A stretch of 64,000 nucleotides of DNA from Butyricimonas sp. Marseille-P3923 (GTDB lineage: Bacteria; Bacteroidota; Bacteroidia; Bacteroidales; Marinifilaceae). The notes beneath the pieces are model-generated. The model made no database searches, had not been told where the DNA came from, and was given only the letters and a program-made list of their open reading frames with translations. The first letter of the stretch is position 1. Each line of letters opens with the position of its first letter. Below, one piece after another: positions 1-64,000 of the stretch. The DNA lies in NCBI RefSeq assembly GCF_900184685.1, contig NZ_FXXL01000007.1:1984001-2048000 (forward strand), read 5' to 3'. Both the position numbers and the translations under genes were made by a program.

Positions 1-2
1 GG

Positions 3-170
3 GAGCGTGGTGAGATAGCGACCAACTTACCCGACGAAGAAATCGTTGCATTGTTTATGGACGTATATGAAGGCGTAAGTTCCAAACAATTGAAAAGCCT
101 TTGCAACATAGACACTTTGAAATATATCAAACGCGACTGGGAAAGTCTTTATGCGCTGATAACGCAATAA
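3..170 (+). CDS. C-terminal end of a TetR/AcrR-like transcriptional regulator (partial)
   Basis: The reading frame is open from the window edge to a TAA and encodes 55 residues ending YIKRDWESLYALITQ. The helical, acidic C-terminus with a phrase like EEIVALFMDVYEG fits the ligand-binding end of TetR-family regulators, but the DNA-binding domain lies outside the window. Two things support the call: the next gene is an outer-membrane receptor, and a perfect spaced palindrome lies between them. If right, it probably represses the receptor gene and itself. The family call rests on a fragment and its context. Confidence 0.5.
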   Translation, partial: ERGEIATNLPDEEIVALFMDVYEGVSSKQLKSLCNIDTLKYIKRDWESLYALITQ

Positions 171-238
171 TACATATTAAAATCATCCTATCGTAGACTC
201 GTCGAATTGTATTCGGCGGAAATTCACATAGGGACAAT

Positions 239-254
239 TAGACCAAATGGTCTA
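239..254. promoter_or_regulatory. Palindromic operator candidate (TetR-type)
   Basis: The sequence TAGACCA-AA-TGGTCTA is a perfect 7-bp inverted repeat with a 2-bp spacer, 23 bp before the receptor start codon and 68 bp after the TetR-like gene. Size and symmetry fit a TetR-dimer operator, and TAGACC half-sites are known for some TetR members. Its position would block transcription of the receptor gene. Binding is inferred. Confidence 0.55.
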
Positions 255-277
255 CAAACAATTTAAATACAACAATT

Positions 278-2611
278 ATGAAACCAAGAAAAAAAACAAT
301 TCGCATTTGGCTGTCCGTAGGGATGCTGTTCTTATCATTGGGTGCTTCTGCCCAAGTATTTACGGGCAAGGTTGTAGACGAACAAGCCGTTCCCGTCGGC
401 TATGCAACCGTTGCCCTGTACCATAAAACCGATTCCTCTGTGATTCAAGGAGGAATCACCGGAGAAGACGGTCGTTTTTCATTGAAAGCTGCCAATTCGG
501 GAACATATACGGTGCAAATATCGTTCATTGGATTTCAAACCCGCACGCTCGAATCCGCTCCGTGCGATTTGGGAACGATTGTCTTGAAGCCGGATGTTTT
601 GGAATTGGGCGATGTGATCGTGACCGGATACCGCCCAAAATACAAGGCTATTGCGGGAGGTATCTCCACGCAAGTGGAAAACAACGTGCTCGGCAAGGCC
701 GGAACCGCGAAAGACGTAATCGGGCATCTGGCGGGCATCCGCAAAAAAATCGACGGTACATTCGAGGTCATCGGCAAAGGCGCTCCCGTCGTTTATATCA
801 ACAACCGCATGGTGCGCGACCAATCGGAACTCGAAAGACTTCGGTCGGACGCTATTCAAAATATACAGCTCATTACCAATCCGGGGCCGGAATACGATGC
901 TTCTGTTGGAGCGGTATTGAAAATCAAGACAAAGAGAAATTCGGATGATAGTTTCGGGATAAGCGTCAGTTCGGAGGTCGATTATGCCGATAAATTCAAT
1001 ACGTCCCAACAATTGGACATGAATTACCGACAAGGCGGCTTTTCGCTTTTCGGTTCGTTCCGTTACGACCTGACACATTCTCACCAAACGGCTGTCACCG
1101 ACATCGAAACTCGTGTTGATAAACGATGGACACAGGCTGCTACATCAGAAGACAAAGGCTCTAATCAAGGTTATTTCGGACAGATAGGAGCCAATTATGA
1201 AATCAACTCCCGCCACTCGCTCGGAGGCATGTACGAACTGACCTCGATGCCGCACTATAAAACCGCCAACCGGAATCTGACGGACGTATTCATCGATGAC
1301 CGCCCATTTGACAGTTGGAATACATCGGAAACTGCAATGCAAAAATCGTCGACTCATCACGTCAATGCTTACTATGCAGGAGAGGTCGGCAAGTTGACTA
1401 TCGATTTCAATACCGATGCTTTGCTGGGTGACGGCAACGGGAGCAGCGAGGTGGCAGACCGAAGCCTGAACCACGAGGATTATTTTTTAGGAACGAGCGA
1501 CAACTACACCAACCGCCTGTTTGCAGGAAAACTCGTGCTTTCCTATCCTGTGTGGAAAGGAAAGCTGTCGCTGGGTTCGGAATATACCGACACGTACAAA
1601 CGGTCGCAGTCGAGCGGATTCGAAGAAATCATCACAGCTTCCGACGATAAGATAACCGACAGAAACGTGGCCGTATTCACGAGCTACGAAGCAGCTTTCG
1701 GACCGGTAAACGTTAATGCTGGGTTCCGCTATGAACATGTGACGTATGATTTTTATGAGAACGGGCTGTTTCAAGCCGAACGGAGCAAGTTTTACGACAA
1801 TTTCTTCCCTTCCGTCTCGCTGAATGCCGCCGTCGGCAAGACACAGTTGTCGCTGGACTATCGTATTCAAACGATACGTCCCATGTACGAAATGCTAAAC
1901 AGTGCGGTAAGTTACGGCAACCGACTCACGTATCTGAGCGGAACTCCCGATCTGCAACCCACCTATATCAATTCCGTAAGTTTCGGGGCAATCTGGCGAA
2001 ACAACCTGCAAGTTCTAATCGGCTACAACCTCTACAAGGATGATATTTTTTTCGCATTCGAGCAGTTGAACGCCGATCCGAAGATTACCGTCAATAAATT
2101 CCGAAACGAAAAATCGCGCGACGAGTTGTTTTTTTCAGCCGCCTATGCCCCTACTTTCGGTGTATGGCAGCCTAGGTGGTCGGTCGCCAGCAACACACAA
2201 TGGTTAGACATCGAATATCTGGGCAAGCCGAAAAACATGGACGGAACGATCTTCCATTTGAGTTGGGAAAATGCCATTACACTGCCGGCAGTTTTTTTAC
2301 TTCGTATCGACGGTGGTTGGGACAGCGACGGTTATATTCAGAACAGAAAGATGAAATCTTCTTGGTATATGAATGCCAGTTTCAACAAAGAGTTTGCAGG
2401 AGGCAAATGGAATATTCTGCTCGAAGGCAACGATCTATTCCATACCATGCGAGATGCCTCTTATTTCTATGACGGAAAAACTTCGGAATATCGGGCTGTC
2501 AAAGACAATACGCGCCAAATCAAATTGACCGTAAGCTACCGGTTCAACCACAAGGAAAACAAGTATAAAGGTACAGGAGCCGGCACAGAGGAAATGCAAC
2601 GTTTTCATTAA
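278..2611 (+). CDS. TonB-dependent receptor-like outer-membrane beta-barrel protein
   Basis: An outer-membrane receptor of 777 residues. Residues 1-26 are a signal peptide ending in GASAQ. Residues 27-105 form a carboxypeptidase-regulatory-like beta-sandwich (FTGKVVDEQAVPVGYATV). A plug-like segment follows from about residue 110, with DVIVTGYRP as a possible TonB-box region and VVYINNRMVRD typical of these plugs. The rest is a long barrel rich in alternating aromatic residues. It matches the Bacteroidota outer-membrane beta-barrel family rather than SusC: it lacks the SusC signature and has no SusD partner. The substrate is unknown. The palindrome upstream and the TetR-like neighbour suggest ligand-controlled expression. 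Confidence 0.85.
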   Translation: MKPRKKTIRIWLSVGMLFLSLGASAQVFTGKVVDEQAVPVGYATVALYHKTDSSVIQGGITGEDGRFSLKAANSGTYTVQISFIGFQTRTLESAPCDLGTIVLKPDVLELGDVIVTGYRPKYKAIAGGISTQVENNVLGKAGTAKDVIGHLAGIRKKIDGTFEVIGKGAPVVYINNRMVRDQSELERLRSDAIQNIQLITNPGPEYDASVGAVLKIKTKRNSDDSFGISVSSEVDYADKFNTSQQLDMNYRQGGFSLFGSFRYDLTHSHQTAVTDIETRVDKRWTQAATSEDKGSNQGYFGQIGANYEINSRHSLGGMYELTSMPHYKTANRNLTDVFIDDRPFDSWNTSETAMQKSSTHHVNAYYAGEVGKLTIDFNTDALLGDGNGSSEVADRSLNHEDYFLGTSDNYTNRLFAGKLVLSYPVWKGKLSLGSEYTDTYKRSQSSGFEEIITASDDKITDRNVAVFTSYEAAFGPVNVNAGFRYEHVTYDFYENGLFQAERSKFYDNFFPSVSLNAAVGKTQLSLDYRIQTIRPMYEMLNSAVSYGNRLTYLSGTPDLQPTYINSVSFGAIWRNNLQVLIGYNLYKDDIFFAFEQLNADPKITVNKFRNEKSRDELFFSAAYAPTFGVWQPRWSVASNTQWLDIEYLGKPKNMDGTIFHLSWENAITLPAVFLLRIDGGWDSDGYIQNRKMKSSWYMNASFNKEFAGGKWNILLEGNDLFHTMRDASYFYDGKTSEYRAVKDNTRQIKLTVSYRFNHKENKYKGTGAGTEEMQRFH

Positions 2612-2730
2612 ACCGAAAGCCGGACTTGCATGGGCTATGGCTTTGTGTTCATTTTCATCGCAAAGAGCTTTATTCGGGCTTCCCGCTCGTGCACGGCACC
2701 CGCTTCGCTTCCCGACACAAGTTTCGCGAA

Positions 2731-2946
2731 TTAGGAGCCCCTCTCTGCCTCAAGAATCTTTTTCATCGTCGGGCGGAAAAAATCCCCCCATTCTTCCAGT
2801 TTGTCAATGACAGGGATAAGTGTTTTGCCCGTCGACGTGAGCGAATATTCGGAATGAGGCGGAAGTACGGCATATATTTTCTTCTCGATAATGCCGTACT
2901 TTTCAAGTTCCTTCAATTGTTGATTAATCACGCGGGGATTGGTTAC
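2731..2946 (-). pseudogene. HxlR-family winged-helix regulator, N-terminally truncated relic
   Basis: The frame encodes VTNPRVINQQLKELEKYGII, the recognition helix of HxlR regulators, then a wing (PPHSEYSLTSTGKTL) and a normal C-terminus ending EAERGS. Full HxlR proteins have about 100-120 residues with a helix and a CPxR-like Cys segment before this point. Here the homology stops upstream of VTNPRV and the frame runs into unrelated sequence and a stop. Only about 70 residues remain and no good start exists; a GTG at 2931 is the only in-frame option. It abuts the 3' end of the next AraC gene, so a rearrangement probably removed its 5' half. Confidence 0.7.
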
Positions 2947-2965
2947 TGAAAATCTAACTACATTT

Positions 2966-4084
2966 TTATTCTATAGGAATGGCATCGTTTTTCACCATTT
3001 TCTTAGCCCGGAAATAACTGCGGTAATTACTGAATCCGGCATGGATAACAATATCCAACGAAGATATTTTTTGCTTTCTTTGTACGGCCTCAGACTGTAA
3101 TCTTTCTACTTCCTTCAGCCGGTAATTATTAACGAAACGGTTGAAATTCATGCCATATTCTCGGTTGATGAAAGCCGATATATATGTCCTGTTGGAAATA
3201 AGGTCTTTGGCCATGTCGGTTATTTTGAATTCCGGATTTAGATAAGGCTTCTTATTCTCCAAATACTCCTCTACCCGCTGCCGCCCCAGTTGCGCATAAT
3301 TTCCCGAGGCGGTCATTTCCTTTTCTTTGACGGTAATAGGTTCGATAATCACGTAATTCTCCGAAAGGATATTCAGGCACAGCACGATATGGGTAAAGAC
3401 CGCCGGCAATGTTGTAAATGCCCAGATTCCCCCCACCTTATTGAATAATTCGATGCCCAATATTAATCCGGCTATCGGCAAGGTTTGCAGCACGACTCTA
3501 AAAAGGATAATAAAGGACAACCAATCCAACGACATCCGGTAGATATCAGCGGAATAATCGGTTACCTGACGTTTATACGACTTTATGCGGAGCAAGCTCA
3601 ACCCGGAGTATAAAACGCTCAACACAATACAGACGACAAACGTGATGTCGATGATCGCGGTTGTCAAACTTGTATCGTTATCATAAATAGCTGTCCATCG
3701 TTGCCGGAACGGCACTATAAATGCGACCACGTAGATAGTGACGGTCAAACACGACGGAAGGATGAAATGATACGCGGGGAAACGTTTCCGTTCGCCTGTT
3801 CCCGTAATAATATAGGTGATCAAGTACAAGAATATGGGAATAAAGCTGAACGAGGAAAAGAAAACAGGCAGGTATGCAATGAAAGCGTCACGGGCAATGG
3901 AATGCATAACCAGTCCGCTCCAGTACAGCATGATCAGACAGTATACAGTGAGTATGCTGTAATGTATCTTCCGGTTGACCGTATTGGAAGAGCGGGTTAT
4001 GTCGAGCAAAATCATGATCAAGCTGACCGCAGCGCTTACCACGGGTATTGAAAAAACTATTGCACGTCCGATATCTTGATTCAT
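2966..4084 (-). CDS. Membrane-anchored AraC-family transcriptional regulator (copy 1)
   Basis: A 372-residue protein with about seven hydrophobic segments in the first 245 residues (for example 10-30, 41-65, 68-96, 107-126, 143-166, 187-212, 221-245). A C-terminal AraC-type double helix-turn-helix covers about 260-370 (FKITDMAKDLISNRTYISAF and SSLDIVIHAGFSNYRSYFRA). This is a one-component regulator that senses in the membrane and binds DNA from the inner face. It lies 14 bp downstream of a second gene of the same build and may be cotranscribed with it. Both point away from the fimbrial operon, so control of fimbriae is plausible but unproven. Confidence 0.8.
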   Translation of the reverse strand: MNQDIGRAIVFSIPVVSAAVSLIMILLDITRSSNTVNRKIHYSILTVYCLIMLYWSGLVMHSIARDAFIAYLPVFFSSFSFIPIFLYLITYIITGTGERKRFPAYHFILPSCLTVTIYVVAFIVPFRQRWTAIYDNDTSLTTAIIDITFVVCIVLSVLYSGLSLLRIKSYKRQVTDYSADIYRMSLDWLSFIILFRVVLQTLPIAGLILGIELFNKVGGIWAFTTLPAVFTHIVLCLNILSENYVIIEPITVKEKEMTASGNYAQLGRQRVEEYLENKKPYLNPEFKITDMAKDLISNRTYISAFINREYGMNFNRFVNNYRLKEVERLQSEAVQRKQKISSLDIVIHAGFSNYRSYFRAKKMVKNDAIPIE

Positions 4085-4098
4085 CCTTTTCTATTTAT

Positions 4099-5271
4099 TT
4101 ATGGTTTTTGGTCAGATTGTTCTTTATATGTATTCTCCAATTGGATCGCACGCTGAAAATGTCTGGAGTCTTTGAATCCCGCCATGACCATTACCTGATA
4201 CGGATTTTTACGTTCGTTCGAAGGCTGCTCTATCAGAATCTGGTACTCCTTGATTCGCCACTGGTTCAAGTAACGCCTGAAATTCATGCCATAAGTTTGA
4301 TTGATAAAATTGGACATGATAGTACGGTTTACCCCCATCACCTCAGCCATATCAATCAGTTTGAAATCAGGATCGAGATATGGTTTTTGTTGAGACAAAT
4401 AGTTTTCGAATACCCTCTTGTTCAATTGTCCGCGTGCGTTGTCCGGCGCAAGGCGCTGTTTGGCACTCAAACCGTTGTTTCCTGTTTTCTTTTCGTTGGT
4501 CGGTAACAAATCGAATGTTTTGTAAGAGAGATATTGTCTACGGATAACTTGGTATACAAGCAATATTTCCTGTACCATAATGCATAACGCGTTCAGCCGG
4601 ATAAGCCATTGGCTTGTGCCGACCAATATAGGCAAAAACGCGATCAGCAGTATCGCGATGGAAAGTATGAAAAACACGATGAGCCAACGCGATGATTTTA
4701 TACTGAGATATTTTCGATCCGTGTCGGTCTTTTGAAGTACAGTCTGTTTATAATACCACAACAATAACAGGACGGTCGGAACGATATAGACAACCGCCAT
4801 GACAAACCGCAATAAAGAGCTGAATATAAAAAACTCCATATATCGCTCGAACAATGACAATCCGGTAAAAATTTCTTCCCCGAGAGGCGATATTCGGACT
4901 GCCGCTATCAAGATAATTGCCAACGTGGGTACCGGCCAAAGGTAATTCAGCACGGGAATATTTCTTTTGCCCTCTAAATAGGTCAAGTAATAAACGATGT
5001 TATAGAACAATACGGGAATGTAGATATATGACAGGGCAAAAGGAATATCGACCGGAAGGAATATCGAATCGCCAGAGAGAGCATGCCACAAAACGGATGA
5101 CCACCATACGGCTATCAGAATACAATAAATACTCACTACCCGCCTTAATTTCCTTTCGGCAAGATTACGATAATTCAATAACAGTAATAAGGTAAAGACT
5201 GAACATATGGCCGAACAAAATATTGGTAAAATATAGGTTATCAAGTTGCTATATGTGACAAATGCTCCCAT
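4099..5271 (-). CDS. Membrane-anchored AraC-family transcriptional regulator (copy 2)
   Basis: A paralogue of the following gene: about seven transmembrane segments, then an AraC DNA-binding domain (DFKLIDMAEVMGVNRTIMSN, then VMVMAGFKDSRHFQRA). I start it at the ATG beginning MGAFVTYSNL, giving 390 residues. The frame extends upstream to an ATG at 5382, but those 37 residues are hydrophilic and lie over a TATCTTTG promoter element at 5380-5387. The shared phrases YGMNFxRxxNxxRxKE and QxKPYLxPxFKxxDMA show tandem duplication. It is divergent from the fimbrial cluster across a 410-bp gap. Confidence 0.78.
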   Translation of the reverse strand: MGAFVTYSNLITYILPIFCSAICSVFTLLLLLNYRNLAERKLRRVVSIYCILIAVWWSSVLWHALSGDSIFLPVDIPFALSYIYIPVLFYNIVYYLTYLEGKRNIPVLNYLWPVPTLAIILIAAVRISPLGEEIFTGLSLFERYMEFFIFSSLLRFVMAVVYIVPTVLLLLWYYKQTVLQKTDTDRKYLSIKSSRWLIVFFILSIAILLIAFLPILVGTSQWLIRLNALCIMVQEILLVYQVIRRQYLSYKTFDLLPTNEKKTGNNGLSAKQRLAPDNARGQLNKRVFENYLSQQKPYLDPDFKLIDMAEVMGVNRTIMSNFINQTYGMNFRRYLNQWRIKEYQILIEQPSNERKNPYQVMVMAGFKDSRHFQRAIQLENTYKEQSDQKP

Positions 5272-5379
5272 GTCAATCGAATTCAAATTATTCTTCTCGA
5301 ATGTATATTTCTGCCGGTTTTTCCCAGTGACTAAAATTGCTTGGGTAGACAGCCATATACACTCCGGCATTGTGATATA

Positions 5380-5387
5380 CAAAGATA
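5380..5387 (-). promoter_or_regulatory. -7 promoter element for the AraC pair
   Basis: On the minus strand this reads TATCTTTG, matching TAnnTTTG. I see no clear TTTG about 19 bp upstream. It would start transcription near 5373, giving a leader of about 100 bases before the preferred start codon. Confidence 0.4.
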
Positions 5388-5683
5388 ATCTAATTTACTG
5401 TACTTATAGGCATTATAACTGTTAATAATGATTCCGTACGTTAAAAAAATGAGTTTGACTTTTATGATTTGACATATCCGTTACAAAATTGCAGTTTGCA
5501 TATAATGAACATTACGATTTTACCAATAATGATTTATACGTTTTGGCATTACGCGACAATAAATGCGTCGTTTCTTTGTGTAGAATAAAAAAGAAAGCAA
5601 GGAAACTGCAACTGCCCTCTTAAGCCTAATACAAGGACAGACAGTAAAGTTTGCAATGGAATTATTAACTATAACAATAAAGT
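5388..5683. other. Intergenic control region between AraC regulators and fimbrial operon
   Basis: About 300 bp of AT-rich sequence with no convincing gene. I found no perfect TAnnTTTG site for the fimbrial operon; the nearest words (TACGTTTTG and TAAAGTTTG) are one base too long. I found no pair of long inverted repeats, so I cannot support an invertible promoter here. Confidence 0.45.
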
Positions 5684-6283
5684 ATGAACAATGGAATTAT
5701 AAAACGAATGTTTGTTCTGCTGGTAGTTGCCATCGCCGGTATAACGCAAGGTGTCAAAGCCCAGAACGTGGCTGTCAAGAGTAATGTTCTGGCGGACGCT
5801 TTCCTGAACCCGAATTTTGGAATAGAGGTCGGATTCGCACCTAAATGGACTTTGGACGTTACGGGACAGTTCAACGCATGGACGCTCTCGCACGACCGGC
5901 ACTGGAAACACTGGGCTGTTCAACCTGAAGTCAGATACTGGTTCTGCGACCGGTTCTCAGGGCACTTTGTGGGTGCTCACATTCATGGCGGACAGTATAA
6001 CATCGGAGGTTTTGACGGAAGAATCAACTTCCTCGGCACGGATGCCCGCAAACTGAAGGATTCCCGTTATCAGGGCTGGTTCGTCGGTGCAGGTATCGCT
6101 TATGGTTACACGTGGATACTGGGACGGCATTGGAATCTTGAGGCGGAAATTGGCTTTGGATATTCCTATACACGCTATGACCGCTTCGAGTGTGCCGGGT
6201 GCGGCAGAAGAACAGAAAGGAACAAGCCGCACCACTACGTGGGACCGACGAAAGCGGCTATTAATCTTGTTTATGTATTTTAA
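5684..6283 (+). CDS. DUF3575-type protein of fimbrial operon
   Basis: A 199-residue protein with a signal peptide (VLLVVAIAGITQGVKAQ) and an outer-membrane-like body of short amphipathic strands ending in ...INLVYVF, a terminal aromatic typical of barrel proteins. Phrases such as VAVKSNVLADAFLNPNFGIE and PEVRYWFCDRFSGHFVG match the DUF3575 family, which commonly opens Bacteroidales fimbrial clusters next to a DUF3868 gene. Its exact job is unknown; by position it may help export or assemble fimbriae. A short Cys pair (CAGC) lies in a late loop. The next gene starts 11 bp after the stop. Confidence 0.75.
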   Translation: MNNGIIKRMFVLLVVAIAGITQGVKAQNVAVKSNVLADAFLNPNFGIEVGFAPKWTLDVTGQFNAWTLSHDRHWKHWAVQPEVRYWFCDRFSGHFVGAHIHGGQYNIGGFDGRINFLGTDARKLKDSRYQGWFVGAGIAYGYTWILGRHWNLEAEIGFGYSYTRYDRFECAGCGRRTERNKPHHYVGPTKAAINLVYVF

Positions 6284-6294
6284 TCGTGTGCAGA

Positions 6295-7731
6295 ATGAAA
6301 AAGACATTATGTATCCTATCAGCCTTTTTGGGCATAGTTGTGGTAACGGAAGCGCAAACCGGAACCGACACGCGGAAAGAAGATATCGTGGATGATGTTT
6401 CCGTGGAAAATCTTAGAATAGAACGTAACGGCAAGTACATCACCATAGATATGCTTTTGGATTTGTCCGGACTCGACGTAGACAATAATCGTGCTGTGCT
6501 TCTTACACCATGGCTCGTCAATGGTAACGACTCGCTCGACCTGCAATCGGTAGGGATCTACGGCAGACGCCGTTACTACTTCTATATACGCAACGGCGAG
6601 AGTATGCTGTCGGGTAAGGATGAAAAGAGCTACAAGGTCTCGGAGAAGCCCAATACCATCGAATATCATAACATGGTACCATACGCCGAATGGATGAACA
6701 GCTGCGTGCTATTGCTTCGCCGCAGCGACTACGGGTGTTGCCACACTTTGTTGGCAGAGCAAAATGGTACGCTCGGACGACACTCAGAGGCGTTTTTCCC
6801 CGAACTGGTATATGTACATCCGCAAGGGCAGATCGAAAAACGGGATTCACTCGAAGGCTCGGCATTCATCGACTTTCCGGTAGATCAAACGGTGATTTAT
6901 CCGAACTATCGACACAACGCCGCCGAACTTGAGAAAATACAGTCATCGATAGACTCCGTGCGAAGCGACGCAGACATAACCATCACTTCGGTATGGCTGA
7001 AAGGTTACGCTTCGCCCGAAAGTCCTTACGCACATAATAAAGAGTTGGCTATCGGACGTACCGCCGCATTGAAGAAACATATACAGCAACTCTACCGGTT
7101 TGAAGGTGATGTAATAATAACCGACCACGAACCGGAAGATTGGGCAGGATTGCGCCGCCACGTGGAACGGTCGAACCTTGAACATCTCACGGAAATCATA
7201 GCTTTGATAGACAGCGACTTGAAACCGGATGCCAAAGAACTGAAAATAAAACATGACTATCCGGCGGAATACCGCTTCCTGTTACAGAATTGTTATCCGG
7301 CGTTGCGCCGCACCGACTACCGCATATCCTATATCATCCGCAGTTACAGCGACGTGGAGGAGATAAAAAGAATCATGCGTGAACGACCGCAGAAACTAAG
7401 CCTGAACGAGTTTTACCTTGCCGCACAGGAGTATGAACCCGGTACGGATGAGTTCGCCGAGGTGTTCGAGACAGCGGTGCGCATGTTCCCGGATGACTCC
7501 ATTGCCAACCTGAACGCCGCCAATGCCGCCATGCGCCGTGGCGATCTCACAGGCGCAAAGCGCTACCTTGCCAAGGCGGGCAATTCACCCGAAGCTGTTT
7601 ATGCCCGAGGTGCACTGGCCATCCGGCAAAAGGATTACGACAATGCCCGACGTTACTTGAATGAGGCGAAATCACTAGGACTAGAGCAAGCCGGCACCAC
7701 GCTTGAACAGCTTGAAAATGGTAAACACTAA
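6295..7731 (+). CDS. DUF3868-type protein with OmpA-like region, fimbrial operon
   Basis: A 478-residue secreted protein. I chose the ATG beginning MKKTLCILSAF over a GTG nine bases upstream because it gives a clean signal peptide ending VTEAQ. The N-terminal half resembles DUF3868 (conserved Bacteroidales fimbrial-cluster family). The middle has an OmpA-like peptidoglycan-binding pattern (VWLKGYASPESPYAHNKELA, then GRTAALKKHIQ). The C-terminal about 110 residues look like TPR-type helices (ANLNAANAAMRRGDLTGAKR). It could be a periplasmic or outer-membrane assembly factor tethered to the cell wall; that role is inferred. Confidence 0.72.
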   Translation: MKKTLCILSAFLGIVVVTEAQTGTDTRKEDIVDDVSVENLRIERNGKYITIDMLLDLSGLDVDNNRAVLLTPWLVNGNDSLDLQSVGIYGRRRYYFYIRNGESMLSGKDEKSYKVSEKPNTIEYHNMVPYAEWMNSCVLLLRRSDYGCCHTLLAEQNGTLGRHSEAFFPELVYVHPQGQIEKRDSLEGSAFIDFPVDQTVIYPNYRHNAAELEKIQSSIDSVRSDADITITSVWLKGYASPESPYAHNKELAIGRTAALKKHIQQLYRFEGDVIITDHEPEDWAGLRRHVERSNLEHLTEIIALIDSDLKPDAKELKIKHDYPAEYRFLLQNCYPALRRTDYRISYIIRSYSDVEEIKRIMRERPQKLSLNEFYLAAQEYEPGTDEFAEVFETAVRMFPDDSIANLNAANAAMRRGDLTGAKRYLAKAGNSPEAVYARGALAIRQKDYDNARRYLNEAKSLGLEQAGTTLEQLENGKH

Positions 7732-7778
7732 ATACGAACAAGAAAATATATCATTAATAAAATCAAATTATACACATT

Positions 7779-9515
7779 ATGAAGATGAATAAATTATTTT
7801 TAGGTCTGTTCGCATGTACTGCATTGTGTGCATGCTCGAACGATGAATCGGAACTCATTCTAAATGAAACACCGAATGTTTTTACAAGCGATAAAGCGTA
7901 CATCAATATCCGCCTCGCCGACGCAAGCTCCCTTACAAGGGCGCAAGAGGGTGACTTTGAATACGGAACAAACGAACAATCCGTAAAAAACGTTTACTTT
8001 TATTTTTATGATGCCGACGGCGTATTCGTAACGCAAGGCGATGTTTGGACGGATGGCAACGCCTCAGTGACAACCCCAGCCGAAAACATTGAATTCAAAA
8101 GCAACAATGTTGTTGTGCTGCAAGGGCTGGACAAAAAGGAGTATCCCAAGTACATGGTAACAGTGCTTAACAAACCGGATAACTTCGTGTATGGGAAAAC
8201 GCTCGATGAAATGCAAACGGCACTCGCGGACAATAACGCAGAAGGCATTTATTACCCGACAACCACCAATGACGTCACTACCAATTACTTTACGATGAGT
8301 ACCACGAGTTACACCGAAGCTAATCGGGCAAAATATTTCGTGACGGAAGTTAAAGAGGAAAATTTCTCTCTTGAACCGGTAACGGACATGAATGCCATTA
8401 CTAACGCAATGACTGTCTACGTGGAGCGTCTGGCAGCCAAAGTAACCTTGAATGTGTCCGGAGAACTCCCAAAGGATGCAAACGGACGTTACCCGATAAA
8501 AGTCACCGTGGCAGGCGAAGACAACTCGGCCGGAAGCGGTAATATCGCTTCGGAAGACCTTTACGTGGAATTGCTCGGATGGAAATTGAATGCCACGGCG
8601 AAGAAATCATACATGGTCAAGAACATGGATGTAACTTGGACGAATGATGCTTTGGGCTTTACATGGAACAGACCGACCGACTACCGTAGCCATTGGAGCA
8701 AGTCGTTCAACTACGGTTTTTCCGGCTATCCTGAAAATGCAGCGGGAATCCCTGCCAATTCCCAATACCTAAACTATGTCGATTTGAAAAATGACTTAAT
8801 CGAATTGGAAGCCCCTGCCTATTGCGCCGAGAACACCAACACGAATACCATCGTTACCGCCAACTTTCCTTCTGCCGTCACGAGCATCTTGTTGAAAGCC
8901 AAGGTTTGCGATGCAAACGGCAATGCACTAGACCTCGTACGTTACAACGGTGTGCTTTTCAAACAAGACTCTTTTCTCGAATACGTGCTTAACATACTGA
9001 AGACGAAGAACCAACTGAACGTGTGGTATGAAGACGGCAAAGATGATAAAGGTAATACTAAATATACCCAAATTGGCAGAGAGTATGTGAAGTTGGAGAA
9101 CGTGGGTGACGGGAAAGTGAAAGTGGTATTTACGAATGAGAATGCAACCCCGTTATATGAAGAAGACGGCACCACTTACTCGAATCAAAGCATAACCGAT
9201 CTTAACGATAATTTGGCTGCTGCTTCCGCAGGCGCCATTGCTTACAACGGCGGATTGATGTACTACAATATTCCTATCGAACACCTCAACAATGGCGCTA
9301 TCGCGGCAAACGGAACTATTCCAGAAGCCAAATACGGCGTGGTACGCAATCACCACTATGTAGTTACCATCGACAAATTGGAAAAGATTGGTAAAGGTAT
9401 TTTTGACGAAGACGAAAGAATCGTTCCCGGCGATCCGGACGGTGACACTTATTACGTTGGTGCGAAAATCAATATCCTCTCTTGGAAAATTGTCAGCCAA
9501 AACGTGGAACTTTAA
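7779..9515 (+). CDS. Mfa1-family fimbrial major subunit
   Basis: A 578-residue fimbrillin. It begins with a lipoprotein signal whose lipobox LCAC places the lipidated Cys at residue 19. Proteins of this type are exported as lipoproteins, then trimmed after an Arg near residue 50 to expose an assembly groove; Arg54 in SLTRAQEG is the likely site. The C-terminus (INILSWKIVSQNVEL) is a beta strand of the kind that completes the neighbouring subunit. It is the largest subunit in the operon apart from the tip protein and follows DUF3575/DUF3868, as expected for a shaft gene. An alternative ATG lies two codons downstream. Confidence 0.85.
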   Translation: MKMNKLFLGLFACTALCACSNDESELILNETPNVFTSDKAYINIRLADASSLTRAQEGDFEYGTNEQSVKNVYFYFYDADGVFVTQGDVWTDGNASVTTPAENIEFKSNNVVVLQGLDKKEYPKYMVTVLNKPDNFVYGKTLDEMQTALADNNAEGIYYPTTTNDVTTNYFTMSTTSYTEANRAKYFVTEVKEENFSLEPVTDMNAITNAMTVYVERLAAKVTLNVSGELPKDANGRYPIKVTVAGEDNSAGSGNIASEDLYVELLGWKLNATAKKSYMVKNMDVTWTNDALGFTWNRPTDYRSHWSKSFNYGFSGYPENAAGIPANSQYLNYVDLKNDLIELEAPAYCAENTNTNTIVTANFPSAVTSILLKAKVCDANGNALDLVRYNGVLFKQDSFLEYVLNILKTKNQLNVWYEDGKDDKGNTKYTQIGREYVKLENVGDGKVKVVFTNENATPLYEEDGTTYSNQSITDLNDNLAAASAGAIAYNGGLMYYNIPIEHLNNGAIAANGTIPEAKYGVVRNHHYVVTIDKLEKIGKGIFDEDERIVPGDPDGDTYYVGAKINILSWKIVSQNVEL

Positions 9516-9624
9516 TTTGCTTGAAGTAATCCTTATCTTATAAACAACCATTCCATGAGGTTTTTCTCCGCATGGAATGGTTTTAGAAAAGCGCTTATAG
9601 AGAGAATAAAACAACATAAGTCAA

Positions 9625-10659
9625 ATGGATATACGGTCTTACATAAGAAAAACAAGCTGCAAGTTGATGGCAGCCATCGCTTGCGCTTCGATGCTATACG
9701 CCTGCAACAGCTTAATCTATGACGGTGAGGGTGATTGCTCGGTAAACTACCGTGTGAAGTTCCGTTACGATTACAACATGAAGTTTGCCGATGCTTTTGC
9801 CCACGAGGTGAACGTAGTGACACTTTACCTGCTCGCTGCCGACGGCAGAGTGGTTTGGCAACGTACAGAACAAGGAGAAGCCCTTGCAACCGATGGCTAT
9901 GTCATGACTGTAGATGTAGAACCGGGCAAATACGACCTGCTTGTTTGGTGTGGTACTACCGACAAAGGCTCTTTCTCGATACCAGAAACAACCGTCGGCA
10001 AAGAACTGACCTGCACACTTGAAAGGCAACACGATGCCGGGAACAAGGCATTCGTTATCGAAGATCTCGATCGCTTGTTCCACGGCTGGCTGCCGGAACA
10101 GACGTTCGGTGAAACCGAAGGTACGTACACTTATACCGTACCGCTGGTGAAGAACACCAACAACGTGCGAGTGGTATTACAACACCTTTCGGGAGAAGCC
10201 GTGGACAAAGACAAATTCGTTTTCACTATCACCGGCACTAACGGAAGCATGGATTGGGACAACACGCTGCTGCCCGACGAGCCGGTGACTTTCTACGCAT
10301 GGCATACTGACTCCGGGGAAGCGGGCATGGACTCCCAGACCGAAGAAACACAGACCGCACCTCGTACCGCTTTCAGTGCGACCATAGCTGAACTGACCGT
10401 GCCGCGCCTAGTGAAAGGACAGGAAAAACGGCTCACCGTGACCAACAAGGAAACAGGAAAAACAGTTTTCTCCATTCCCCTTATCGATTATGCCTTGCTC
10501 GTGAAAGGTTTCTATAACCGGGATATGGGCGATCAAGAGTATCTCGACAGGCAGGACGTGTACGACATGATGTTTTTCCTCGATGAAGGTGATCGTTGGC
10601 TTGATGCCTACATTTATATCAACTCTTGGAAAGTAGTACTGCAAAACAGCGAATTGTAA
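9625..10659 (+). CDS. FimB/Mfa2-family fimbrial anchor subunit
   Basis: A 344-residue lipoprotein with lipobox LYAC (Cys27). The first mature domain has the family pattern (GDCSVNYRVKFRYDYNMKFADAF). Mfa2/FimB proteins keep their lipid, cap the fimbrial base and fix fibre length at the outer membrane. The C-terminus IYINSWKVVLQNSEL is nearly the same as that of the shaft gene before it, consistent with a shared fold. The next gene begins 14 bp after this stop. Confidence 0.82.
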   Translation: MDIRSYIRKTSCKLMAAIACASMLYACNSLIYDGEGDCSVNYRVKFRYDYNMKFADAFAHEVNVVTLYLLAADGRVVWQRTEQGEALATDGYVMTVDVEPGKYDLLVWCGTTDKGSFSIPETTVGKELTCTLERQHDAGNKAFVIEDLDRLFHGWLPEQTFGETEGTYTYTVPLVKNTNNVRVVLQHLSGEAVDKDKFVFTITGTNGSMDWDNTLLPDEPVTFYAWHTDSGEAGMDSQTEETQTAPRTAFSATIAELTVPRLVKGQEKRLTVTNKETGKTVFSIPLIDYALLVKGFYNRDMGDQEYLDRQDVYDMMFFLDEGDRWLDAYIYINSWKVVLQNSEL

Positions 10660-10660
10660 T

Positions 10661-10666
10661 AGGAGG
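10661..10666 (+). promoter_or_regulatory. Strong Shine-Dalgarno site
   Basis: AGGAGG lies immediately after the anchor gene's stop codon and 7 bp before the next ATG. It decides the start of the minor subunit gene. No other gene in this operon has such a site. Confidence 0.75.
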
Positions 10667-10673
10667 AATGCAA

Positions 10674-11816
10674 ATGAAAAATGTGGCACAACATATCATC
10701 ACGGGAACTCTGATGTTTCTTGGGTTGTGGAACACCTCGTGTAGCCATGACACGGAAACCTTCGATATACCCGATAAAGAAACAGCTCTCAGCATCGGCC
10801 TCAGATTACCCGCAAGAAGCCCAAAGGCCACTGAAGGCTACGAGGTCGGCGATACCTATGAAAACTATATAGACATAGAGAACAACAACTACAGGATTTA
10901 TTTCTTCACTTCAGACAATAAGTTCATCGCCCGTTTTGAACCGTCCGGTTTCGTGGTGACCACAGGAAGCGATTACCGGGATTACAGCGTGCTTGGCAAG
11001 GCTCCCGCCTCTTTGACCAATCACGAAAACTTCAAGATGGTCGTACTTGCCAACTGGCCGCAATATGGCGATGATATGATGAAGACCGGAGAAACGTTAC
11101 TCACGGACATCTGTGATGCCGGATGGGGACAATTCGATAGTTTTTCTTCTTTCGAGTTGGGACCGAAACGGCTAATTCCTTTCTATGGTGTCCACGAATA
11201 CAATAATATAGAGTTCAAGCCCGGAGAGGCCACATTGCTACCCGATCCTGTCACCTTGCTCCGTGCCATGGCAAAGGTGGAGGTGATACTCAAAACGGAC
11301 GAACATTTCGACTTATCATTCAGCGAGGTGAAAATCCGTCGCTATAATAAAAAGGGATACTGTGCCCCGAAAGACGTTTTCTCGCAAGAGGACTACGATC
11401 ACGGCGGTGAGTGGAACAATGATTACGTTAGTGACTTGCACCTCGTGGAGAACAGTAACGACACGGAAGAAAAAATACAAAATTTTCACTTCGCAAACCG
11501 GTGGATAGATACTGACGGAAACAAATACGAGAAATGGATTGCCTACCTGCCCGAATACCAAAACATTGACGCAGGCGACAAATACTCGTGCATTGAAGCA
11601 AGACTCGATGCCCAGACCGGTGAGGACGAACCGCACAAAGTCTATTTCGCAAGATACGACGAGAGTGGCAAGACAGATAATAACGACAATGCCCAGCGTT
11701 TCAACGTCACCCGCAATAACCTCTACCGTTTCACCATCACTGTCCGCGACAACAGACTCTCGGTGAACGTGCAGGAATGGAAATATGCTTATGACAACGA
11801 ATATACTTTTGACTGA
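10674..11816 (+). CDS. Fimbrial minor/accessory subunit lipoprotein
   Basis: A 380-residue lipoprotein (lipobox NTSC, Cys23) of the fimbrillin superfamily. Its start is decided by a perfect AGGAGG at 10661-10666, 7 bp before the chosen ATG; another ATG six bases upstream is too close to that site. Such a strong Shine-Dalgarno sequence is unusual for this phylum and may keep this subunit in step with the anchor gene. The mature part has typical ferroplasm-free fimbrillin strand phrases (YRIYFFTSDNKFIARFEPSG) and ends VNVQEWKYAYDNEYTFD. By order it may correspond to an Mfa3-type tip adaptor; that is inference. Confidence 0.65.
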   Translation: MKNVAQHIITGTLMFLGLWNTSCSHDTETFDIPDKETALSIGLRLPARSPKATEGYEVGDTYENYIDIENNNYRIYFFTSDNKFIARFEPSGFVVTTGSDYRDYSVLGKAPASLTNHENFKMVVLANWPQYGDDMMKTGETLLTDICDAGWGQFDSFSSFELGPKRLIPFYGVHEYNNIEFKPGEATLLPDPVTLLRAMAKVEVILKTDEHFDLSFSEVKIRRYNKKGYCAPKDVFSQEDYDHGGEWNNDYVSDLHLVENSNDTEEKIQNFHFANRWIDTDGNKYEKWIAYLPEYQNIDAGDKYSCIEARLDAQTGEDEPHKVYFARYDESGKTDNNDNAQRFNVTRNNLYRFTITVRDNRLSVNVQEWKYAYDNEYTFD

Positions 11817-11817
11817 T

Positions 11818-14202
11818 ATGAAACATTACTTCTTACTCGTACTCTTATTAGCAATCATCACAATGGGTAGTTGCATAGACGAACTTCAACCGGAGGCAAG
11901 TGAAACAAACGGAACAGTCCTTGATGAGGGCGAACTGACGGAAGCAGTATTGAATTTGTCCGTCAATGCATTTATCATTGGGACAAAAGCAAATACAAGG
12001 GCATCCATACCAAGCAGCATTCCCGAAAAGGAGACTTCGGAAGAAAAAGAGATACACAACATCTGGGTATTCCAATATGACGCGACAACACAAGAACTGT
12101 TGATAAAGCCTCGTTACTACACCATCAATGACCAAACTATGTTGCAAGACCTGCCCGTATATCTGAAAGCGGGAGTTCCATCCATCGTATATGTCGTAAC
12201 CAACACGGGCTATGACAACTGGGCTAACGATGGCACGGATGCTTCATGGCAAACGTTCAAAAAATTGGAACAACTGAAAAAGCAAACTTTGCCTACCGCT
12301 TTCCCGGCTCGGTCGATAGACAAGGTGTCGCTCCCAATGGCCGGAGCAAGCGAGGAGGTAGAGATAACGACAGGTATTACGGTCACGGTACCGGTTACAC
12401 GTATGTATGCCAAACTCAAAGTAAAAGTAGAAATGCTGAAGGCAGGAATGGAACTGAACAATGTCAACGTAAGACAAATTCCCAATATTTGCCGGGTGGA
12501 GACACTGGCCGGAGATGGACAGGAAGAACCGATGAATGCGGTTCCATTCCCTGATGGAACAACATTCAGCTCCATAGCCTTTGCCGCTTCGGACTTGGAA
12601 AAGAATGAAGATAAGGAATGGGCTGTTTTCTATGTCCCGGAAAACCTGCAAGGGGAAACAGAAACTCAGGGTGGTAACAAGTCTGATGCCGCCCCCTCCA
12701 ACGCGCTTGTGGTGGATATAACCACCGAAATCGGTGGCGAAAGATATCTCTATGTAGCTTATCCCGGGGGAAACTCACTTAATAATTTTAATATACAACG
12801 TAATCAAGTTTACCGCATAACGTTGACTATCACAGGAGAAAAAGGCCAAAACAATCCATCGTCCAATTGTTTTGTTGTAAAACCCAACGGTTTCCTCTCT
12901 TTTGAACCCTATTACCGTGTAGAGACAGGAGGCGGATACAATTTTGCAGACTATTTAAGCCCTCATGACGAGAACCTGAAAATAGCCCGTGTCGGCATTA
13001 TCTGGCAAACCAAAGACTGCATCGGTGATAATACGAATGGAACGCTGGTGCAACTCGGTGAGAACACAGGCGACATTCATCAGAAAATCTATGTTAGAAC
13101 ACAAAAGAAAGGGAATGCCTTGATCGGTGCTTACAATAGCAAGGGAAACATTATATGGTCTTGGCACATCTGGGTTACTGACCATGAACCGGACAATCTC
13201 GGCAAAGCCGTTACTTATTACACATACGATTGGGACAAGAACGGCATATATCCCGAGAAGCCACGCGTTCAAGGCTATGCCGTTATGCCATGCAACCTCG
13301 GTGCGCTGGCGGAGAATCAAAAAGGTACAGGAAATGGTCTTTATCGGTATCCGAATGAAATGACACAGGCTTTCGGTATGTTGTATCAATGGGGACGAAA
13401 AGATCCGTTCCCTCCTTTACGCAATATTACAAATGCATATCAGGATTATAATGACGAACATACAGATATACACTATGACAACTCCAACCAGATTGAAGTG
13501 CACAAGACATCCGATATCGATGAAAACAAGCTGTTTCATTCGGTGATTGGAAATACCCTAACCGGAGCCATCAGACACGCCATAGCCAACCCCACGGTTT
13601 TCATCTGTGGAACAAACGAGGTGAAACGAGGTGAATCTTATGTACAAACAAAGAGTAGCTATTTCAATAATGGAGACTGGTGTCCGGTAGGAGAAAGCGA
13701 CAATAAACTTTGGGGTGGACTGGAACCAGCCTCCGAGGGAATGAAGGGCTACACGATTAATCAAAATAATAATGTACACATATACGATAACTACGGAACG
13801 GAAAAATCCATTTTCGACCCCTGCCCCACGGGCTGGAGGGTTGCCTCGGGTGAATTGTGGCTCGAGTTTACAAATACAGGACTCAATCCGGGATCTATGA
13901 GTGATATCAATTATGACGACAAGTTTCCAGACGGATATGGCATGAATATGTATATGCAGCAATGGAAAGACGGTCCGACATCTTATTTTCCGGTACAGGG
14001 AACACGTGTAGGTGATGGAGGAGGCATTCGTTCAAATAGTTGCGGAAACTATCATAATGCAACCACGGACACGGATAACCGAGTGAATATTTTACATATC
14101 CATAAGGATCATAGCCTGTTCCATATATTCGAATATCAATTCTATTTCTACTATGTAAAATCAGTAGCAGGACCAATCCGATGCGTGCGCGATTCGAAAT
14201 GA
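11818..14202 (+). CDS. Large fimbrial tip-type lipoprotein
   Basis: A 794-residue lipoprotein (lipobox MGSC, Cys19) starting one base after the previous stop. The N-terminal half is fimbrillin-like (VYVVTNTGYDNWANDGTDAS). The C-terminal half carries a FISUMP-like lectin or adhesin module seen at the tips of Bacteroidales fimbriae: GMLYQWGRKDPFPP, FDPCPTGWRVASGE, and the terminal GPIRCVRDSK. This split fits a tip adhesin, with an assembly domain followed by a binding domain. The ligand is unknown. The frame continues open for 37 codons past the TGA (separate entry). Confidence 0.72.
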   Translation: MKHYFLLVLLLAIITMGSCIDELQPEASETNGTVLDEGELTEAVLNLSVNAFIIGTKANTRASIPSSIPEKETSEEKEIHNIWVFQYDATTQELLIKPRYYTINDQTMLQDLPVYLKAGVPSIVYVVTNTGYDNWANDGTDASWQTFKKLEQLKKQTLPTAFPARSIDKVSLPMAGASEEVEITTGITVTVPVTRMYAKLKVKVEMLKAGMELNNVNVRQIPNICRVETLAGDGQEEPMNAVPFPDGTTFSSIAFAASDLEKNEDKEWAVFYVPENLQGETETQGGNKSDAAPSNALVVDITTEIGGERYLYVAYPGGNSLNNFNIQRNQVYRITLTITGEKGQNNPSSNCFVVKPNGFLSFEPYYRVETGGGYNFADYLSPHDENLKIARVGIIWQTKDCIGDNTNGTLVQLGENTGDIHQKIYVRTQKKGNALIGAYNSKGNIIWSWHIWVTDHEPDNLGKAVTYYTYDWDKNGIYPEKPRVQGYAVMPCNLGALAENQKGTGNGLYRYPNEMTQAFGMLYQWGRKDPFPPLRNITNAYQDYNDEHTDIHYDNSNQIEVHKTSDIDENKLFHSVIGNTLTGAIRHAIANPTVFICGTNEVKRGESYVQTKSSYFNNGDWCPVGESDNKLWGGLEPASEGMKGYTINQNNNVHIYDNYGTEKSIFDPCPTGWRVASGELWLEFTNTGLNPGSMSDINYDDKFPDGYGMNMYMQQWKDGPTSYFPVQGTRVGDGGGIRSNSCGNYHNATTDTDNRVNILHIHKDHSLFHIFEYQFYFYYVKSVAGPIRCVRDSK

Positions 14203-14316
14203 AACAGCACACTTGAGCTGGAAGATTTTCCCATTATCACCGAATTCACCTATGCAGAGGACACTATCGACATTGATCGAAATCATGAACTAAACAAGGA
14301 CTTATTGGGTCTTTAA
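14203..14316 (+). other. In-frame open tail after the tip-protein stop codon
   Basis: Directly after the TGA of the tip gene, the same frame encodes 37 residues (LELEDFPIITEFTYAEDTID and on) before TAA. The acidic composition looks protein-like, but there is no start codon. It may be the degraded 3' end of another gene, or a former extension cut off by a stop mutation. The length alone is not significant. Confidence 0.3.
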
Positions 14317-14328
14317 GGAAATAAAAAA

Positions 14329-14367
14329 AAGCCTAAAAATAATCTAATTCTTAGGCTTTATCTTTTT
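14329..14367. terminator. Bidirectional terminator between fimbrial operon and tRNA-Lys
   Basis: The arms AAGCCTAA (14329-14336) and TTAGGCTT (14351-14358) pair perfectly. A T-rich run follows on the plus strand and an A-run precedes it, so it can stop transcription from both sides. Confidence 0.75.
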
Positions 14368-14393
14368 AATGTAGTCATTTCCAGACTCTTCGG

Positions 14394-14466
14394 TGATCCA
14401 ACTGGGACTCGAACCCAGGACCCCAACATTAAAAGTGTTGTGCTCTACCAGCTGAGCTATTGAATC
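14394..14466 (-). tRNA. tRNA-Lys (anticodon TTT)
   Basis: A full cloverleaf on the minus strand. Acceptor GATTCAA pairs with TTGGATC with one G-T pair. The D arm contains AGCTCAGCTGGTAGAGC, the anticodon stem is CAACA/TGTTG with loop CTTTTAA, and the T arm is CTGGG-TTCGAGT-CCCAG. The anticodon occupies 14431-14433. The 3' CCA is not encoded (CCG follows). Confidence 0.95.
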
Positions 14467-14494
14467 CTTCAATTGTGTTTCTCAATTGCGGATG

Positions 14495-14525
14495 CAAAGA
14501 TAGTAATTCTATTTAAACTCCCAAA
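14495..14525 (-). promoter_or_regulatory. Promoter for tRNA-Lys
   Basis: On the minus strand TTTG (14522-14525) is followed after 19 bp by TATCTTTG (14495-14502), a perfect Bacteroides-type promoter. Transcription would start near 14489, about 23 bases before the mature tRNA. Confidence 0.8.
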
Positions 14526-14585
14526 GACAAGGGGCTTTTTTTATGAAAAAAATATGGCGATACAACACAGATAAGCTTTCACGAA

Positions 14586-15185
14586 CTATTCTTCAATCGC
14601 AAGCGACTCTATTTTCAACAAACGTTCTTTCAACCGGGGCATATCTTTCTGCCTGATAGAGAGAGTCATTTCGCACTCCATTTCGAAATTTCGGGATAGC
14701 ACTTCCGGTTCTTCTTCTTTCAGTACTTTCATCACGTCATTCATCACCACGTAGGTGAAACGGATACGAATTTCTTCATCCACCGTGCGTTCGACAATCT
14801 CGGCATGGAGGATGGCATTGGCGGCGGCATCCCTGTACGCTTGAATCAAACCGGATACACCGAGTTTTATCCCCCCGAAATAACGCACGACAACCACGAG
14901 AACATTGGAAAGATCGTTGGATACGATTTGTCCCAGAATGGGTTTCCCTGCCGTGGAGGAAGGCTCCCCGTCGTCATTCGCCCGAAAGCGTTCCCGGTTT
15001 GCCCCCAGACAATAGGCATAACAATGATGACGGGCATCATAATACTTGGTTTTTATCTCTGTCAGGATATCTTTAACCTCTTCCTCTGTCTTCACCGGGT
15101 AAATAAAAGAAATAAAGCGACTGCCTTTCTCCTTGTACAGGCCTTCGGCAATCGCTTTTACTGTTCTATATTTATCCTCTTCCAT
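14586..15185 (-). CDS. YigZ/IMPACT family protein
   Basis: A 199-residue member of the UPF0029/YigZ family. The N-terminal IMPACT domain (about 10-120) shows EKGSRFISFIYPV, ARHHCYAYCLG, DDGEPSSTAGKPIL and VVVRYFGGIKLGVSGL, the family's hallmark sequence. The C-terminal domain is a smaller ferredoxin-like fold (DUF1949). Eukaryotic IMPACT regulates translation through GCN1/GCN2; the bacterial role is not established. The gene starts 6 bp after dnaA ends and is probably cotranscribed with it. Confidence 0.9.
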   Translation of the reverse strand: MEEDKYRTVKAIAEGLYKEKGSRFISFIYPVKTEEEVKDILTEIKTKYYDARHHCYAYCLGANRERFRANDDGEPSSTAGKPILGQIVSNDLSNVLVVVVRYFGGIKLGVSGLIQAYRDAAANAILHAEIVERTVDEEIRIRFTYVVMNDVMKVLKEEEPEVLSRNFEMECEMTLSIRQKDMPRLKERLLKIESLAIEE

Positions 15186-15191
15186 GAGAAA

Positions 15192-16619
15192 TTAATTCGC
15201 GCAATAGAGTTTCTTTTGCAACTCTTCCACTTGGGCACGGAAAGCACGATCCGTTTCCATCATGTCGGTGACAGCCTTACAGGCATACAATACCGTCGTG
15301 TGATCTTTACGTCCTATCAGCTTCCCGATATAAGCCAACGAGGCATTCGTGTAATTCTTGCTGAAATACATCGCCAACTGGCGGGCTTGCACCACTTCCC
15401 GTTTGCGTGTTTTTTCCTGCAACAGTTCGGGTGCCATATTGAAGTGTTGGCAAACAACTTCCTGTATGTATTCCACGGTCAGTTCCTTTTTCTGGTCTTT
15501 GACCATTTTACCCAAAATATCCTTAACGACATCTATCGTCAAATCCCGATGATTAAAAGTAGCTTGAGCTAACAAAGAAATCATGGCTCCTTCCAATTCC
15601 CGCACGTTGGTGCACACGTATTTACATATATACTCCAATATCTCGTCGGAGAAATCAATACCGTCTTTACGGGCTTTGTATCGGGCTATCGCTACCCGCG
15701 TTTCGTAATCCGGGGCTTTTATCTCTGCCGACAATCCCCAGCGGAAACGAGAGAGCAAACGCTCTTCCAATCCGCTCAATTCTGCCGGGGAACGATCGGA
15801 TGTCAATATCAATTGTTTACCGGATTGATGCAAATGATTGAATATATGGAAAAACGTATTCTGCGTGGCAGTCTTCCCCGCCAACTCGTGAATATCGTCC
15901 AGAATCAACACATCTATCAATTGATAGAAGTGCAAGAAATCGTTAATCTCGTTCTTGCGCACGGCTTCCGTGAATTGCGTCTGGAAGACATTGGTTGTCA
16001 CGTACAACACCACCTTATTCGGGTGGTTTTGCTTTACTTCCATACCGATTGCCTGTGCCAGATGCGTTTTACCCAAACCGGAGCCCCCGTATATCAACAA
16101 AGGATTGAAAGCCGTTCCACCGGGATTCTGGGCAATAGCTACCGCGGCAGATTTTGCCAACCGGTTGCAGCTACCTTCTATATAACTATCCAATGTATAG
16201 GAAGGGTTCAGTTGCGGGTCAATCTGTACACGATTATTATTACGCTCAAAAGGATTTTTCGGGGCATTATCTCCTGTTTTACCGTTCAGATAAACGGTAC
16301 TTGGCTCAACCTTCTTCACGTGCGTGGAAGACATCGTCACTGATATCGGGTCACGAGGGTGACTCTCCTCTACCACAACAGAATATTCCAGTTTAGCTTT
16401 CGGACCGATCACGGTACGAATAGCTTTCCGCAAAATCTCCACAAAGTGTTCTTCCAGACACTCGTACACGTATTGACTCGGAACTTGAATTGTCAACACG
16501 TCCTGCTGAAAGTTCAAAGCACGTATAGGCAAGAACCACGTTTTAAATGTTCTTGGCGCCACTTGTTCTTTAATTAGGTCCAGACATTCCGACCAAACAC
16601 TTTTACAATCCCTTTTCAT
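15192..16619 (-). CDS. dnaA: Chromosomal replication initiator protein DnaA
   Basis: A 475-residue initiator that binds origin DNA and opens it. Visible parts: N-terminal domain I (SVWSECLDLIKEQVAPRTFK), a variable linker, an AAA+ domain with Walker A GGSGLGKTH and Walker B VLILDDIHEL, and a C-terminal DNA-binding domain with the signature GRKDHTTV (usual form GGRDHTTV). It starts at an ATG after 376 bp of AT-rich sequence in which I found no DnaA boxes, so the origin is probably elsewhere. Confidence 0.97.
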   Translation of the reverse strand: MKRDCKSVWSECLDLIKEQVAPRTFKTWFLPIRALNFQQDVLTIQVPSQYVYECLEEHFVEILRKAIRTVIGPKAKLEYSVVVEESHPRDPISVTMSSTHVKKVEPSTVYLNGKTGDNAPKNPFERNNNRVQIDPQLNPSYTLDSYIEGSCNRLAKSAAVAIAQNPGGTAFNPLLIYGGSGLGKTHLAQAIGMEVKQNHPNKVVLYVTTNVFQTQFTEAVRKNEINDFLHFYQLIDVLILDDIHELAGKTATQNTFFHIFNHLHQSGKQLILTSDRSPAELSGLEERLLSRFRWGLSAEIKAPDYETRVAIARYKARKDGIDFSDEILEYICKYVCTNVRELEGAMISLLAQATFNHRDLTIDVVKDILGKMVKDQKKELTVEYIQEVVCQHFNMAPELLQEKTRKREVVQARQLAMYFSKNYTNASLAYIGKLIGRKDHTTVLYACKAVTDMMETDRAFRAQVEELQKKLYCAN

Positions 16620-16995
16620 TTATATATATCGTTTTATTCCCTATTCATCCTATATGAAATAGAACGCTAAATTCGAAAAAATATTTCTCTAAAAAAAATG
16701 AGCCTTTTGCTTGCTTTTTACCAAGAATGGCTTACGGGTTAGGTATCAATCCTTTAGATATAACACACTAACAACCAATAGATTAATTCATTTGTTACAT
16801 ATTGACCGCATTACAAAATTGCCTTTGCAATCTTAACATAAACGTAACAATATTTTGAGCGATTTTCCTAGATAAAGCTTTAAGTCTTAGGTCTAAAAAT
16901 TGATTCGAAATATCAAAATAGAGTTTTAAAAAGTTTCGGTTTATGTTAATAAAAATAGATGCCTTACATGCATTATTTAGAATCATTCTATTTTT
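16620..16995. other. AT-rich gap upstream of dnaA
   Basis: No gene, tRNA or terminator that I can support. Neither TTATCCACA nor its complement occurs, and I see no TAnnTTTG element facing dnaA. A 63-codon frame at 16795-16986 has no family features. Confidence 0.5.
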
Positions 16996-18183
16996 TCAGA
17001 CAAAGTCAATTTTAACTATATAAGCGTCTTTGTAACGTTTCATAACATCATCTAATTTCCGTTGCGCGGCTTTCAATTTCTTGAAACTATCAATTATATA
17101 CAGATACTTATCTTTATATTTAATCTCCTTTAATTCAGAGTTTTGTACATATAATTCCGAATTTATATCCAGACGTTCGGACGACTCGAAAATCACTATT
17201 CCGTACTCATCCAAGCCGATCTTGCCGGAAGAAAAATCTATTAAGGAAAGGTTAATGAAGCGTCTTGGGTTATACCTGAATTCGACTAACAGACGATTGA
17301 GATTTTCACTCACTTGATTCAGATTATAATAAAGGTCATTATCATTCACGAGAGCACCAATCGTTCCCTCTCCCCGGTTTATTTTAGCAAAGATCGTATC
17401 AACATGTGCAAGTATATTATCGACGTTAGTCAACATCTCACCCAAACTGGCACCACGCAAGGAATCGCTGATCGCCGAGAAGTTACCCAGTATATTGGAT
17501 ATTTCTTCATTGTTATCCGACAGATTGGCCGTAATACTATTTATATTCCGCAATATCTCGCTGACACGCGCGGATTCCGACTGCATCAGTGTATCCAAAT
17601 TACCGGAAGCACCTTCAAGATTCCGTAAAGTGCGATCTATACTGGCAAAACTATTACTCAAATTCTTTTTGGTTTCTTCATTGAAGACGCCTTGTACAAT
17701 AACCATAACGGAATCGAGAGAACCCAGAAGACGTTCCGCTTTTTGCTTTAAAGGCAGCATTTGACGACTTACCTGCTCCATCAATCCCTGTTCTATTTTA
17801 GAAGTCAACGTGTCACCGCTAACGGCAAAAACGGGAGAATCGCCCGGAATCAAATCCACCACCTTGGAACCCATCAGATCGGCACTCTGAATCATCGCCA
17901 AACTATTGGAAGGTAACTCCAATCCCTTGTTGACGGAGAACTTCACCAGCACTTTATCATACCGTTCACCCGTGAACTGAATAGAGATGACCTGCCCCAC
18001 CTGATATCCCCGGTACACGACACCACTGGACACTTTCAATCCTTCCACGCTATTATATACCCCGTAAAATATACTTTTAGATTCAAATAGTGACGAACCT
18101 TTCAGAAAATTGATTCCCCAGATTAAAATAAGCACCGCGGCTATTGCAGTTAATGCCAGTTTGGCTTCTCTTTTTAGTTTCAT
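16996..18183 (-). CDS. MCE/MlaD family lipid-transport protein
   Basis: A 395-residue protein with one N-terminal membrane anchor (about 9-26, LALTAIAAVLILIWGINFLK), an MCE domain (about 37-115, VYNSVEGLKVSSGVVYRGYQ) and a long helical region with repeated heptad-like motifs (for example NINSITANLSDNNEEISNIL). MCE proteins form hexamers that carry phospholipids between membranes. No MlaE/MlaF genes lie nearby. It lies 17 bp after the amidase gene and is likely cotranscribed with it. Confidence 0.9.
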   Translation of the reverse strand: MKLKREAKLALTAIAAVLILIWGINFLKGSSLFESKSIFYGVYNSVEGLKVSSGVVYRGYQVGQVISIQFTGERYDKVLVKFSVNKGLELPSNSLAMIQSADLMGSKVVDLIPGDSPVFAVSGDTLTSKIEQGLMEQVSRQMLPLKQKAERLLGSLDSVMVIVQGVFNEETKKNLSNSFASIDRTLRNLEGASGNLDTLMQSESARVSEILRNINSITANLSDNNEEISNILGNFSAISDSLRGASLGEMLTNVDNILAHVDTIFAKINRGEGTIGALVNDNDLYYNLNQVSENLNRLLVEFRYNPRRFINLSLIDFSSGKIGLDEYGIVIFESSERLDINSELYVQNSELKEIKYKDKYLYIIDSFKKLKAAQRKLDDVMKRYKDAYIVKIDFV

Positions 18184-18200
18184 GAGTATAATTTTATTCT

Positions 18201-19355
18201 TTACTTCTTTTGTTCTATTTTTCTTGCCTCCGCGACCGTTATCTGTTTACCTTTATATATAGCAATGATAAAACAGTCTTTCACCGCCTTCCGGATACTC
18301 TTCTGGTTTTCCAACGCTTTTTCGTAGGTAGAAGTTTTCCCGACGTAATAACGGTAACGCTCTTCTCCTTTCAACTCCTCTATCTTTTCTTTCAACTTCA
18401 GATACCCGAAATCCTTGATTCTTGTCTTGGACGAGGCTACTTGAACAGCGTAAAATAAGTCATTTTTATTTTGAGGAGCAACAACATTCTCCGTTTTTTT
18501 CTTCTCCGTTCCGGTTACTTTCTTTTCTTCAGACTGAGTGACAGGGTTTTCCACCTTTATCACGACACTATTCCGCTCCACATTATTTTTATACGATTGG
18601 AATCCCGAAAAAATAGCACGCGCCAAATTTGTCTGCCCGGATTCCGACGTCAATATTTTCTGGTCATGCGGGTTCGAGATAAAACCCGTTTCTATTAACA
18701 CGGCAGGCATCCCGACATCCATCAAAACGATAAACCCGGCTTGCCGTACTTCCCGGTCCGGCATTTTCGTGCGTTTCACCAGTTCATTCTGCACGGGAGC
18801 CGCAAATTCCATACTATTTTTCAAATGACTGTTCTTCAGAAAATTGAACATGATGTAGGACTCTGCTTTCTTGGGATCAAAGCCGTCGTACTTCACCGAA
18901 TAGTCTTCCTCGTAATGAATCGCCTCGTTTTCTTTCATGGCAACTTGAAAACTCGCTTCCGATTTATGCAATCCCAACACGTAAGTTTCTACCCCTCGCA
19001 CGGTAGACTTGGAAAACTTGTTCACGTGAATGGAAATGAACAACTGCGCTTTTGCTTTATTCGCTATTCTTCCCCGTTCCCTCAAGTCCACCGCAACATC
19101 TTTTGTTCGGGTATACACTATTTTGATATTCGGATAAGCATCCTTTATCATTTTCCCCAACTTCAAGGCAACAGCCAAAGTTATATCCTTCTCTCTCAAG
19201 CGTCCGCTTATCGCACCCGGGTCTTTCCCCCCGTGTCCCGCGTCAATACAAATACAAGTAATTCTACCCAAATTATCTTGAGCATCGAGAGTTTTTATTC
19301 CCCCTAACAGAAAGATAACCAACAAGAAACCTACAAACCTGCACTGATTTATCAT
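18201..19355 (-). CDS. N-acetylmuramoyl-L-alanine amidase (Amidase_3)
   Basis: A 384-residue secreted hydrolase that cuts the amide bond between MurNAc and the stem peptide. Signal peptide 1-25. The zinc-binding and catalytic motifs of the Amidase_3 fold are visible: IDAGHGGKDPGA (His41), an Arg/Glu segment RLREKDITLAVALK, FISIHVN and AVLIETGFISNP. The C-terminal about 80 residues (FYAVQVASSKTRIKD to the end) resemble a SPOR-like peptidoglycan-binding module. It is divergent from the lptD-type gene and is followed by the MCE gene, a common Bacteroidota envelope arrangement. Confidence 0.93.
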   Translation of the reverse strand: MINQCRFVGFLLVIFLLGGIKTLDAQDNLGRITCICIDAGHGGKDPGAISGRLREKDITLAVALKLGKMIKDAYPNIKIVYTRTKDVAVDLRERGRIANKAKAQLFISIHVNKFSKSTVRGVETYVLGLHKSEASFQVAMKENEAIHYEEDYSVKYDGFDPKKAESYIMFNFLKNSHLKNSMEFAAPVQNELVKRTKMPDREVRQAGFIVLMDVGMPAVLIETGFISNPHDQKILTSESGQTNLARAIFSGFQSYKNNVERNSVVIKVENPVTQSEEKKVTGTEKKKTENVVAPQNKNDLFYAVQVASSKTRIKDFGYLKLKEKIEELKGEERYRYYVGKTSTYEKALENQKSIRKAVKDCFIIAIYKGKQITVAEARKIEQKK

Positions 19356-19406
19356 GTATTTAAAACTTTTTAAAAAGAATCATGACCATTAACAACCATT
19401 ATTTCT

Positions 19407-19414
19407 TACATTTG
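19407..19414 (+). promoter_or_regulatory. -7 promoter element for the LptD-type gene
   Basis: TACATTTG matches TAnnTTTG. The -33 region is weak (no TTTG at the right distance). It would give a leader of about 50-100 bases depending on the start codon. Confidence 0.4.
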
Positions 19415-19471
19415 CAAAGCAAAAATGCTATATGCGTCATGCAATATTAGTCACAAAAATAATATATTAAA

Positions 19472-22207
19472 TTGCAAATTAGATTATATACAGGGCTTTT
19501 TATTAAGAAATGTATCATTTTAACGATGATCGCCCTGCCGATAATACTATCATCCAACGGTGTTGCATCCGAGCTTCTTTTCGGAGACGGAATTGATGTA
19601 TTTGTCAGTGACACCACGAAAGAAGTCAGAGATCAGTGGCCTGTCATCAATCTCGATACCACGATTCCGACTCCTAAAAGACTTCCCGTCCTCGCCCGCG
19701 ACACGTCCGGGCAACCGGGCGACAGCATTCGTATCGTGTATGATTCAACAGGTATGGCAATTGACACGATCCGGAATGACTCCACGGTTTCAAAACCGTT
19801 ATTTAATGATTTAATCACTTATAACGCGGACGACTCCGTGAAATTTTCCATCAACGGCAAGAAAGTTTACTTGTACGGTAACGGGTTCGTGAAATACCTC
19901 ACGAGCGAACTGAAGGCTGATTATATCGTACTGGATATGGAAAAAAAAGAAGCATACGCTACCGGGGTTCCCGATTCCGTCGGAGAACTTACAGGTACCC
20001 CGAAATTCAAAGACGGGGCACAAGAATTCGAGGGGAAAGAGTTGAGATATAATTTTGATTCGAAAAAAGGACTTATTACAGAAATCATCACGCAAGAAGG
20101 CGAAGGATACGTGCAGGGACAAACCACGAAAAAAATGAGCGACTCGGTGTATTGCGTGGTACACGGTTCATATACCACGTGTGACAATCACGACCATCCT
20201 CACTTCCGTCTTCGGATGAGCCGGGCGAAAATGATTAAAGACAAAAGAATCTTCGTGGGCTTCACCTACTTGGAACTCGAAGATGTTCCCCTGCCCTTGT
20301 TTATCCCGTTCGGTTTCTTCCCGATCACGAACAAGGGGACGTCAGGTATCATCATGCCGACATACGGGGAGGAACGAATGAGAGGTTTCAACCTCCGGGG
20401 TGGTGGATATTACCTCTATATCAATGACTATATTGATATGACTCTCACGGGTGACATATATACCAACGGTTCATGGGGATTGCAATATGCCACCACGTAT
20501 AGAAAAAGATATAAATACAACGGGCAATTCAACGCCACGATGAGCAAGAACCACGTGAGCGAGAAAGGGCTGCCCGACTATCAGGAATCTTCCGACTGGT
20601 CTGTCCGCTGGACTCACTCGCAAGACGGTAAAGCCAACCCTTACAGTTCTTTCTCGGCATCGGTGGATATGTCTTCCGCGAGCAATAATTACTATAACGG
20701 AAACAATATAAATGATATTGCCAATCAACGGAAGCAATCCAGTATATCTTGGAGCAAGAAATGGCCGGAAAGTCCTTTCAGTTTAAGCGGCTCACTCAGC
20801 CACAGCCAGAACAGTCGGGACACCTCTATCTCCCTCACGCTACCAAACATCAGCTTGCGCATGACACAAATCTATCCTTTCCGTAAAAAAGACAAGGTGG
20901 GAGAAATGAAATGGTACGACAATATCGGTATCTCCTATTCGGCAGAGCTAAGAAACAATATCCAGACAAAAGAAAACAAACTGTTCAAATCGTCTTTTGA
21001 AAGAGATTGGGATAACGGATTCAAGCACAATATCCCGCTGAGCTTGTCTTTCAAAATAGCGAAAGACGTGACATTTACCCCTTCTCTAAACTATAACGGG
21101 TACCTCAACACGAAGACTTTCGAGAAAATATGGATACCGGATACCAGCCGTGCCGGGGGACAAGTTGTCAAAAGAGTCATACCGGGTATAAACTATTCGC
21201 ATGACTATTCGGCAAGTGCCTCCATTGGCTACACGCCGACCATTTACGGTATGTTCTTGTTCAAACCGGGCAGTAAGGTTGCCGCTATCCGTCACATGAT
21301 ACGACCGTCTTTCTCGGCGTCCTACACGCCCGCGTTAAAGCCTTTGGGCAAATACACGAAGGAATATTTTGACGGGGAAAAATACGTCGAATACGCTATT
21401 CACGAGGGATTGCCTTATACCCCAAAGACGACTATCGGCACACAATCGGGAAGCATCAGTTTCAGCTTGGACAACAATGTCGAGATGAAAGTCCGTAACG
21501 ATAATGACACGACCGGGGATGAGCAATTCAAAAAAGTAAAACTACTGGAGAGTTTCCAGATAAGGGTTTCTTACAATCCTTTTGCGGATAGCATGAGATT
21601 TTCCACTATCGGTTTAAGCGCCCGTACCAAAGTATTCAACAATAAGGTCGATTTGAACTTCTCCGGAACGTTGGATCCTTACGCTGTCGATGGGAACGGA
21701 CGTAAAATCAATAAATACCACGGTGGAATCGGGCGATTGACAAATGCTACCATATCCAGTAACTTTAGTCTATCGGGTGACAACGGAAAAAACAAAGAGA
21801 AGAAAAACGAAATGGTGGGCGGTTATTACGATGACTATATGGATTTTGATGTTCCTTGGAACCTGAGTCTGGGGTACAACCTGAATTATACCAAAACTTA
21901 CTCTTCGGCCTCCCCAAAGGGAAAAGGAGATATTCGACAAATTTTAAGTATCAACGGAGATCTCTCGTTGACACCGAAATGGAAAATATCTTTCCAATCG
22001 GGATATGATTTCAAAGCCAATGAAGTTACCTCAACAAGTTTCAGTATCACGCGGGACTTGCATTGTTGGGAAATGGTATTCAATTGTATGCCGTTCGGTC
22101 AGCACCAGTCCTACAACTTCGAGATACACGTGCGTTCTTCCATGTTGAGAGACTTGAAACTGACCAAACGGGAATCCTTTACCGACTCAAGGTTATACAA
22201 TCGATAA
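19472..22207 (+). CDS. lptD: LptD-like LPS-assembly outer-membrane protein
   Basis: A 911-residue protein of the Bacteroidota LptD/OstA family, which inserts LPS into the outer leaflet. A TTG start gives a proper signal peptide (FIKKCIILTMIALPIILSS); an ATG at 19526 would remove its basic n-region, so I prefer the TTG, with some doubt. An OstA-like beta-jellyroll spans about 110-230 (KVYLYGNGFVKYLTSELKAD), then a large barrel with the conserved PLPLFIPFGFFPIT. Cys residues in VHGSYTTCDNHDHPHF fit the family. LptB is encoded about 37 kb away in the window. Confidence 0.88.
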   Translation: MQIRLYTGLFIKKCIILTMIALPIILSSNGVASELLFGDGIDVFVSDTTKEVRDQWPVINLDTTIPTPKRLPVLARDTSGQPGDSIRIVYDSTGMAIDTIRNDSTVSKPLFNDLITYNADDSVKFSINGKKVYLYGNGFVKYLTSELKADYIVLDMEKKEAYATGVPDSVGELTGTPKFKDGAQEFEGKELRYNFDSKKGLITEIITQEGEGYVQGQTTKKMSDSVYCVVHGSYTTCDNHDHPHFRLRMSRAKMIKDKRIFVGFTYLELEDVPLPLFIPFGFFPITNKGTSGIIMPTYGEERMRGFNLRGGGYYLYINDYIDMTLTGDIYTNGSWGLQYATTYRKRYKYNGQFNATMSKNHVSEKGLPDYQESSDWSVRWTHSQDGKANPYSSFSASVDMSSASNNYYNGNNINDIANQRKQSSISWSKKWPESPFSLSGSLSHSQNSRDTSISLTLPNISLRMTQIYPFRKKDKVGEMKWYDNIGISYSAELRNNIQTKENKLFKSSFERDWDNGFKHNIPLSLSFKIAKDVTFTPSLNYNGYLNTKTFEKIWIPDTSRAGGQVVKRVIPGINYSHDYSASASIGYTPTIYGMFLFKPGSKVAAIRHMIRPSFSASYTPALKPLGKYTKEYFDGEKYVEYAIHEGLPYTPKTTIGTQSGSISFSLDNNVEMKVRNDNDTTGDEQFKKVKLLESFQIRVSYNPFADSMRFSTIGLSARTKVFNNKVDLNFSGTLDPYAVDGNGRKINKYHGGIGRLTNATISSNFSLSGDNGKNKEKKNEMVGGYYDDYMDFDVPWNLSLGYNLNYTKTYSSASPKGKGDIRQILSINGDLSLTPKWKISFQSGYDFKANEVTSTSFSITRDLHCWEMVFNCMPFGQHQSYNFEIHVRSSMLRDLKLTKRESFTDSRLYNR

Positions 22208-22211
22208 TAAA

Positions 22212-22952
22212 TTACGACCTCTGTCGTACGGCTTCGTACATCAATATAGCCGCGGCGGCGGAAACATTCAGCGATTCGATTTTACCGAGTTGGGGTATCT
22301 TGATACGTTCGTCTGCCAAAGCCAACAATTCTTCATCTATACCGGTATCCTCCGCTCCCATGATAAGCAGGCATCCGTCTTTCATGTTTGCCTCGGTGTA
22401 GAACTTATCGGCTTTCTCTGTGGCGGCAAACACGGTCAATCCCCTCCGTTTTAATTCCCGGATTGTTTTCTTCAGGTTCTTCTCCCGACACACCGGTAAA
22501 TGATATAACGCTCCCGCTGATGTCTTGATGGCATCGGATGATATTTTCGCTGAATTTTTATTGGGAATCAGAATCGCATCCACCCCGGCACATTCCGCCG
22601 TACGAGCAATTCCACCCAAATTGCGCACGTCCGTGATTCTGTCCAACACCAAAACGAACGGGGTCTTTCCTGCCGCAACCACGCTACCGATTACCTCATC
22701 GATATCTTGATAAGGTATCGGGGAAACCTCAGCCAACACCCCTTGATGGTTGCGTCCGGCAAACGGTTTAAATACTTCTTCCGGAACATACTGGAACGGA
22801 ATCTGACGTTCACGCACCAACGCGAACAACTGTTGGAATAAATCACCCTTTATCCCTTGTCTGAACATTACTTTATCAATCTCTTTTTCATCCAGTATCG
22901 CCTCCTGTACGGCACGGATTCCGAAAATACATTCTTGTTTAAACTTTGCCAT
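22212..22952 (-). CDS. rlmB: TrmH/SpoU-family 23S rRNA 2'-O-methyltransferase RlmB
   Basis: A 246-residue methyltransferase. The N-terminal substrate-binding part begins IFGIRAVQEAILDEKEIDKV. The SpoU knot domain carries all three motifs: VLDRITDVRNLGGIARTAE, LIMGAEDTGID, and PQLGKIESLNVSAAAAILMY. RlmB methylates G2251 of 23S rRNA; the subfamily is inferred from the N-terminal domain and length. The gene converges on the LptD-type gene with only 4 bp between stops and no terminator hairpin visible there. Confidence 0.92.
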   Translation of the reverse strand: MAKFKQECIFGIRAVQEAILDEKEIDKVMFRQGIKGDLFQQLFALVRERQIPFQYVPEEVFKPFAGRNHQGVLAEVSPIPYQDIDEVIGSVVAAGKTPFVLVLDRITDVRNLGGIARTAECAGVDAILIPNKNSAKISSDAIKTSAGALYHLPVCREKNLKKTIRELKRRGLTVFAATEKADKFYTEANMKDGCLLIMGAEDTGIDEELLALADERIKIPQLGKIESLNVSAAAAILMYEAVRQRS

Positions 22953-23003
22953 CTTACCTATTCAATTTACAATTTAATAATTTCGTGATTTGACTATTGC
23001 CGA

Positions 23004-24950
23004 TTAATTCCCGACCTTCGATTTCAGTATTTCCAAGCGTTCGTTCTCTTCTTCCCACTCTCTCATACACGCTTCCAAGCGTTTTTTCACTTCATCATAC
23101 GTCTTCAGTAGCTCATCGCTAATCGTCCCTGTTGCCATTTTTCCCTCGGCATCCACTATCGCTTGTTCCAAATCGGCAATCTCCAACTCCGATTTTTCAA
23201 TTTTCACCTCCGAACGTTTGATTTCCTTATTCCACAGTTTACGTTCCTCGAAAGCAGCTTTATTCTCGGAAACGGGTTCTTCCGCCACCTTCTCTTCCGC
23301 CTGCACTTTCCGGGGATGCATCTGTTCATACTCCCGAAAACACTCTAACTTTTTCGCTTCCAAGAAGTGAGTCACCCCACCCAAATACTCCTTTATATTC
23401 TTATTCGTGAATTCATACACTTTATCAGCCAACCCAATCAGGAAATCACGGTCATGCGACACGACGATAATGGTACCTTCGAATTTCTTCAAGGCATCTT
23501 TCAAAATGTCTTTCGTGCGCATATCCAAATGGTTCGTCGGCTCGTCGAGAATCAGCACATTGTAGGGTTCCAACAGCAGGCGTACCATAGCAAGCCGGGT
23601 TCGTTCTCCCCCGGAAAGCACTTTCACTTTCTTGTCAACATCCTCTCCCGAGAACAAAAAAGCCCCCAGAATATCCCGTATCTTTTTCCGTATATCCCCG
23701 ACTGCCACTTGATCCACGGTGTCGAGTACACTCAATGAGGGATCAAGTAAATCCGCCTGATTCTGCGCAAAGTACCCGATATTCACGTTATGTCCGATCT
23801 TTAGCGTCCCCTCGTAAGGGATCTGATCCATTATCATTTTCACCAAAGTGGTTTTTCCCTCTCCGTTCCTTCCCACGAAAGCCACCTTCTCCCCTCTCAA
23901 CACGTCCAAATTCACGTCCTGCAATACCACGTGATTGCCATAAACTTTCGTCAAATCACGACCGCTCACCACCACATCACCCGAACGTACAGCCGGTTGG
24001 AAACGCACGTTAATTCGTGCGGAATCCTCCTGTTCCACTTCAATCCGCTCTATCTTTTCCAGTTGTTTAATGCGCGATTGCACTTGTACCGCTTTCGTCG
24101 CCTTGTAGCGGAAACGCTCTATAAAGTCTTCCGTATCTTTAATCTGTTTCTGTTGATTCTCGTAAGCACGCAATTGCTGCTCGATCCGCTCCTTGCGCAA
24201 CTCGGTAAATTTCGTGTAAGATACTTTATAATCGTATATCTTACTCAAAGATATTTCGACAGTACGGCTCGTGATATTATCCAAAAAAGCCCGGTCGTGC
24301 GAAACAAGCACTACCGCCCCCGGGTATCCCTGCAAGAATGATTCCAACCATGAAATGGATTCTATATCCAAGTGGTTCGTCGGCTCGTCCAATAAAAAAA
24401 CATCCGGACGTGCCAATAATATCTTCGCCAACTCGATACGCATACGCCACCCTCCACTGAATTCTTCACAACGACGATCCATATCTTCTTGACGGAATCC
24501 CAATCCTTTCAACACGACCTCAACCTCTCCGTTCATATTATCGGCTCCCCGCATATGCAACATCTCGGTTTTCTCGTTCAATTTATCAATTAAAGACATG
24601 TAACTGTCGGATTCATAATCAGTCCTTTCCGCCAACTCGGCATGCAATCTCTCCACTTCCCGTTGCAATCCCAACACGTCATTGAAAGCCGTCCTCGCCT
24701 CTTCCCGCACGGTTTTCCCTTCCGCATACACTTTCGTCTGCGGCAAATAACCGACCTTCAAACCGGAGGGCATCGACACACTTCCTTCGGACGGTTCCTG
24801 CACCCCGGCAAGAATTTTCAACAAAGTAGACTTGCCCGCTCCGTTACGTCCGGTCAGACCAATCCTGTCCCTTTTGTTTACCAAAAACGAAATGGAATCC
24901 AACAACACGTAATCCCCGAATAAAACACTTACATTATTAATTGAAATCAT
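23004..24950 (-). CDS. ABC-F family ATP-binding protein
   Basis: A 648-residue soluble protein with two ATPase domains. Walker A motifs are GRNGAGKST and GRNGEGKTT; signatures are FSGGWRMRIELAK and LSGGERTRLAMVR; both Walker B regions read LLDEPTNHLD or LILDEPTNHLD. No membrane segments exist, and a linker with YENQQKQIKDTEDFIERFRY lies between the domains. A C-terminal coiled coil (about 560-648) completes the Uup/YdiF-like build. ABC-F proteins act on ribosomes. I start at the ATG giving MISINNVSVLFG; a longer frame begins upstream of the likely promoter. Confidence 0.93.
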   Translation of the reverse strand: MISINNVSVLFGDYVLLDSISFLVNKRDRIGLTGRNGAGKSTLLKILAGVQEPSEGSVSMPSGLKVGYLPQTKVYAEGKTVREEARTAFNDVLGLQREVERLHAELAERTDYESDSYMSLIDKLNEKTEMLHMRGADNMNGEVEVVLKGLGFRQEDMDRRCEEFSGGWRMRIELAKILLARPDVFLLDEPTNHLDIESISWLESFLQGYPGAVVLVSHDRAFLDNITSRTVEISLSKIYDYKVSYTKFTELRKERIEQQLRAYENQQKQIKDTEDFIERFRYKATKAVQVQSRIKQLEKIERIEVEQEDSARINVRFQPAVRSGDVVVSGRDLTKVYGNHVVLQDVNLDVLRGEKVAFVGRNGEGKTTLVKMIMDQIPYEGTLKIGHNVNIGYFAQNQADLLDPSLSVLDTVDQVAVGDIRKKIRDILGAFLFSGEDVDKKVKVLSGGERTRLAMVRLLLEPYNVLILDEPTNHLDMRTKDILKDALKKFEGTIIVVSHDRDFLIGLADKVYEFTNKNIKEYLGGVTHFLEAKKLECFREYEQMHPRKVQAEEKVAEEPVSENKAAFEERKLWNKEIKRSEVKIEKSELEIADLEQAIVDAEGKMATGTISDELLKTYDEVKKRLEACMREWEEENERLEILKSKVGN

Positions 24951-24992
24951 TACAATAACTTGAAAATTGAAACCTTCCGTATTTAACGGATG

Positions 24993-25000
24993 CAAATATA
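24993..25000 (-). promoter_or_regulatory. -7 promoter element for the ABC-F gene
   Basis: On the minus strand this is TATATTTG, 42 bp upstream of the chosen start codon. It lies within the alternative longer reading frame, which argues for the shorter protein. Confidence 0.5.
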
Positions 25001-25091
25001 CGAAACTTATTTTGTTGCACGAAACAACTAAATTTACATTTAAAAATGCGAAAACTAACATATGTCATGTTTTATCCTTAAAATATTTTTG

Positions 25092-25099
25092 TATATTTG
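25092..25099 (+). promoter_or_regulatory. -7 promoter element for pruA
   Basis: TATATTTG, 40 bp before the pruA start, with a T-rich but not exact -33 region. Confidence 0.5.
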
Positions 25100-25139
25100 G
25101 GAAATCTTGAAAAATACTAACTACAAAAAAGAATAAAAT

Positions 25140-26771
25140 ATGTCCAAAGGAGTATTCAAATTACCTAACATTACCAATGAACCCATCAAGAGCTACGCGC
25201 CGGGTTCTCCGGAAAGAAAAGAGTTGAAGTCACAACTTAATGCTTTGCGTGCTACAGTTGTGGATATTCCAATGATCATCGGGGGCAAAGAAGTCCGCAC
25301 CGATAAATTAATGGATATCCGTCCGCCGCATGATCACCATCATTTGCTGGGACATTATCACCAAGGTGACGCGAGCCACGTGCAAATGGCTATTGACGCC
25401 GCATTAAAGGCAAAACCGGAATGGGAAAAAATGAGCTGGGAGAGCCGTGCCGCGATTTTCTTGAAAGCAGCCGATTTATTATCGGGTCCCTACCGTCAAC
25501 GAATGAACGCCGTGACTATGTTAGGACAATCCAAGAATGCTTTTCAAGCCGAGATTGATGCTGTCGCCGAGTTAGCCGACTTCTTCCGTTTCAACGTGAA
25601 GAATATGTATGAAATATATCACATGCAACCAAATTCTGCCCCCGGAATCTGGAATCGTACGGTTTGGCGTCCGTTAGAAGGATTTATCTTTGCATTAACC
25701 CCGTTCAACTTTACCTCTATCGCCGGAAACCTTCCGGGAGCACCTGCTCTTATGGGTAATGTTTGCGTGTGGAAACCCTCGAAGACCGCGGTTTATTCCG
25801 CTCACTTGATCATGGAAATCCTGAAAGAAGCAGGCTTACCCGACGGTGTAATCAATCTGGTGTACTGCTCCGGGCCTACGGCTTCCGAAGTGATATTCTC
25901 ACATAGAGAATTTGCAGGTATTCACTTCACCGGTTCCACCCAAGTATTCAACGACATTTGGGCTACCATCGTGAAGAATATCGAAAAATACCGGAGTTAC
26001 CCGAGAATCGTTGGTGAAACCGGAGGTAAAGATTATATCTTCGCTGACCCGACAGCTTGCCCGAGAGAAATAGCTACCGCTATCGTACGGGGAGCATTCG
26101 AGTATCAAGGACAAAAATGTTCTGCCGCTTCGCGTGCATACATACCTTCAAATATCTGGCCGGAAGTCGAAAGCTACGTGCAAAAAGACTTGGCTGCTAT
26201 CAAAGTAGGCGGTGTCGAAGATTTCACGAATTTCGTGAACGCTGTTATTGACGAGGCTTCTTTCGTTAAATTAGCCAACGCTATTGACGAAGCAAACAAA
26301 TCGTCTGATGCCGAAGTTATTGCCGGCGGTCATTATGATATGAGCGCGGGATATTTCATACAACCGACCGTAATCCAAGCGTTTAAACCGGATTATATCA
26401 CTATGCGCGAGGAACTGTTCGGCCCGATTCTCACGACATATGTTTACGATCCGGAGAAAGTGGATGAAACACTGGATATTCTGGATAAAACTTCCACTTA
26501 CGCTCTTACCGGGGCTATTTTCTCAAAAGACCGGACTAATATTGAGCGAATGACAGAGCGTCTGACACATACCGCCGGGAACTTTTACATCAACGACAAA
26601 CCGACAGGTGCGGTTGTTGACCAACAACCCTTCGGTGGCGGACGCGCATCCGGAACAAACGATAAAGCAGGTACAATCTTTAATTTATTGCGTTGGGTTT
26701 CCCCGCAAGCGATTAAAGAAACATTTGTACCGGCTACAAATTATATGTATCCTAACTTCTTGGAAGAGTAA
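25140..26771 (+). CDS. pruA: L-glutamate gamma-semialdehyde dehydrogenase (1-pyrroline-5-carboxylate dehydrogenase)
   Basis: A 543-residue aldehyde dehydrogenase that oxidises glutamate semialdehyde to glutamate with NAD+, the second step of proline breakdown. The catalytic Cys327 is in YQGQKCSAASRAY. Other family sites are FTGSTQVF, GETGGKDYIFAD and NDKPTGAVVDQQPFGGGRAS. The length and the N-terminus (KLPNITNEPIKSYAPGSPER) match the monofunctional PruA branch. No proline dehydrogenase is nearby. A strong terminator follows. Confidence 0.94.
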   Translation: MSKGVFKLPNITNEPIKSYAPGSPERKELKSQLNALRATVVDIPMIIGGKEVRTDKLMDIRPPHDHHHLLGHYHQGDASHVQMAIDAALKAKPEWEKMSWESRAAIFLKAADLLSGPYRQRMNAVTMLGQSKNAFQAEIDAVAELADFFRFNVKNMYEIYHMQPNSAPGIWNRTVWRPLEGFIFALTPFNFTSIAGNLPGAPALMGNVCVWKPSKTAVYSAHLIMEILKEAGLPDGVINLVYCSGPTASEVIFSHREFAGIHFTGSTQVFNDIWATIVKNIEKYRSYPRIVGETGGKDYIFADPTACPREIATAIVRGAFEYQGQKCSAASRAYIPSNIWPEVESYVQKDLAAIKVGGVEDFTNFVNAVIDEASFVKLANAIDEANKSSDAEVIAGGHYDMSAGYFIQPTVIQAFKPDYITMREELFGPILTTYVYDPEKVDETLDILDKTSTYALTGAIFSKDRTNIERMTERLTHTAGNFYINDKPTGAVVDQQPFGGGRASGTNDKAGTIFNLLRWVSPQAIKETFVPATNYMYPNFLEE

Positions 26772-26800
26772 TAAAGTTTACACGTTTGTAAAACAAAACG

Positions 26801-26834
26801 AGGCTGCCAATTCACTTTTTTGGCAGCCTTTTTA
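26801..26834. terminator. Bidirectional terminator between pruA and the invertase gene
   Basis: A 10-bp perfect stem, AGGCTGCCAA (26801-26810) with TTGGCAGCCT (26820-26829), followed by TTTTATTATA. Both flanking genes converge on it. Confidence 0.88.
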
Positions 26835-27431
26835 TTATATCAACGGATGTTTCCGATTCACGGTATAGAATGTTTCCCGCGATACATTATACATCCGGCA
26901 GATAGCCGAAACCGAAACTCCACTCTTCAACAAGCGATGTATCTCTTCTCTGTTCTCCAATATAACCTGCTGCTTTATAGCCCCAAGGGGACGTCCCAAG
27001 CGAACACCTTCCGACTTCCGATGCGCCAGCGCTTCTTTCGTTCTCATAGAAATCAAATTATGCTCGATCTCTGCCACTAGCGCAAACGCAAATGCCAGCA
27101 CCTTGCTGTTTATACTATTATCAAAAGCGTAGCCATCTTTCGTACTATAAATGATAATCTCTTTTTCCAAACAACGGTGCAGGATAGACATGATATTCAA
27201 CAAAGTCCTACTTAGACGGGACAATTCCGTCACAATTAACACATCTCCCTTCCTTAAACTTTTCAATAGTTTTCCAAGCTTACGATCGTGTTCATTCTTT
27301 TTACCGCTAACAACTTCTGTTACCCATTTATCAATTTTCAAATTCCTTCGGGCCGCGAATTTCTGAATTTCTTCTTTTTGGTTTTCAATATGTTGCTTCC
27401 CCGTGCTGACCCGCAAATAACCTATTATCAT
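26835..27431 (-). CDS. Mpi-like serine recombinase (master DNA invertase family)
   Basis: A 198-residue serine recombinase. The catalytic Ser9 is in MIIGYLRVSTGKQ; the Arg-rich active-site parts are LIVTELSRLSRT and HNLISMRTKEALAHRK. The C-terminal helix-turn-helix (about 145-195) ends GVSVSAICRMYNVSRETFYT. It fits the resolvase/invertase size class and resembles Mpi of Bacteroides fragilis, which flips many capsule promoters at distant sites. No matching inverted repeats flank this gene, so its targets would be elsewhere. The start is the ATG beginning MIIGY; a TTG two codons upstream is less likely. Confidence 0.88.
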   Translation of the reverse strand: MIIGYLRVSTGKQHIENQKEEIQKFAARRNLKIDKWVTEVVSGKKNEHDRKLGKLLKSLRKGDVLIVTELSRLSRTLLNIMSILHRCLEKEIIIYSTKDGYAFDNSINSKVLAFAFALVAEIEHNLISMRTKEALAHRKSEGVRLGRPLGAIKQQVILENREEIHRLLKSGVSVSAICRMYNVSRETFYTVNRKHPLI

Positions 27432-27770
27432 AATCAAAACTTTAAAAAATAAAATATGAACCTTCAGACAAAGGGTCGCAATTTTATAACTACAAAGTCA
27501 TAATCATCAAATACACAGCAATACAGTTGTCAATAAAAACGTTCGTTTAATTGGACACCCATTTTAGCGTGGATAACAGGTATTTTAGCTATTTGAATTT
27601 ACAATCTAACGACTTATACGTAATATTTTTAGTAACGATTGACTCAGTTTTTTCAAAAATTGGTATATTTGTCTGTGCAAATGAACGAATATTTTGACAG
27701 ATTATTGCCAAAATAGCGTTAAATCATTCAAAATTAAAATATAAACTCAAATACCACGCAAGAATTAATT
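27432..27770. other. Intergenic region between divergent invertase and HU genes
   Basis: About 340 bp without a gene. It holds a TATATTTG element for the HU gene (27664-27671) and, at 27537-27551, AAAACGTTCGTTTAA, which resembles one half of an invertase recognition site as I recall it. No second copy in inverted orientation is visible nearby. Confidence 0.5.
27664..27671 (+). promoter_or_regulatory. -7 promoter element for the HU gene
   Basis: TATATTTG lies 99 bp before the start codon. A TTG at 27639-27641 is 22 bp upstream, slightly far for a -33 element. Confidence 0.5.
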
Positions 27771-28064
27771 ATGAACAAAAGAGAATTAGCCAAAAGAGTT
27801 GCCGAGAAATGCGGGCAAAGCCAAGTAGTTTCTACTCTTGTTATCAACACTTTCATCTCTTGCATTTTGGAATCTTTAGAAGCTGGAGAAAAGATAACTA
27901 TTCAAGATTTCGGAACCTTAAGCGTGAAGCAGCAAAAGAAAAGAGAACGTTTCAATCTGGCAACGAACAAAGTAGAAACCTATTTACCCTACGATTACAT
28001 CAAATTTACAGCCAGCAAGTCCGTGAAAATAAAACAAAAAGAAAAATCGGTCAAGAAGGAATAA
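27771..28064 (+). CDS. HU/IHF family DNA-binding protein
   Basis: A 97-residue nucleoid protein. It begins MNKRELAKRVAEKCGQSQVV and has the dimer helices, then the beta-arm region IQDFGTLSVKQQKKRERFNL, where HU usually has a GFGxF turn and RxGRNP arm; here the arm is RERFNLATNKVETY, without the usual Pro at the tip. A basic tail (KIKQKEKSVKKE) follows. HU bends DNA and aids serine invertases; the neighbour is such an enzyme, but the genes diverge and linkage is unproven. Confidence 0.88.
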   Translation: MNKRELAKRVAEKCGQSQVVSTLVINTFISCILESLEAGEKITIQDFGTLSVKQQKKRERFNLATNKVETYLPYDYIKFTASKSVKIKQKEKSVKKE

Positions 28065-28081
28065 TCCTGTCTGATAAAAAC

Positions 28082-28118
28082 AAAATGAGGCTTTCCGGCA
28101 AGCGGTCAGCCTCATTTT
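28082..28118. terminator. Bidirectional terminator between HU and pyrI
   Basis: An 11-bp perfect stem, AAAATGAGGCT (28082-28092) with AGCCTCATTTT (28108-28118). It lies between the convergent HU and pyrI genes. Confidence 0.85.
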
Positions 28119-28136
28119 CAATTTCGAGTGTCTATC

Positions 28137-28619
28137 TTAGATAATCACAATATGCTCTTGATCGGTCAATTTCTCGCAATAATGACATTTCAAAACGATC
28201 GGAGAACTACCTACCACATCAAATTTCGTGCGTACCTTTTGGTTGTTCGTGATACATTTCGGGTTCACGCATTTAGCAATACCTTCCACGTGCTCCGGTA
28301 CCATCACCGCTTTCTTTTCTGCTACTTCAAAATCCCGGATAATATTGATTTTGGCAGTAGGAGCAACCAAAGCCAATTTATTCACCTCATCATCCTTCAA
28401 GAATTTATCCCAGATTTTGATAATCGCTTTTTTCTCCAGCTTACTACTAACAAGGTTATACCCGAAAGTAACCGTGTTCTCCAGATCTTGGATCCCCAAC
28501 ACGTTGATCACGTCAAACAATTTACCAGCAGGAATGTGGTCTATTACCGTACCGTTTTCCACGGCGCTCACCTGTAATTCTTTTTTTGCTGCCATATCTT
28601 TTTCTTCTTTAATTACCAT
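28137..28619 (-). CDS. pyrI: Aspartate carbamoyltransferase regulatory subunit
   Basis: A 160-residue regulatory subunit. The N-terminal nucleotide-binding domain ([20 protein letters not shown]) senses CTP and ATP. The C-terminal zinc domain has four Cys (117, 122, 145, 148) in the canonical C-x4-C and C-x2-C arrangement and contacts PyrB. The start overlaps the end of pyrB by 7 bp, which indicates translational coupling. Confidence 0.96.
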
Positions 28620-29524
28620 TTTAAATCTAATGCCTTGAAAATAATTGCCTGACGGGTAAACACGCCGTTCAGAGCCTGTTGGAAATAGTATGCTTTCTTG
28701 TTGTCGTCCACATCCTCGTCAATCTCGTTCACACGGGGTAGCGGGTGGAGAATACGCATCGTGTCTTTCGTGCCTGCCAACATGGAATTCTTCAGTATAT
28801 ACACGTTTTTCACTTTCTCATATTCCAACGGGTCAGCGAAACGCTCGCGTTGCACCCGAGTCATGTAGAGAATATCCGCATCATTAATCACGTCATCCAA
28901 TTCCGAATGCTCGTAATAAGGAATGTGCAATTTGTCGAGGAACAACTTGTAAGCTTGAGGCATTTCCAACTCTTTCGGTGAAATAAAGTGGAAAGTGGGG
29001 TTAAAGTGACTCATGGCTTGTAGCAAAGAGTGAACCGTACGCCCGTACTTCAAGTCACCCACCATGAATATATTCAAGTTTTCAAGCGTACCTTGTGTCT
29101 TGTAGATCGAGTACAAGTCCAACATCGTCTGCGTTGGGTGTTGGTTGGCTCCGTCACCGGCATTAATCACCGGCACGTTGGCAACTTCACTTGCGAAACG
29201 GGCAGCTCCCTCCAACGGGTGGCGCATCACGATCAGATCGCAGTAGTTATCCACCATCTTGGTCGTATCTTTCAAAGATTCTCCTTTCGTTGTACTGGAA
29301 GACGATGCATCGGAAAATCCCACGATGCGGCCTCCCATTCTACTGATGGCCGTTTCAAAACTTAATCGCGTACGGGTAGACGGTTCAAAAAACAATGATG
29401 CTACTACCTTCCCTTCCAACAAATTGCGATTCGGGTTTTTCTCAAATTCAGAAGCGATTTTCAATACTTCCAGAATGTCCTCTTTCGAGTAGTCGGTAAT
29501 GGATACTAAGCTACGTTTATTCAT
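28613..29524 (-). CDS. pyrB: Aspartate carbamoyltransferase catalytic subunit
   Basis: A 303-residue enzyme that joins carbamoyl phosphate and aspartate in the first committed step of pyrimidine synthesis. The carbamoyl-phosphate site STRTR is at 49-53 ([16 protein letters not shown]); [10 protein letters not shown] and the aspartate-site RVQRERF are present. It heads the pyrBI operon behind a long leader with a terminator-like hairpin (see leader entries), suggesting control by attenuation. Confidence 0.97.
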
Positions 29525-29569
29525 ATTGCTACATTTAAGTGTTTATGTTCTTTCTCATCCATATAAAAA

Positions 29570-29606
29570 AAAACCAACGTTGTCAACTAACGACAATGTT
29601 GGTTTT
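29570..29606 (-). terminator. Terminator/attenuator hairpin in the pyrBI leader
   Basis: The arms (29592-29606 and 29570-29584) form a 15-bp stem with one G-T pair and a 7-base loop. On the minus strand the stem is followed directly by a run of about nine T, a textbook intrinsic terminator. It lies 45 bp before the pyrB start, downstream of a good promoter, so it would abort pyrBI transcripts unless prevented. Confidence 0.75.
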
Positions 29607-29696
29607 CTGTATCTTAAAACAGCAATGATCATGTTTTTGCCTGAACTGTAGGCATAATAACAATCTTCGCCGAATATTTTGATGTTCTATCTTCAT
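29583..29696 (-). CDS. Candidate pyrBI leader peptide
   Basis: A 37-codon frame starts with ATG at 29696 and ends with TGA at 29583-29585, inside the loop of the leader terminator. The peptide is basic (MKIEHQNIRRRLLLCLQFRQ at its start). The Escherichia coli pyrBI operon uses a leader peptide whose ribosome prevents terminator folding when UTP is scarce; this layout would allow the same. The predicted transcript begins only a few bases before the ATG, so translation would be nearly leaderless. The peptide is hypothetical. Confidence 0.35.
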   Translation of the reverse strand: MKIEHQNIRRRLLLCLQFRQKHDHCCFKIQKTNIVVS

Positions 29697-29705
29697 ATCG
29701 GAATA

Positions 29706-29736
29706 CAAAATTAGATATAATTTCTATCCGAACAAA
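29706..29736 (-). promoter_or_regulatory. Promoter of pyrBI
   Basis: On the minus strand TTTG (29733-29736) is followed by exactly 19 bp and TAATTTTG (29706-29713). Transcription would start near 29699, giving a leader of about 175 bases. Confidence 0.78.
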
Positions 29737-29777
29737 GTGATTTTCATTTTTATTTTTCAAAATATTTCACCCATCGA

Positions 29778-29801
29778 AAAGGGCAAAAGTATTTGCCCTT
29801 T
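29778..29801. terminator. Hairpin between pyr promoter and coaBC
   Basis: AAAGGGCAAA and TTTGCCCTTT pair perfectly over a 4-base loop. The following bases are not strongly T-rich on either strand, so termination efficiency is uncertain. It may end the coaBC transcript. Confidence 0.45.
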
Positions 29802-29809
29802 CAGTCAAA

Positions 29810-29895
29810 GGTTTATAAAGTTTATAAGGTTCACAAAGTCTATGAACTCGTCCGAAGGACTCCCGTTACCTTATAAACCTTATAAACTTTAAGAG
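29810..29895. repeat. TTTATAAAGTTTATAAGGT inverted-repeat element, copy 1
   Basis: The left arm (29811-29831, TTTATAAAGTTTATAAGGT plus flanks) and the right arm (about 29867-29892, ACCTTATAAACCTTATAAAC plus flanks) are inverted copies, about 40 bp apart. The same words form a larger inverted repeat at 50053-50238. It lies just downstream of coaBC. Confidence 0.7.
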
Positions 29896-29909
29896 CTGAA
29901 AGCTCAACT

Positions 29910-31118
29910 TTATAAACCCATCAAATATCTTGCAGCTATTTGATCCGCAATATCCTTTGCCACTTCCACTTTCGTCTTCAACTCGTAGACGTTCTTTTCT
30001 CCCTCCCGGTGCATGATTGTAACCTTATTGGTATCACCACCGAAACCGGCCCCTTTATCATTCAAGCTATTCAGCACGATCATATCCAAATTCTTCCGCT
30101 GCATTTTAGAACGCGCGTTACTCTCTTCGTCATTCGTCTCCAACGCAAATCCCACCAGCAATTGCGAATCCTTTTTCATCTGTCCCAACTCTGCCGCTAT
30201 ATCTTGAGTCGGCATCAACTCCAGTAGCAAATCTTCCTTTTCCCGTTTTATCTTGCAATTTGCCTTCTCTTTCGGGGTAAAATCAGCTACTGCTGCGCTT
30301 AATATAGCCAAATCACAACCGGGAAATTCCTTCACGGCAACCTCACACATTTGTGAAGCGGACTCCACATCCACCCGACGGATAGCAGGGTGACTTGTCT
30401 TCTGATTCACGGGACCACAAACGAGCAATACCTCTGCCCCGCGTCCCGCTAACTCTTCCGCCAAAGCTATTCCCATCTTACCGGAAGAATAATTCCCGAT
30501 AAAACGACCCGGATCAATTTTTTCATAAGTAGGTCCCGCCGTGATCAACACTTTCTTTCCCTTGAAATCTTCCTGCCGTTCAAAATGCCTTTTCAAAAAT
30601 TCGACAATTTGTTCCGGCTCTTCCATTCTTCCCTTCCCGATCAGCCCACTGGCAAGTTCTCCGCTTTCCGGTTCAATAATAATATTCCCGAATGACCTTA
30701 ATATCTCCAGATTTCGTTGCGTCGCCGGATGACGATACATATCCAAATCCATTGCCGGGGCAACCATCACCGTACATTTGGCGGAAAGATAAGTCGTCAG
30801 CAGCAGATTGTCGGCTATCCCGTTCGCCATTTTCCCGATCGTGTTAGCCGAGGCGGGCGCCACCAAATAAAGATCCGCCCACAATCCCAAATCAACATGA
30901 GAGTTCCAATCCCCGTTTTCCGGATTATAAAAATCGACCATAATCGGACTTTTGGACAACGTGGCAATCGTCAACGGGGTGATGAACTCTTTCGCCAACG
31001 GTGTCATGACCACTTTCACGGTAGCCCCTTCTTTCACGAGCAAACGAGTCAGCGTTGCAGCCTTATAAGCCGCGATGCTACCCGTAATTCCCAGTATAAT
31101 ATGTTTCCCTTTTAGCAT
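29910..31118 (-). CDS. coaBC: Bifunctional phosphopantothenoylcysteine synthetase/decarboxylase
   Basis: A 402-residue coenzyme A enzyme. The N-terminal CoaC flavoprotein (about 1-185) shows ILGITGSIAAYKAATLTRLL, LVAPASANTIGKMANGIADN and the active-site loop APAMDLDMYRHPATQ. The C-terminal CoaB ligase (about 190-402) starts KVLITAGPTYEKIDPGRFIG. It condenses phosphopantothenate with cysteine and then decarboxylates the product. It follows rpoZ and bamD on the same strand but is separated from rpoZ by a terminator hairpin. Confidence 0.96.
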   Translation of the reverse strand: MLKGKHIILGITGSIAAYKAATLTRLLVKEGATVKVVMTPLAKEFITPLTIATLSKSPIMVDFYNPENGDWNSHVDLGLWADLYLVAPASANTIGKMANGIADNLLLTTYLSAKCTVMVAPAMDLDMYRHPATQRNLEILRSFGNIIIEPESGELASGLIGKGRMEEPEQIVEFLKRHFERQEDFKGKKVLITAGPTYEKIDPGRFIGNYSSGKMGIALAEELAGRGAEVLLVCGPVNQKTSHPAIRRVDVESASQMCEVAVKEFPGCDLAILSAAVADFTPKEKANCKIKREKEDLLLELMPTQDIAAELGQMKKDSQLLVGFALETNDEESNARSKMQRKNLDMIVLNSLNDKGAGFGGDTNKVTIMHREGEKNVYELKTKVEVAKDIADQIAARYLMGL

Positions 31119-31137
31119 AACGCGCTCAAAATTAAAA

Positions 31138-31166
31138 ATACCTGAAAGCGGATCACTTTCAGGTAT
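31138..31166 (-). terminator. Terminator between rpoZ and coaBC
   Basis: An 11-bp perfect stem, ATACCTGAAAG with CTTTCAGGTAT, followed on the minus strand by TTTTAATTTT. It could end the bamD-rpoZ transcript. The word TAATTTTG just after it (31127-31134) resembles a promoter element but lies only about 9 bp from the coaBC start. Confidence 0.7.
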
Positions 31167-31187
31167 ATTATTCTTTTAAAAATCGAA

Positions 31188-31541
31188 CTATTCCTCTCCC
31201 GCACTATTTGCCTCAACCTTGTCCTTGGATGATGCACGGAAATAGATATCCCCGTCCTCGAACTCTTGAGTAGCAATTAATACCGGTTTAGGTAAACGCT
31301 CGTAATATTTGGAAATCTCTATCTGCTCCCGATTTTCAAATATCTCCTCCAAATTATCCGCGTAAGAGGCAAACTCTTGAAGTTTCCTGCTTAACTCCTC
31401 TTTCATTTCAACCGAAATCTGATTAGCTCTCTTACCGATTACCGCAACAGCCTCATAAATATTATCAGCTTTACTAGCCAATACAGCCGGATTGCGAGTA
31501 ATAGTATTATTCGGCGCTTTAACTTTCTTAAAATCTACCAT
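31188..31541 (-). CDS. rpoZ: RNA polymerase omega subunit (Bacteroidota form)
   Basis: A 117-residue omega/RPB6-like protein. The conserved region is NPAVLASKADNIYEAVAVIG and KRANQISVEMKEEL, matching the K-x-N-x-Y and A-R-A motifs of omega in Bacteroidota. It helps assemble and stabilise the beta-prime subunit. It starts 30 bp after bamD, an arrangement common in this phylum. Confidence 0.88.
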   Translation of the reverse strand: MVDFKKVKAPNNTITRNPAVLASKADNIYEAVAVIGKRANQISVEMKEELSRKLQEFASYADNLEEIFENREQIEISKYYERLPKPVLIATQEFEDGDIYFRASSKDKVEANSAGEE

Positions 31542-31571
31542 GGTTAATTTGAATATTATTATTTTATCTGG

Positions 31572-32381
31572 TTAATCATCCTCTTCATTGATATCATACG
31601 TTTTCAAGAACTCGTTGATATCCTCGTACTTCTTAGCCATCTCTTTGGCATAGCGGCTTTCCGGGTATTCCTCTTCGAAATAATAGTACTCCTCTTTCGC
31701 CGCATTGTAACGCTCGTATTTCTTGTCTTCGACACTATTTACAGCCATCTCGTACTTGGAATTGAACAACATGTACATGATTTCCTCACGGTATTTGGAA
31801 CCGGGATAATCTCTCAAACAGTTTTCCAAGCTCACCACGGCAGCTTTATATCTTTCTCTCAAGTAATAATTCCGGGCACTTAGATAATCTTTATATGACA
31901 ATTTATCCCGCATTTCATCCATATACGCGTTAATCTGTTCCTTACGGGTACTGTTGGGGTAACGGCTTAAATACAAATTGAAACTCTCGATAGCACTTTG
32001 AGTCACCGTTTGATCCAGACGGGCTTTCGGGGATGCCTTGTAATTACAATACCCGATCATGTAAAGACATTCTTCAGCATAAGAACTTTCCGGGTATTGT
32101 GACACGAAATTTTTGAACAACTCGGCAGCAACTTCATAATCTTTCTGGTTGAAACTACAGAACGCCCGGTAATAGGCCACACTTTGCCCCCTCGTGTTTC
32201 CTCGGAAAGCCAAGCGAACAGCGTCAAACAAGTTGGACGCTTTCGTGTAATCCCCGTTGTTATAGTACTCCACAGCTTTTTTATAAATCTGTTGATTGTC
32301 ACCGCTCTTCAGAAGTTTCTGGTATTCACCACATGAACTCATCAAAAATATTACAAGCAGAAATCCTATAAAATTCTTCAT
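31572..32381 (-). CDS. bamD: Outer-membrane assembly lipoprotein BamD
   Basis: A lipoprotein of about 269 residues with five TPR-like helical pairs, part of the BAM complex that inserts outer-membrane proteins. The lipobox MSSC follows a hydrophobic stretch (IGFLLVIFL). TPR phrases include AVEYYNNGDYTKASNLFDAV and RAFCSFNQKDYEVAAELFKN. The frame is open far upstream, but the canonical promoter at 32407-32437 and the signal peptide place the start at one of two adjacent ATGs (32384 or 32381); I use the second. Confidence 0.92.
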   Translation of the reverse strand: MKNFIGFLLVIFLMSSCGEYQKLLKSGDNQQIYKKAVEYYNNGDYTKASNLFDAVRLAFRGNTRGQSVAYYRAFCSFNQKDYEVAAELFKNFVSQYPESSYAEECLYMIGYCNYKASPKARLDQTVTQSAIESFNLYLSRYPNSTRKEQINAYMDEMRDKLSYKDYLSARNYYLRERYKAAVVSLENCLRDYPGSKYREEIMYMLFNSKYEMAVNSVEDKKYERYNAAKEEYYYFEEEYPESRYAKEMAKKYEDINEFLKTYDINEEDD

Positions 32382-32406
32382 CATAAAGTGCCTTTTTTGC
32401 ATCAGG

Positions 32407-32437
32407 CAAAGATATATGAATAAAATCAAACTACAAA
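32407..32437 (-). promoter_or_regulatory. Promoter of bamD-rpoZ
   Basis: On the minus strand TTTG (32434-32437) is followed after 19 bp by TATCTTTG (32407-32414). Transcription starts near 32400, about 20 bases before the gene. Confidence 0.78.
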
Positions 32438-32439
32438 AT

Positions 32440-32610
32440 AATTTCAGATTTATGATTGACGATTTCAGATTGGATAAAACAAACGAGCGAGGAGTAAGTC
32501 GAAGAACCATAAATCGTAAATCTAAAATCAATAAATTTTCGACTAAAAAACTTGTAACCTGTAACCTGCAACTAGTAACTTTCGCCACCGGCGAAAAAAG
32601 ACTAAGTATT
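32440..32610. repeat. Degenerate AT-rich intergenic repeat
   Basis: GATTTCAGATT occurs twice (from about 32440 and 32460), and later words (AAATCGTAAATCTAAAATC) resemble those in the gaps at 52134-52222 and 54380-54420. GTAACCTGTAACCTGCAACT is also internally repetitive. No gene is evident. Confidence 0.5.
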
Positions 32611-32677
32611 TAAGCGTATTTCGTTTCCCTGCCCCACAACTTTTCGGCAGAACCTATTCGGAATACATTTTTTTAGT

Positions 32678-32685
32678 TACCTTTG
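32678..32685 (+). promoter_or_regulatory. -7 promoter element for the alpha-oxoamine synthase gene
   Basis: TACCTTTG, 48 bp before the GTG start. A TTCG word lies about 17 bp upstream at the -33 position. Confidence 0.5.
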
Positions 32686-32732
32686 TTTCCATATTAGAAA
32701 TACAAAATTAAGAATTTCAAAATATTATCAAA

Positions 32733-33983
32733 GTGGACATTTTTGAAAGAGTAAGAAAACAGAAGGGAAACATTGGTCAATATGCCAAACAAGCTCATGG
32801 CTATTTCTCTTTCCCGAAATTAGAGGGCGAAATAGGTCCTCGCATGAAATTCCGCGGTAAGGAAGTATTAAACTGGAGTTTGAACAATTATATCGGTCTT
32901 GCTAACGACCCGGAAGTTCGGAAAGCAGATGCTGAAGCCGCTGCTAAATACGGAATGGCATACCCGATGGGTGCCCGTATGATGAGCGGACAGACTTCTC
33001 GTCACGAGTATCTGGAATCACAGTTAGCCGAATTTGTCGGCAAACCGGATGCATTTTTGCTGAACTTCGGTTATCAAGGAATGGTGTCAATCATCGACGC
33101 CATGACCAGCCGTCACGATTGCATCGTGTATGACGCGGAAGACCACGCTTGTATCATGGACGGTCTTCGCTTATCTCCCGCGAAAAGATACGTGTACCAG
33201 CACAATGACATGGATAGCCTCCGCAAACAACTGGAAAGAGCAACCAAATGGGTTGAGAACACCGGTGGCGGTATCTTGGTTGTGACCGAAGGTCTATTCG
33301 GTATGGCCGGTGACCTCGGTAAATTGGACGAAATCGTCGCCATGAAGAAAGACTTTAACTTCCGTTTACTCGTGGATGATGCTCACGGTTTCGGAACCAT
33401 GGGGCCCAATGGAGCCGGAACGGGCGACCATTTCGGGGTAATGGACGGAATTGACCTTTATTTCGCCACCTTCGCCAAAGCGATGGCAGGTATCGGAGCA
33501 TTTATCGCTTGCGATGAAGACATCTGTATGTATTTAAGATACAATATGCGTTCTCAGACTTTCGCCAAATCACTCCCCATGCCGATGGTTGAAGGTGCGA
33601 TCAAGCGATTGGAATTATTGAGAACCCGTCCGGAATTACGCGAAAAATTATGGACTATCGTTCGTGCCTTGCAAGCCGGTTTGAAAGCAGACGGACTGAA
33701 CATCGGTGTTACCAATTCACCTGTAACCCCCGTTTACCTGTCCGGTAGCGTTGCCGAGGGTACCCAAGTGGCTATGGATTTACGTGAGAATTACAACTTA
33801 TTCTGCTCTATCGTGGTTTACCCCGTAATCCCGAAAGGACAATTGTTACTCCGCCTGATCCCGACCGCTATGCACACGCTGGAAGACGTAGATTACACGG
33901 TGAAAGCGTTCAAGAACGTGGCTCAAAAATTAGCTAACGGAGAATACAGCAAAGACGTGGTGGTTGATGCCAATGCGCTATAA
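32733..33983 (+). CDS. Alpha-oxoamine synthase (serine palmitoyltransferase-like)
   Basis: A 416-residue PLP enzyme that condenses an amino acid with an acyl thioester and releases CO2. The start is GTG (MDIFERVRKQKG). PLP-binding Lys249 is in TFAKAMAGIG; other motifs are LNWSLNNYIGLA, YPMGARMMSGQTSRHEYLE, VTEGLFGMAGDLG and LLVDDAHGFGTMGPNG. The family includes KBL, BioF, serine palmitoyltransferase and, in some Bacteroidota, cysteate acyltransferases for sulfonolipids. The N-terminus resembles a Bacteroidota lipid-type branch; the amino-acid substrate cannot be assigned here. It stands alone before a terminator. Confidence 0.85.
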   Translation: MDIFERVRKQKGNIGQYAKQAHGYFSFPKLEGEIGPRMKFRGKEVLNWSLNNYIGLANDPEVRKADAEAAAKYGMAYPMGARMMSGQTSRHEYLESQLAEFVGKPDAFLLNFGYQGMVSIIDAMTSRHDCIVYDAEDHACIMDGLRLSPAKRYVYQHNDMDSLRKQLERATKWVENTGGGILVVTEGLFGMAGDLGKLDEIVAMKKDFNFRLLVDDAHGFGTMGPNGAGTGDHFGVMDGIDLYFATFAKAMAGIGAFIACDEDICMYLRYNMRSQTFAKSLPMPMVEGAIKRLELLRTRPELREKLWTIVRALQAGLKADGLNIGVTNSPVTPVYLSGSVAEGTQVAMDLRENYNLFCSIVVYPVIPKGQLLLRLIPTAMHTLEDVDYTVKAFKNVAQKLANGEYSKDVVVDANAL

Positions 33984-34016
33984 TACTTACTGAAAGCCGT
34001 AAAAATAAAACAAATT

Positions 34017-34052
34017 AACCCCGGAAGTCGTTATCGAACTTCCGGGGTTAAT
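34017..34052. terminator. Strong terminator between convergent genes
   Basis: A 12-bp perfect stem, AACCCCGGAAGT (34017-34028) with ACTTCCGGGGTT (34038-34049), between the alpha-oxoamine synthase and the Cys-rich membrane protein gene. Confidence 0.85.
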
Positions 34053-34074
34053 TTATATCCACTCTCCTGCAAAA

Positions 34075-34962
34075 TCATTCTTCTCTTTTCAGCACCACCT
34101 GCAAACCTTTGGCATTTTTCTTCTTGACCTTCACCTTCTGCGGCAAATACCCCTCCTTAACAAACCAAAGTTGCCTACACCGTTTCAAGGGAAACTCAAA
34201 CTCTCCCTTATGCTTGACATAACACACGTGGATTTCTTTTTTACACCGTTTACGATAGATTTCAACCCCCAACAAAGGGATTCCATTCTCATCCACCACA
34301 CGCCCTTCTACCCGAAACGTTCCGTCTGCTTGTAAAGGCGATGCCCCCATGGTAACAACCGCCCCTGTTAAAACATACTTTTTATGGACACGCAAATAAT
34401 TATCTGATTCAATTTCATTCAATGCAATGACTTCAGTATTCAACACAACCCTCAAATCAGAAAACCCACACTTCGGCACCCAAACCTCTTTCGTTTCATA
34501 TCCCACGTATGAAATACATATCGGCAGCCTACCCGACACCCGTAATTCAAAACACCCATCTTTGTCACTACATGTACCCCTCGTTGTCCCCTTTTCCACG
34601 ATATGCGCACTCACCAACGGGTTCCCCACACTATCCGTCACCCGCCCTTTGACAACAATCTCCTCCTCTCCCACACAAACCTCATCCCGCACGCCAAGCA
34701 TCCCCTCACCCGCCACACATGCCGCCCGCGGAAGCCCCATCAATCCCACTGACAAACCCACTAACGAAACCACCTTCCCCGCCAAACGCCTAAGCTCCAA
34801 AGCTCGCATCAAGTAAAGCACCTCCTCCTCGCACTTGGGACAGGTACCCAAACAATCACCTTTATATTGACACTCCGAAACAATATACTCTATGTCATTC
34901 GCCTCCGCTATTTGTTTCCGAATTTCTTTCAAGATCCTACACGTTTGTTTTCCCCGGTTCAT
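34075..34962 (-). CDS. Cys-rich membrane protein with two carboxypeptidase-regulatory-like domains
   Basis: A 295-residue protein of unknown function. Residues 1-58 are a charged, probably cytoplasmic domain (CRILKEIRKQIAEANDIEY) with a knot of Cys at 31, 37, 41 and 44 (SECQYKGDCLGTCPKCEEE), spaced C-x5-C-x3-C-x2-C, fit for a metal or Fe-S site. A single membrane segment (about 61-80) follows. Two extracytoplasmic beta-sandwich modules resemble carboxypeptidase-regulatory domains (about 103-175, VKGRVTDSVGNPLVSAH; 217-290, VEGRVVDENGIPLLGVE). It starts 17 bp after a radical SAM gene, so that enzyme may act on it or serve it. A decayed copy of its 5' end lies beyond that enzyme gene. Confidence 0.8.
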   Translation of the reverse strand: MNRGKQTCRILKEIRKQIAEANDIEYIVSECQYKGDCLGTCPKCEEEVLYLMRALELRRLAGKVVSLVGLSVGLMGLPRAACVAGEGMLGVRDEVCVGEEEIVVKGRVTDSVGNPLVSAHIVEKGTTRGTCSDKDGCFELRVSGRLPICISYVGYETKEVWVPKCGFSDLRVVLNTEVIALNEIESDNYLRVHKKYVLTGAVVTMGASPLQADGTFRVEGRVVDENGIPLLGVEIYRKRCKKEIHVCYVKHKGEFEFPLKRCRQLWFVKEGYLPQKVKVKKKNAKGLQVVLKREE

Positions 34963-34979
34963 GATGTCTATCTATTATA

Positions 34980-35591
34980 TTAGGTAAAAAGGTCAAAATG
35001 TTTTATCCCCATCATCTCCAACTCCCGACAACTCTCCACCCTATCGTTATCGGTATTATAACCGGGGATAAGGGGCACTCGCACGAGCATGTCATTCGCC
35101 CTTCCCCGCTCCACCAGCAAACGGAGGTTACACACCACCGCCTCATTGTTTCTCCCCGTGTACCGCTTGTAAATGGCGGGATTCATATCCTTAATATCAA
35201 CAATGAAACGATCGACAACCGGTAGCAATTGTTCGACATGTTCTCGCTCCACGTTCAACGAAGTCTCCAACGACAACAACCAATCTTTCCCGCAAACCTT
35301 CCGAAATTGCCGGATAAATTCACTCTGCAAACACGGCTCCCCTCCCCCGAAAGTCACCCCTCCGCCAGTTGCTAAAAAATAAAGCGTATCCACCTTCACC
35401 TCGTCATATAACGCATTACAATCGTACCGTTTCCATCGCCTTCCCTTATCCCGAGATTGCGGATTCAAACAATACCGACAACGCAACGGGCAACCATGAA
35501 ACGCCACCAACGTGGAAACCCCTTCCCCATCCGTCTGCAAGCGGTGGCGTTCAATCCCTATAACTTTTGGTGCCAATCCCGAATTATCCAT
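34980..35591 (-). CDS. Radical SAM protein, activating-enzyme-like
   Basis: A 203-residue radical SAM enzyme. The Fe-S motif is C-x3-C-x2-C at Cys34, 38 and 41 (FHGCPLRCRYCLNPQ); GGGVTFGGGEPCLQ follows as the SAM-binding motif. RFIVDIKDMNPAIYKRYTGR and LVRVPLIPGYNTD match glycyl-radical-enzyme activases, but it is shorter than those (about 245-300) and lacks the extra ferredoxin insert, since no other Cys cluster is seen. No glycyl radical enzyme is nearby. Its partner is presumably the Cys-rich membrane protein just downstream; the reaction is unknown. Confidence 0.85.
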   Translation of the reverse strand: MDNSGLAPKVIGIERHRLQTDGEGVSTLVAFHGCPLRCRYCLNPQSRDKGRRWKRYDCNALYDEVKVDTLYFLATGGGVTFGGGEPCLQSEFIRQFRKVCGKDWLLSLETSLNVEREHVEQLLPVVDRFIVDIKDMNPAIYKRYTGRNNEAVVCNLRLLVERGRANDMLVRVPLIPGYNTDNDRVESCRELEMMGIKHFDLFT

Positions 35592-35622
35592 CCGTTATCA
35601 TATTTTATTTCTTCATTCACAT

Positions 35623-35733
35623 AAGTACCCAAGCAATCACCTTTATACTAGCACCTCGAAATGATATACTCACCGCTATTTGTTTCCAAATCTCTTTCAA
35701 GATTCTACACGTCTGTTTCCCCTGACTCACCAT
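35623..35733 (-). pseudogene. Decayed copy of the 5' end of the Cys-rich membrane protein gene
   Basis: From ATG at 35733 the minus strand encodes GKQTCRILKEIWKQIA, nearly identical to residues 4-19 of the Cys-rich protein (GKQTCRILKEIRKQIA). A deletion of about 10 bases then shifts the frame; the nucleotides continue to match (TATAAAGGTGATTG-like words) until the second Cys region, then stop. The frameshifted frame ends after about 38 codons. The live gene lies on the other side of the radical SAM gene, so the locus once held two copies or was rearranged between them. Confidence 0.78.
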
Positions 35734-36070
35734 AAACATCTTCGTTAATCATGTAATCCTCCCAAATTTAAGAAAATCTACTAAAAAAACCAAGCAAACA
35801 AAAAAGAAAATAAATCATCCATGCTTCTCGTCCAGTTTTCCTCGTAAACGGAAGGAAGTCGTGATATGATAAAGATTCACCCGAGTAACTCCAGCACTAT
35901 ACCAATCGTATTCCAATGGACGTATCCGGTGTTAGTCAAATGGTGCTCGGGAGTATCTCTGGAGTTATAGCCCGTTCTCTTCCTATTCTCACCTTCTTTT
36001 CTTCCCGTTCTCAACGAAAAACATACCTGATTCCATACCAGCTATAATTGCAAGATTCAATTTAAATCCT
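35734..36070. other. Intergenic region with no assigned feature
   Basis: About 340 bp. I see no gene, RNA or convincing hairpin. It holds a run of C-rich and T-rich words (CTCTTCCTATTCTCACCTTC), and a -33 word near its end belongs to the next gene's promoter. Confidence 0.4.
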
Positions 36071-36078
36071 TAATTTTG
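36048..36078 (+). promoter_or_regulatory. Promoter for the Rpn-type nuclease gene
   Basis: TTG (36048-36050), 20 bp, then TAATTTTG (36071-36078). Transcription would start near 36085, 28 bases before the ATG. Confidence 0.65.
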
Positions 36079-36112
36079 TATTGATTGAACAACAAATAAA
36101 TAACAAGACGCC

Positions 36113-36973
36113 ATGAAATACTTGAACCCCAAAGCAGACTTAACATTCAAACGGGTATTTGGAGAACATCCCGATTTGGTAATGAGTTTACTCAACGCCT
36201 TGCTTCCTCTCGCTCCCGGGGAAGAAATCACGGACATAGAGTATTTGCCGACTGAAATGGTGCCTGACAATCCATGGAAAAAAAACAGTATCGTTGACGT
36301 GAGATGCAAAGACAAGTTGGGAAGGCAATTTATCGTCGAGATGCAAATGATATGGTCGCCGGAATTCAAGTACAGGGTGCTGTTCAACGCCTCGAAAGCC
36401 TACGTGCGACAAATCGGCAACGGGGAAAATTATCACTTGTTACAACCTGTTTATTCACTCAATCTCGTGAACGATATTTTCGAACCGGAGATGAAGGAAT
36501 ATTATCATCATTACAAACTCGTGCATGACAAAGATTCCAACAAAGTGATTAATGGCTTGCAACTCGTGTTCGTGGAACTACCCAAATTTACACCGCACAC
36601 CTATACCGAAAAGAAAATGCAGGCTCTTTGGCTACGATACCTCACGGAAATTGACGAACACACCGTTTTCGTTCCTGAGGATTTATTATCCAACCCAGAG
36701 GTAAACAAAGCTGTCAAAGCTATCGAGGAAGCGGCATTTACTCCCGCACAACTTCTTGGCTATGAAAAATTCTGGGATACCATTAGCACGGAAAAAACAT
36801 TATTTTACAGCGCCGAGCAACAAGGATTAGCTCGAGGTATTAAAAAGGGTATCAAGGAAGGTATTAAAGAAGGTGAACGAAAAGTAGCCCGCAACATGAA
36901 AACACTCGGTATGTCCACGGAATCCATTGCCCAAGTGACCGGGTTGTCTTTGGAAGAAATCGAGGCTTTGTAA
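36113..36973 (+). CDS. Rpn/PD-(D/E)XK nuclease family protein
   Basis: A 286-residue protein of the recombination-promoting nuclease family, once called transposase_31. The nuclease core is near the N-terminus: NPKADLTFKRVFGEHPDLVM, IVDVRCKDKLGRQFIVEMQM, where D and E-x-Q form the expected metal-binding centre. A C-terminal part carries repeated IKKGIKEGIKEGERKVAR, then a short helix-turn-helix-like end (STESIAQVTGLSLEEIEAL). Rpn proteins cut DNA and stimulate RecA-independent recombination. It is a single gene with its own promoter and terminator and no visible terminal repeats. Confidence 0.85.
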   Translation: MKYLNPKADLTFKRVFGEHPDLVMSLLNALLPLAPGEEITDIEYLPTEMVPDNPWKKNSIVDVRCKDKLGRQFIVEMQMIWSPEFKYRVLFNASKAYVRQIGNGENYHLLQPVYSLNLVNDIFEPEMKEYYHHYKLVHDKDSNKVINGLQLVFVELPKFTPHTYTEKKMQALWLRYLTEIDEHTVFVPEDLLSNPEVNKAVKAIEEAAFTPAQLLGYEKFWDTISTEKTLFYSAEQQGLARGIKKGIKEGIKEGERKVARNMKTLGMSTESIAQVTGLSLEEIEAL

Positions 36974-37041
36974 TTTCAAACAAACTTGAAATATTTAATA
37001 CACTCCTTTTTTCTTACCCAGAAGAGAATAAAAAAAGAGTC

Positions 37042-37073
37042 GACCGAAAATTTTACTTTTCGGTCGGTCTTTA
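37042..37073. terminator. Bidirectional terminator
   Basis: A 9-bp perfect stem, GACCGAAAA (37042-37050) with TTTTCGGTC (37057-37065), A-rich upstream and T-rich downstream. It serves the nuclease gene and the end of the uptake operon. Confidence 0.75.
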
Positions 37074-37103
37074 CTTATAGGTTTAATTATACACCTTACA
37101 CGC

Positions 37104-38594
37104 TTAAAACACTTTTATTTTACCCAATGATATAGTATAGAAAGTTTTGTTGTAGGCTTGATCTCTTACAACAAATTTCAAATAACGAACATGCAAGGGA
37201 ACAGGGAGTATAATCATTGTACTTTCTCCTACCGTATTTCCCAAAGTATTCTCTATTACACGAGTTGCATCTTTCCAAGTTTTATTATCCACAGATACCT
37301 TAATCTGGATTTTCTTAGCAATACATTTCTCGTATGCGGAAGAAGGAACCGACAATTTCTGGGTAACCAGTACTCCATTTACGGTTTGAGTTTCTTGCAT
37401 ATCTACAACCATCTCGTAAGTATGAAGTTTAGAATGTATTGACGGTTGCCATCCTCTCGTGGAGCTTTCGTCAAATATAAAATCAATTCCATACTCGTAT
37501 TCTTCATTCGAACAAGAATACGTCCAATTTTGACTACTAAGGAAAGATAAGTCTTCCGGAAGCTTTGGATTAGGCAGATCATGGATAAAAGAATGTTCCC
37601 CAATCGGGAAATAATGCTCGTTATAGCGTTCCACCTTCAATCCATTTACTTTACAAGCGACATCCAGCGCAAACGTACTGATTTCAAGATCGGAAACCTT
37701 ACTCGCATTCTTATTTTTACCCAAGTTGTCTTCACTCAAATAACGATTTTTCCCCAAGACCAACGTTTTCAAATTCGGGAAATTCAATATATCCTCAAAC
37801 GAATTTATATCATAATCTATTTCCAATTCTGTTCGGGCATTCACGAATGCTTCCGTAATTTCCGACTGTCCATATTTTTCCCGGAGCCATTGTTTAAAAT
37901 CGGGTGTATAGGTTCGGTTATCACGTGTCAACTCATAAGGATTGAAAACAATCAAATCCGAACATCCAGTCAATCGCCCACTACGGTTAATCGTTACTTT
38001 TGTTCCCGCATCTATCTCATCCGGAACCAAACAATATTTATTATCGGTAACAAAAACACTATCTAATTCTAAAATCTTACGTTCTCCTCCCGAATAATAA
38101 TTTAAACTAGCTGTTTCGACATCACCTTGCCACTCGCTAAAAACAATCGCCAAATGCTTCCCAACAAAGAAATATTTGTCAAACATTCGAGTGAACGACT
38201 TTATACTCTCGTGGTCAAGCGTATAAGGTCGTTCGCTAGTTAAAGCAGGTAACGAACAATTCCCATCTTTATCCACGCTGCACACGGCAACCTCATAAGT
38301 TGCATTTTCCAAATTCCGTATATTACATTCCGTGGTTCCTTTCTCTAGTAAGGAATCTCTCGTAATCCCATCTAATGTCCAACTGACTTTAACCTTGTCT
38401 ATTGCCGGATCTACATGATTCGTCCACGTTACGATTAATCTTTGCCAACCGGGCTTCACAGATAAATCATTGCACTTTCCCAGATAACGAATCGTACCTT
38501 CCCCGGCATAATCACTATACGTATCTTCCAAACTTTCGCATCCCCCAAAAAATAACAGGGAAACGATAAACCATAAATATCTTTTCAATTTCAT
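37104..38594 (-). CDS. Surface lipoprotein with DUF4998-like and discoidin-like domains
   Basis: A 496-residue lipoprotein (lipobox GGC, Cys19), last gene of the SusC/SusD operon. The N-terminal half resembles DUF4998 (VKPGWQRLIVTWTNHVDPAI and VKVSWTLDGITRDSLLE). The C-terminal about 160 residues look like an F5/8 type C fold (RGWQPSIHSKLHTYEMVVDM; VPLHVRYLKFVVRDQAYNKT). It probably holds a glycan or glycoprotein at the cell surface. Domain names are from recall of family patterns. Confidence 0.72.
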   Translation of the reverse strand: MKLKRYLWFIVSLLFFGGCESLEDTYSDYAGEGTIRYLGKCNDLSVKPGWQRLIVTWTNHVDPAIDKVKVSWTLDGITRDSLLEKGTTECNIRNLENATYEVAVCSVDKDGNCSLPALTSERPYTLDHESIKSFTRMFDKYFFVGKHLAIVFSEWQGDVETASLNYYSGGERKILELDSVFVTDNKYCLVPDEIDAGTKVTINRSGRLTGCSDLIVFNPYELTRDNRTYTPDFKQWLREKYGQSEITEAFVNARTELEIDYDINSFEDILNFPNLKTLVLGKNRYLSEDNLGKNKNASKVSDLEISTFALDVACKVNGLKVERYNEHYFPIGEHSFIHDLPNPKLPEDLSFLSSQNWTYSCSNEEYEYGIDFIFDESSTRGWQPSIHSKLHTYEMVVDMQETQTVNGVLVTQKLSVPSSAYEKCIAKKIQIKVSVDNKTWKDATRVIENTLGNTVGESTMIILPVPLHVRYLKFVVRDQAYNKTFYTISLGKIKVF

Positions 38595-38603
38595 AACACG
38601 ACC

Positions 38604-39950
38604 TTATTTTGCTGTATAAATTTCCAATTCGTGAATAGTTACATGTTTGTTATAATTAGAACCACTCATGGCATTTTCAAAACCTGCGGGATTATAAAAT
38701 ACTTCATTTATCACGAATTTCAAATAACGATATTCACTCCCGGTAGCCGGACAACTTAATTGCATATAACAAGGCTCCGCAAAAGAGAGGGCATCCAAAC
38801 TTAGAATTTGATATTCATAATCCCCATCATTACAACGCTTGCACCATCTTAATTCATTATCAATCTCCCGATCTTGCTCAAAATGCACTATTTCTTCCCA
38901 TGAAGTATCATCCGCCATATCATTGGAGCCGTAAACAGTTACACTACTTGGCAATTTAGATGCATAACAACTCGTCCAAATATCTCCGTATTCAAGATCG
39001 TCATAGTAATCATTAGGCCCATAGGGAAAAGAATTTCGCACAAACAACATAGCATAAAGCCTAAATTCAGCAGGAAGTTTCTGTTCCTTCATATCAATAA
39101 TAAATAACGGTTTACCGAGACAATGCTCTTTCGACAGATAAGTACAGAAATTATCCCATCTATCCCAATCGAAACAGGATTCTCCTTTCAAATCTCCATC
39201 AAACAAGTACGATTTGCCCAATCTATAAACAGGATCTTCTATTGAAAAGTTTTCCGGATCATAAAAATCAAAATCGGCAGGATTCAATTTTTCAATTTGC
39301 AAAGGTTCTACATTTTGCCACACCTTCTCTTTCACCATATATCCACGAAAATCTTCCGTACGCACCACAACATCGTAAGAAGGGCGAACTTGTTGAGGGG
39401 TTATTTGTAAAGAACCGACTCCTTTAGCCAAAACAAAACTATTAATTAATAGCGTGTCCGGCTGTTTACTCACGGGATCTTCTCCAACATAAAACACATG
39501 CGCCATTCCCTTCGACTCTTCTTTTATATCATAGTTGAGATAAATACTACCCCAAGCAGGATAAACTTCCAAATGCTCAAAAAAGGATACAGGTCCTGAA
39601 TCTTTCGTGTCAAAAGTTACATCCACGGGTTCCGACTCCAAATCATCATTATTACAAAGAGTCACTCGGGCTGGTACCCCCTTTTGCGCTTCATTAAAAC
39701 CCAATAACACCAAGGAATCACATGCGTAACTACCGGAGCAAATCATCGCTTTACCGAAAGCATCCTCGTAACGTACACGAATATAAAGAATGTCCCCATT
39801 GGAAGGTAACTTGTAATGCATAATAGCTCCTCCCGGGATAGGAGTAAAAGACAAATTTTCAGCCGGTATCGAGGTTTCAAAATAAGCATCGTCATCCTGA
39901 CAACCGTAAAACGCCCAAAGCGCCAATAATATATACATCAACTTTTTCAT
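38604..39950 (-). CDS. Surface lipoprotein with DUF4959/DUF5000-like domains
   Basis: A 448-residue lipoprotein (lipobox FYGC, Cys17 from the chosen ATG; the TTG nine bases earlier is unlikely). The first part (TPIPGGAIMHYKLPSNGDIL) matches DUF4959; the middle (EVYPAWGSIYLNYDIKEES) fits DUF5126; the C-terminal part is a discoidin-like DUF5000 (EYRYLKFVINEVFYN). It follows susD in the operon, the usual place for surface glycan-binding proteins. It has a neighbour of similar build and no enzyme partner. Confidence 0.75.
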   Translation of the reverse strand: MKKLMYILLALWAFYGCQDDDAYFETSIPAENLSFTPIPGGAIMHYKLPSNGDILYIRVRYEDAFGKAMICSGSYACDSLVLLGFNEAQKGVPARVTLCNNDDLESEPVDVTFDTKDSGPVSFFEHLEVYPAWGSIYLNYDIKEESKGMAHVFYVGEDPVSKQPDTLLINSFVLAKGVGSLQITPQQVRPSYDVVVRTEDFRGYMVKEKVWQNVEPLQIEKLNPADFDFYDPENFSIEDPVYRLGKSYLFDGDLKGESCFDWDRWDNFCTYLSKEHCLGKPLFIIDMKEQKLPAEFRLYAMLFVRNSFPYGPNDYYDDLEYGDIWTSCYASKLPSSVTVYGSNDMADDTSWEEIVHFEQDREIDNELRWCKRCNDGDYEYQILSLDALSFAEPCYMQLSCPATGSEYRYLKFVINEVFYNPAGFENAMSGSNYNKHVTIHELEIYTAK

Positions 39951-39971
39951 ACTTTTCAATCTTTTATCTAT

Positions 39972-41930
39972 TTACCAATTGGGATTTTGCTCGCAACCCG
40001 AAATAAGAATCTCCTCGCTACGAATCGGGAAAAGATAATCTCTCGGGGCTATAAATTGTCTTTTAGACCACACCACCACAGGTCCCTCGAAATTATTATA
40101 GAATTGTCTTTGGGTCTTCCCGGTAACAAGCCACCCGTAAAGTTTCGCGTTCAATTCTTCGGCAGCCGTCAACCAACGACGTAAATTCCAAAAACGCCTG
40201 CCTTCAAAAGCAAACTCCACGTTCCACTCCTGCCTAATAATCTGACGCATACCGAGCTTCGTTCTCACCTTTCCCGGATCCGTAGAGTAATTCTGCCATG
40301 CCTCCTCCACATCAGGAATTCCGGCCCTTTCACGCACCGCATTCAACGGATCATAGACGTGTTCCTTATCGGGAACCTCCAAATACTCGTTCCAAGCCTC
40401 CGCTTTCATCAAATAAAGGTCTGCCAAACGGATAAGCACACAAGCCTCTTCATTAAAGAACGTATTTTTGTAATCTAGATTGCTTTGAGAGGAACGAGAA
40501 CCTTTTTTCATGTAATATCCCGTCAAATTCTGCGCTTGAGAATTGGAAATTCGTGTATATAACGTCCCGAATCGTTCACCTTGATAGGCTCTCACAAGAT
40601 CATTCTCCGCATGAATAGTCTCTCCCCTTTGGAAATAACAGCGATCTGCCGCAACATGTGCATAAAAACGAGGTTCCCTGCGAAGATGTAAACGCAACAC
40701 GCTATCAGCATCAAGCAAAACGACATTATTGTATTTGGTATCTGTCTCTTTTCCTATTTGATAACGGGAAGAATAATCCCATGTACGATCTTCATCTATG
40801 GGCACACCATGCTCGGTGTAATACATCTCAACCATTTTAATACTCGGGGCAATACACCCGATAAGCTCCCCATTATAATCTGGCGTCCCACTTCTGAAAT
40901 AGGGGCGTGTCCACCTTGTCCATGATGTCAGCGCACGATTTTCATACTGAATCATAAAAATGGCTTCACTACTTTCAAAATTCCTCGCTAAAGAAGATTC
41001 CTCTATGTCTAACATAATATCACGTAATCCTCTGTCATCTTCTCCCACTCTGTCCGTCTTACTCGATATAAGTTTCTTACCATTTTCCAAACAAATCATC
41101 AAAGCCGTATCGACAGCCTCCGCTGCCCGTTTCCACTTTTCCCGGTCAGGAGTTTGGTTAAAAAAGTTTTCCCCGTTCTTACTGGTAAAATTCGCCAGAG
41201 CCGGATTGCCGTTAAACAAAGGGGAAGCCGCATAAAACAAAGTCATAGCCTTAAGTGCCGCCGCCGATTCCAAACTGTGATAAGCCCTACGGCTTACTGA
41301 TTTTTGATTCATCGGGGGCAAATCCTTCATCGCTTCATCCAACAAAGTAACGATCTCTTCGACACAAGTATCAAACGGAGCGCGAGATTGTTTCATTTCC
41401 CCGATACCGGCATTTGTGGCAACATTCTTCGGAACCAAGATAATAGGTCCGTACCGACGAAGCAATTCAAAATAATAATGCGCCTTAAGAGCCTTTATTT
41501 CAGCAGACCACAATACTTTCTCTTGTTCTTCCATGTTATATACCCCACCAATCTTCTCCAAAAAAGTGTTACAATAGCGGATTGCATTGTAAGCTGCATC
41601 TTTTCGCCAAATATTCCCGTAAGGATCCGCTGTCATCTGTAAACCATCTCCTATATAAAAACCTGCCCAATTATACACGAATTGCTGCCGAATAAAGTCG
41701 CCGGCAACCACCTCATCTGCCCCGGTGTAAGCCGGGTTAGAAATGATAGAAGTAGTATAAGGCGCCAAGAAGGTATGACAAAATTTAAACCAATTTTCTG
41801 CCTGATCTCGTTTTTCAAAAATAGTTTCAATCGTTTCAATGTCATTATCAGGAACGACATCCAAGTAGTTACACCCGGGAAAAAGTATGGTTAATATCAA
41901 CAATAACGAATAAAAATGCTTCATAATCAT
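39972..41930 (-). CDS. RagB/SusD family surface lipoprotein
   Basis: A 652-residue SusD-type protein (lipobox PGC), which forms a lid over the SusC pore and binds the cargo. The typical SusD ends are present: YNAIRYCNTFLEKIGGVYN early, RLADLYLMKAEAWNEYL in the middle, and VEFAFEGRRFWNLRRWLTA then LFPIRSEEILISGCEQNPNW at the C-terminus. It is larger than average SusD (about 500-600). The stop of SusC precedes it by 12 bp. A second ATG lies two codons in. Confidence 0.92.
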   Translation of the reverse strand: MIMKHFYSLLLILTILFPGCNYLDVVPDNDIETIETIFEKRDQAENWFKFCHTFLAPYTTSIISNPAYTGADEVVAGDFIRQQFVYNWAGFYIGDGLQMTADPYGNIWRKDAAYNAIRYCNTFLEKIGGVYNMEEQEKVLWSAEIKALKAHYYFELLRRYGPIILVPKNVATNAGIGEMKQSRAPFDTCVEEIVTLLDEAMKDLPPMNQKSVSRRAYHSLESAAALKAMTLFYAASPLFNGNPALANFTSKNGENFFNQTPDREKWKRAAEAVDTALMICLENGKKLISSKTDRVGEDDRGLRDIMLDIEESSLARNFESSEAIFMIQYENRALTSWTRWTRPYFRSGTPDYNGELIGCIAPSIKMVEMYYTEHGVPIDEDRTWDYSSRYQIGKETDTKYNNVVLLDADSVLRLHLRREPRFYAHVAADRCYFQRGETIHAENDLVRAYQGERFGTLYTRISNSQAQNLTGYYMKKGSRSSQSNLDYKNTFFNEEACVLIRLADLYLMKAEAWNEYLEVPDKEHVYDPLNAVRERAGIPDVEEAWQNYSTDPGKVRTKLGMRQIIRQEWNVEFAFEGRRFWNLRRWLTAAEELNAKLYGWLVTGKTQRQFYNNFEGPVVVWSKRQFIAPRDYLFPIRSEEILISGCEQNPNW

Positions 41931-41942
41931 CGTGCATTAAAA

Positions 41943-44900
41943 TTAGAAACTAAAATTCAAGCCTACCGTATAGGTTTTTTGAATCGGATAATTAAAACCG
42001 TTCTCACCTAATTCAACATCCCATATTTTAAAATTGGATATCAAGAACGGATTATTGGCACGTGCAAAAAATTTCACGTTCTGCAATTTCCATCGCTCCA
42101 TCAATTTCCGCGGCATATTGTACGCCATCTCCAGAGAAGTACAACGCAAAAACCGACATTCCCGCATAAAATATGTACTCTTACGAACTTCAGACGCCTT
42201 ACTATCATACCAATTTTCCTCGGGATTATGCTGTATTAAATTATATGTCGATAACCGGGGCCAAAACGGCTTCTTTGTCATATTATCTTCCGACCAATGG
42301 TCTTTATAAATAGCTGTCAGCATAGCGTGGTCATCAACAAAGGGCGATAATTTCTCCGGATTCATGAAAAACGAACGCTTGCCCGAGCCTTGAAACGCAA
42401 AACTGAATTCAAAATTTTTATAATTGATAAATCCGTGGAAACCATATATCAACCGGGGTGTCTCAGGAAAACCGATAAACGTGGCATCGTTCACATCAAT
42501 CATACCGTCACCATTGATATCACGATAGCGGATATCCCCGGGCTTCACACCACTACCACCACTTTGTTTGGGTGAATTATCTATCTCCGCTTGGTCTTGA
42601 AATACCCCTTCCGCAATGTACCCTATCGCTTGAGAAATTTCTTTTCCTACCTTCTTTTGCCATACAGGTTTGTCACTGGCTTCTTCAATAGCTTTATACA
42701 CCACTTTATTATAGGTAAGGGTTCCATTCAAAATAATCCAAAAATCAGGCGTGAAAGCATGTTGTATTTTACCGGAAAAATCAATCCCACGAGAACGGGA
42801 TTTACCGATATTATCCAATTGAGAATACTCGATACCCATGTTTGCCGGTACATTCGTACGGTACCCTATAATATTATGCCTGATTTCTTGGTAAGCATCT
42901 AAAGTAAATTCTACAAGACCTTTGAACAACTTCGTTTCGATACCCAAATTTAACTGTTCCGCAATTTCCCATTTAATTTTCTCGTTAGCATAATATAGTA
43001 CTTTTTTAGCCACAAAAGCACTACCTCCTGTACCGGATTCCGGATCCGTAAATCCCATTTGTCCCACTAAATTAGGCAAATAAACAAAGCGGGGAGAGGC
43101 CACGATACCGTCATTACCGACTTGCCCGTAGGATACCCTGAACTTCAAAAAATCCAACCATTTAGACGTCGACGCCATAAAAGGCTCGCTGGTTACAACC
43201 CATGCAATCCCACCAGCAGGGAAAAAGCCCATTTGGTTATCTTCGGCAAAACGTTCAGACCCGTTGTATCCAAAACTACCTTCAACAAAATAACGGTCTT
43301 TATACCCATAACTCCCACGCATAGAATACGTCAAGTTGCGTTGTGGCATTCCATCCAATACTTTCTGAATCGGTGTATAAGTATATTCCGAAGCTTGAAA
43401 AACAGCCGTTAAGGAAGTTTGATGTTCCTTCCAAGCCGCCGTATGCAGTAAGCGTGCTTCATACGTTACTCTCGTGTTAGTTGTTGAAACCCTTGCATCA
43501 GAATCTATCGTTAAAGCCCTATAAGACGTTGTAGATAAATCTTGTAAAGTATGTTTACCCGTTTCAAAATCGTAATTAAGCAGGGAATATTCAGCCGGAA
43601 CTGTCTTAAAACCGGTAGTATAATAACCGGCTTGCGACACGGAAACACTCGCTCTCGCTTCCAACCCCTTCACTAAACTGGAAAGATTATGAATATATTC
43701 TGCTCGATTCGTTGTAGAATAGCGCGTCCTTTCCAGATACCCTCTATGCAATAGCATATAAGGATTGATTTGCTTCTCAGACTCCGTTGCTCCAAAACGA
43801 AGGTGAGGCCAATTGTAAGTATCATCCCCGGGATAAAGAGGAGCGAAATCCACGGGAGAAGCATTAAACGCTAACGAATAAGCTTGAGTAACACTCTCTA
43901 GCGGACCATGGTACTTATCTATTGTCGTTGATGAATTTACCACCAACTTAATACCGGCTTTCAAATCTATATTCAAATTAGCCCTGAACGAAGTTTGATT
44001 ATTCGTGATATTACAGTCAAAATCATTCAATTTGTCCGTTTTCAACATACCCATATCACGATTGTAATTCACGGAAGCATAGTACTGAAGCACTTTTCCA
44101 CCCCCACGAATATTCACTCCTAAATGATGGTTTGTATTATAATCCTTAAACATGATTTTATACCAGTCGTTAGCCGGATACACCCAAGAAGGATACTTAC
44201 CAGAGGCTGTACGGTTTATCCGCTCCACGCTATATTTAGGAGTTGCCAATGGGTCGCGAGCAAGCAAAGCCTGATTATACATTTTCATGTAATCAATCGG
44301 ATCCACCACATCAAGTTCTTTTGTCGGCATCGAAAATACAGCCTCGTAACGAGCCGTGGCATACACGCTTCCCTCTTGTCCTTTCTTCGTGGTCACTAAA
44401 ATCACACCATTTGCTCCACGGGCGCCATACATAGCCGTGGCTGAGGCATCCTTCATCACGCTGAAAGACTCAATATCCTCCGGGGCAATGCGTGCCAAGT
44501 CCAACTTGGAAGATTCCACTCCGTCCAACAGGATCAACGGGTCTATATTCGCCCCGGTCTGAAATGACGTGATTCCACGGATATAAAATTTTGTATTCAT
44601 CTCTTCCTCGGTCAAGGCGGCTGGAAGACCTCCCGTTTGCCAACCGATCATTCCGGCGATTTTACCGGCAAAACTTGAAGTCAAATCGCTGTTAGAGGAT
44701 TTCAAATCCATCGGACGTACCGTCGTGATAGCCGATACCACGCTCTCTTTTTTCTGCGTACCGAACGCCACGACCACTGTCTCATCCAGTTCCTGACTCT
44801 CCTCTTTCATGGTAACACGAAGTGTATCCTTTGCCGTTCTCTCGAAAAAGTCCAATGTTTCCCTTTTAAAACCGATAAAAGAAAATTCCAACGTCCCTTT

Positions 44901-45425
44901 CAGCATGGGTAAATCCAAGGCAAACCACCCGTCTGCATTCGTGGACGTTCCCAAGGCCACTCCGGATACCTTCACCGTCACTCCCGGAATCGGTTGCTTT
45001 TTCGTGTCGTACACGAATCCTTTCAAACGAATAGATTTCTTTTCCGGTTCCACAGCCTTTGCTTGCGATGCTTTTATTAATACTACACCATCTTCCAACC
45101 GCCAAGTCAATCCCGTACCATACAACAACTGATTCATTACCTCATCTACCCCGGCATCTTTCACTTTCAAATCCCGTTTTCCACACTTTTCCAAATCTTC
45201 CCCCTTGTACAGAAAACGATAATCAAACGTCTTGCGCAACTCTTGAATAATTTCCAGCATCGAACGCTGTTTCAAATCCAAGGTAACCCTAGTATTCTGG
45301 GAAAAACCATTGGCATTCGCAACAAACGTGGTCAACAACAACAAATAAATTCCAAATCTCATAATCTTACAAATTTTTAACACGCACCTTCCCCGAAGGT
45401 ATGCATACATTCGCTTTTTTTTCAT
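41943..45425 (-). CDS. SusC/RagA family TonB-linked outer-membrane transporter with STN domain
   Basis: A 1160-residue transporter. After the signal (FGIYLLLLTTFVANANGFSQ) comes an STN domain (about 45-115), which links the receptor to a FecR anti-sigma factor, then a carboxypeptidase-regulatory domain (RLKGFVYDTKKQPIPGVTVK), the plug with SusC marker PADIDPLILLDGV-like text (GANIDPLILLDGVESSKLDL; ATAMYGARGANGVILVTTKK), and the barrel ending TVGLNFSF. The STN domain and upstream sigma/FecR genes predict a trans-envelope induction loop. The cargo is not identifiable. Confidence 0.95.
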   Translation of the reverse strand: MKKKRMYAYLRGRCVLKICKIMRFGIYLLLLTTFVANANGFSQNTRVTLDLKQRSMLEIIQELRKTFDYRFLYKGEDLEKCGKRDLKVKDAGVDEVMNQLLYGTGLTWRLEDGVVLIKASQAKAVEPEKKSIRLKGFVYDTKKQPIPGVTVKVSGVALGTSTNADGWFALDLPMLKGTLEFSFIGFKRETLDFFERTAKDTLRVTMKEESQELDETVVVAFGTQKKESVVSAITTVRPMDLKSSNSDLTSSFAGKIAGMIGWQTGGLPAALTEEEMNTKFYIRGITSFQTGANIDPLILLDGVESSKLDLARIAPEDIESFSVMKDASATAMYGARGANGVILVTTKKGQEGSVYATARYEAVFSMPTKELDVVDPIDYMKMYNQALLARDPLATPKYSVERINRTASGKYPSWVYPANDWYKIMFKDYNTNHHLGVNIRGGGKVLQYYASVNYNRDMGMLKTDKLNDFDCNITNNQTSFRANLNIDLKAGIKLVVNSSTTIDKYHGPLESVTQAYSLAFNASPVDFAPLYPGDDTYNWPHLRFGATESEKQINPYMLLHRGYLERTRYSTTNRAEYIHNLSSLVKGLEARASVSVSQAGYYTTGFKTVPAEYSLLNYDFETGKHTLQDLSTTSYRALTIDSDARVSTTNTRVTYEARLLHTAAWKEHQTSLTAVFQASEYTYTPIQKVLDGMPQRNLTYSMRGSYGYKDRYFVEGSFGYNGSERFAEDNQMGFFPAGGIAWVVTSEPFMASTSKWLDFLKFRVSYGQVGNDGIVASPRFVYLPNLVGQMGFTDPESGTGGSAFVAKKVLYYANEKIKWEIAEQLNLGIETKLFKGLVEFTLDAYQEIRHNIIGYRTNVPANMGIEYSQLDNIGKSRSRGIDFSGKIQHAFTPDFWIILNGTLTYNKVVYKAIEEASDKPVWQKKVGKEISQAIGYIAEGVFQDQAEIDNSPKQSGGSGVKPGDIRYRDINGDGMIDVNDATFIGFPETPRLIYGFHGFINYKNFEFSFAFQGSGKRSFFMNPEKLSPFVDDHAMLTAIYKDHWSEDNMTKKPFWPRLSTYNLIQHNPEENWYDSKASEVRKSTYFMRECRFLRCTSLEMAYNMPRKLMERWKLQNVKFFARANNPFLISNFKIWDVELGENGFNYPIQKTYTVGLNFSF

Positions 45426-45469
45426 AGTTTTGTAATACTGAATTTATAATTATGGACTAAATGTTCATG

Positions 45470-45499
45470 AAACGGAAAGGGGTAGGAGCCTTTCCGTTT
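45470..45499. other. Hairpin between fecR and susC
   Basis: An 11-bp perfect stem, AAACGGAAAGG with CCTTTCCGTTT, loop 8. A T-run follows it only on the plus strand, where no gene needs a terminator. On the transcribed strand it may act as a processing or stabilising stem between the regulator and transporter parts of the mRNA. Confidence 0.55.
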
Positions 45500-45501
45500 T
45501 T

Positions 45502-46668
45502 TTATTTAGCCCCGATTGTTACGCATTTACCTTTAATATCTATTTTCACACCCGCCACTTCTTCCAACATTTTTACAATCTTCTCGAAGCCGTCATATTT
45601 TTTCAAATCACCCGAGAATTGATAGTTCTTCACCTCTTCACCGGAATAAAATACATCCATCTCGTACCAGCGTTTCAATTGCTCCATAATCTGTTCTAAC
45701 CGTTGATCTTCAAATATAAAAAGACCATCCTTCCACGCGGAATAAATAGATGCATCCACTTCACGAAGGCGGAACAAATTATTATTTTTATTGAACACCA
45801 ACTGCTCGTCGGGAGAAATCTTTACGCTTTCTTCCGGCATAATCACTTCCACACTCCCCTCCGCCAACGTGGTCGTCACATAGGCATCATTCTCGTAAGA
45901 CGATACATTGAATTTTGTCCCCAACACTCTTATGTCAACATCCGAAAAAGTCTTCACTATAAAAGGCTTCTCCCGATCAGAAGCCACCTCGAAATACCCC
46001 TCACCTTTCAGATAAACAACCCGCTGTTTACCACAAAATTGCACTGGATAGCGCAACTCGCTTTGCGCGTTCAACCACACGTTTGTCCCATCAGCCAACT
46101 CCACTTTAAACTCTCCGGCACGAGGAACTACGAGTGTATTATACACTTGCTCAAGCGCAGACTCATTCTCTTTCCGGTAAGAAACCTTTTGATCAGCAAC
46201 CCGAATATCCACGGATGCCTCTCCTCTCACCGAGCGCAACGTATCATCCAATGCGATTCTCTCACCCGTTGATAAAACCAACACGGCATTTCCTTGAGCC
46301 ATTTGAATGGGAACAAGCTCTTTTTCCCTCTCTCTACTACCCGCTTGCCAACGAATCACTCCGGCTATGCCAAGTAGCAATACCAACACCGCCGCATATC
46401 GCCACCAAACACCAATTCCACGAGAACTCTTCTTCCGCCTGTACCGATGAAACATCGCCAACTGTTGCTCCACCTGCCTCTCGGAATAAGGCCATTGCCT
46501 TTTTCCTTTCTCGAAATCCCCCCTTATCTCCCGATAAACGGCCTGATTTTCATCAGACTCTCGAAGCCACGCATCCAATTCACGACGTCCCGTATCGTCA
46601 AGACATCCGGCTATATCCGCTGCAACCAAACGAGAAATTTTAAACGTATCTATTAAATCTTCCTTCAT
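45502..46668 (-). CDS. FecR-family anti-sigma factor
   Basis: A 388-residue inner-membrane regulator. The cytoplasmic part (1-85) binds the sigma factor; a membrane segment lies at about 88-106 (WWRYAAVLVLLLGIAGVIRW). The periplasmic FecR domain includes TLVVPRAGEFKVELADGTNV and WLNAQSELRYPVQF; a DUF4974 end (IYSAWKDGLFIFEDQRLEQI) follows. It receives the signal from the STN domain of the SusC protein downstream and releases sigma. Confidence 0.93.
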   Translation of the reverse strand: MKEDLIDTFKISRLVAADIAGCLDDTGRRELDAWLRESDENQAVYREIRGDFEKGKRQWPYSERQVEQQLAMFHRYRRKKSSRGIGVWWRYAAVLVLLLGIAGVIRWQAGSREREKELVPIQMAQGNAVLVLSTGERIALDDTLRSVRGEASVDIRVADQKVSYRKENESALEQVYNTLVVPRAGEFKVELADGTNVWLNAQSELRYPVQFCGKQRVVYLKGEGYFEVASDREKPFIVKTFSDVDIRVLGTKFNVSSYENDAYVTTTLAEGSVEVIMPEESVKISPDEQLVFNKNNNLFRLREVDASIYSAWKDGLFIFEDQRLEQIMEQLKRWYEMDVFYSGEEVKNYQFSGDLKKYDGFEKIVKMLEEVAGVKIDIKGKCVTIGAK

Positions 46669-46734
46669 GCATCATTATTTTACAAGTAAAGACGTAACCT
46701 CCCAAAAAACGGGTGAATGAAGAAGTAATTTTTT

Positions 46735-47268
46735 TTAAAATTCTCCCAACAAAATCAATAACAAGACTAAATATTCTTTAGATAATATTTCCCGAAGTGC
46801 AGCATATCCATTCTTTTTCAACGTCTTAACCGTATTAATCGACACCCCGAGCAATTCCCCCACCTCTTGATTGGAATTCCCGTCCATCCCCAATAAAATC
46901 ACCTGCCGGGTTTGTTCCGGCAAACTATCGATAGCTGAATAAAGAATACGAAAAGTTTCCTGACGCATCACCTCTTGCAAAAAGGTAGAAGTCTTAAATT
47001 CATTTTCTTGCAAATAACGGGAAACATAATTACTCTCCGCTTGTTTTCGCCTCAACCGATCGAAACAAATATTACGGGCAGAAACAAATAAAAAAGCTTT
47101 CGCGTTCTCCTCCGAGTCAAATTCTTCCCATCGTTCGAACACCTTCAAAAAAACGTCTTGAGCCAAGTCGGTAACTCCTTCTTCCTCTCCCATTACCCGT
47201 TCGATAAACAAACAAACCGGATTGAAAAAAGATTTGAAAAAAGTATCAAAATTATTACCACTACTCAT
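46735..47268 (-). CDS. ECF RNA polymerase sigma-70 factor
   Basis: A 177-residue extracytoplasmic-function sigma factor. Region 2 shows DLAQDVFLKVFERWEEF and AKAFLFVSARNICFDRLRRK; region 4 has LPEQTRQVILLGMDGNSNQE and VGELLGVSINTVKTLKKNGY. It heads the sigma/FecR/SusC/SusD operon and is probably autoregulated. A TATATTTG element lies 28 bp upstream. Confidence 0.93.
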   Translation of the reverse strand: MSSGNNFDTFFKSFFNPVCLFIERVMGEEEGVTDLAQDVFLKVFERWEEFDSEENAKAFLFVSARNICFDRLRRKQAESNYVSRYLQENEFKTSTFLQEVMRQETFRILYSAIDSLPEQTRQVILLGMDGNSNQEVGELLGVSINTVKTLKKNGYAALREILSKEYLVLLLILLGEF

Positions 47269-47296
47269 AACATCACCGACTTTCGTAAAACTCGGA

Positions 47297-47304
47297 CAAA
47301 TATA
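47297..47304 (-). promoter_or_regulatory. -7 promoter element for the sigma-factor gene
   Basis: On the minus strand this is TATATTTG. No TTTG is seen at the -33 position, so another sigma factor may contribute. Confidence 0.45.
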
Positions 47305-47310
47305 TAACTT

Positions 47311-50043
47311 TTATCGTTGCACCCTATATTTTATAATATGATTTCCGTCACTCCCGGCAAACAAGTAGAACCCGGAAGCATTTCCCTGATCGAAGAAAGC
47401 GATCGAAAAAGGTGAATTTCCGCGAATAGGGAATCCTTTCGACATATCTTTCATATCGAGCAGGAATAAACGTTCCCCTCGCTCATCCAATAGACCGATT
47501 CGTGCATCTCTGGCGGAGAAACGATAGGTGTACGGGTAGCCCAACGCGGCATTATCCCATTGGCGTTCTGCCAGCAACTTCCCTTGACCGTCATATACCC
47601 GCAAAGTATTTCCCGACGTGTACACGAACTCGTCCCGTCCGTCACTATTCACGTCTTCCACGTTCAGCCAGCCACCGCCGGTCATCTTTTCACCCTTCAC
47701 CCGTTGCAGGGTTCCCCAGAGATCGACCAACAAAATCTCTCCGTTCGCGTCCGGGAAAGCAATCCAGAAATTTCCTCCCTGCTTGGTCAAGTAGAGCATC
47801 GTGTTCGTCGGTAAATTCAACAAAGTGGATATCTTCACCCGCTCTTTTCCGCGTCGGTCAAGGATATACAAACGATAACGATCGGCAAACACGATATAGT
47901 CTTTTCCCTCTACCCGAAAATGATAAATCTTCGATACAATATCATTATCACTTTTCGGCGTATCCCATCCCTTCACGAAATTACCCGACAACTCGTAGAG
48001 ATAAATATTATGATCCGCACCCGGGGCAAAAATCCGGTAATTCTTGTTGTTCTCGTAATCGGCTATCGAAATACCCCGCTCGCAAGGAGATTTGAACGCC
48101 AACGGATAACGGGGCAAATAATTCCCGTTCCGGTCTATCAAGTAAAGATGAGTCGGCGTGGAGAAAAGATATTGCAACTTCCCGTTCTTGAACATATCCA
48201 CTTGATAAATTTCACTGTTAATCTTCCCCTCTATCGGCAACTTCCAAAGAATACGCCCCACGTCATTGATCAAATAAATCGTATTGCTCTCGTCCTGCAC
48301 GAAAAGTTCCCGTTCTCTCGTGTTATGATTTATCACGATAGCGGGCTTCATCGTGAGCTTGCCATCCAGTTTGGTCTGCCACATCACTTGAGCCTGCTTC
48401 TGCTCCACCTCTTCCGTGCTCAAGAATAAAGTGTGATAGAACATACTGCCCTCGCATACCCACTGTAACGCTAAAGAGGAAAATACCTCCATATTCTCTT
48501 TATTCCGTTCCAACAGAGCATGCAACGCCCCTTTCGTTATATTCTCGTAGTAAGGCAGCATGGAAGTCATCTCCGACAAATACATCCAATTGAACTTCGC
48601 CGACAACTTGCTTCTCAATTTCTTGTACCATTCCTGATCCCGCACACTCAACCGACGCATATAATCTTTGGCAAAAGATTGTATCGCCCGCTCGGAAGAA
48701 GCAAAAACGACATAATTATCTTCCACCAGCACGTAATTCGTCGCGATATCGTCAAACATATAGCCCCACATCACCCCGGCAAAATCCGACACGGGCATTT
48801 TGAAATAACCGACCGTTTTATCTTTATCCAGTTGAAAAGTACATTTCAAAGAACCGTCACCAACTCCCGTTTTTGCCGCGTACGATTTCAGCATCCTGTC
48901 GAGCAACTCTTTCGCGAGGCTTCCCGCTTTCACGTGCACGACAATTACCCCGTCATCTTTTTTCCGGGACGCGTCATAGGCAAGCACCCCTTTTCCCCAT
49001 TCTCCTTTCAACAAATTTTGCCATTCCGCCTCGCTCTTCTCCCCGAACAGACGGGCAAATTCCTGCTTCCGCTTCCGCACCCTCTCCGCTTTACCCGCCC
49101 CGTAACGATAGGTATCCAAAGCATCCAAATACAGCTTCACGTCACTCAACGTCAAGAAACTCACGCTTTTCGCATCGACAGGCAACACCCCGTCCAAACG
49201 CGATGTCTTAGGTGCCTGACCTTTCAACACGGCCGGATAAGAGGCTCGCAAACCGTCGCAATGCATGAACCCGTTAAAACTGATTCCATCAGCACTGACA
49301 TCCCCGTCCAAAGCACCCCATTGAAACCATTTGGATACATCGGTCTGCTTGGATATAAAATCTTTCTGCAACAACAGCGGTAATACATCCGTGAAACAGG
49401 TCGTATTCAAAAACACGTTCAATCCCGCCCCCGCTGAAAAATAACGGTTCACGTTCGCGTAACGGGGCGCATCATCTTTCTTACCCTCGCTCTTGTCATT
49501 CAATTGTTTGACAGCGTCCTCCACGTACAACTCGGAATCCGACACGAGCACCATACCGCCAATCACGGCATAGCACACGCTCTCTTTTCCCCGCCTCACG
49601 GAGTACAAATACCGGTTATCGTATTTCCGTTCCTGTATTTCCCCCGTCGAAAACATCTTCGACAACAAATTATTTACCTCTCCGCGAGCAAACATCCCGC
49701 TCCTGCTCAACACGTACAGACCACGAACAGCCTGTTTCCCCTCTACCCGAAACGCCAGCACGTGTGAAGCAGAATCAACCAAACGTTGCTTCAACAAAGT
49801 GTCCACCACCCGGTGCGCCAAACCGGACTTGTATGCCGCTATCTCTTTCTCGAAAGCTTTCTCGATTTTAGGTAACAGCTTCGCGTTGGAATTTACATTA
49901 ACCACCACGGCAGAATTATAAGGGATAAACGACTCTTTCGGGACATCAGCATCCCGCTCCCGCTCGTTCACCCACCATAACGCAACCAAGATTCCCCCCA
50001 AGAGAACAACACCCAATATGATTAACGCAATTCTTTTCACCAT
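47311..50043 (-). CDS. Membrane-anchored protein with C-terminal propeller, function unknown
   Basis: A 910-residue protein with one N-terminal membrane anchor (about 5-24, IALIILGVVLLGGILVALWW) and a long extracytoplasmic part. Residues about 35-560 have no family I recognise (possibly DUF3352-like: SAVVVNVNSNAKLLPKIEKA, YAVIGGMVLVSDSELYVEDA). The last about 330 residues repeat short strands such as IYLINDVGRILWKLPIEGKI and LRVYDGQGKLLAERQW, with a VCBS-type calcium loop VEDVNSDGRDEF, so a beta-propeller is likely. It has its own promoter, within an inverted-repeat region shared with hydE. Confidence 0.7.
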   Translation of the reverse strand: MVKRIALIILGVVLLGGILVALWWVNERERDADVPKESFIPYNSAVVVNVNSNAKLLPKIEKAFEKEIAAYKSGLAHRVVDTLLKQRLVDSASHVLAFRVEGKQAVRGLYVLSRSGMFARGEVNNLLSKMFSTGEIQERKYDNRYLYSVRRGKESVCYAVIGGMVLVSDSELYVEDAVKQLNDKSEGKKDDAPRYANVNRYFSAGAGLNVFLNTTCFTDVLPLLLQKDFISKQTDVSKWFQWGALDGDVSADGISFNGFMHCDGLRASYPAVLKGQAPKTSRLDGVLPVDAKSVSFLTLSDVKLYLDALDTYRYGAGKAERVRKRKQEFARLFGEKSEAEWQNLLKGEWGKGVLAYDASRKKDDGVIVVHVKAGSLAKELLDRMLKSYAAKTGVGDGSLKCTFQLDKDKTVGYFKMPVSDFAGVMWGYMFDDIATNYVLVEDNYVVFASSERAIQSFAKDYMRRLSVRDQEWYKKLRSKLSAKFNWMYLSEMTSMLPYYENITKGALHALLERNKENMEVFSSLALQWVCEGSMFYHTLFLSTEEVEQKQAQVMWQTKLDGKLTMKPAIVINHNTRERELFVQDESNTIYLINDVGRILWKLPIEGKINSEIYQVDMFKNGKLQYLFSTPTHLYLIDRNGNYLPRYPLAFKSPCERGISIADYENNKNYRIFAPGADHNIYLYELSGNFVKGWDTPKSDNDIVSKIYHFRVEGKDYIVFADRYRLYILDRRGKERVKISTLLNLPTNTMLYLTKQGGNFWIAFPDANGEILLVDLWGTLQRVKGEKMTGGGWLNVEDVNSDGRDEFVYTSGNTLRVYDGQGKLLAERQWDNAALGYPYTYRFSARDARIGLLDERGERLFLLDMKDMSKGFPIRGNSPFSIAFFDQGNASGFYLFAGSDGNHIIKYRVQR

Positions 50044-50118
50044 AGTCAAAGCAGTTTATAAAGTTTATAAGGTTCATAAAGTTTATAAAGTTCCTTATCG
50101 CCTTAATTTTCCTTTTTA

Positions 50119-50126
50119 CAAAAGTA
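50119..50126 (-). promoter_or_regulatory. -7 promoter element for the propeller-protein gene
   Basis: On the minus strand TACTTTTG, 76 bp before the start codon, inside the inverted-repeat region. Confidence 0.45.
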
Positions 50127-50146
50127 GGAAAAAGAGTTGATTTTAC

Positions 50147-50154
50147 TAAATTTG
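50147..50154 (+). promoter_or_regulatory. -7 promoter element for hydE
   Basis: TAAATTTG, 90 bp before the hydE start and inside the inverted-repeat region; no clear -33 word. Confidence 0.45.
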
Positions 50155-50243
50155 TTCTTAGAAAAGGCTAAGCCTTTCCCGTCATAAAGTTTGTAAAATA
50201 CCTTATAAACTTTACGAACCTTATAAACTTTATAAACTCACAC

Positions 50244-51305
50244 ATGATAGAGAAACTGGAAAAGATGTTGATTTGCCGGGGAGAAGATGAAGAACGGCTC
50301 TACGCGGAAGCAAAAGAAATAAAAAATCAAACCATCGGGAACAAGGTGTACTTGAGGGGGTTAATCGAGATATCCAACATCTGCACCAAGGACTGTTTCT
50401 ATTGCGGTATCCGGAAATCAAACACGGAAACGGCACGTTATGCTTTATCGGACGAGGAAATCCTCGAGGCGGCAGATTTCGCGTACACGCACCGGTTCGG
50501 TTCTATCGTACTTCAAGGTGGGGAGCGTTCCGACCGGGAATTCACGGAGCGCATCACCCGTTTATTAAAAGAAATCAAAAAAAACAGTAATAACGAACTG
50601 GGAATCACGCTCTCCCTCGGGGAACAAACGGAAGACACGTACAAGTGTTGGTTTGACGCGGGCGCACACCGTTACCTGCTACGTATCGAAACTTCCAACC
50701 CGGAACTTTACGCGAAAATCCACCCGAACAACGCACTACATTCCCACGCCACTCGTTTAAAATGCTTGGAAAGGTTACAGCGAACAGGTTATCAAACGGG
50801 AACCGGAGTCATGATTGGCCTTCCCTTTCAGACCATCACCGATCTGGCAAATGATTTATTGTTTCTACAATCCATGGATATCGACATGGTGGGCATGGGT
50901 CCCTATCTGGAACACCACGCCACCCCGTTATATCAATACCGTCACTTGTTACTTCCCTTGGAAGAACGCCTACGTCTGTCTATCCACATGGTGGCAGCCC
51001 TCCGCCTACTCATGCCGGACATCAACATCGCGGCAACCACCGCCCTGCAAGCCATACAAGCGGACGGTCGGGAAAAAGCGCTGGAAATAGGAGCTAACGT
51101 TGTCATGCCCAATATTACTCCCACGACAAACCGAACCCTTTATAAACTCTACGAGAACAAACCGGGCATCCATGAAGGAGCGGCAGAATCCATGCGCAAA
51201 CTGGAAGAAAGCATCCTTAAAAGCGGCTGCGAAGTAGCCTATGGCGCATGGGGCGACTCGCGACATTTTCAATCGAAACACTCCACGTCCCCACCCCTCG
51301 CTTAA
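50244..51305 (+). CDS. hydE: [FeFe]-hydrogenase maturase HydE (radical SAM)
   Basis: A 353-residue radical SAM enzyme in the assembly of the hydrogenase H-cluster. The cluster motif C-x3-C-x2-C is at Cys47, 51 and 54 (SNICTKDCFYCGIRKSN). Family features are GSIVLQGGERSD, HRYLLRIETSNPELYAKIHP, GTGVMIGLPFQT and DMVGMGPYLEHHATP. Length matches HydE (about 345-360). HydF, HydG and the hydrogenase are not in this window. BioB/PylB-like enzymes are close relatives, but the full-length motif pattern favours HydE. Confidence 0.92.
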   Translation: MIEKLEKMLICRGEDEERLYAEAKEIKNQTIGNKVYLRGLIEISNICTKDCFYCGIRKSNTETARYALSDEEILEAADFAYTHRFGSIVLQGGERSDREFTERITRLLKEIKKNSNNELGITLSLGEQTEDTYKCWFDAGAHRYLLRIETSNPELYAKIHPNNALHSHATRLKCLERLQRTGYQTGTGVMIGLPFQTITDLANDLLFLQSMDIDMVGMGPYLEHHATPLYQYRHLLLPLEERLRLSIHMVAALRLLMPDINIAATTALQAIQADGREKALEIGANVVMPNITPTTNRTLYKLYENKPGIHEGAAESMRKLEESILKSGCEVAYGAWGDSRHFQSKHSTSPPLA

Positions 51306-51418
51306 CCCTTCCCTAACCATAAACACCAAACACTATCCAATCATGAACGTAGCATCAACGTAAATTTACGTTGATGCTACGTTCATGATACGTCTATGAT
51401 ACGTCCATGAGGTTAAGC
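51300..51418. repeat. Phased 11-bp unit array with a 50-bp perfect palindrome
   Basis: The core 51340-51389 is a perfect 50-bp palindrome with no loop. It is made of 11-bp units: two inverted ones (ATCATGAACGT, AGCATCAACGT), a 6-bp AAATTT centre, then four direct ones (ACGTTGATGCT, ACGTTCATGAT, ACGTCTATGAT, ACGTCCATGAG). An outer pair GCTTAACC (51300-51307) and GGTTAAGC (51411-51418) frames it. It lies between convergent hydE and the LysE-type gene. No T-run marks it as an ordinary terminator. Confidence 0.85.
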
Positions 51419-51467
51419 AAAGGTTACCCACCCATTAACTAACAGTCAAGCAAAGATAAATCAGCAA

Positions 51468-52127
51468 TCACTGAATCACTAAATTCTTGAACGGGGCAAA
51501 AGCAGAAAGAATAACCAAAGCCCCCAATATAGTAATTATCATCCCGGATACCCGGTTGATAGTTATAAGTACGCGCAAACGGAATTTCTTCCGGAAAATA
51601 TTCACCAGCGTGGAAAGCGTGTACCACCACACACCACCGCCCAACAACACGCCGGCAACCACCAACACTTCTCCCAGCAAAGAAGACGATTCCCCGAACA
51701 CCGACATCCCGGCAAAAACCGCCATAAACACCACCACCGTAATGGGATTGGAAACCGTCAGAAAGAAAAGCGAGAGATAATCACCCAAAAGTCCGGTTTT
51801 GCTCACCCGTCCCTGACGACGCTGGCGAATCTGCCGTATCGGGTTGTCGAAATAAATCTTCAATCCTATCACGATCAGGAATATCCCTCCTATAATTTGT
51901 AGTAACAACTCATGAGCCTGTACGATATTAATCACGAATCCCAACCCGAATGCCGCCACGGCAGCGTAGAAAAGGTCGGCCGAAGCCGCACCCATCCCGG
52001 CGATAAAACCCGATAACGCTCCTTTATGCAGCGTCTTCTGGATAATCAACACCCCCATGGGTCCTAAAGGAATAGATACCATCAGTCCCACCAGCATTCC
52101 CTTGAATAGATACAATATATCGTACAT
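51468..52127 (-). CDS. LysE/RhtB family amino-acid exporter
   Basis: A 219-residue membrane protein with about six transmembrane segments. The first has the family motif GLMVSIPLGPMGVLIIQKTL, and GFIAGMGAASADLFYAAVAA follows. The family exports amino acids or similar small molecules; the substrate is unknown. It is preceded by degenerate AT-rich repeat sequence. Confidence 0.88.
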   Translation of the reverse strand: MYDILYLFKGMLVGLMVSIPLGPMGVLIIQKTLHKGALSGFIAGMGAASADLFYAAVAAFGLGFVINIVQAHELLLQIIGGIFLIVIGLKIYFDNPIRQIRQRRQGRVSKTGLLGDYLSLFFLTVSNPITVVVFMAVFAGMSVFGESSSLLGEVLVVAGVLLGGGVWWYTLSTLVNIFRKKFRLRVLITINRVSGMIITILGALVILSAFAPFKNLVIQ

Positions 52128-52133
52128 CCCATT

Positions 52134-52222
52134 CTAATTTTAGATTTAAGGATTTTAGATTTTAGATTTAGTGATTTTCAATCACTGAATCATCAAATCG
52201 GTAATCACAAAATCCATCAATT
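52134..52222. repeat. Degenerate AT-rich intergenic repeat
   Basis: Words such as TTTTAGATTTAAGGATTTTAG and AATCACTGAATCATCAAATC are repeated here and resemble gaps at 32440-32610, 51450-51480, 54380-54420 and 62636-62712. No gene is seen. Confidence 0.5.
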
Positions 52223-54019
52223 TTATAATTCCACGTTATCCGACGAGAACCTGCTCAATATCGTATCGTCGTTAATCTCCTTCGACAGCGACTCGATCGT
52301 CTTCATCGGCACGTCAAAAATATCTAAAATAAGTAAACCGTCCAAACACATATTAAATTTCGGATCAATATTAAAACCGATAATTCTAGCATTCAGAGAA
52401 ATATATTTTTTCAATAATACCGGCAATTTATCACTCGACGGCTCTATATCACCGATCATCTTATCCAACACGCCAATATCCTGCCGTGCCGCATCCAACA
52501 TGACCTGTACCCCGGGTTCCTCCGAATGTACTTGATATTTTGAACGCGGTACCACGTATTTCGCTAACTCGTGGCTATAATGGTTCGCTTGAATAAATTT
52601 CATTATCAACTCCTTCGAGGCTTCCGTGTATTTCCCGCTAATCGTGACGGGACCTATTAAATAACGGTACTCCGGATTCTTCAACAAGAAATAAAGAATA
52701 CCCTTCCACAGCATAAACAAGGGAAGAGGCTTCCGCTGATATTCCTCCGTGATAAAAGAACGCCCTAATTCTATGGACTCGTACAATACCGGCAGCATCT
52801 CCTTCCGCATCTTGAACAAGGTATGAATATAAAATCCTTTTATCCCGTAGCGGTCGATAATTTCTTTCCCTTTTCCCACGCGGTAAGCACCCACGATCTT
52901 CTCCTCTTCCTTGTCCCAGATAAAAAGATGATAATAATACAAGTCAAACTCGTCCAAATCAATACTACGATTTGTACCCTCGCCGACAGCACGGAACGTA
53001 AGTTCCCGCAAACGCCCGATCTCGTTCAACACGTTCGGGATCTTCACGGACGGGGAGCAATAAATATCGTAGTTCTTCATGTTAAATAACAAGTAATCGT
53101 CAGCGATGCCCGCGATCTCCTTCTTCAACACCGCACTATCCGTTTCCGCCGCGATAGGTTCCGCTTTAGGCATAGCTTTTTGTGATTTAATGAAAAACTT
53201 CTTTACCTCTAGTGCCGAGCCAAGTAAATAGGTCTTGGCACGTAAAAATTTCCCGTACTGGGATAAATCATGGAATGAATCCTGCGAATCCAAACCGATA
53301 GGGTTCCCGATTCGCAATTTCACCACCCGATTCTTCTTATTCAATAATTCTGAAGGCAACTTCATATTCCTCAACATCGGGTGAATCAGTCCCAACAGGT
53401 AAAATAACAAACTGTTCGAACCTTTGAAATAAATGGGAATGACCGGGACTCTCGCCATCTTGACCAATTTCAACACGGAAGTATCCCACTCCTTATCCTC
53501 GACATGATTCGAATCCACTTGATAAGTAGAAGCCTCCCCCGCCGGGAATATACCCAACGGTTTACCATCTATGACGTGACGCACGGCCTCCTTGATCACC
53601 CGAGTATTCGGGTTTTTCCGACGGGAAGCCGGTTCCAGTCCCAGCACGTAATCCTGTATCGGGGTAATCTTCTTCAGCAGAAAATTCGCCATCACTTTAT
53701 AGTCCGGACGAATCTTGCACAATAACTTAATCAAAATAATACCGTCCAATCCCCCGAACGGATGATTGGACACCGTGATAAACGCCCCTTCCTTCGGTAT
53801 TTTTTCAAGGTCTTCCTCGTTTATCTCGACGGTTACCCCCAGAGCCTCCATCAAACTATCGATCACCAGCTCGGGATCATCACTGTTCACCTTCGTGCTC
53901 AGCTTATCCAACTTGTTCAGCCGCAACAGGTACATGACCAACTTGGAAACCAAACTTCCCCTGAAACGCTCTAAACCCCACGGGGCTGTCAATAAATCAT
54001 TCGCGTCAATTAATCTCAT
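52223..54019 (-). CDS. Fused lipid acyltransferase: PlsC-like domain plus GNAT-like N-acyltransferase
   Basis: A 598-residue two-domain protein. The N-terminal part (about 1-285) is a lysophospholipid-acyltransferase-like domain: VSNHPFGGLDG holds the catalytic His86 and Asp92 (H-x5-D, one residue longer than the classic H-x4-D), then GKPLGIFPAGEAS. The C-terminal part (about 310-598) resembles OlsB/GlsB-type N-acyltransferases (LRELTFRAVGEGTNRSIDLD; KEEEKIVGAYRVGKG; RSFITEEYQRKP). In some bacteria these are separate proteins that make glycine or ornithine lipids; here both steps would be in one polypeptide. It precedes the LysE gene and follows a DciA-like gene. Confidence 0.82.
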   Translation of the reverse strand: MRLIDANDLLTAPWGLERFRGSLVSKLVMYLLRLNKLDKLSTKVNSDDPELVIDSLMEALGVTVEINEEDLEKIPKEGAFITVSNHPFGGLDGIILIKLLCKIRPDYKVMANFLLKKITPIQDYVLGLEPASRRKNPNTRVIKEAVRHVIDGKPLGIFPAGEASTYQVDSNHVEDKEWDTSVLKLVKMARVPVIPIYFKGSNSLLFYLLGLIHPMLRNMKLPSELLNKKNRVVKLRIGNPIGLDSQDSFHDLSQYGKFLRAKTYLLGSALEVKKFFIKSQKAMPKAEPIAAETDSAVLKKEIAGIADDYLLFNMKNYDIYCSPSVKIPNVLNEIGRLRELTFRAVGEGTNRSIDLDEFDLYYYHLFIWDKEEEKIVGAYRVGKGKEIIDRYGIKGFYIHTLFKMRKEMLPVLYESIELGRSFITEEYQRKPLPLFMLWKGILYFLLKNPEYRYLIGPVTISGKYTEASKELIMKFIQANHYSHELAKYVVPRSKYQVHSEEPGVQVMLDAARQDIGVLDKMIGDIEPSSDKLPVLLKKYISLNARIIGFNIDPKFNMCLDGLLILDIFDVPMKTIESLSKEINDDTILSRFSSDNVEL

Positions 54020-54044
54020 TTATCTTTTGCATTAAATGTCCCTT

Positions 54045-54335
54045 TCAGAACACTATAATATCTTTCACTATATCACTACCGATTCTGTCGTTCAAGGCTT
54101 TTATCAGCCCTTCCTTCACCATCAGTATTTCATTTTTCACCACGGAAGAAGTGAAACTCACGAAAATCTTCCCGTCTGTAATCCGTATACTTTTCGTCCG
54201 GGAAGCAATCATTCCCCCCACGACGTCCGGCCAAACCTGACAAACCTCTCTCTCCTTGAACTGACGGGATAATCCCATCTCTTCCAAGTACATTTCTACC
54301 AACTCATCCATTGTCAAAGTCTTTCCCTGCTTCAC
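54045..54335 (-). CDS. DUF721/DciA-like protein
   Basis: A 96-residue protein of the DUF721 family. Conserved parts are LTMDELVEMYLEEMGLSRQF and VCQVWPDVVGGMIASRTKSI; the C-terminal KH-like half follows. DciA proteins load the replicative helicase in many bacteria; recF lies just upstream, a common link. The start is GTG; an internal ATG at 54311 is also possible. Confidence 0.85.
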   Translation of the reverse strand: MKQGKTLTMDELVEMYLEEMGLSRQFKEREVCQVWPDVVGGMIASRTKSIRITDGKIFVSFTSSVVKNEILMVKEGLIKALNDRIGSDIVKDIIVF

Positions 54336-54398
54336 GATCTTTATTTTATTGGTTATTCTACAAAAATACTACTTTCTAATCAATTTGAAATCATAAAT

Positions 54399-55505
54399 CT
54401 AAAATTTAAAATCACTGATAACCCCTTGATCGACTTTAAAGATTTTATAATCAATAGCGTGCAATCGCAATATTTCATCAATATGCCCCCGGTTCGTGTC
54501 GGTGATAAAAACCTGCCCGAAATTCTCTTCCGACACGATGCGAATAATCTGGCTCACCCGGTCAGCATCCAGTTTGTCAAAAATATCATCGAGCAACAGC
54601 AAAGGCTTTACCCCTTTCTGTTGAGCCAGATAAGCGAACTGGGCAAATTTCAAAGCCGTGAGAAAACTCTTTTTCTGCCCCTGCGAACCCAACCGCTTCA
54701 CGGGATACCCTTCTATACTCAGCGTGATATCGTCCCGGTGAATCCCCACCGTCGTGTAAGTCAACACTCTATCCCGATCGAAATTACCGCGCAACGATTG
54801 CAGGTAATCATTTTCTTTTATCGTGGTGGAGTACTCCAAGGTTACCTTTTCTCTTCCCAACGCCACCCGATCATAATACACTTGAAACACCTCCGCCAAT
54901 TCCGTGATAAACGCAAGGCGCCGTTCCAGAATCACCCGACCGTTGTCAGCCAACTGTTCATCCCACACGGATAACATATCAGCATCTATCGGCATTCCGG
55001 CATATTCTTTCAAGAAACTGTTCCGCTGCGCCAGCACCCGATTATACCGGATCAGTACTTGTAGATATTCTTTGTCACACTGGCTGATCACCCCGTCGAT
55101 AAAGCGACGCCGTTCTTCACTGGCCCCGTCTATCAGAATCACGTCTGCCGGGGAAATCATGACCAGAGGCAATAAACCGATATGATCCGAAAGTCGTTCG
55201 TACGACTTTTTATTTTTCTTGAATACCTTCTTCACCCCTTTCTTCACCCCGCAATACACGTCAATGTCTTCCCCGTCCCGCTCGTACATCCCTTCCAACA
55301 CGAAAAAAGCCTCCCCGTGCCGGATACTTTGCGCGTCGGGCAAATTGAAATAACTCTTGCACATGGAGAGATGATACACGGCGTCCAGAATATTCGTTTT
55401 CCCCACCCCGTTATTCCCGATAAAACAATTAAATCTCGGGCAACAAGCGATACTTGCCTCGGCGATATTCTTGTAGTTGACAATATTCAAATCCTTTAAA
55501 ATCAT
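54399..55505 (-). CDS. recF: DNA replication and repair protein RecF
   Basis: A 368-residue SMC-like ATPase that helps load RecA at gaps. It shows Walker A FIGNNGVGKTNILDA, signature LGSQGQKKSFLTALK and Walker B LLLLDDIFDKLDADRVSQ. It lies upstream of the DciA-like gene on the same strand. Confidence 0.95.
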   Translation of the reverse strand: MILKDLNIVNYKNIAEASIACCPRFNCFIGNNGVGKTNILDAVYHLSMCKSYFNLPDAQSIRHGEAFFVLEGMYERDGEDIDVYCGVKKGVKKVFKKNKKSYERLSDHIGLLPLVMISPADVILIDGASEERRRFIDGVISQCDKEYLQVLIRYNRVLAQRNSFLKEYAGMPIDADMLSVWDEQLADNGRVILERRLAFITELAEVFQVYYDRVALGREKVTLEYSTTIKENDYLQSLRGNFDRDRVLTYTTVGIHRDDITLSIEGYPVKRLGSQGQKKSFLTALKFAQFAYLAQQKGVKPLLLLDDIFDKLDADRVSQIIRIVSEENFGQVFITDTNRGHIDEILRLHAIDYKIFKVDQGVISDFKF

Positions 55506-55656
55506 GCCAATAAATGGTTACTGGTTATAAATCGCAAGATAAAAAGTCTACCCGCGACCGATCACCAAAAGTAAGTAAAAGAAGCTTAGATTCCGACGAA
55601 TGTATAATTTTTTGCATAAAATTTCGCTGTCCCCCTTCTGTTATCAAAAAAAAAAC

Positions 55657-55664
55657 TAATTTTG
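55657..55664 (+). promoter_or_regulatory. -7 promoter element for the TPR protein gene
   Basis: TAATTTTG, 58 bp before the start codon, after an A-rich run. Confidence 0.5.
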
Positions 55665-55722
55665 CACGTTGACGATGGATGCGTCGTAGGAATAAAAAAG
55701 TAAATAATAAAAACATATAACA

Positions 55723-56409
55723 ATGTCAAAAAATAACCAGAAACGTGCGGACGGCTTCGAGCAGATTGAGGAAGCCACGATCTCAACAGAACAATTTATC
55801 GAGAGAAACTCAAAATTATTGGTCAGAGGTCTTCTTGTTGTTATTATCGTTATTGCCGCTATTTTCGGCTACCACAAATTCTACAAGGAACCCCTCGAAA
55901 AAGAGGCTCTTCAGCAAATGTTCGTGGCAGAAACTTTATTTGAAAAAGATTCTTTCAATTTGGCCCTTAACGGAAACATCAACAATCCCGGTTTCTTGCA
56001 GATTATCGAGGACTACGGCTCCACTCCCAGCGGGAACCTCGCTAAATATTATGCAGGTCTATGCTATCTATACTTGGGTGACAACCAGAATGCCATTAAA
56101 TTCCTCGAGAAATTTTCGACCGATGATATGATATTCTCCACTTTGGCAAAGGCCAATATCGGGGATGCCTACATGCAATTGGGCGAATACAAGAAAGCTG
56201 CCGGATACTACCAGAAAGCAAGTAGTGACAACACGAATCTGTTGACCACCCCTTCTATCTTGATGAAAGCCGGACTGGCATACGAAAAAGCAAAAGACTA
56301 CAAGAACGCATTAGCGATGTACGAGAAACTGGAGAAAGAATACCCGGCATCCATGGAAGCCAGAGAGATCGAGAAGTACATCACCCGCGCTCAATTGAAC
56401 ATGAAATAA
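55723..56409 (+). CDS. TPR-repeat membrane protein (YfgM-like)
   Basis: A 228-residue protein with one membrane segment (about 36-50, LLVRGLLVVIIVIAAIFGYH) after a charged N-terminus, and a periplasmic part of TPR-like pairs (YYAGLCYLYLGDNQNAIKFL; LAKANIGDAYMQLGEYKKAA; AGLAYEKAKDYKNALAMYEK). This layout resembles YfgM-type chaperone partners of the secretion machinery; the role is inferred from shape only. Confidence 0.82.
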   Translation: MSKNNQKRADGFEQIEEATISTEQFIERNSKLLVRGLLVVIIVIAAIFGYHKFYKEPLEKEALQQMFVAETLFEKDSFNLALNGNINNPGFLQIIEDYGSTPSGNLAKYYAGLCYLYLGDNQNAIKFLEKFSTDDMIFSTLAKANIGDAYMQLGEYKKAAGYYQKASSDNTNLLTTPSILMKAGLAYEKAKDYKNALAMYEKLEKEYPASMEAREIEKYITRAQLNMK

Positions 56410-56436
56410 CTCTCACATTCAATAATGCTTATTTAG

Positions 56437-56467
56437 AAGGCGTGCATTCGATGCATGCCTTTTTTAT
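56437..56467 (+). terminator. Terminator after the TPR protein gene
   Basis: AAGGCGTGCAT and ATGCATGCCTT pair over a 3-base loop with one G-T pair, followed by TTTTTTATTT. Confidence 0.85.
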
Positions 56468-56501
56468 TTCAAAAAAGAATATCAACACGAATAGAAAATA
56501 G

Positions 56502-56509
56502 TAATTTTG
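56502..56509 (+). promoter_or_regulatory. -7 promoter element for the EamA transporter gene
   Basis: TAATTTTG lies 18 bp before the chosen ATG. An in-frame TTG inside this element is therefore not a start codon. Confidence 0.5.
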
Positions 56510-56527
56510 TCGCCTAGTTCCGATGTT

Positions 56528-57481
56528 ATGAATGTAAAGGCTAAAGGATATGTTTTAGGCGCAGTTGCCGCGGCGACTTATGGTATGAATCCCTTGTTCG
56601 CACTACCTTTGTACGAAGCGGGCATGAACCCGGATTCGGTACTCTTTTTCAGATACCTGTTCGCGATTCCCGTGTTAGGTATCATGCTCAAAGCAAGAGG
56701 ACGAAGTTTCAAACTGAAAAAGCAAGAGATATTACCGTTGATTATCATGGGACTGTTGGTGGCACTATCCTCACTTACCCTGTTTCAAAGTTATAACTAC
56801 ATGGAAGCGGGTATCGCATCGACCTTATTATTTGTCTACCCGATCATGGTTGCGCTGATCATGGCTATTCTCTTCAAAGAGAAATTAACCATACAGACAA
56901 TCCTATGTATCATGCTGGCATTGGGCGGTATCGGCTTGCTTTACAAAGGGGGCGACGGTAACACCCTCAACCTGACGGGCATCATGTTGGTTATGGCATC
57001 GGCTCTCTCGTATGCTATTTATATTGTAAGCGTGAACCGCCCGAAACTAAAGGACATAGCAACCCTTAAACTGACCTTCTATGTATTGCTTTTCGGGCTT
57101 TCGCTATTCTTCGTACGCGTAGATTTCGGGCAAAGCCTTCATGTTGTCGACACATGGTACCTGTGGGGTAATTTGGTTGCGTTAGCCATTTTTCCCACCG
57201 CTATATCATTCCTCTGTACCACGCAGGCAATCCAATACATCGGTTCCACCCCGACCGCCATCCTTGGGGCTCTGGAACCTCTGACGGCAGTTTTCTTTGG
57301 GGTCACCATTTTCGGAGAATCTCTGACACTGAGATTAAGTTGCGGTATATTGATGATCATTTTGGCTGTAACATTAATCATCGCCGGAAGTAACGTAACC
57401 ACTTATCTGGTTCGTTTCAGGAAACTGTTCCCCAAACTTCCGCTCAAAAGGAATATTCCTTCACGCAATTCGTACAAGTAG
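56528..57481 (+). CDS. EamA/DMT family transporter
   Basis: A 317-residue membrane protein with ten predicted transmembrane helices in two EamA repeats (GYVLGAVAAATYGMNPLFAL at the start; NLTGIMLVMASALSYAIYIV at the second repeat). The substrate is unknown; related proteins carry amino acids, nucleotides or drug-like molecules. I start at ATG rather than the TTG seven codons upstream, which lies in the promoter. Confidence 0.88.
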   Translation: MNVKAKGYVLGAVAAATYGMNPLFALPLYEAGMNPDSVLFFRYLFAIPVLGIMLKARGRSFKLKKQEILPLIIMGLLVALSSLTLFQSYNYMEAGIASTLLFVYPIMVALIMAILFKEKLTIQTILCIMLALGGIGLLYKGGDGNTLNLTGIMLVMASALSYAIYIVSVNRPKLKDIATLKLTFYVLLFGLSLFFVRVDFGQSLHVVDTWYLWGNLVALAIFPTAISFLCTTQAIQYIGSTPTAILGALEPLTAVFFGVTIFGESLTLRLSCGILMIILAVTLIIAGSNVTTYLVRFRKLFPKLPLKRNIPSRNSYK

Positions 57482-57702
57482 CGACACGAACACGAAGCAC
57501 CCGGGTGCTGATATTGTCATTCGTTTGTTGTTTATTCGGGGTTCAGACATTTCGAAACGTGCTAACAACGGTTCAACAACGATTGAATATCGAGAGAAGG
57601 AGTCGATTTCGGTAGAAAAAGGACTTCATGTGGTGGGATGTTCTGGCTTGATTTGTGGATTTTCACGTGACCGATATTTTCCATTTATCGCCCGGTAAAA
57701 AC

Positions 57703-57728
57703 AAACCCCGCCTTCTCAGACGGGGTTT
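57703..57728. terminator. Bidirectional terminator between EamA and tig genes
   Basis: AAACCCCG (57703-57710) pairs with CGGGGTTT (57721-57728) over a 10-base loop; T and A runs flank both sides. The genes converge here. Confidence 0.8.
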
Positions 57729-57747
57729 TATATCGGAAAAGATAAAT

Positions 57748-59103
57748 CTATTTCTTCTCGAACAATTTACCGAAATCATCCATAGAGATTTCTTGTTCTT
57801 CCAATTTCACGCTCTCTTTAATCGTGTCGAAAATCTTGTTTTCCAAGGCACGGTCATACAAGCTGGAACGTTGTTTTTCGTTCTCCAACAAACGAGCGGC
57901 AAAACCGTCCAATTGCTCGTCTGACAAACCGTACAACCCGTATTGTTGCAATTGAGCGGCAGCAACTTCACGACCGACAGCCTTCATATCCTCGTCTTCT
58001 ACCCGAAGGTTGTTATCCTTGATCATGTCGCCTTTGATCAACTGCCATTTGAATTCGTCACGGTAAGCGTTGAAATCCTGCTCGACCGCTTCGGGAGTCA
58101 TATTTTCATTGGTAGCTAACATCCAACGTTTCAAGAATGCTTCAGGAAGAACAACGTCTTCGTTCTTCTTCAACATCTTGTCGCGAGCGTCCACCGTCAA
58201 ACGATATTCGCTATGAGCTTTGAATTGTTTAGCCAAATCTTCTTTCACGCGTGCACGGAATTCCTCAACGCTCTTCACGTTGCCTTCGCCGTATACTTTA
58301 TCGAATAAAGCCTGATTTACTTCCGCATCGATATAACGTTTAACCTCGCTAATGATAAAGCAGAAATCAGAAGTAATATGTTCGGCCTCTTCTTTATTCA
58401 CTTGTAACAAAGCAGCGTAATCCGTTTTGTTGGGATAAGCCTTGGAAGGATTGAATACCACTTCATTTCCTGCTTTCTTACCCTCGAAAAGTTTTACTTG
58501 CTCTTCATCTTTCATGTGAGCCAAAGACAATGAAGCATCTTCCACGCGGATTCCGCCTTCTTTCGGTTTTCCGTCTTCGCCCAACTCGATCAATTCACCC
58601 TTCACGTATTCCGATCCCTCGATCACGTCCACGGGACTCAATTCGCCGTTGTTCTTGCAGATACTTTCAACTTGTTTGTCTATCATTTCCTCGTCCACCT
58701 TGATGATGTAATAAGGAACCTTCTCCCGTTTGCTCAACTTCACGTTCATCACGGGAGCCATAGCTATATCGTATACGAACTCGAAACTTTCAGCATCCAG
58801 ATTCAATTCTTTCTGATCCGTTTCGCTCGGAAGCGGCTCTCCCAAGATGTGCAAATCGTTCTCTTGGATAAAATTAGACAGACTCTCTCCTATCAACTTG
58901 TTGATTTCCTCAATCAAAACGGCTTTACCATACATTTTTTTGATAATCCCGAAAGGAGTTTTTCCCTTGCGAAAACCGTCGATCACCGCTTTTTTCTGGT
59001 ATTCTTTCAACGCGTCGCTCACGCGAGTTGCGTAATCATCCTTATCCAATTGAATCTTAATTGTTGCATTAAGATCATCGATTTGGTTTTTCGTTACATT
59101 CAT
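57748..59103 (-). CDS. tig: Trigger factor
   Basis: A 451-residue ribosome-associated chaperone. The ribosome-docking loop GFRKGKTPFGIIKKMYG lies at 43-59, matching the family GFRxGKxP signature. The middle region (SYRKREKVPY-like strands around VKLSKREKVPYYIIKVDEEM) and a long helical C-terminus follow, as expected. It binds nascent chains leaving the ribosome. A tRNA-Leu gene lies about 80 bp upstream. Confidence 0.93.
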   Translation of the reverse strand: MNVTKNQIDDLNATIKIQLDKDDYATRVSDALKEYQKKAVIDGFRKGKTPFGIIKKMYGKAVLIEEINKLIGESLSNFIQENDLHILGEPLPSETDQKELNLDAESFEFVYDIAMAPVMNVKLSKREKVPYYIIKVDEEMIDKQVESICKNNGELSPVDVIEGSEYVKGELIELGEDGKPKEGGIRVEDASLSLAHMKDEEQVKLFEGKKAGNEVVFNPSKAYPNKTDYAALLQVNKEEAEHITSDFCFIISEVKRYIDAEVNQALFDKVYGEGNVKSVEEFRARVKEDLAKQFKAHSEYRLTVDARDKMLKKNEDVVLPEAFLKRWMLATNENMTPEAVEQDFNAYRDEFKWQLIKGDMIKDNNLRVEDEDMKAVGREVAAAQLQQYGLYGLSDEQLDGFAARLLENEKQRSSLYDRALENKIFDTIKESVKLEEQEISMDDFGKLFEKK

Positions 59104-59185
59104 ACTTCTCTATGTATAAAACTATTTATGATAAAACAAACAAAACAAAAAAGGCCACCTTGTTTAAGGCGGTCCTCTCTTCAAG

Positions 59186-59267
59186 TGCGGGCGAAGGGAC
59201 TCGAACCCCCACGCCTTGCGGCACTAGATCCTAAGTCTAGTGCGTCTACCAGTTTCGCCACGCCCGC
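59186..59267 (-). tRNA. tRNA-Leu (anticodon TAG)
   Basis: A long-variable-arm tRNA on the minus strand. Acceptor GCGGGCG pairs with CGCCCGC; the anticodon stem CTAGA/TCTAG holds loop CTTAGGA; the variable arm is TGCCGCAAGGCGT; T arm GGGGGTTCGAGTCCC. The anticodon is at 59231-59233. CCA is not encoded. Confidence 0.95.
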
Positions 59268-59284
59268 TTGCTATTTTGACGGTG

Positions 59285-59314
59285 CAAATATATTGCTTTT
59301 TCATGAAAAGCAAA
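59285..59314 (-). promoter_or_regulatory. Promoter for tRNA-Leu
   Basis: On the minus strand TTTG (59311-59314), 18 bp, then TATATTTG (59285-59292). It would start transcription near 59279, 11 bases before the tRNA. Confidence 0.78.
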
Positions 59315-59331
59315 ATGATTTGCCCCTTTTT

Positions 59332-60063
59332 TTATTTCTTTCTTCTCAACTCGAAGTTTTTACCGAGATAAACCCGTCTAACTTCCGGGTCATTCGCCAA
59401 ATCCTCTGCCGTTCCGGATTGCAGGATACGACCGTCATACAAAAGGTAAGCCCGATCGGTAATACATAATGTTTCCTGCACGTTGTGGTCAGTGATCAGA
59501 ATCCCGATATTTTTCTCTTTCAATTTCTGCACGATACTCTGGATATCCTCCACCGCGATAGGGTCTACCCCGGCAAAAGGTTCGTCCAACAAGATAAATT
59601 TCGGGGCAATCGACAATGCCCGGGCAATCTCCGTGCGCCGACGTTCACCTCCCGACAATTGTATCCCTTTACTCTTCCGGATATGTTGCAGACCGAACTC
59701 GTCGAGCATCTCTTCCAGACGTTCGCGCTGGTAATCTTTCGGGAAAGTACTCATTTCGAGCACCGCTTTGATGTTATCTTCCACGCTTAATTGACGGAAG
59801 ACGGAAGCCTCCTGCGCCAGATACCCCACTCCCAATTGTGCCCGACGGTACACCGGCTCTTTCGTGATTTCCCGGTCATCCAAAAAAATACGCCCGCCAT
59901 TCGGCTTGATCAATCCCACGATCATGTAAAACGAGGTGGTCTTCCCTGCCCCGTTAGGTCCTAACAGACCAACGATCTCTCCTTGCTGCACGTCCACGGA
60001 AACCCCTTTTACAACGGTTCGGCTTTTGTATCTTTTTACAAGGTCCTCGGCTCTTAATTTCAT
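59332..60063 (-). CDS. lptB: LPS export ABC transporter ATP-binding protein LptB
   Basis: A 243-residue ATPase. Walker A is [16 protein letters not shown], signature [15 protein letters not shown], Walker [18 protein letters not shown], and the switch His in [12 protein letters not shown]. This matches LptB, which powers LPS transport from the inner membrane to the surface. It lies in a run with kdsD (Kdo synthesis); LptF, LptG, LptC and LptA are not in this window. Confidence 0.94.
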
Positions 60064-60132
60064 ATCGTTCAGTTTTACCGCGCTAAGATAGTCTTTTACA
60101 ATTGAAAATTGAAAAATGAAAATTGAAAATTA

Positions 60133-62637
60133 CTAGAAATTTAGATGTATCGAGAAATTTATGGCGAAATTATCCACTTTCTGTCCCGAACGGTCGCCCC
60201 GATGTGTCAATCGCCAGATGGCATCCACCCGGATCAGACGCAAGATATTTTCCACCCCGACACCCGCCTCGATATAAGGCTTGGACACGGACGACATACC
60301 TTCCGGGAACAATAGTATAGCCCGGGTATCGGATAAACTACCGTTGTTTTTATCGGACAACCGCCCCCACAACGCTTTCACCGTGACGACCTCACGCCAT
60401 TTCAACCGTTTCATCAACGGGATCTTGCTCAAGAAGAATCCCCTGAAATGATGTTCCCAGAATACCGCCGCCCACAGGTCGGACGCAAACTCGTAAAAAT
60501 TCATACACGAGAACGCATACGGGTCATAGAAATAGGTAGCGTTTCCCTCGTGCAATTTCAACAAAGGATAAGGCACTTTCCCGAAAATCTTTCCACCCGT
60601 AATCATAAAGTCACTATACCCGATAGGAGCAATATGCATGTCATGTTGCACGGATATTTCCGCCCGGTAATACTCGTAATCACTGTTCAGCACACCCTTC
60701 AAACCTGCCACGAGGTCAATACCCACGATCGGGAAATCCGACCCCATGGACACTTTGTCAAAATCCTGCCGCACCACGATCTCGTTCTTCGACAAACGGG
60801 TTCCCAAGCGGAATTGCGTAGTATGTATCTGGTTAAGTTCCTTCCCGTCCGGACGAATAAAATCAACGTATTTCGTCGGGTACATCTGACGATATTCCAG
60901 AGCGAAACTATTGGAAAATCCTTGCCACCATTCTTTCTCGTACCGGAAATCAAATTCATTAATCATCGTCAACTTCTCGTTATTCCCGCGGGAGAAAATC
61001 GAACTCAATATATTACCTGTCGTGAACGCGTTCTCGCTCGCGCCAAGTTGAAACACGTCATGCTTGCCACTCACGGTAAGTTTCGAGGTCGGTTGGTTAT
61101 TGAACATGTATTCCACGGTACCGCCTCCCTTGAATTTCTGGTCTTTCGTGCTGTACGCCCCGTAGCCCGAGAGTCGGATACGCTTACTGAAATCACTGGT
61201 TGTCTTTGCCCCCAGCTGGAAACGGTTTCCTTCCAGTTTATTAAAACTATATAGCTTATAGTAGGGTCCGAAACCCACGTATTTTGTGTTATAATACCCA
61301 AGGAATACCGTCTGGATCATGTCATATATATTCTGGTAGAGAGGAACATTTTTAATCGAATCCACCATACTATATATATTCTGTTCTTTTTCCGACAATT
61401 GGTAAGGTCGTACATTCTGCCAATAATTCTCGTCATTCTGGAGGACATTCTTATTTATAGTGACCTCGCTGTCCAGTTTCAAAATCTCGGACGGGATCGC
61501 TTCATTCACGGTCACGTTGGAATAGTCTATCTGCCGATGTCCCATGAACGAAATCAACTTGGAAGAATCCCGCATTTGCACGGTGAAGTCCGCCAATATC
61601 TTATCCTGTTTCAAGAACCAAGTCGAATCATTGATCAATTCATTCGTCGTTTCTATCGCCAGATCCTTAATCCAGTTCACGTTCAAACCTTTTATCATGC
61701 GCATCTGGGCAGACTCTAACGCCCAAGTCGTGGAGTCAATATTCACCTCCCCGTCAAACACGGGCGTAGATTTTCCCTTGGGATGAAAACGAATCTTGTA
61801 TATTTTTCTGCCTTCCTTTTGCAAGCTATCTACCAGAAAATACTTGTAATACAGCAAACCGTGATCACACAAGGGACTGACAAAATTCACTTCAAAAATA
61901 TTGATATAGTTATCGTACAAGTTCACGTTCACGTGTAAATGTCCCGTGAACTGAGCGAGACTATAATCCTCCTGAATTCCGGAAATTCGGCTCGCTTTCA
62001 CGATCTCCCGGGACAAACGGGGTGACCGCCGATAATAATAATCCGCCGAAGCCTCCGAAATCATCACGGGCAGATAAGCTTTTCCCGTGATCGCGGACGT
62101 ATCCATGTACTGGAAAATAAACCCGAAATTCTTCTGTAACTTTTTATTCTTGAACTGGGGTTTCAAGTTGGCCACATCCAATTCCATTTTCGTGTAGGTG
62201 GAGTAGCTGTAAGCCTCTTTTTCTGCCGGATTATTTCTTTTCTTGTTCTTTGAAATGTTGCGTAATATCGCGTGGGCGGGATTCTCTCCCGGTGTCACCT
62301 TCACTTCATCCAAACCGGTGACAATCGGAACCAGTTTAAAATCAATCGTGTTAAAAGCACCTTTATTGACCGGCTTCGTCTGTTTCTCGTATGACACGTA
62401 CGCTGCCATAAGTTCGCTCACGTTCTCCCGCGTTTCGAGATAGTAATTCCCGTCAAAATCCGTTGTCACGCCAATTGTCGTACCCACGAATAATAAGGTC
62501 ACCATAGGTAACGGCTCGCCCGTTTCCGCATCTGTCACGGTTCCCCTCACCTTTGTTGTCTGGGCGTTCAACACAGAAACCCATATCATCAAGAAAAATA
62601 ATAAACACAACTTTACACGTCCCATGAAATTATCCAT
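60133..62637 (-). CDS. DUF5686 outer-membrane protein with carboxypeptidase-regulatory domain
   Basis: An 834-residue protein. Signal peptide about 1-26 (RVKLCLLFFLMIWVSVLNAQ). A carboxypeptidase-regulatory sandwich (TTKVRGTVTDAETGEPLPMV) is followed by a DUF5686 region (YYRRSPRLSREIVKASRISG) and a C-terminal barrel ending FAINFSIHLNF. The family is widespread in Bacteroidota outer membranes; function unknown. The ATG giving MDNFMGRVK is used; a TTG four codons upstream lies in an AT-rich repeat. Confidence 0.82.
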   Translation of the reverse strand: MDNFMGRVKLCLLFFLMIWVSVLNAQTTKVRGTVTDAETGEPLPMVTLLFVGTTIGVTTDFDGNYYLETRENVSELMAAYVSYEKQTKPVNKGAFNTIDFKLVPIVTGLDEVKVTPGENPAHAILRNISKNKKRNNPAEKEAYSYSTYTKMELDVANLKPQFKNKKLQKNFGFIFQYMDTSAITGKAYLPVMISEASADYYYRRSPRLSREIVKASRISGIQEDYSLAQFTGHLHVNVNLYDNYINIFEVNFVSPLCDHGLLYYKYFLVDSLQKEGRKIYKIRFHPKGKSTPVFDGEVNIDSTTWALESAQMRMIKGLNVNWIKDLAIETTNELINDSTWFLKQDKILADFTVQMRDSSKLISFMGHRQIDYSNVTVNEAIPSEILKLDSEVTINKNVLQNDENYWQNVRPYQLSEKEQNIYSMVDSIKNVPLYQNIYDMIQTVFLGYYNTKYVGFGPYYKLYSFNKLEGNRFQLGAKTTSDFSKRIRLSGYGAYSTKDQKFKGGGTVEYMFNNQPTSKLTVSGKHDVFQLGASENAFTTGNILSSIFSRGNNEKLTMINEFDFRYEKEWWQGFSNSFALEYRQMYPTKYVDFIRPDGKELNQIHTTQFRLGTRLSKNEIVVRQDFDKVSMGSDFPIVGIDLVAGLKGVLNSDYEYYRAEISVQHDMHIAPIGYSDFMITGGKIFGKVPYPLLKLHEGNATYFYDPYAFSCMNFYEFASDLWAAVFWEHHFRGFFLSKIPLMKRLKWREVVTVKALWGRLSDKNNGSLSDTRAILLFPEGMSSVSKPYIEAGVGVENILRLIRVDAIWRLTHRGDRSGQKVDNFAINFSIHLNF

Positions 62638-62713
62638 TTTAAATTTCAAATTCTAAATTTTAAATTCAAACTGACTTCCGTTCAATCTAAAATTCAAAAT
62701 TTAAAATCAAATA
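62638..62713. repeat. Degenerate AT-rich intergenic repeat
   Basis: Alternating AAATTT/AAATTCAAA words such as TTTCAAATTCTAAATTTTAA and AATCTAAAATTCAAAATTTA resemble the gaps at 60090-60130 and 54380-54420. Confidence 0.5.
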
Positions 62714-63679
62714 TTATACCACTCCTTCGCGCAATATGTCATGTATGTGTACCATTCCTTTATAGTGATTCTCCCGATCTACCACCACCAACTGTGTGAT
62801 ACTATTTTTTTCCATCATCCGGTAAGCATTATAAGCCAACTCTTCCTCGGAAATCGTTTTGGGTGCTCCGGACATGATATCTCCCGCCGTCAAACCGTCG
62901 ACATCCTCGTACTTCTCCATCATCCGTCGCAAGTCCCCATCCGTGATAATTCCGAGCAAATGTTCTTCGTTGTCCACGATCGCCACGGCTCCCAGACGCC
63001 CTTTCGACATGGCTAGAATTACCGGACGTATTCCGGCTTCGCTCTTGATATTCGGTCGATTGCTACCATCATAAACGTCTGCAACCCGCGTATAAAGCCG
63101 TTTCCCAAGAGTCCCTCCCGGATGATATCTGGCAAAATCCCTACTAGAGAAACTTCTACATTCTATCAAACACATCGCTAATGCATCTCCCAGCACTAAC
63201 TGTGCCGTAGTTGAATTTGTGGGAGCTAAATTTAAAGGACAAGCCTCTTTTTCTACTTTGGCCTTTAATATATAGAGCGCATTTTTCGCCAGAAACGAGT
63301 CTGTATTGGACACCATCGCGACAATATTCTTGTTTCCGTTGTTACGGATCAGAGGAATCAATACTTTTATCTCCGGTGTATTTCCACTTTTGGACACGCA
63401 AATCACCACATCTTCCTCCCGAATCATTCCCAAATCTCCATGAATAGCATCCGCGGCATGCATAAATACCGCCGGAGTACCCGTGGAATTCATCGTTGCC
63501 ACGATTTTTGTCGCGATAATCGCACTCTTTCCTATCCCGGTAATGATGACACGCCCTTTACTTTCATAAATTAACTTAACGACAGCCTCAAAATCATCAT
63601 CTATGTAGTTTGCCAGATTTTGGATGGCTTCTGTCTCATCCTGAATTACTTTTCGCGCAAATGCTTTTATATCTACCAT
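62714..63679 (-). CDS. kdsD: KpsF/GutQ family D-arabinose 5-phosphate isomerase
   Basis: A 321-residue enzyme that makes arabinose 5-phosphate for Kdo, the core sugar of LPS. The SIS domain (about 1-190) has VIITGIGKSAIIATKIVATM and HAADAIHGDLGMI; two CBS domains follow (about 200-260, and 265-321, ITQLVVVDRENHYKGMVHIH). The Kdo-type rather than gut-type role is inferred from the linked lptB. Confidence 0.92.
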   Translation of the reverse strand: MVDIKAFARKVIQDETEAIQNLANYIDDDFEAVVKLIYESKGRVIITGIGKSAIIATKIVATMNSTGTPAVFMHAADAIHGDLGMIREEDVVICVSKSGNTPEIKVLIPLIRNNGNKNIVAMVSNTDSFLAKNALYILKAKVEKEACPLNLAPTNSTTAQLVLGDALAMCLIECRSFSSRDFARYHPGGTLGKRLYTRVADVYDGSNRPNIKSEAGIRPVILAMSKGRLGAVAIVDNEEHLLGIITDGDLRRMMEKYEDVDGLTAGDIMSGAPKTISEEELAYNAYRMMEKNSITQLVVVDRENHYKGMVHIHDILREGVV

Positions 63680-63777
63680 CTCTTTCGATTAAAATTATTC
63701 TATTTAACACCATGAACCAAGCAAAAAAAACAAAAAACTATTGTACTTATCATTTTTTGCTATAACTTTACTAGGGA

Positions 63778-63785
63778 CAAAAGTA
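63778..63785 (-). promoter_or_regulatory. -7 promoter element for kdsD
   Basis: On the minus strand TACTTTTG, about 100 bp upstream of the start codon. The -33 region is weak. It lies between the two copies of a 20-bp direct repeat (63748-63767 and 63784-63803), touching the second. Confidence 0.4.
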
Positions 63786-63842
63786 TCATTTTTTGTGATA
63801 GCTTAAAAACGAGTGGTGATAGATTTATTATTGAATATTTTG

Positions 63843-63872
63843 TTTGGAAAAACAAATTAAGTTATAAATTTG
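63843..63872 (+). promoter_or_regulatory. Promoter for recQ
   Basis: TTTG (63843-63846), 18 bp, then TAAATTTG (63865-63872). Transcription would start near 63879, 38 bases before the ATG. Confidence 0.75.
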
Positions 63873-63916
63873 CGCACCCGTCTAAAAACAGGGTGTGTGA
63901 AAATTTAAATAAAACA

Positions 63917-64000
63917 ATGGGATTGCAGATAGATTTACATGCTAAATTAAAAGAGTATTTCGGCTTTGATAGTTTCAAAGGGAATCAGGAGGAGATAATA
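63917..64000 (+). CDS. recQ: RecQ-family ATP-dependent DNA helicase, N-terminus (partial)
   Basis: The first 28 codons encode MGLQIDLHAKLKEYFGFDSF then KGNQEEII, the conserved opening of RecQ helicases (F-G-x-x-x-F-R/K-x-x-Q-x-x-x-I). The rest lies outside the window. It is divergent from kdsD. Confidence 0.75.
   Translation, partial: MGLQIDLHAKLKEYFGFDSFKGNQEEII

Follow-up and report, generated by a model that had tools for sequence, protein, structure and literature searches.

What does a small radical SAM enzyme act on when its gene lies just ahead of a gene for a Cys-rich protein with a hydrophobic stretch? The question is raised by two neighbouring genes of Butyricimonas sp. Marseille-P3923, in a stretch of 64,000 nucleotides (the whole of which we call the window) from a genome of 5.3 Mb that is 99.99% complete. 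A preliminary description of the letters alone had placed a small activase-like radical SAM gene 17 bp before a membrane protein gene, and both open reading frames (ORFs) stand—on the minus strand the enzyme gene comes first (34980-35591, 203 aa; PF04055, E 5.2e-17) and, after 17 bp, the gene for a 295-aa protein follows (34075-34962). Our analysis points to the pair being part of an undescribed protein-modification system; by undescribed we mean that literature searches did not find it (no title or abstract start pointed to the head/enzyme pair) and that it has no Pfam or NCBIfam family. The features of the locus are:

34980..35591, minus strand: radical SAM protein of 203 aa with CPLRCRYC (CX3CX2C), like the activases of glycyl radical enzymes (GREs) and short at its C-terminal end
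34789..34962, minus strand: the head, residues 1-58 of the 295-aa protein, a Cys-rich domain without a name and the apparent partner of the enzyme
34831..34872, minus strand: CQYKGDCLGTCPKC, residues 31-44, with four Cys invariant in 17 aligned heads
34711..34779, minus strand: hydrophobic, signal-peptide-like stretch, residues 62-84
34411..34653, minus strand: residues 104-184, the first CarboxypepD_reg-like sandwich, which resembles the NTE domain of SusC (9hfj)
34351..34377, minus strand: YVLTGAVVT, residues 196-204, the window's best match to a glycine motif (Ala for Asp/Glu)
34093..34320, minus strand: second CarboxypepD_reg-like sandwich, residues ~215-290
35603..35727, minus strand: a second head, decayed (13-base alignment gap, in-frame stop) and lying upstream of the enzyme gene

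The interval first proposed for the pair, 34075-35733, does hold both ORFs; the enzyme gene, however, begins at 35591, and 35603-35727 is the decayed copy, which covers the first part of the head and in which the helix and some of the Cys loop can still be recognised. No similar copy lies upstream of the enzyme gene in Butyricimonas synergistica (L009), the closest match among the named species records found, which agrees with the enzyme at 84% and the 295-aa protein at 69% over residues 1-294. Against this species dN/dS is ~0.11 for the enzyme (dN 0.093, dS 0.871), ~0.04 for the head (dN 0.052, dS 1.366), and ~0.15 for the tail, the part behind the head (dN 0.251, dS 1.675), so both window genes are under constraint. 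The two carboxypeptidase-regulatory sandwiches that had been read from the sequence are found by Pfam and seen again in the predicted model. TonB_C, present in several relatives, is absent from the window protein according to Pfam.

The head is a domain of ~58 residues at the N-terminus, with Cys at positions 8, 31, 37, 41, and 44; the last four form the C-x5-C-x3-C-x2-C pattern already noted, and Cys8 is a fifth that the earlier list lacked. Across 26 loci with a relative of the 295-aa protein the first ~77 residues are 65-89% identical to those of the window (the partial matches L025 and L034 are exceptions), and 16 heads are 64-89% identical to the window head. An alignment of 17 heads shows five Cys, G35, D36, G39, T40, and P42 without variation. 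The tails behind these conserved heads are unrelated and differ from protein to protein. In heads that are fused to the enzyme and have no tail, the spacing of the four Cys shifts from x5/x3/x2 to x4/x4/x2 and G-x-C-x2-C is kept; a shifted spacing with retained Cys is as expected of metal ligands, and the head is probably a metal-binding domain. Its model comprises a helix (2-21), the Cys loop, and a second helix (42-60), with block means of 59-78 over residues 1-60 and a pTM of 0.34 for the whole model.

Known families offer little that resembles the head. A profile search of the PDB gave nothing significant (best E 0.27), and Pfam and NCBIfam hold no family that describes it, returning weak and conflicting matches only—ScmF, a SPASM radical SAM protein, in NCBIfam (best E 0.02, 5 of 17 heads), and the PhnA zinc ribbon in Pfam (best E 0.014, 9 of 17). 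The SPASM profile of Pfam matched none of the 17 heads. PG0870_Nterm was tried as a family for the head and rejected: its best NCBIfam E-value was 0.0088, in 2 of the 17 heads, and a table in PMC1887533 lists PG0870 as a hypothetical protein. In a phylum-wide sample of 395 genomes two had a head match, that of the window and a second Bacteroidales genome; none lay outside this order, and the head is so far known only from it. At one locus (L048, 1501-1575 of G025:C44) the head is reduced to its first helix and the Cys loop is lost, with a hydrophobic stretch and a TonB_C-like part still behind it.

A hydrophobic stretch lies behind the head in 89 of 109 head proteins; the other 20 are too short, cut by an edge, soluble, or without such a stretch, and stand outside the count. 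The site after the stretch is lipobox-like in 48 of the 89 and AxA-like in 37 (85 in all), with neither in 4, in a set that includes a few cut copies of one gene and with an AxA pattern that is loose and comes without a chance expectation. The head thus stands where a signal peptide would have its n-region, and is unusually long for one; judged from these sequences, head proteins are more likely precursors with a signal peptide than resident single-span proteins, and the head is probably cut off on export. The window protein had been called a single-span membrane protein. It has the hydrophobic stretch, at residues 62-84, but this is placed like a signal peptide, as in the 85 of 89; since the protein is among the four without a strict site (it reads ...PRAACVAGEG), that description is doubtful rather than disproved. 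Tails include TonB_C, CarbopepD, and serpin domains (Pfam). Soluble heads are also found: a serpin/HIRAN protein, three short proteins of 79-88 aa, and proteins of 140 and 141 aa in L158 and L212. Two different soluble head proteins, in L150 and L151, have a HIRAN domain towards the C-terminus, with the serpin domain between in one of them.

The preliminary description had suggested looking for co-occurrence of the two families and had named rare adjacency of their homologues elsewhere as what would undo the pairing. In an order-wide sample of 295 genomes the 9 with a head, the window's own included, are the same 9 that hold the enzyme at more than 240 bits, a split set after seeing the gap between 247.3 bits and the next hit at 124.6. 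A sample of one family (198 genomes) has 51 with both, 4 with the head only, 2 with the enzyme only, and 141 with neither (Fisher p 6e-40), that is, 51 with both against 6 with one; the two enzyme-only genomes show an internal stop in one case and a contig edge in the other. Neighbours are the rule: a same-strand head lies within ~1.5 kb on either side in 42 of 49 enzyme-centred loci, a few places being counted twice, and one to three heads may be present, before or after the enzyme. Viewed from the head, the enzyme falls within the same locus in 14 of 26 head loci; the other 12 represent 11 genomes, 10 of which hold the enzyme, and the sole genome without it is a metagenome-assembled draft.

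Natural fusions and mobile copies add to this. In one genus of 9 species, 6 have the head, all as enzyme and head in a single frame without a tail, and no head was seen in the remaining 3. A 643-aa fusion in another family joins enzyme, head, glycine motifs, and HIRAN, and makes a seventh species with a fusion. Two IMG/VR contigs were found with the enzyme, and one of these (L212) carries the head too, as does, together with the enzyme, a 93-kb plasmid of Segatella copri, where two genes neighbouring the head match are annotated 'energy transducer TonB'. That head and enzyme are functional partners is supported by their co-occurrence, by adjacency on the same strand, and by natural fusions. 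The membrane protein had been named as the best candidate partner, and the partnership stands; the conserved partner, however, is the ~58-aa head and not the whole protein, because the tails are interchangeable.

Several loci hold further genes of note. On the viral contig L212, right behind the enzyme and the soluble head, a small lipoprotein-like ORF (4028-4375) has about five C-x-G-Y-G-Y-x-V-x-Y-T-x-R repeats. Soluble heads and the enzyme lie in L153, L154, and L155 between a DUF3800 gene (by Pfam in L155) and a very long repeat gene, Sel1/leucine-rich-looking by eye; mobilisation-like genes, again by eye, are nearby in L154 and L155. In L122, L124, L125, L126, L133, and L142, genes of 261, 329-335, and 453-455 aa stand between enzyme and head, as if cargo were entering the unit.

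The enzyme itself is close in build to the activase of pyruvate formate-lyase (PFL-AE). The model of the enzyme alone finds as its best PDB match (Foldseek) 3cb8, which is PFL-AE with a peptide, at a TM of 0.77 and 28% identity, and the sequence carries the CX3CX2C, DGxG, D-x-K-x-x-N, and R-x-P-x-I-P stretches, as PFL-AE does. The positions aligned to Asp16 and Arg166 of PFL-AE, which we take to be its peptide contacts, are invariant in the 13 rows of the enzyme alignment. At its C-terminal end the enzyme is ~40 residues shorter than PFL-AE, and it is just there that the fused heads begin; the window enzyme ends in ...FDLFT (34980-34999), most relatives in ...FTY plus a few residues, and L087 like the window. 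Radical_SAM and Fer4_12 are the only Pfam families over the cut-off. Among the 25 NCBIfam families listed for the enzyme (of 40 matched) none reaches its curated cut-off, the best of these being TIGR02494 at 147.2 bits against 174.35.

This likeness brings up GREs themselves as targets, and an unlinked GRE had been named early on as what might undo the pairing. Among 13 enzyme-bearing genomes searched with PF01228, four (that of the window, G290, G201, and G868) have no match, seven have matches at just 21-28 bits, and in two (G165 and G255) a PFL-type enzyme is clear. A single PF13597 (NrdD) gene is present in the window genome, with another, NrdG-like radical SAM gene ~100 bp behind it; G290 has neither PF01228 nor PF13597, yet holds enzyme and head side by side. 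Neither of the two searched families explains the enzyme, and a role as GRE activase is rejected, as regards these families, on their absence in some carriers and on the NrdD gene's own radical SAM neighbour. Both conditions named against the pairing, rare adjacency and an unlinked GRE, came out in its favour.

What the otherwise unrelated tails share is a repeated short motif, [LIV]-x-G-[DE]-[VI]. From 130 head-bearing frames, 115 tails were left after those of fewer than 20 residues were dropped, and 88 after removal of near-duplicates; in these, [LIVMFY]-x-G-[DE]-[VI] has 64 matches in 49 tails, against a mean of 9.5 and a maximum of 20 in 500 shuffles. The pattern was written after viewing the head loci up to L048 and L150-L155, and the other tails were scored separately: these 46 held-out tails, drawn from related genomes and not of independent descent, have 36 matches in 29 tails (mean 5.4, maximum 15 in 1000 shuffles). 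Motif density is 3.9 per 1000 residues in tails and 0.32 in other ORFs, a 12-fold difference for which the background is raw ORFs with out-of-frame ones included. In headed proteins the linkers before TonB_C have 27 matches in 3,106 residues (39 tails). A search for TonB_C gave 6 matches in 1,017 linker residues for headed ORFs (n=6) and none in 2,838 for headless ones (n=11), the latter a small control in which some ORFs are two reads of one gene (e.g., L184 and L192).

A refined weight matrix, built on the linkers so as to be clear of TonB_C's own GIQGRVVV segment and with raw ORFs again as background, finds 86 sites in 56 of the 88 tails, one to three in each, with the consensus L-x-G-E/D-V/I. 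Pro-Asp/Glu lies just downstream at 17 of 62 motif sites, where 4.6 are expected. Among short tails (34-112 residues, without the TonB_C signature) a slightly widened motif occurs in 9 of 13, for example as two copies in 47 residues. In an unguided pattern count L-x-G-[DE] ranks 14th (41 tails, 8.1 expected), below patterns that we take to come from homologous CarbopepD tails. The motif is not universal. It is absent in strict form from 39 of the 88 tails, some of which have variants (GMI, GEP) and others nothing clear; the window's best site, YVLTGAVVT, scores 13.1 with Ala for Asp/Glu, and the tail of Butyricimonas synergistica has no good site (best score 3.4). A tail with the motif is lacking in three short soluble heads and in the heads that one genus fuses to the enzyme, so that leading a substrate is not the head's sole role. 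The motif is also present in head proteins without a signal peptide, namely the serpin/HIRAN protein, the enzyme fusion, L158, and the viral-contig head L212.

The best match to 3cb8, the invariant equivalents of Asp16 and Arg166, and an enzyme shortened where fused heads follow are the grounds on which we propose a mechanism. The pair would belong, as a local unit, to a protein-modification system of Bacteroidales, in which the head may serve as a docking domain for a small radical SAM enzyme derived from GRE activases. Placed N-terminally on many proteins, mostly right before a signal peptide, the head would bring the still-cytoplasmic tail to the enzyme; the tail motif would enter the active site, and a hydrogen would be abstracted, most likely at the glycine, by analogy with pyruvate formate-lyase activase, which acts on a glycine of its target loop. 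The modified tail would then be exported, and signal peptidase I or II would remove the head. That the motif is the enzyme's substrate we infer from its enrichment. We consider the chances evenly balanced that the head docks tails to a GRE-activase-derived enzyme acting at the glycine motif. The fuller statement is more tentative and, in our judgement, short of even: a GRE-activase-lineage enzyme, free of GREs, would modify the glycine of [LIV]xG[DE][VI] in many proteins, both exported and cytoplasmic; a portable tag with the Cys cluster would mark these proteins, and where they are exported the tag would stand before the signal peptide and be lost during export.

The main rival gives the head another task. 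As an auxiliary metallocluster subunit, an electron donor or substrate-positioning part like SPASM or Twitch, it would serve an enzyme whose substrate is elsewhere, with tails that do no more than place the complex at the membrane. This would suit heads fused behind the enzyme, where PFL-AE has its further C-terminal part, as well as Cys retained with shifted spacing and the weak ScmF matches; the lack of a SPASM match in Pfam and a PhnA zinc ribbon that matched about as weakly speak against it, and it leaves unexplained both a motif common to unrelated tails and the several heads that often accompany one enzyme. We think it possible and less probable again, and it can be true at the same time as the docking reading.

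Alternatively, the glycine motif may be a binding motif that is recognised by, for example, the head or the enzyme, or by an envelope partner, with the enzyme doing something else. The motif includes no conserved Cys or aromatic partner and has the downstream Pro-Asp/Glu preference (17 of 62), as in linear interaction motifs; however, its presence in head proteins without a signal peptide makes an envelope partner unlikely, and the reading as a whole seems to us an unlikely one. The enzyme might instead modify the head itself, at a Cys or a neighbouring Gly, to form a cofactor or crosslink of radical origin that would remain in the cytoplasm. No other part is nearly as conserved as the head, G-x-C-x2-C is kept in the fused forms, and these have no other obvious substrate; against this, four Cys of variable spacing look like metal ligands, a head before a cleaved signal peptide would be discarded after export, and the tail motif is left unexplained. 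The Cys cluster had been put forward early as a possible target of modification, and this is now less likely, as the Cys survive in soluble and fused heads with shifted spacing, in the manner of metal ligands, and the tails carry a glycine motif of their own; head modification is, in our view, a shade less credible than a binding role for the motif. That the enzyme activates an unlinked GRE and lies beside the head gene by accident has its family resemblance and the clear PFL-type enzymes of G165 and G255 (2 of 13) in its favour, but the four carriers without PF01228, G290 without NrdD as well, the NrdG-like neighbour of the window's NrdD gene, and the co-occurrence of head and enzyme leave it very improbable.

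If the docking proposal is true, gut anaerobes have a tag-plus-enzyme system that is portable and modifies whole envelope proteins by radical chemistry, built from an activase family whose other known role is to make glycyl radicals. Proteins named 'energy transducer TonB' and 'radical SAM protein' in one annotated record would also find an explanation. The putative target motif is short and mutable, there are many natural candidate substrates, and some candidate tails have fewer than 50 residues, which puts the chemistry within direct reach of mass spectrometry.

Among known systems, the GRE activases (PFL-AE, PDB 3c8f/3cb8; TIGR02493/TIGR02494) share with the enzyme the fold, CX3CX2C, and the other three sequence stretches named above; unlike them, the enzyme has no GRE partner in several carriers, is ~40 residues shorter, is tied to the head, and falls below the curated cut-off of all 25 families listed (of 40 matched). 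TIGR04133/TIGR04134 are radical SAM and putative lipoprotein pairs of Bacteroidetes, and resemble the present pair in that a radical SAM gene has an exported partner; the phylum is shared too. The window tail matches TIGR04134 at 17.6 bits, below the cut-off of 39.8, and does so in its CarboxypepD-like part, outside the head; the 25 families listed (of 40 matched) for the enzyme do not include TIGR04133. Like SPASM auxiliary cluster domains, the head is Cys-rich and adjoins or is fused to a radical SAM domain, and its C-x5-C-x3-C spacing is, we presume, partly like that of SPASM; it differs in having no Pfam SPASM match (17 heads) and in being mostly on a separate protein.

Radical-SAM RiPP systems, such as sactipeptides and epipeptides, consist of a leader and core with a dedicated radical SAM enzyme. 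The logic proposed here is the same, with a conserved N-terminal part that may serve in recognition and a variable C-terminal part that holds repeated short candidate sites. RiPP mining in Bacteroidales is treated in PMC10352776. In contrast to RiPPs, the enzyme has no PqqD domain that Pfam could find, the putative recognition part is a Cys-rich domain that mostly stands before a signal peptide, and many of the putative substrates are full-size folded proteins—TonB_C, CarbopepD, and serpin among them.
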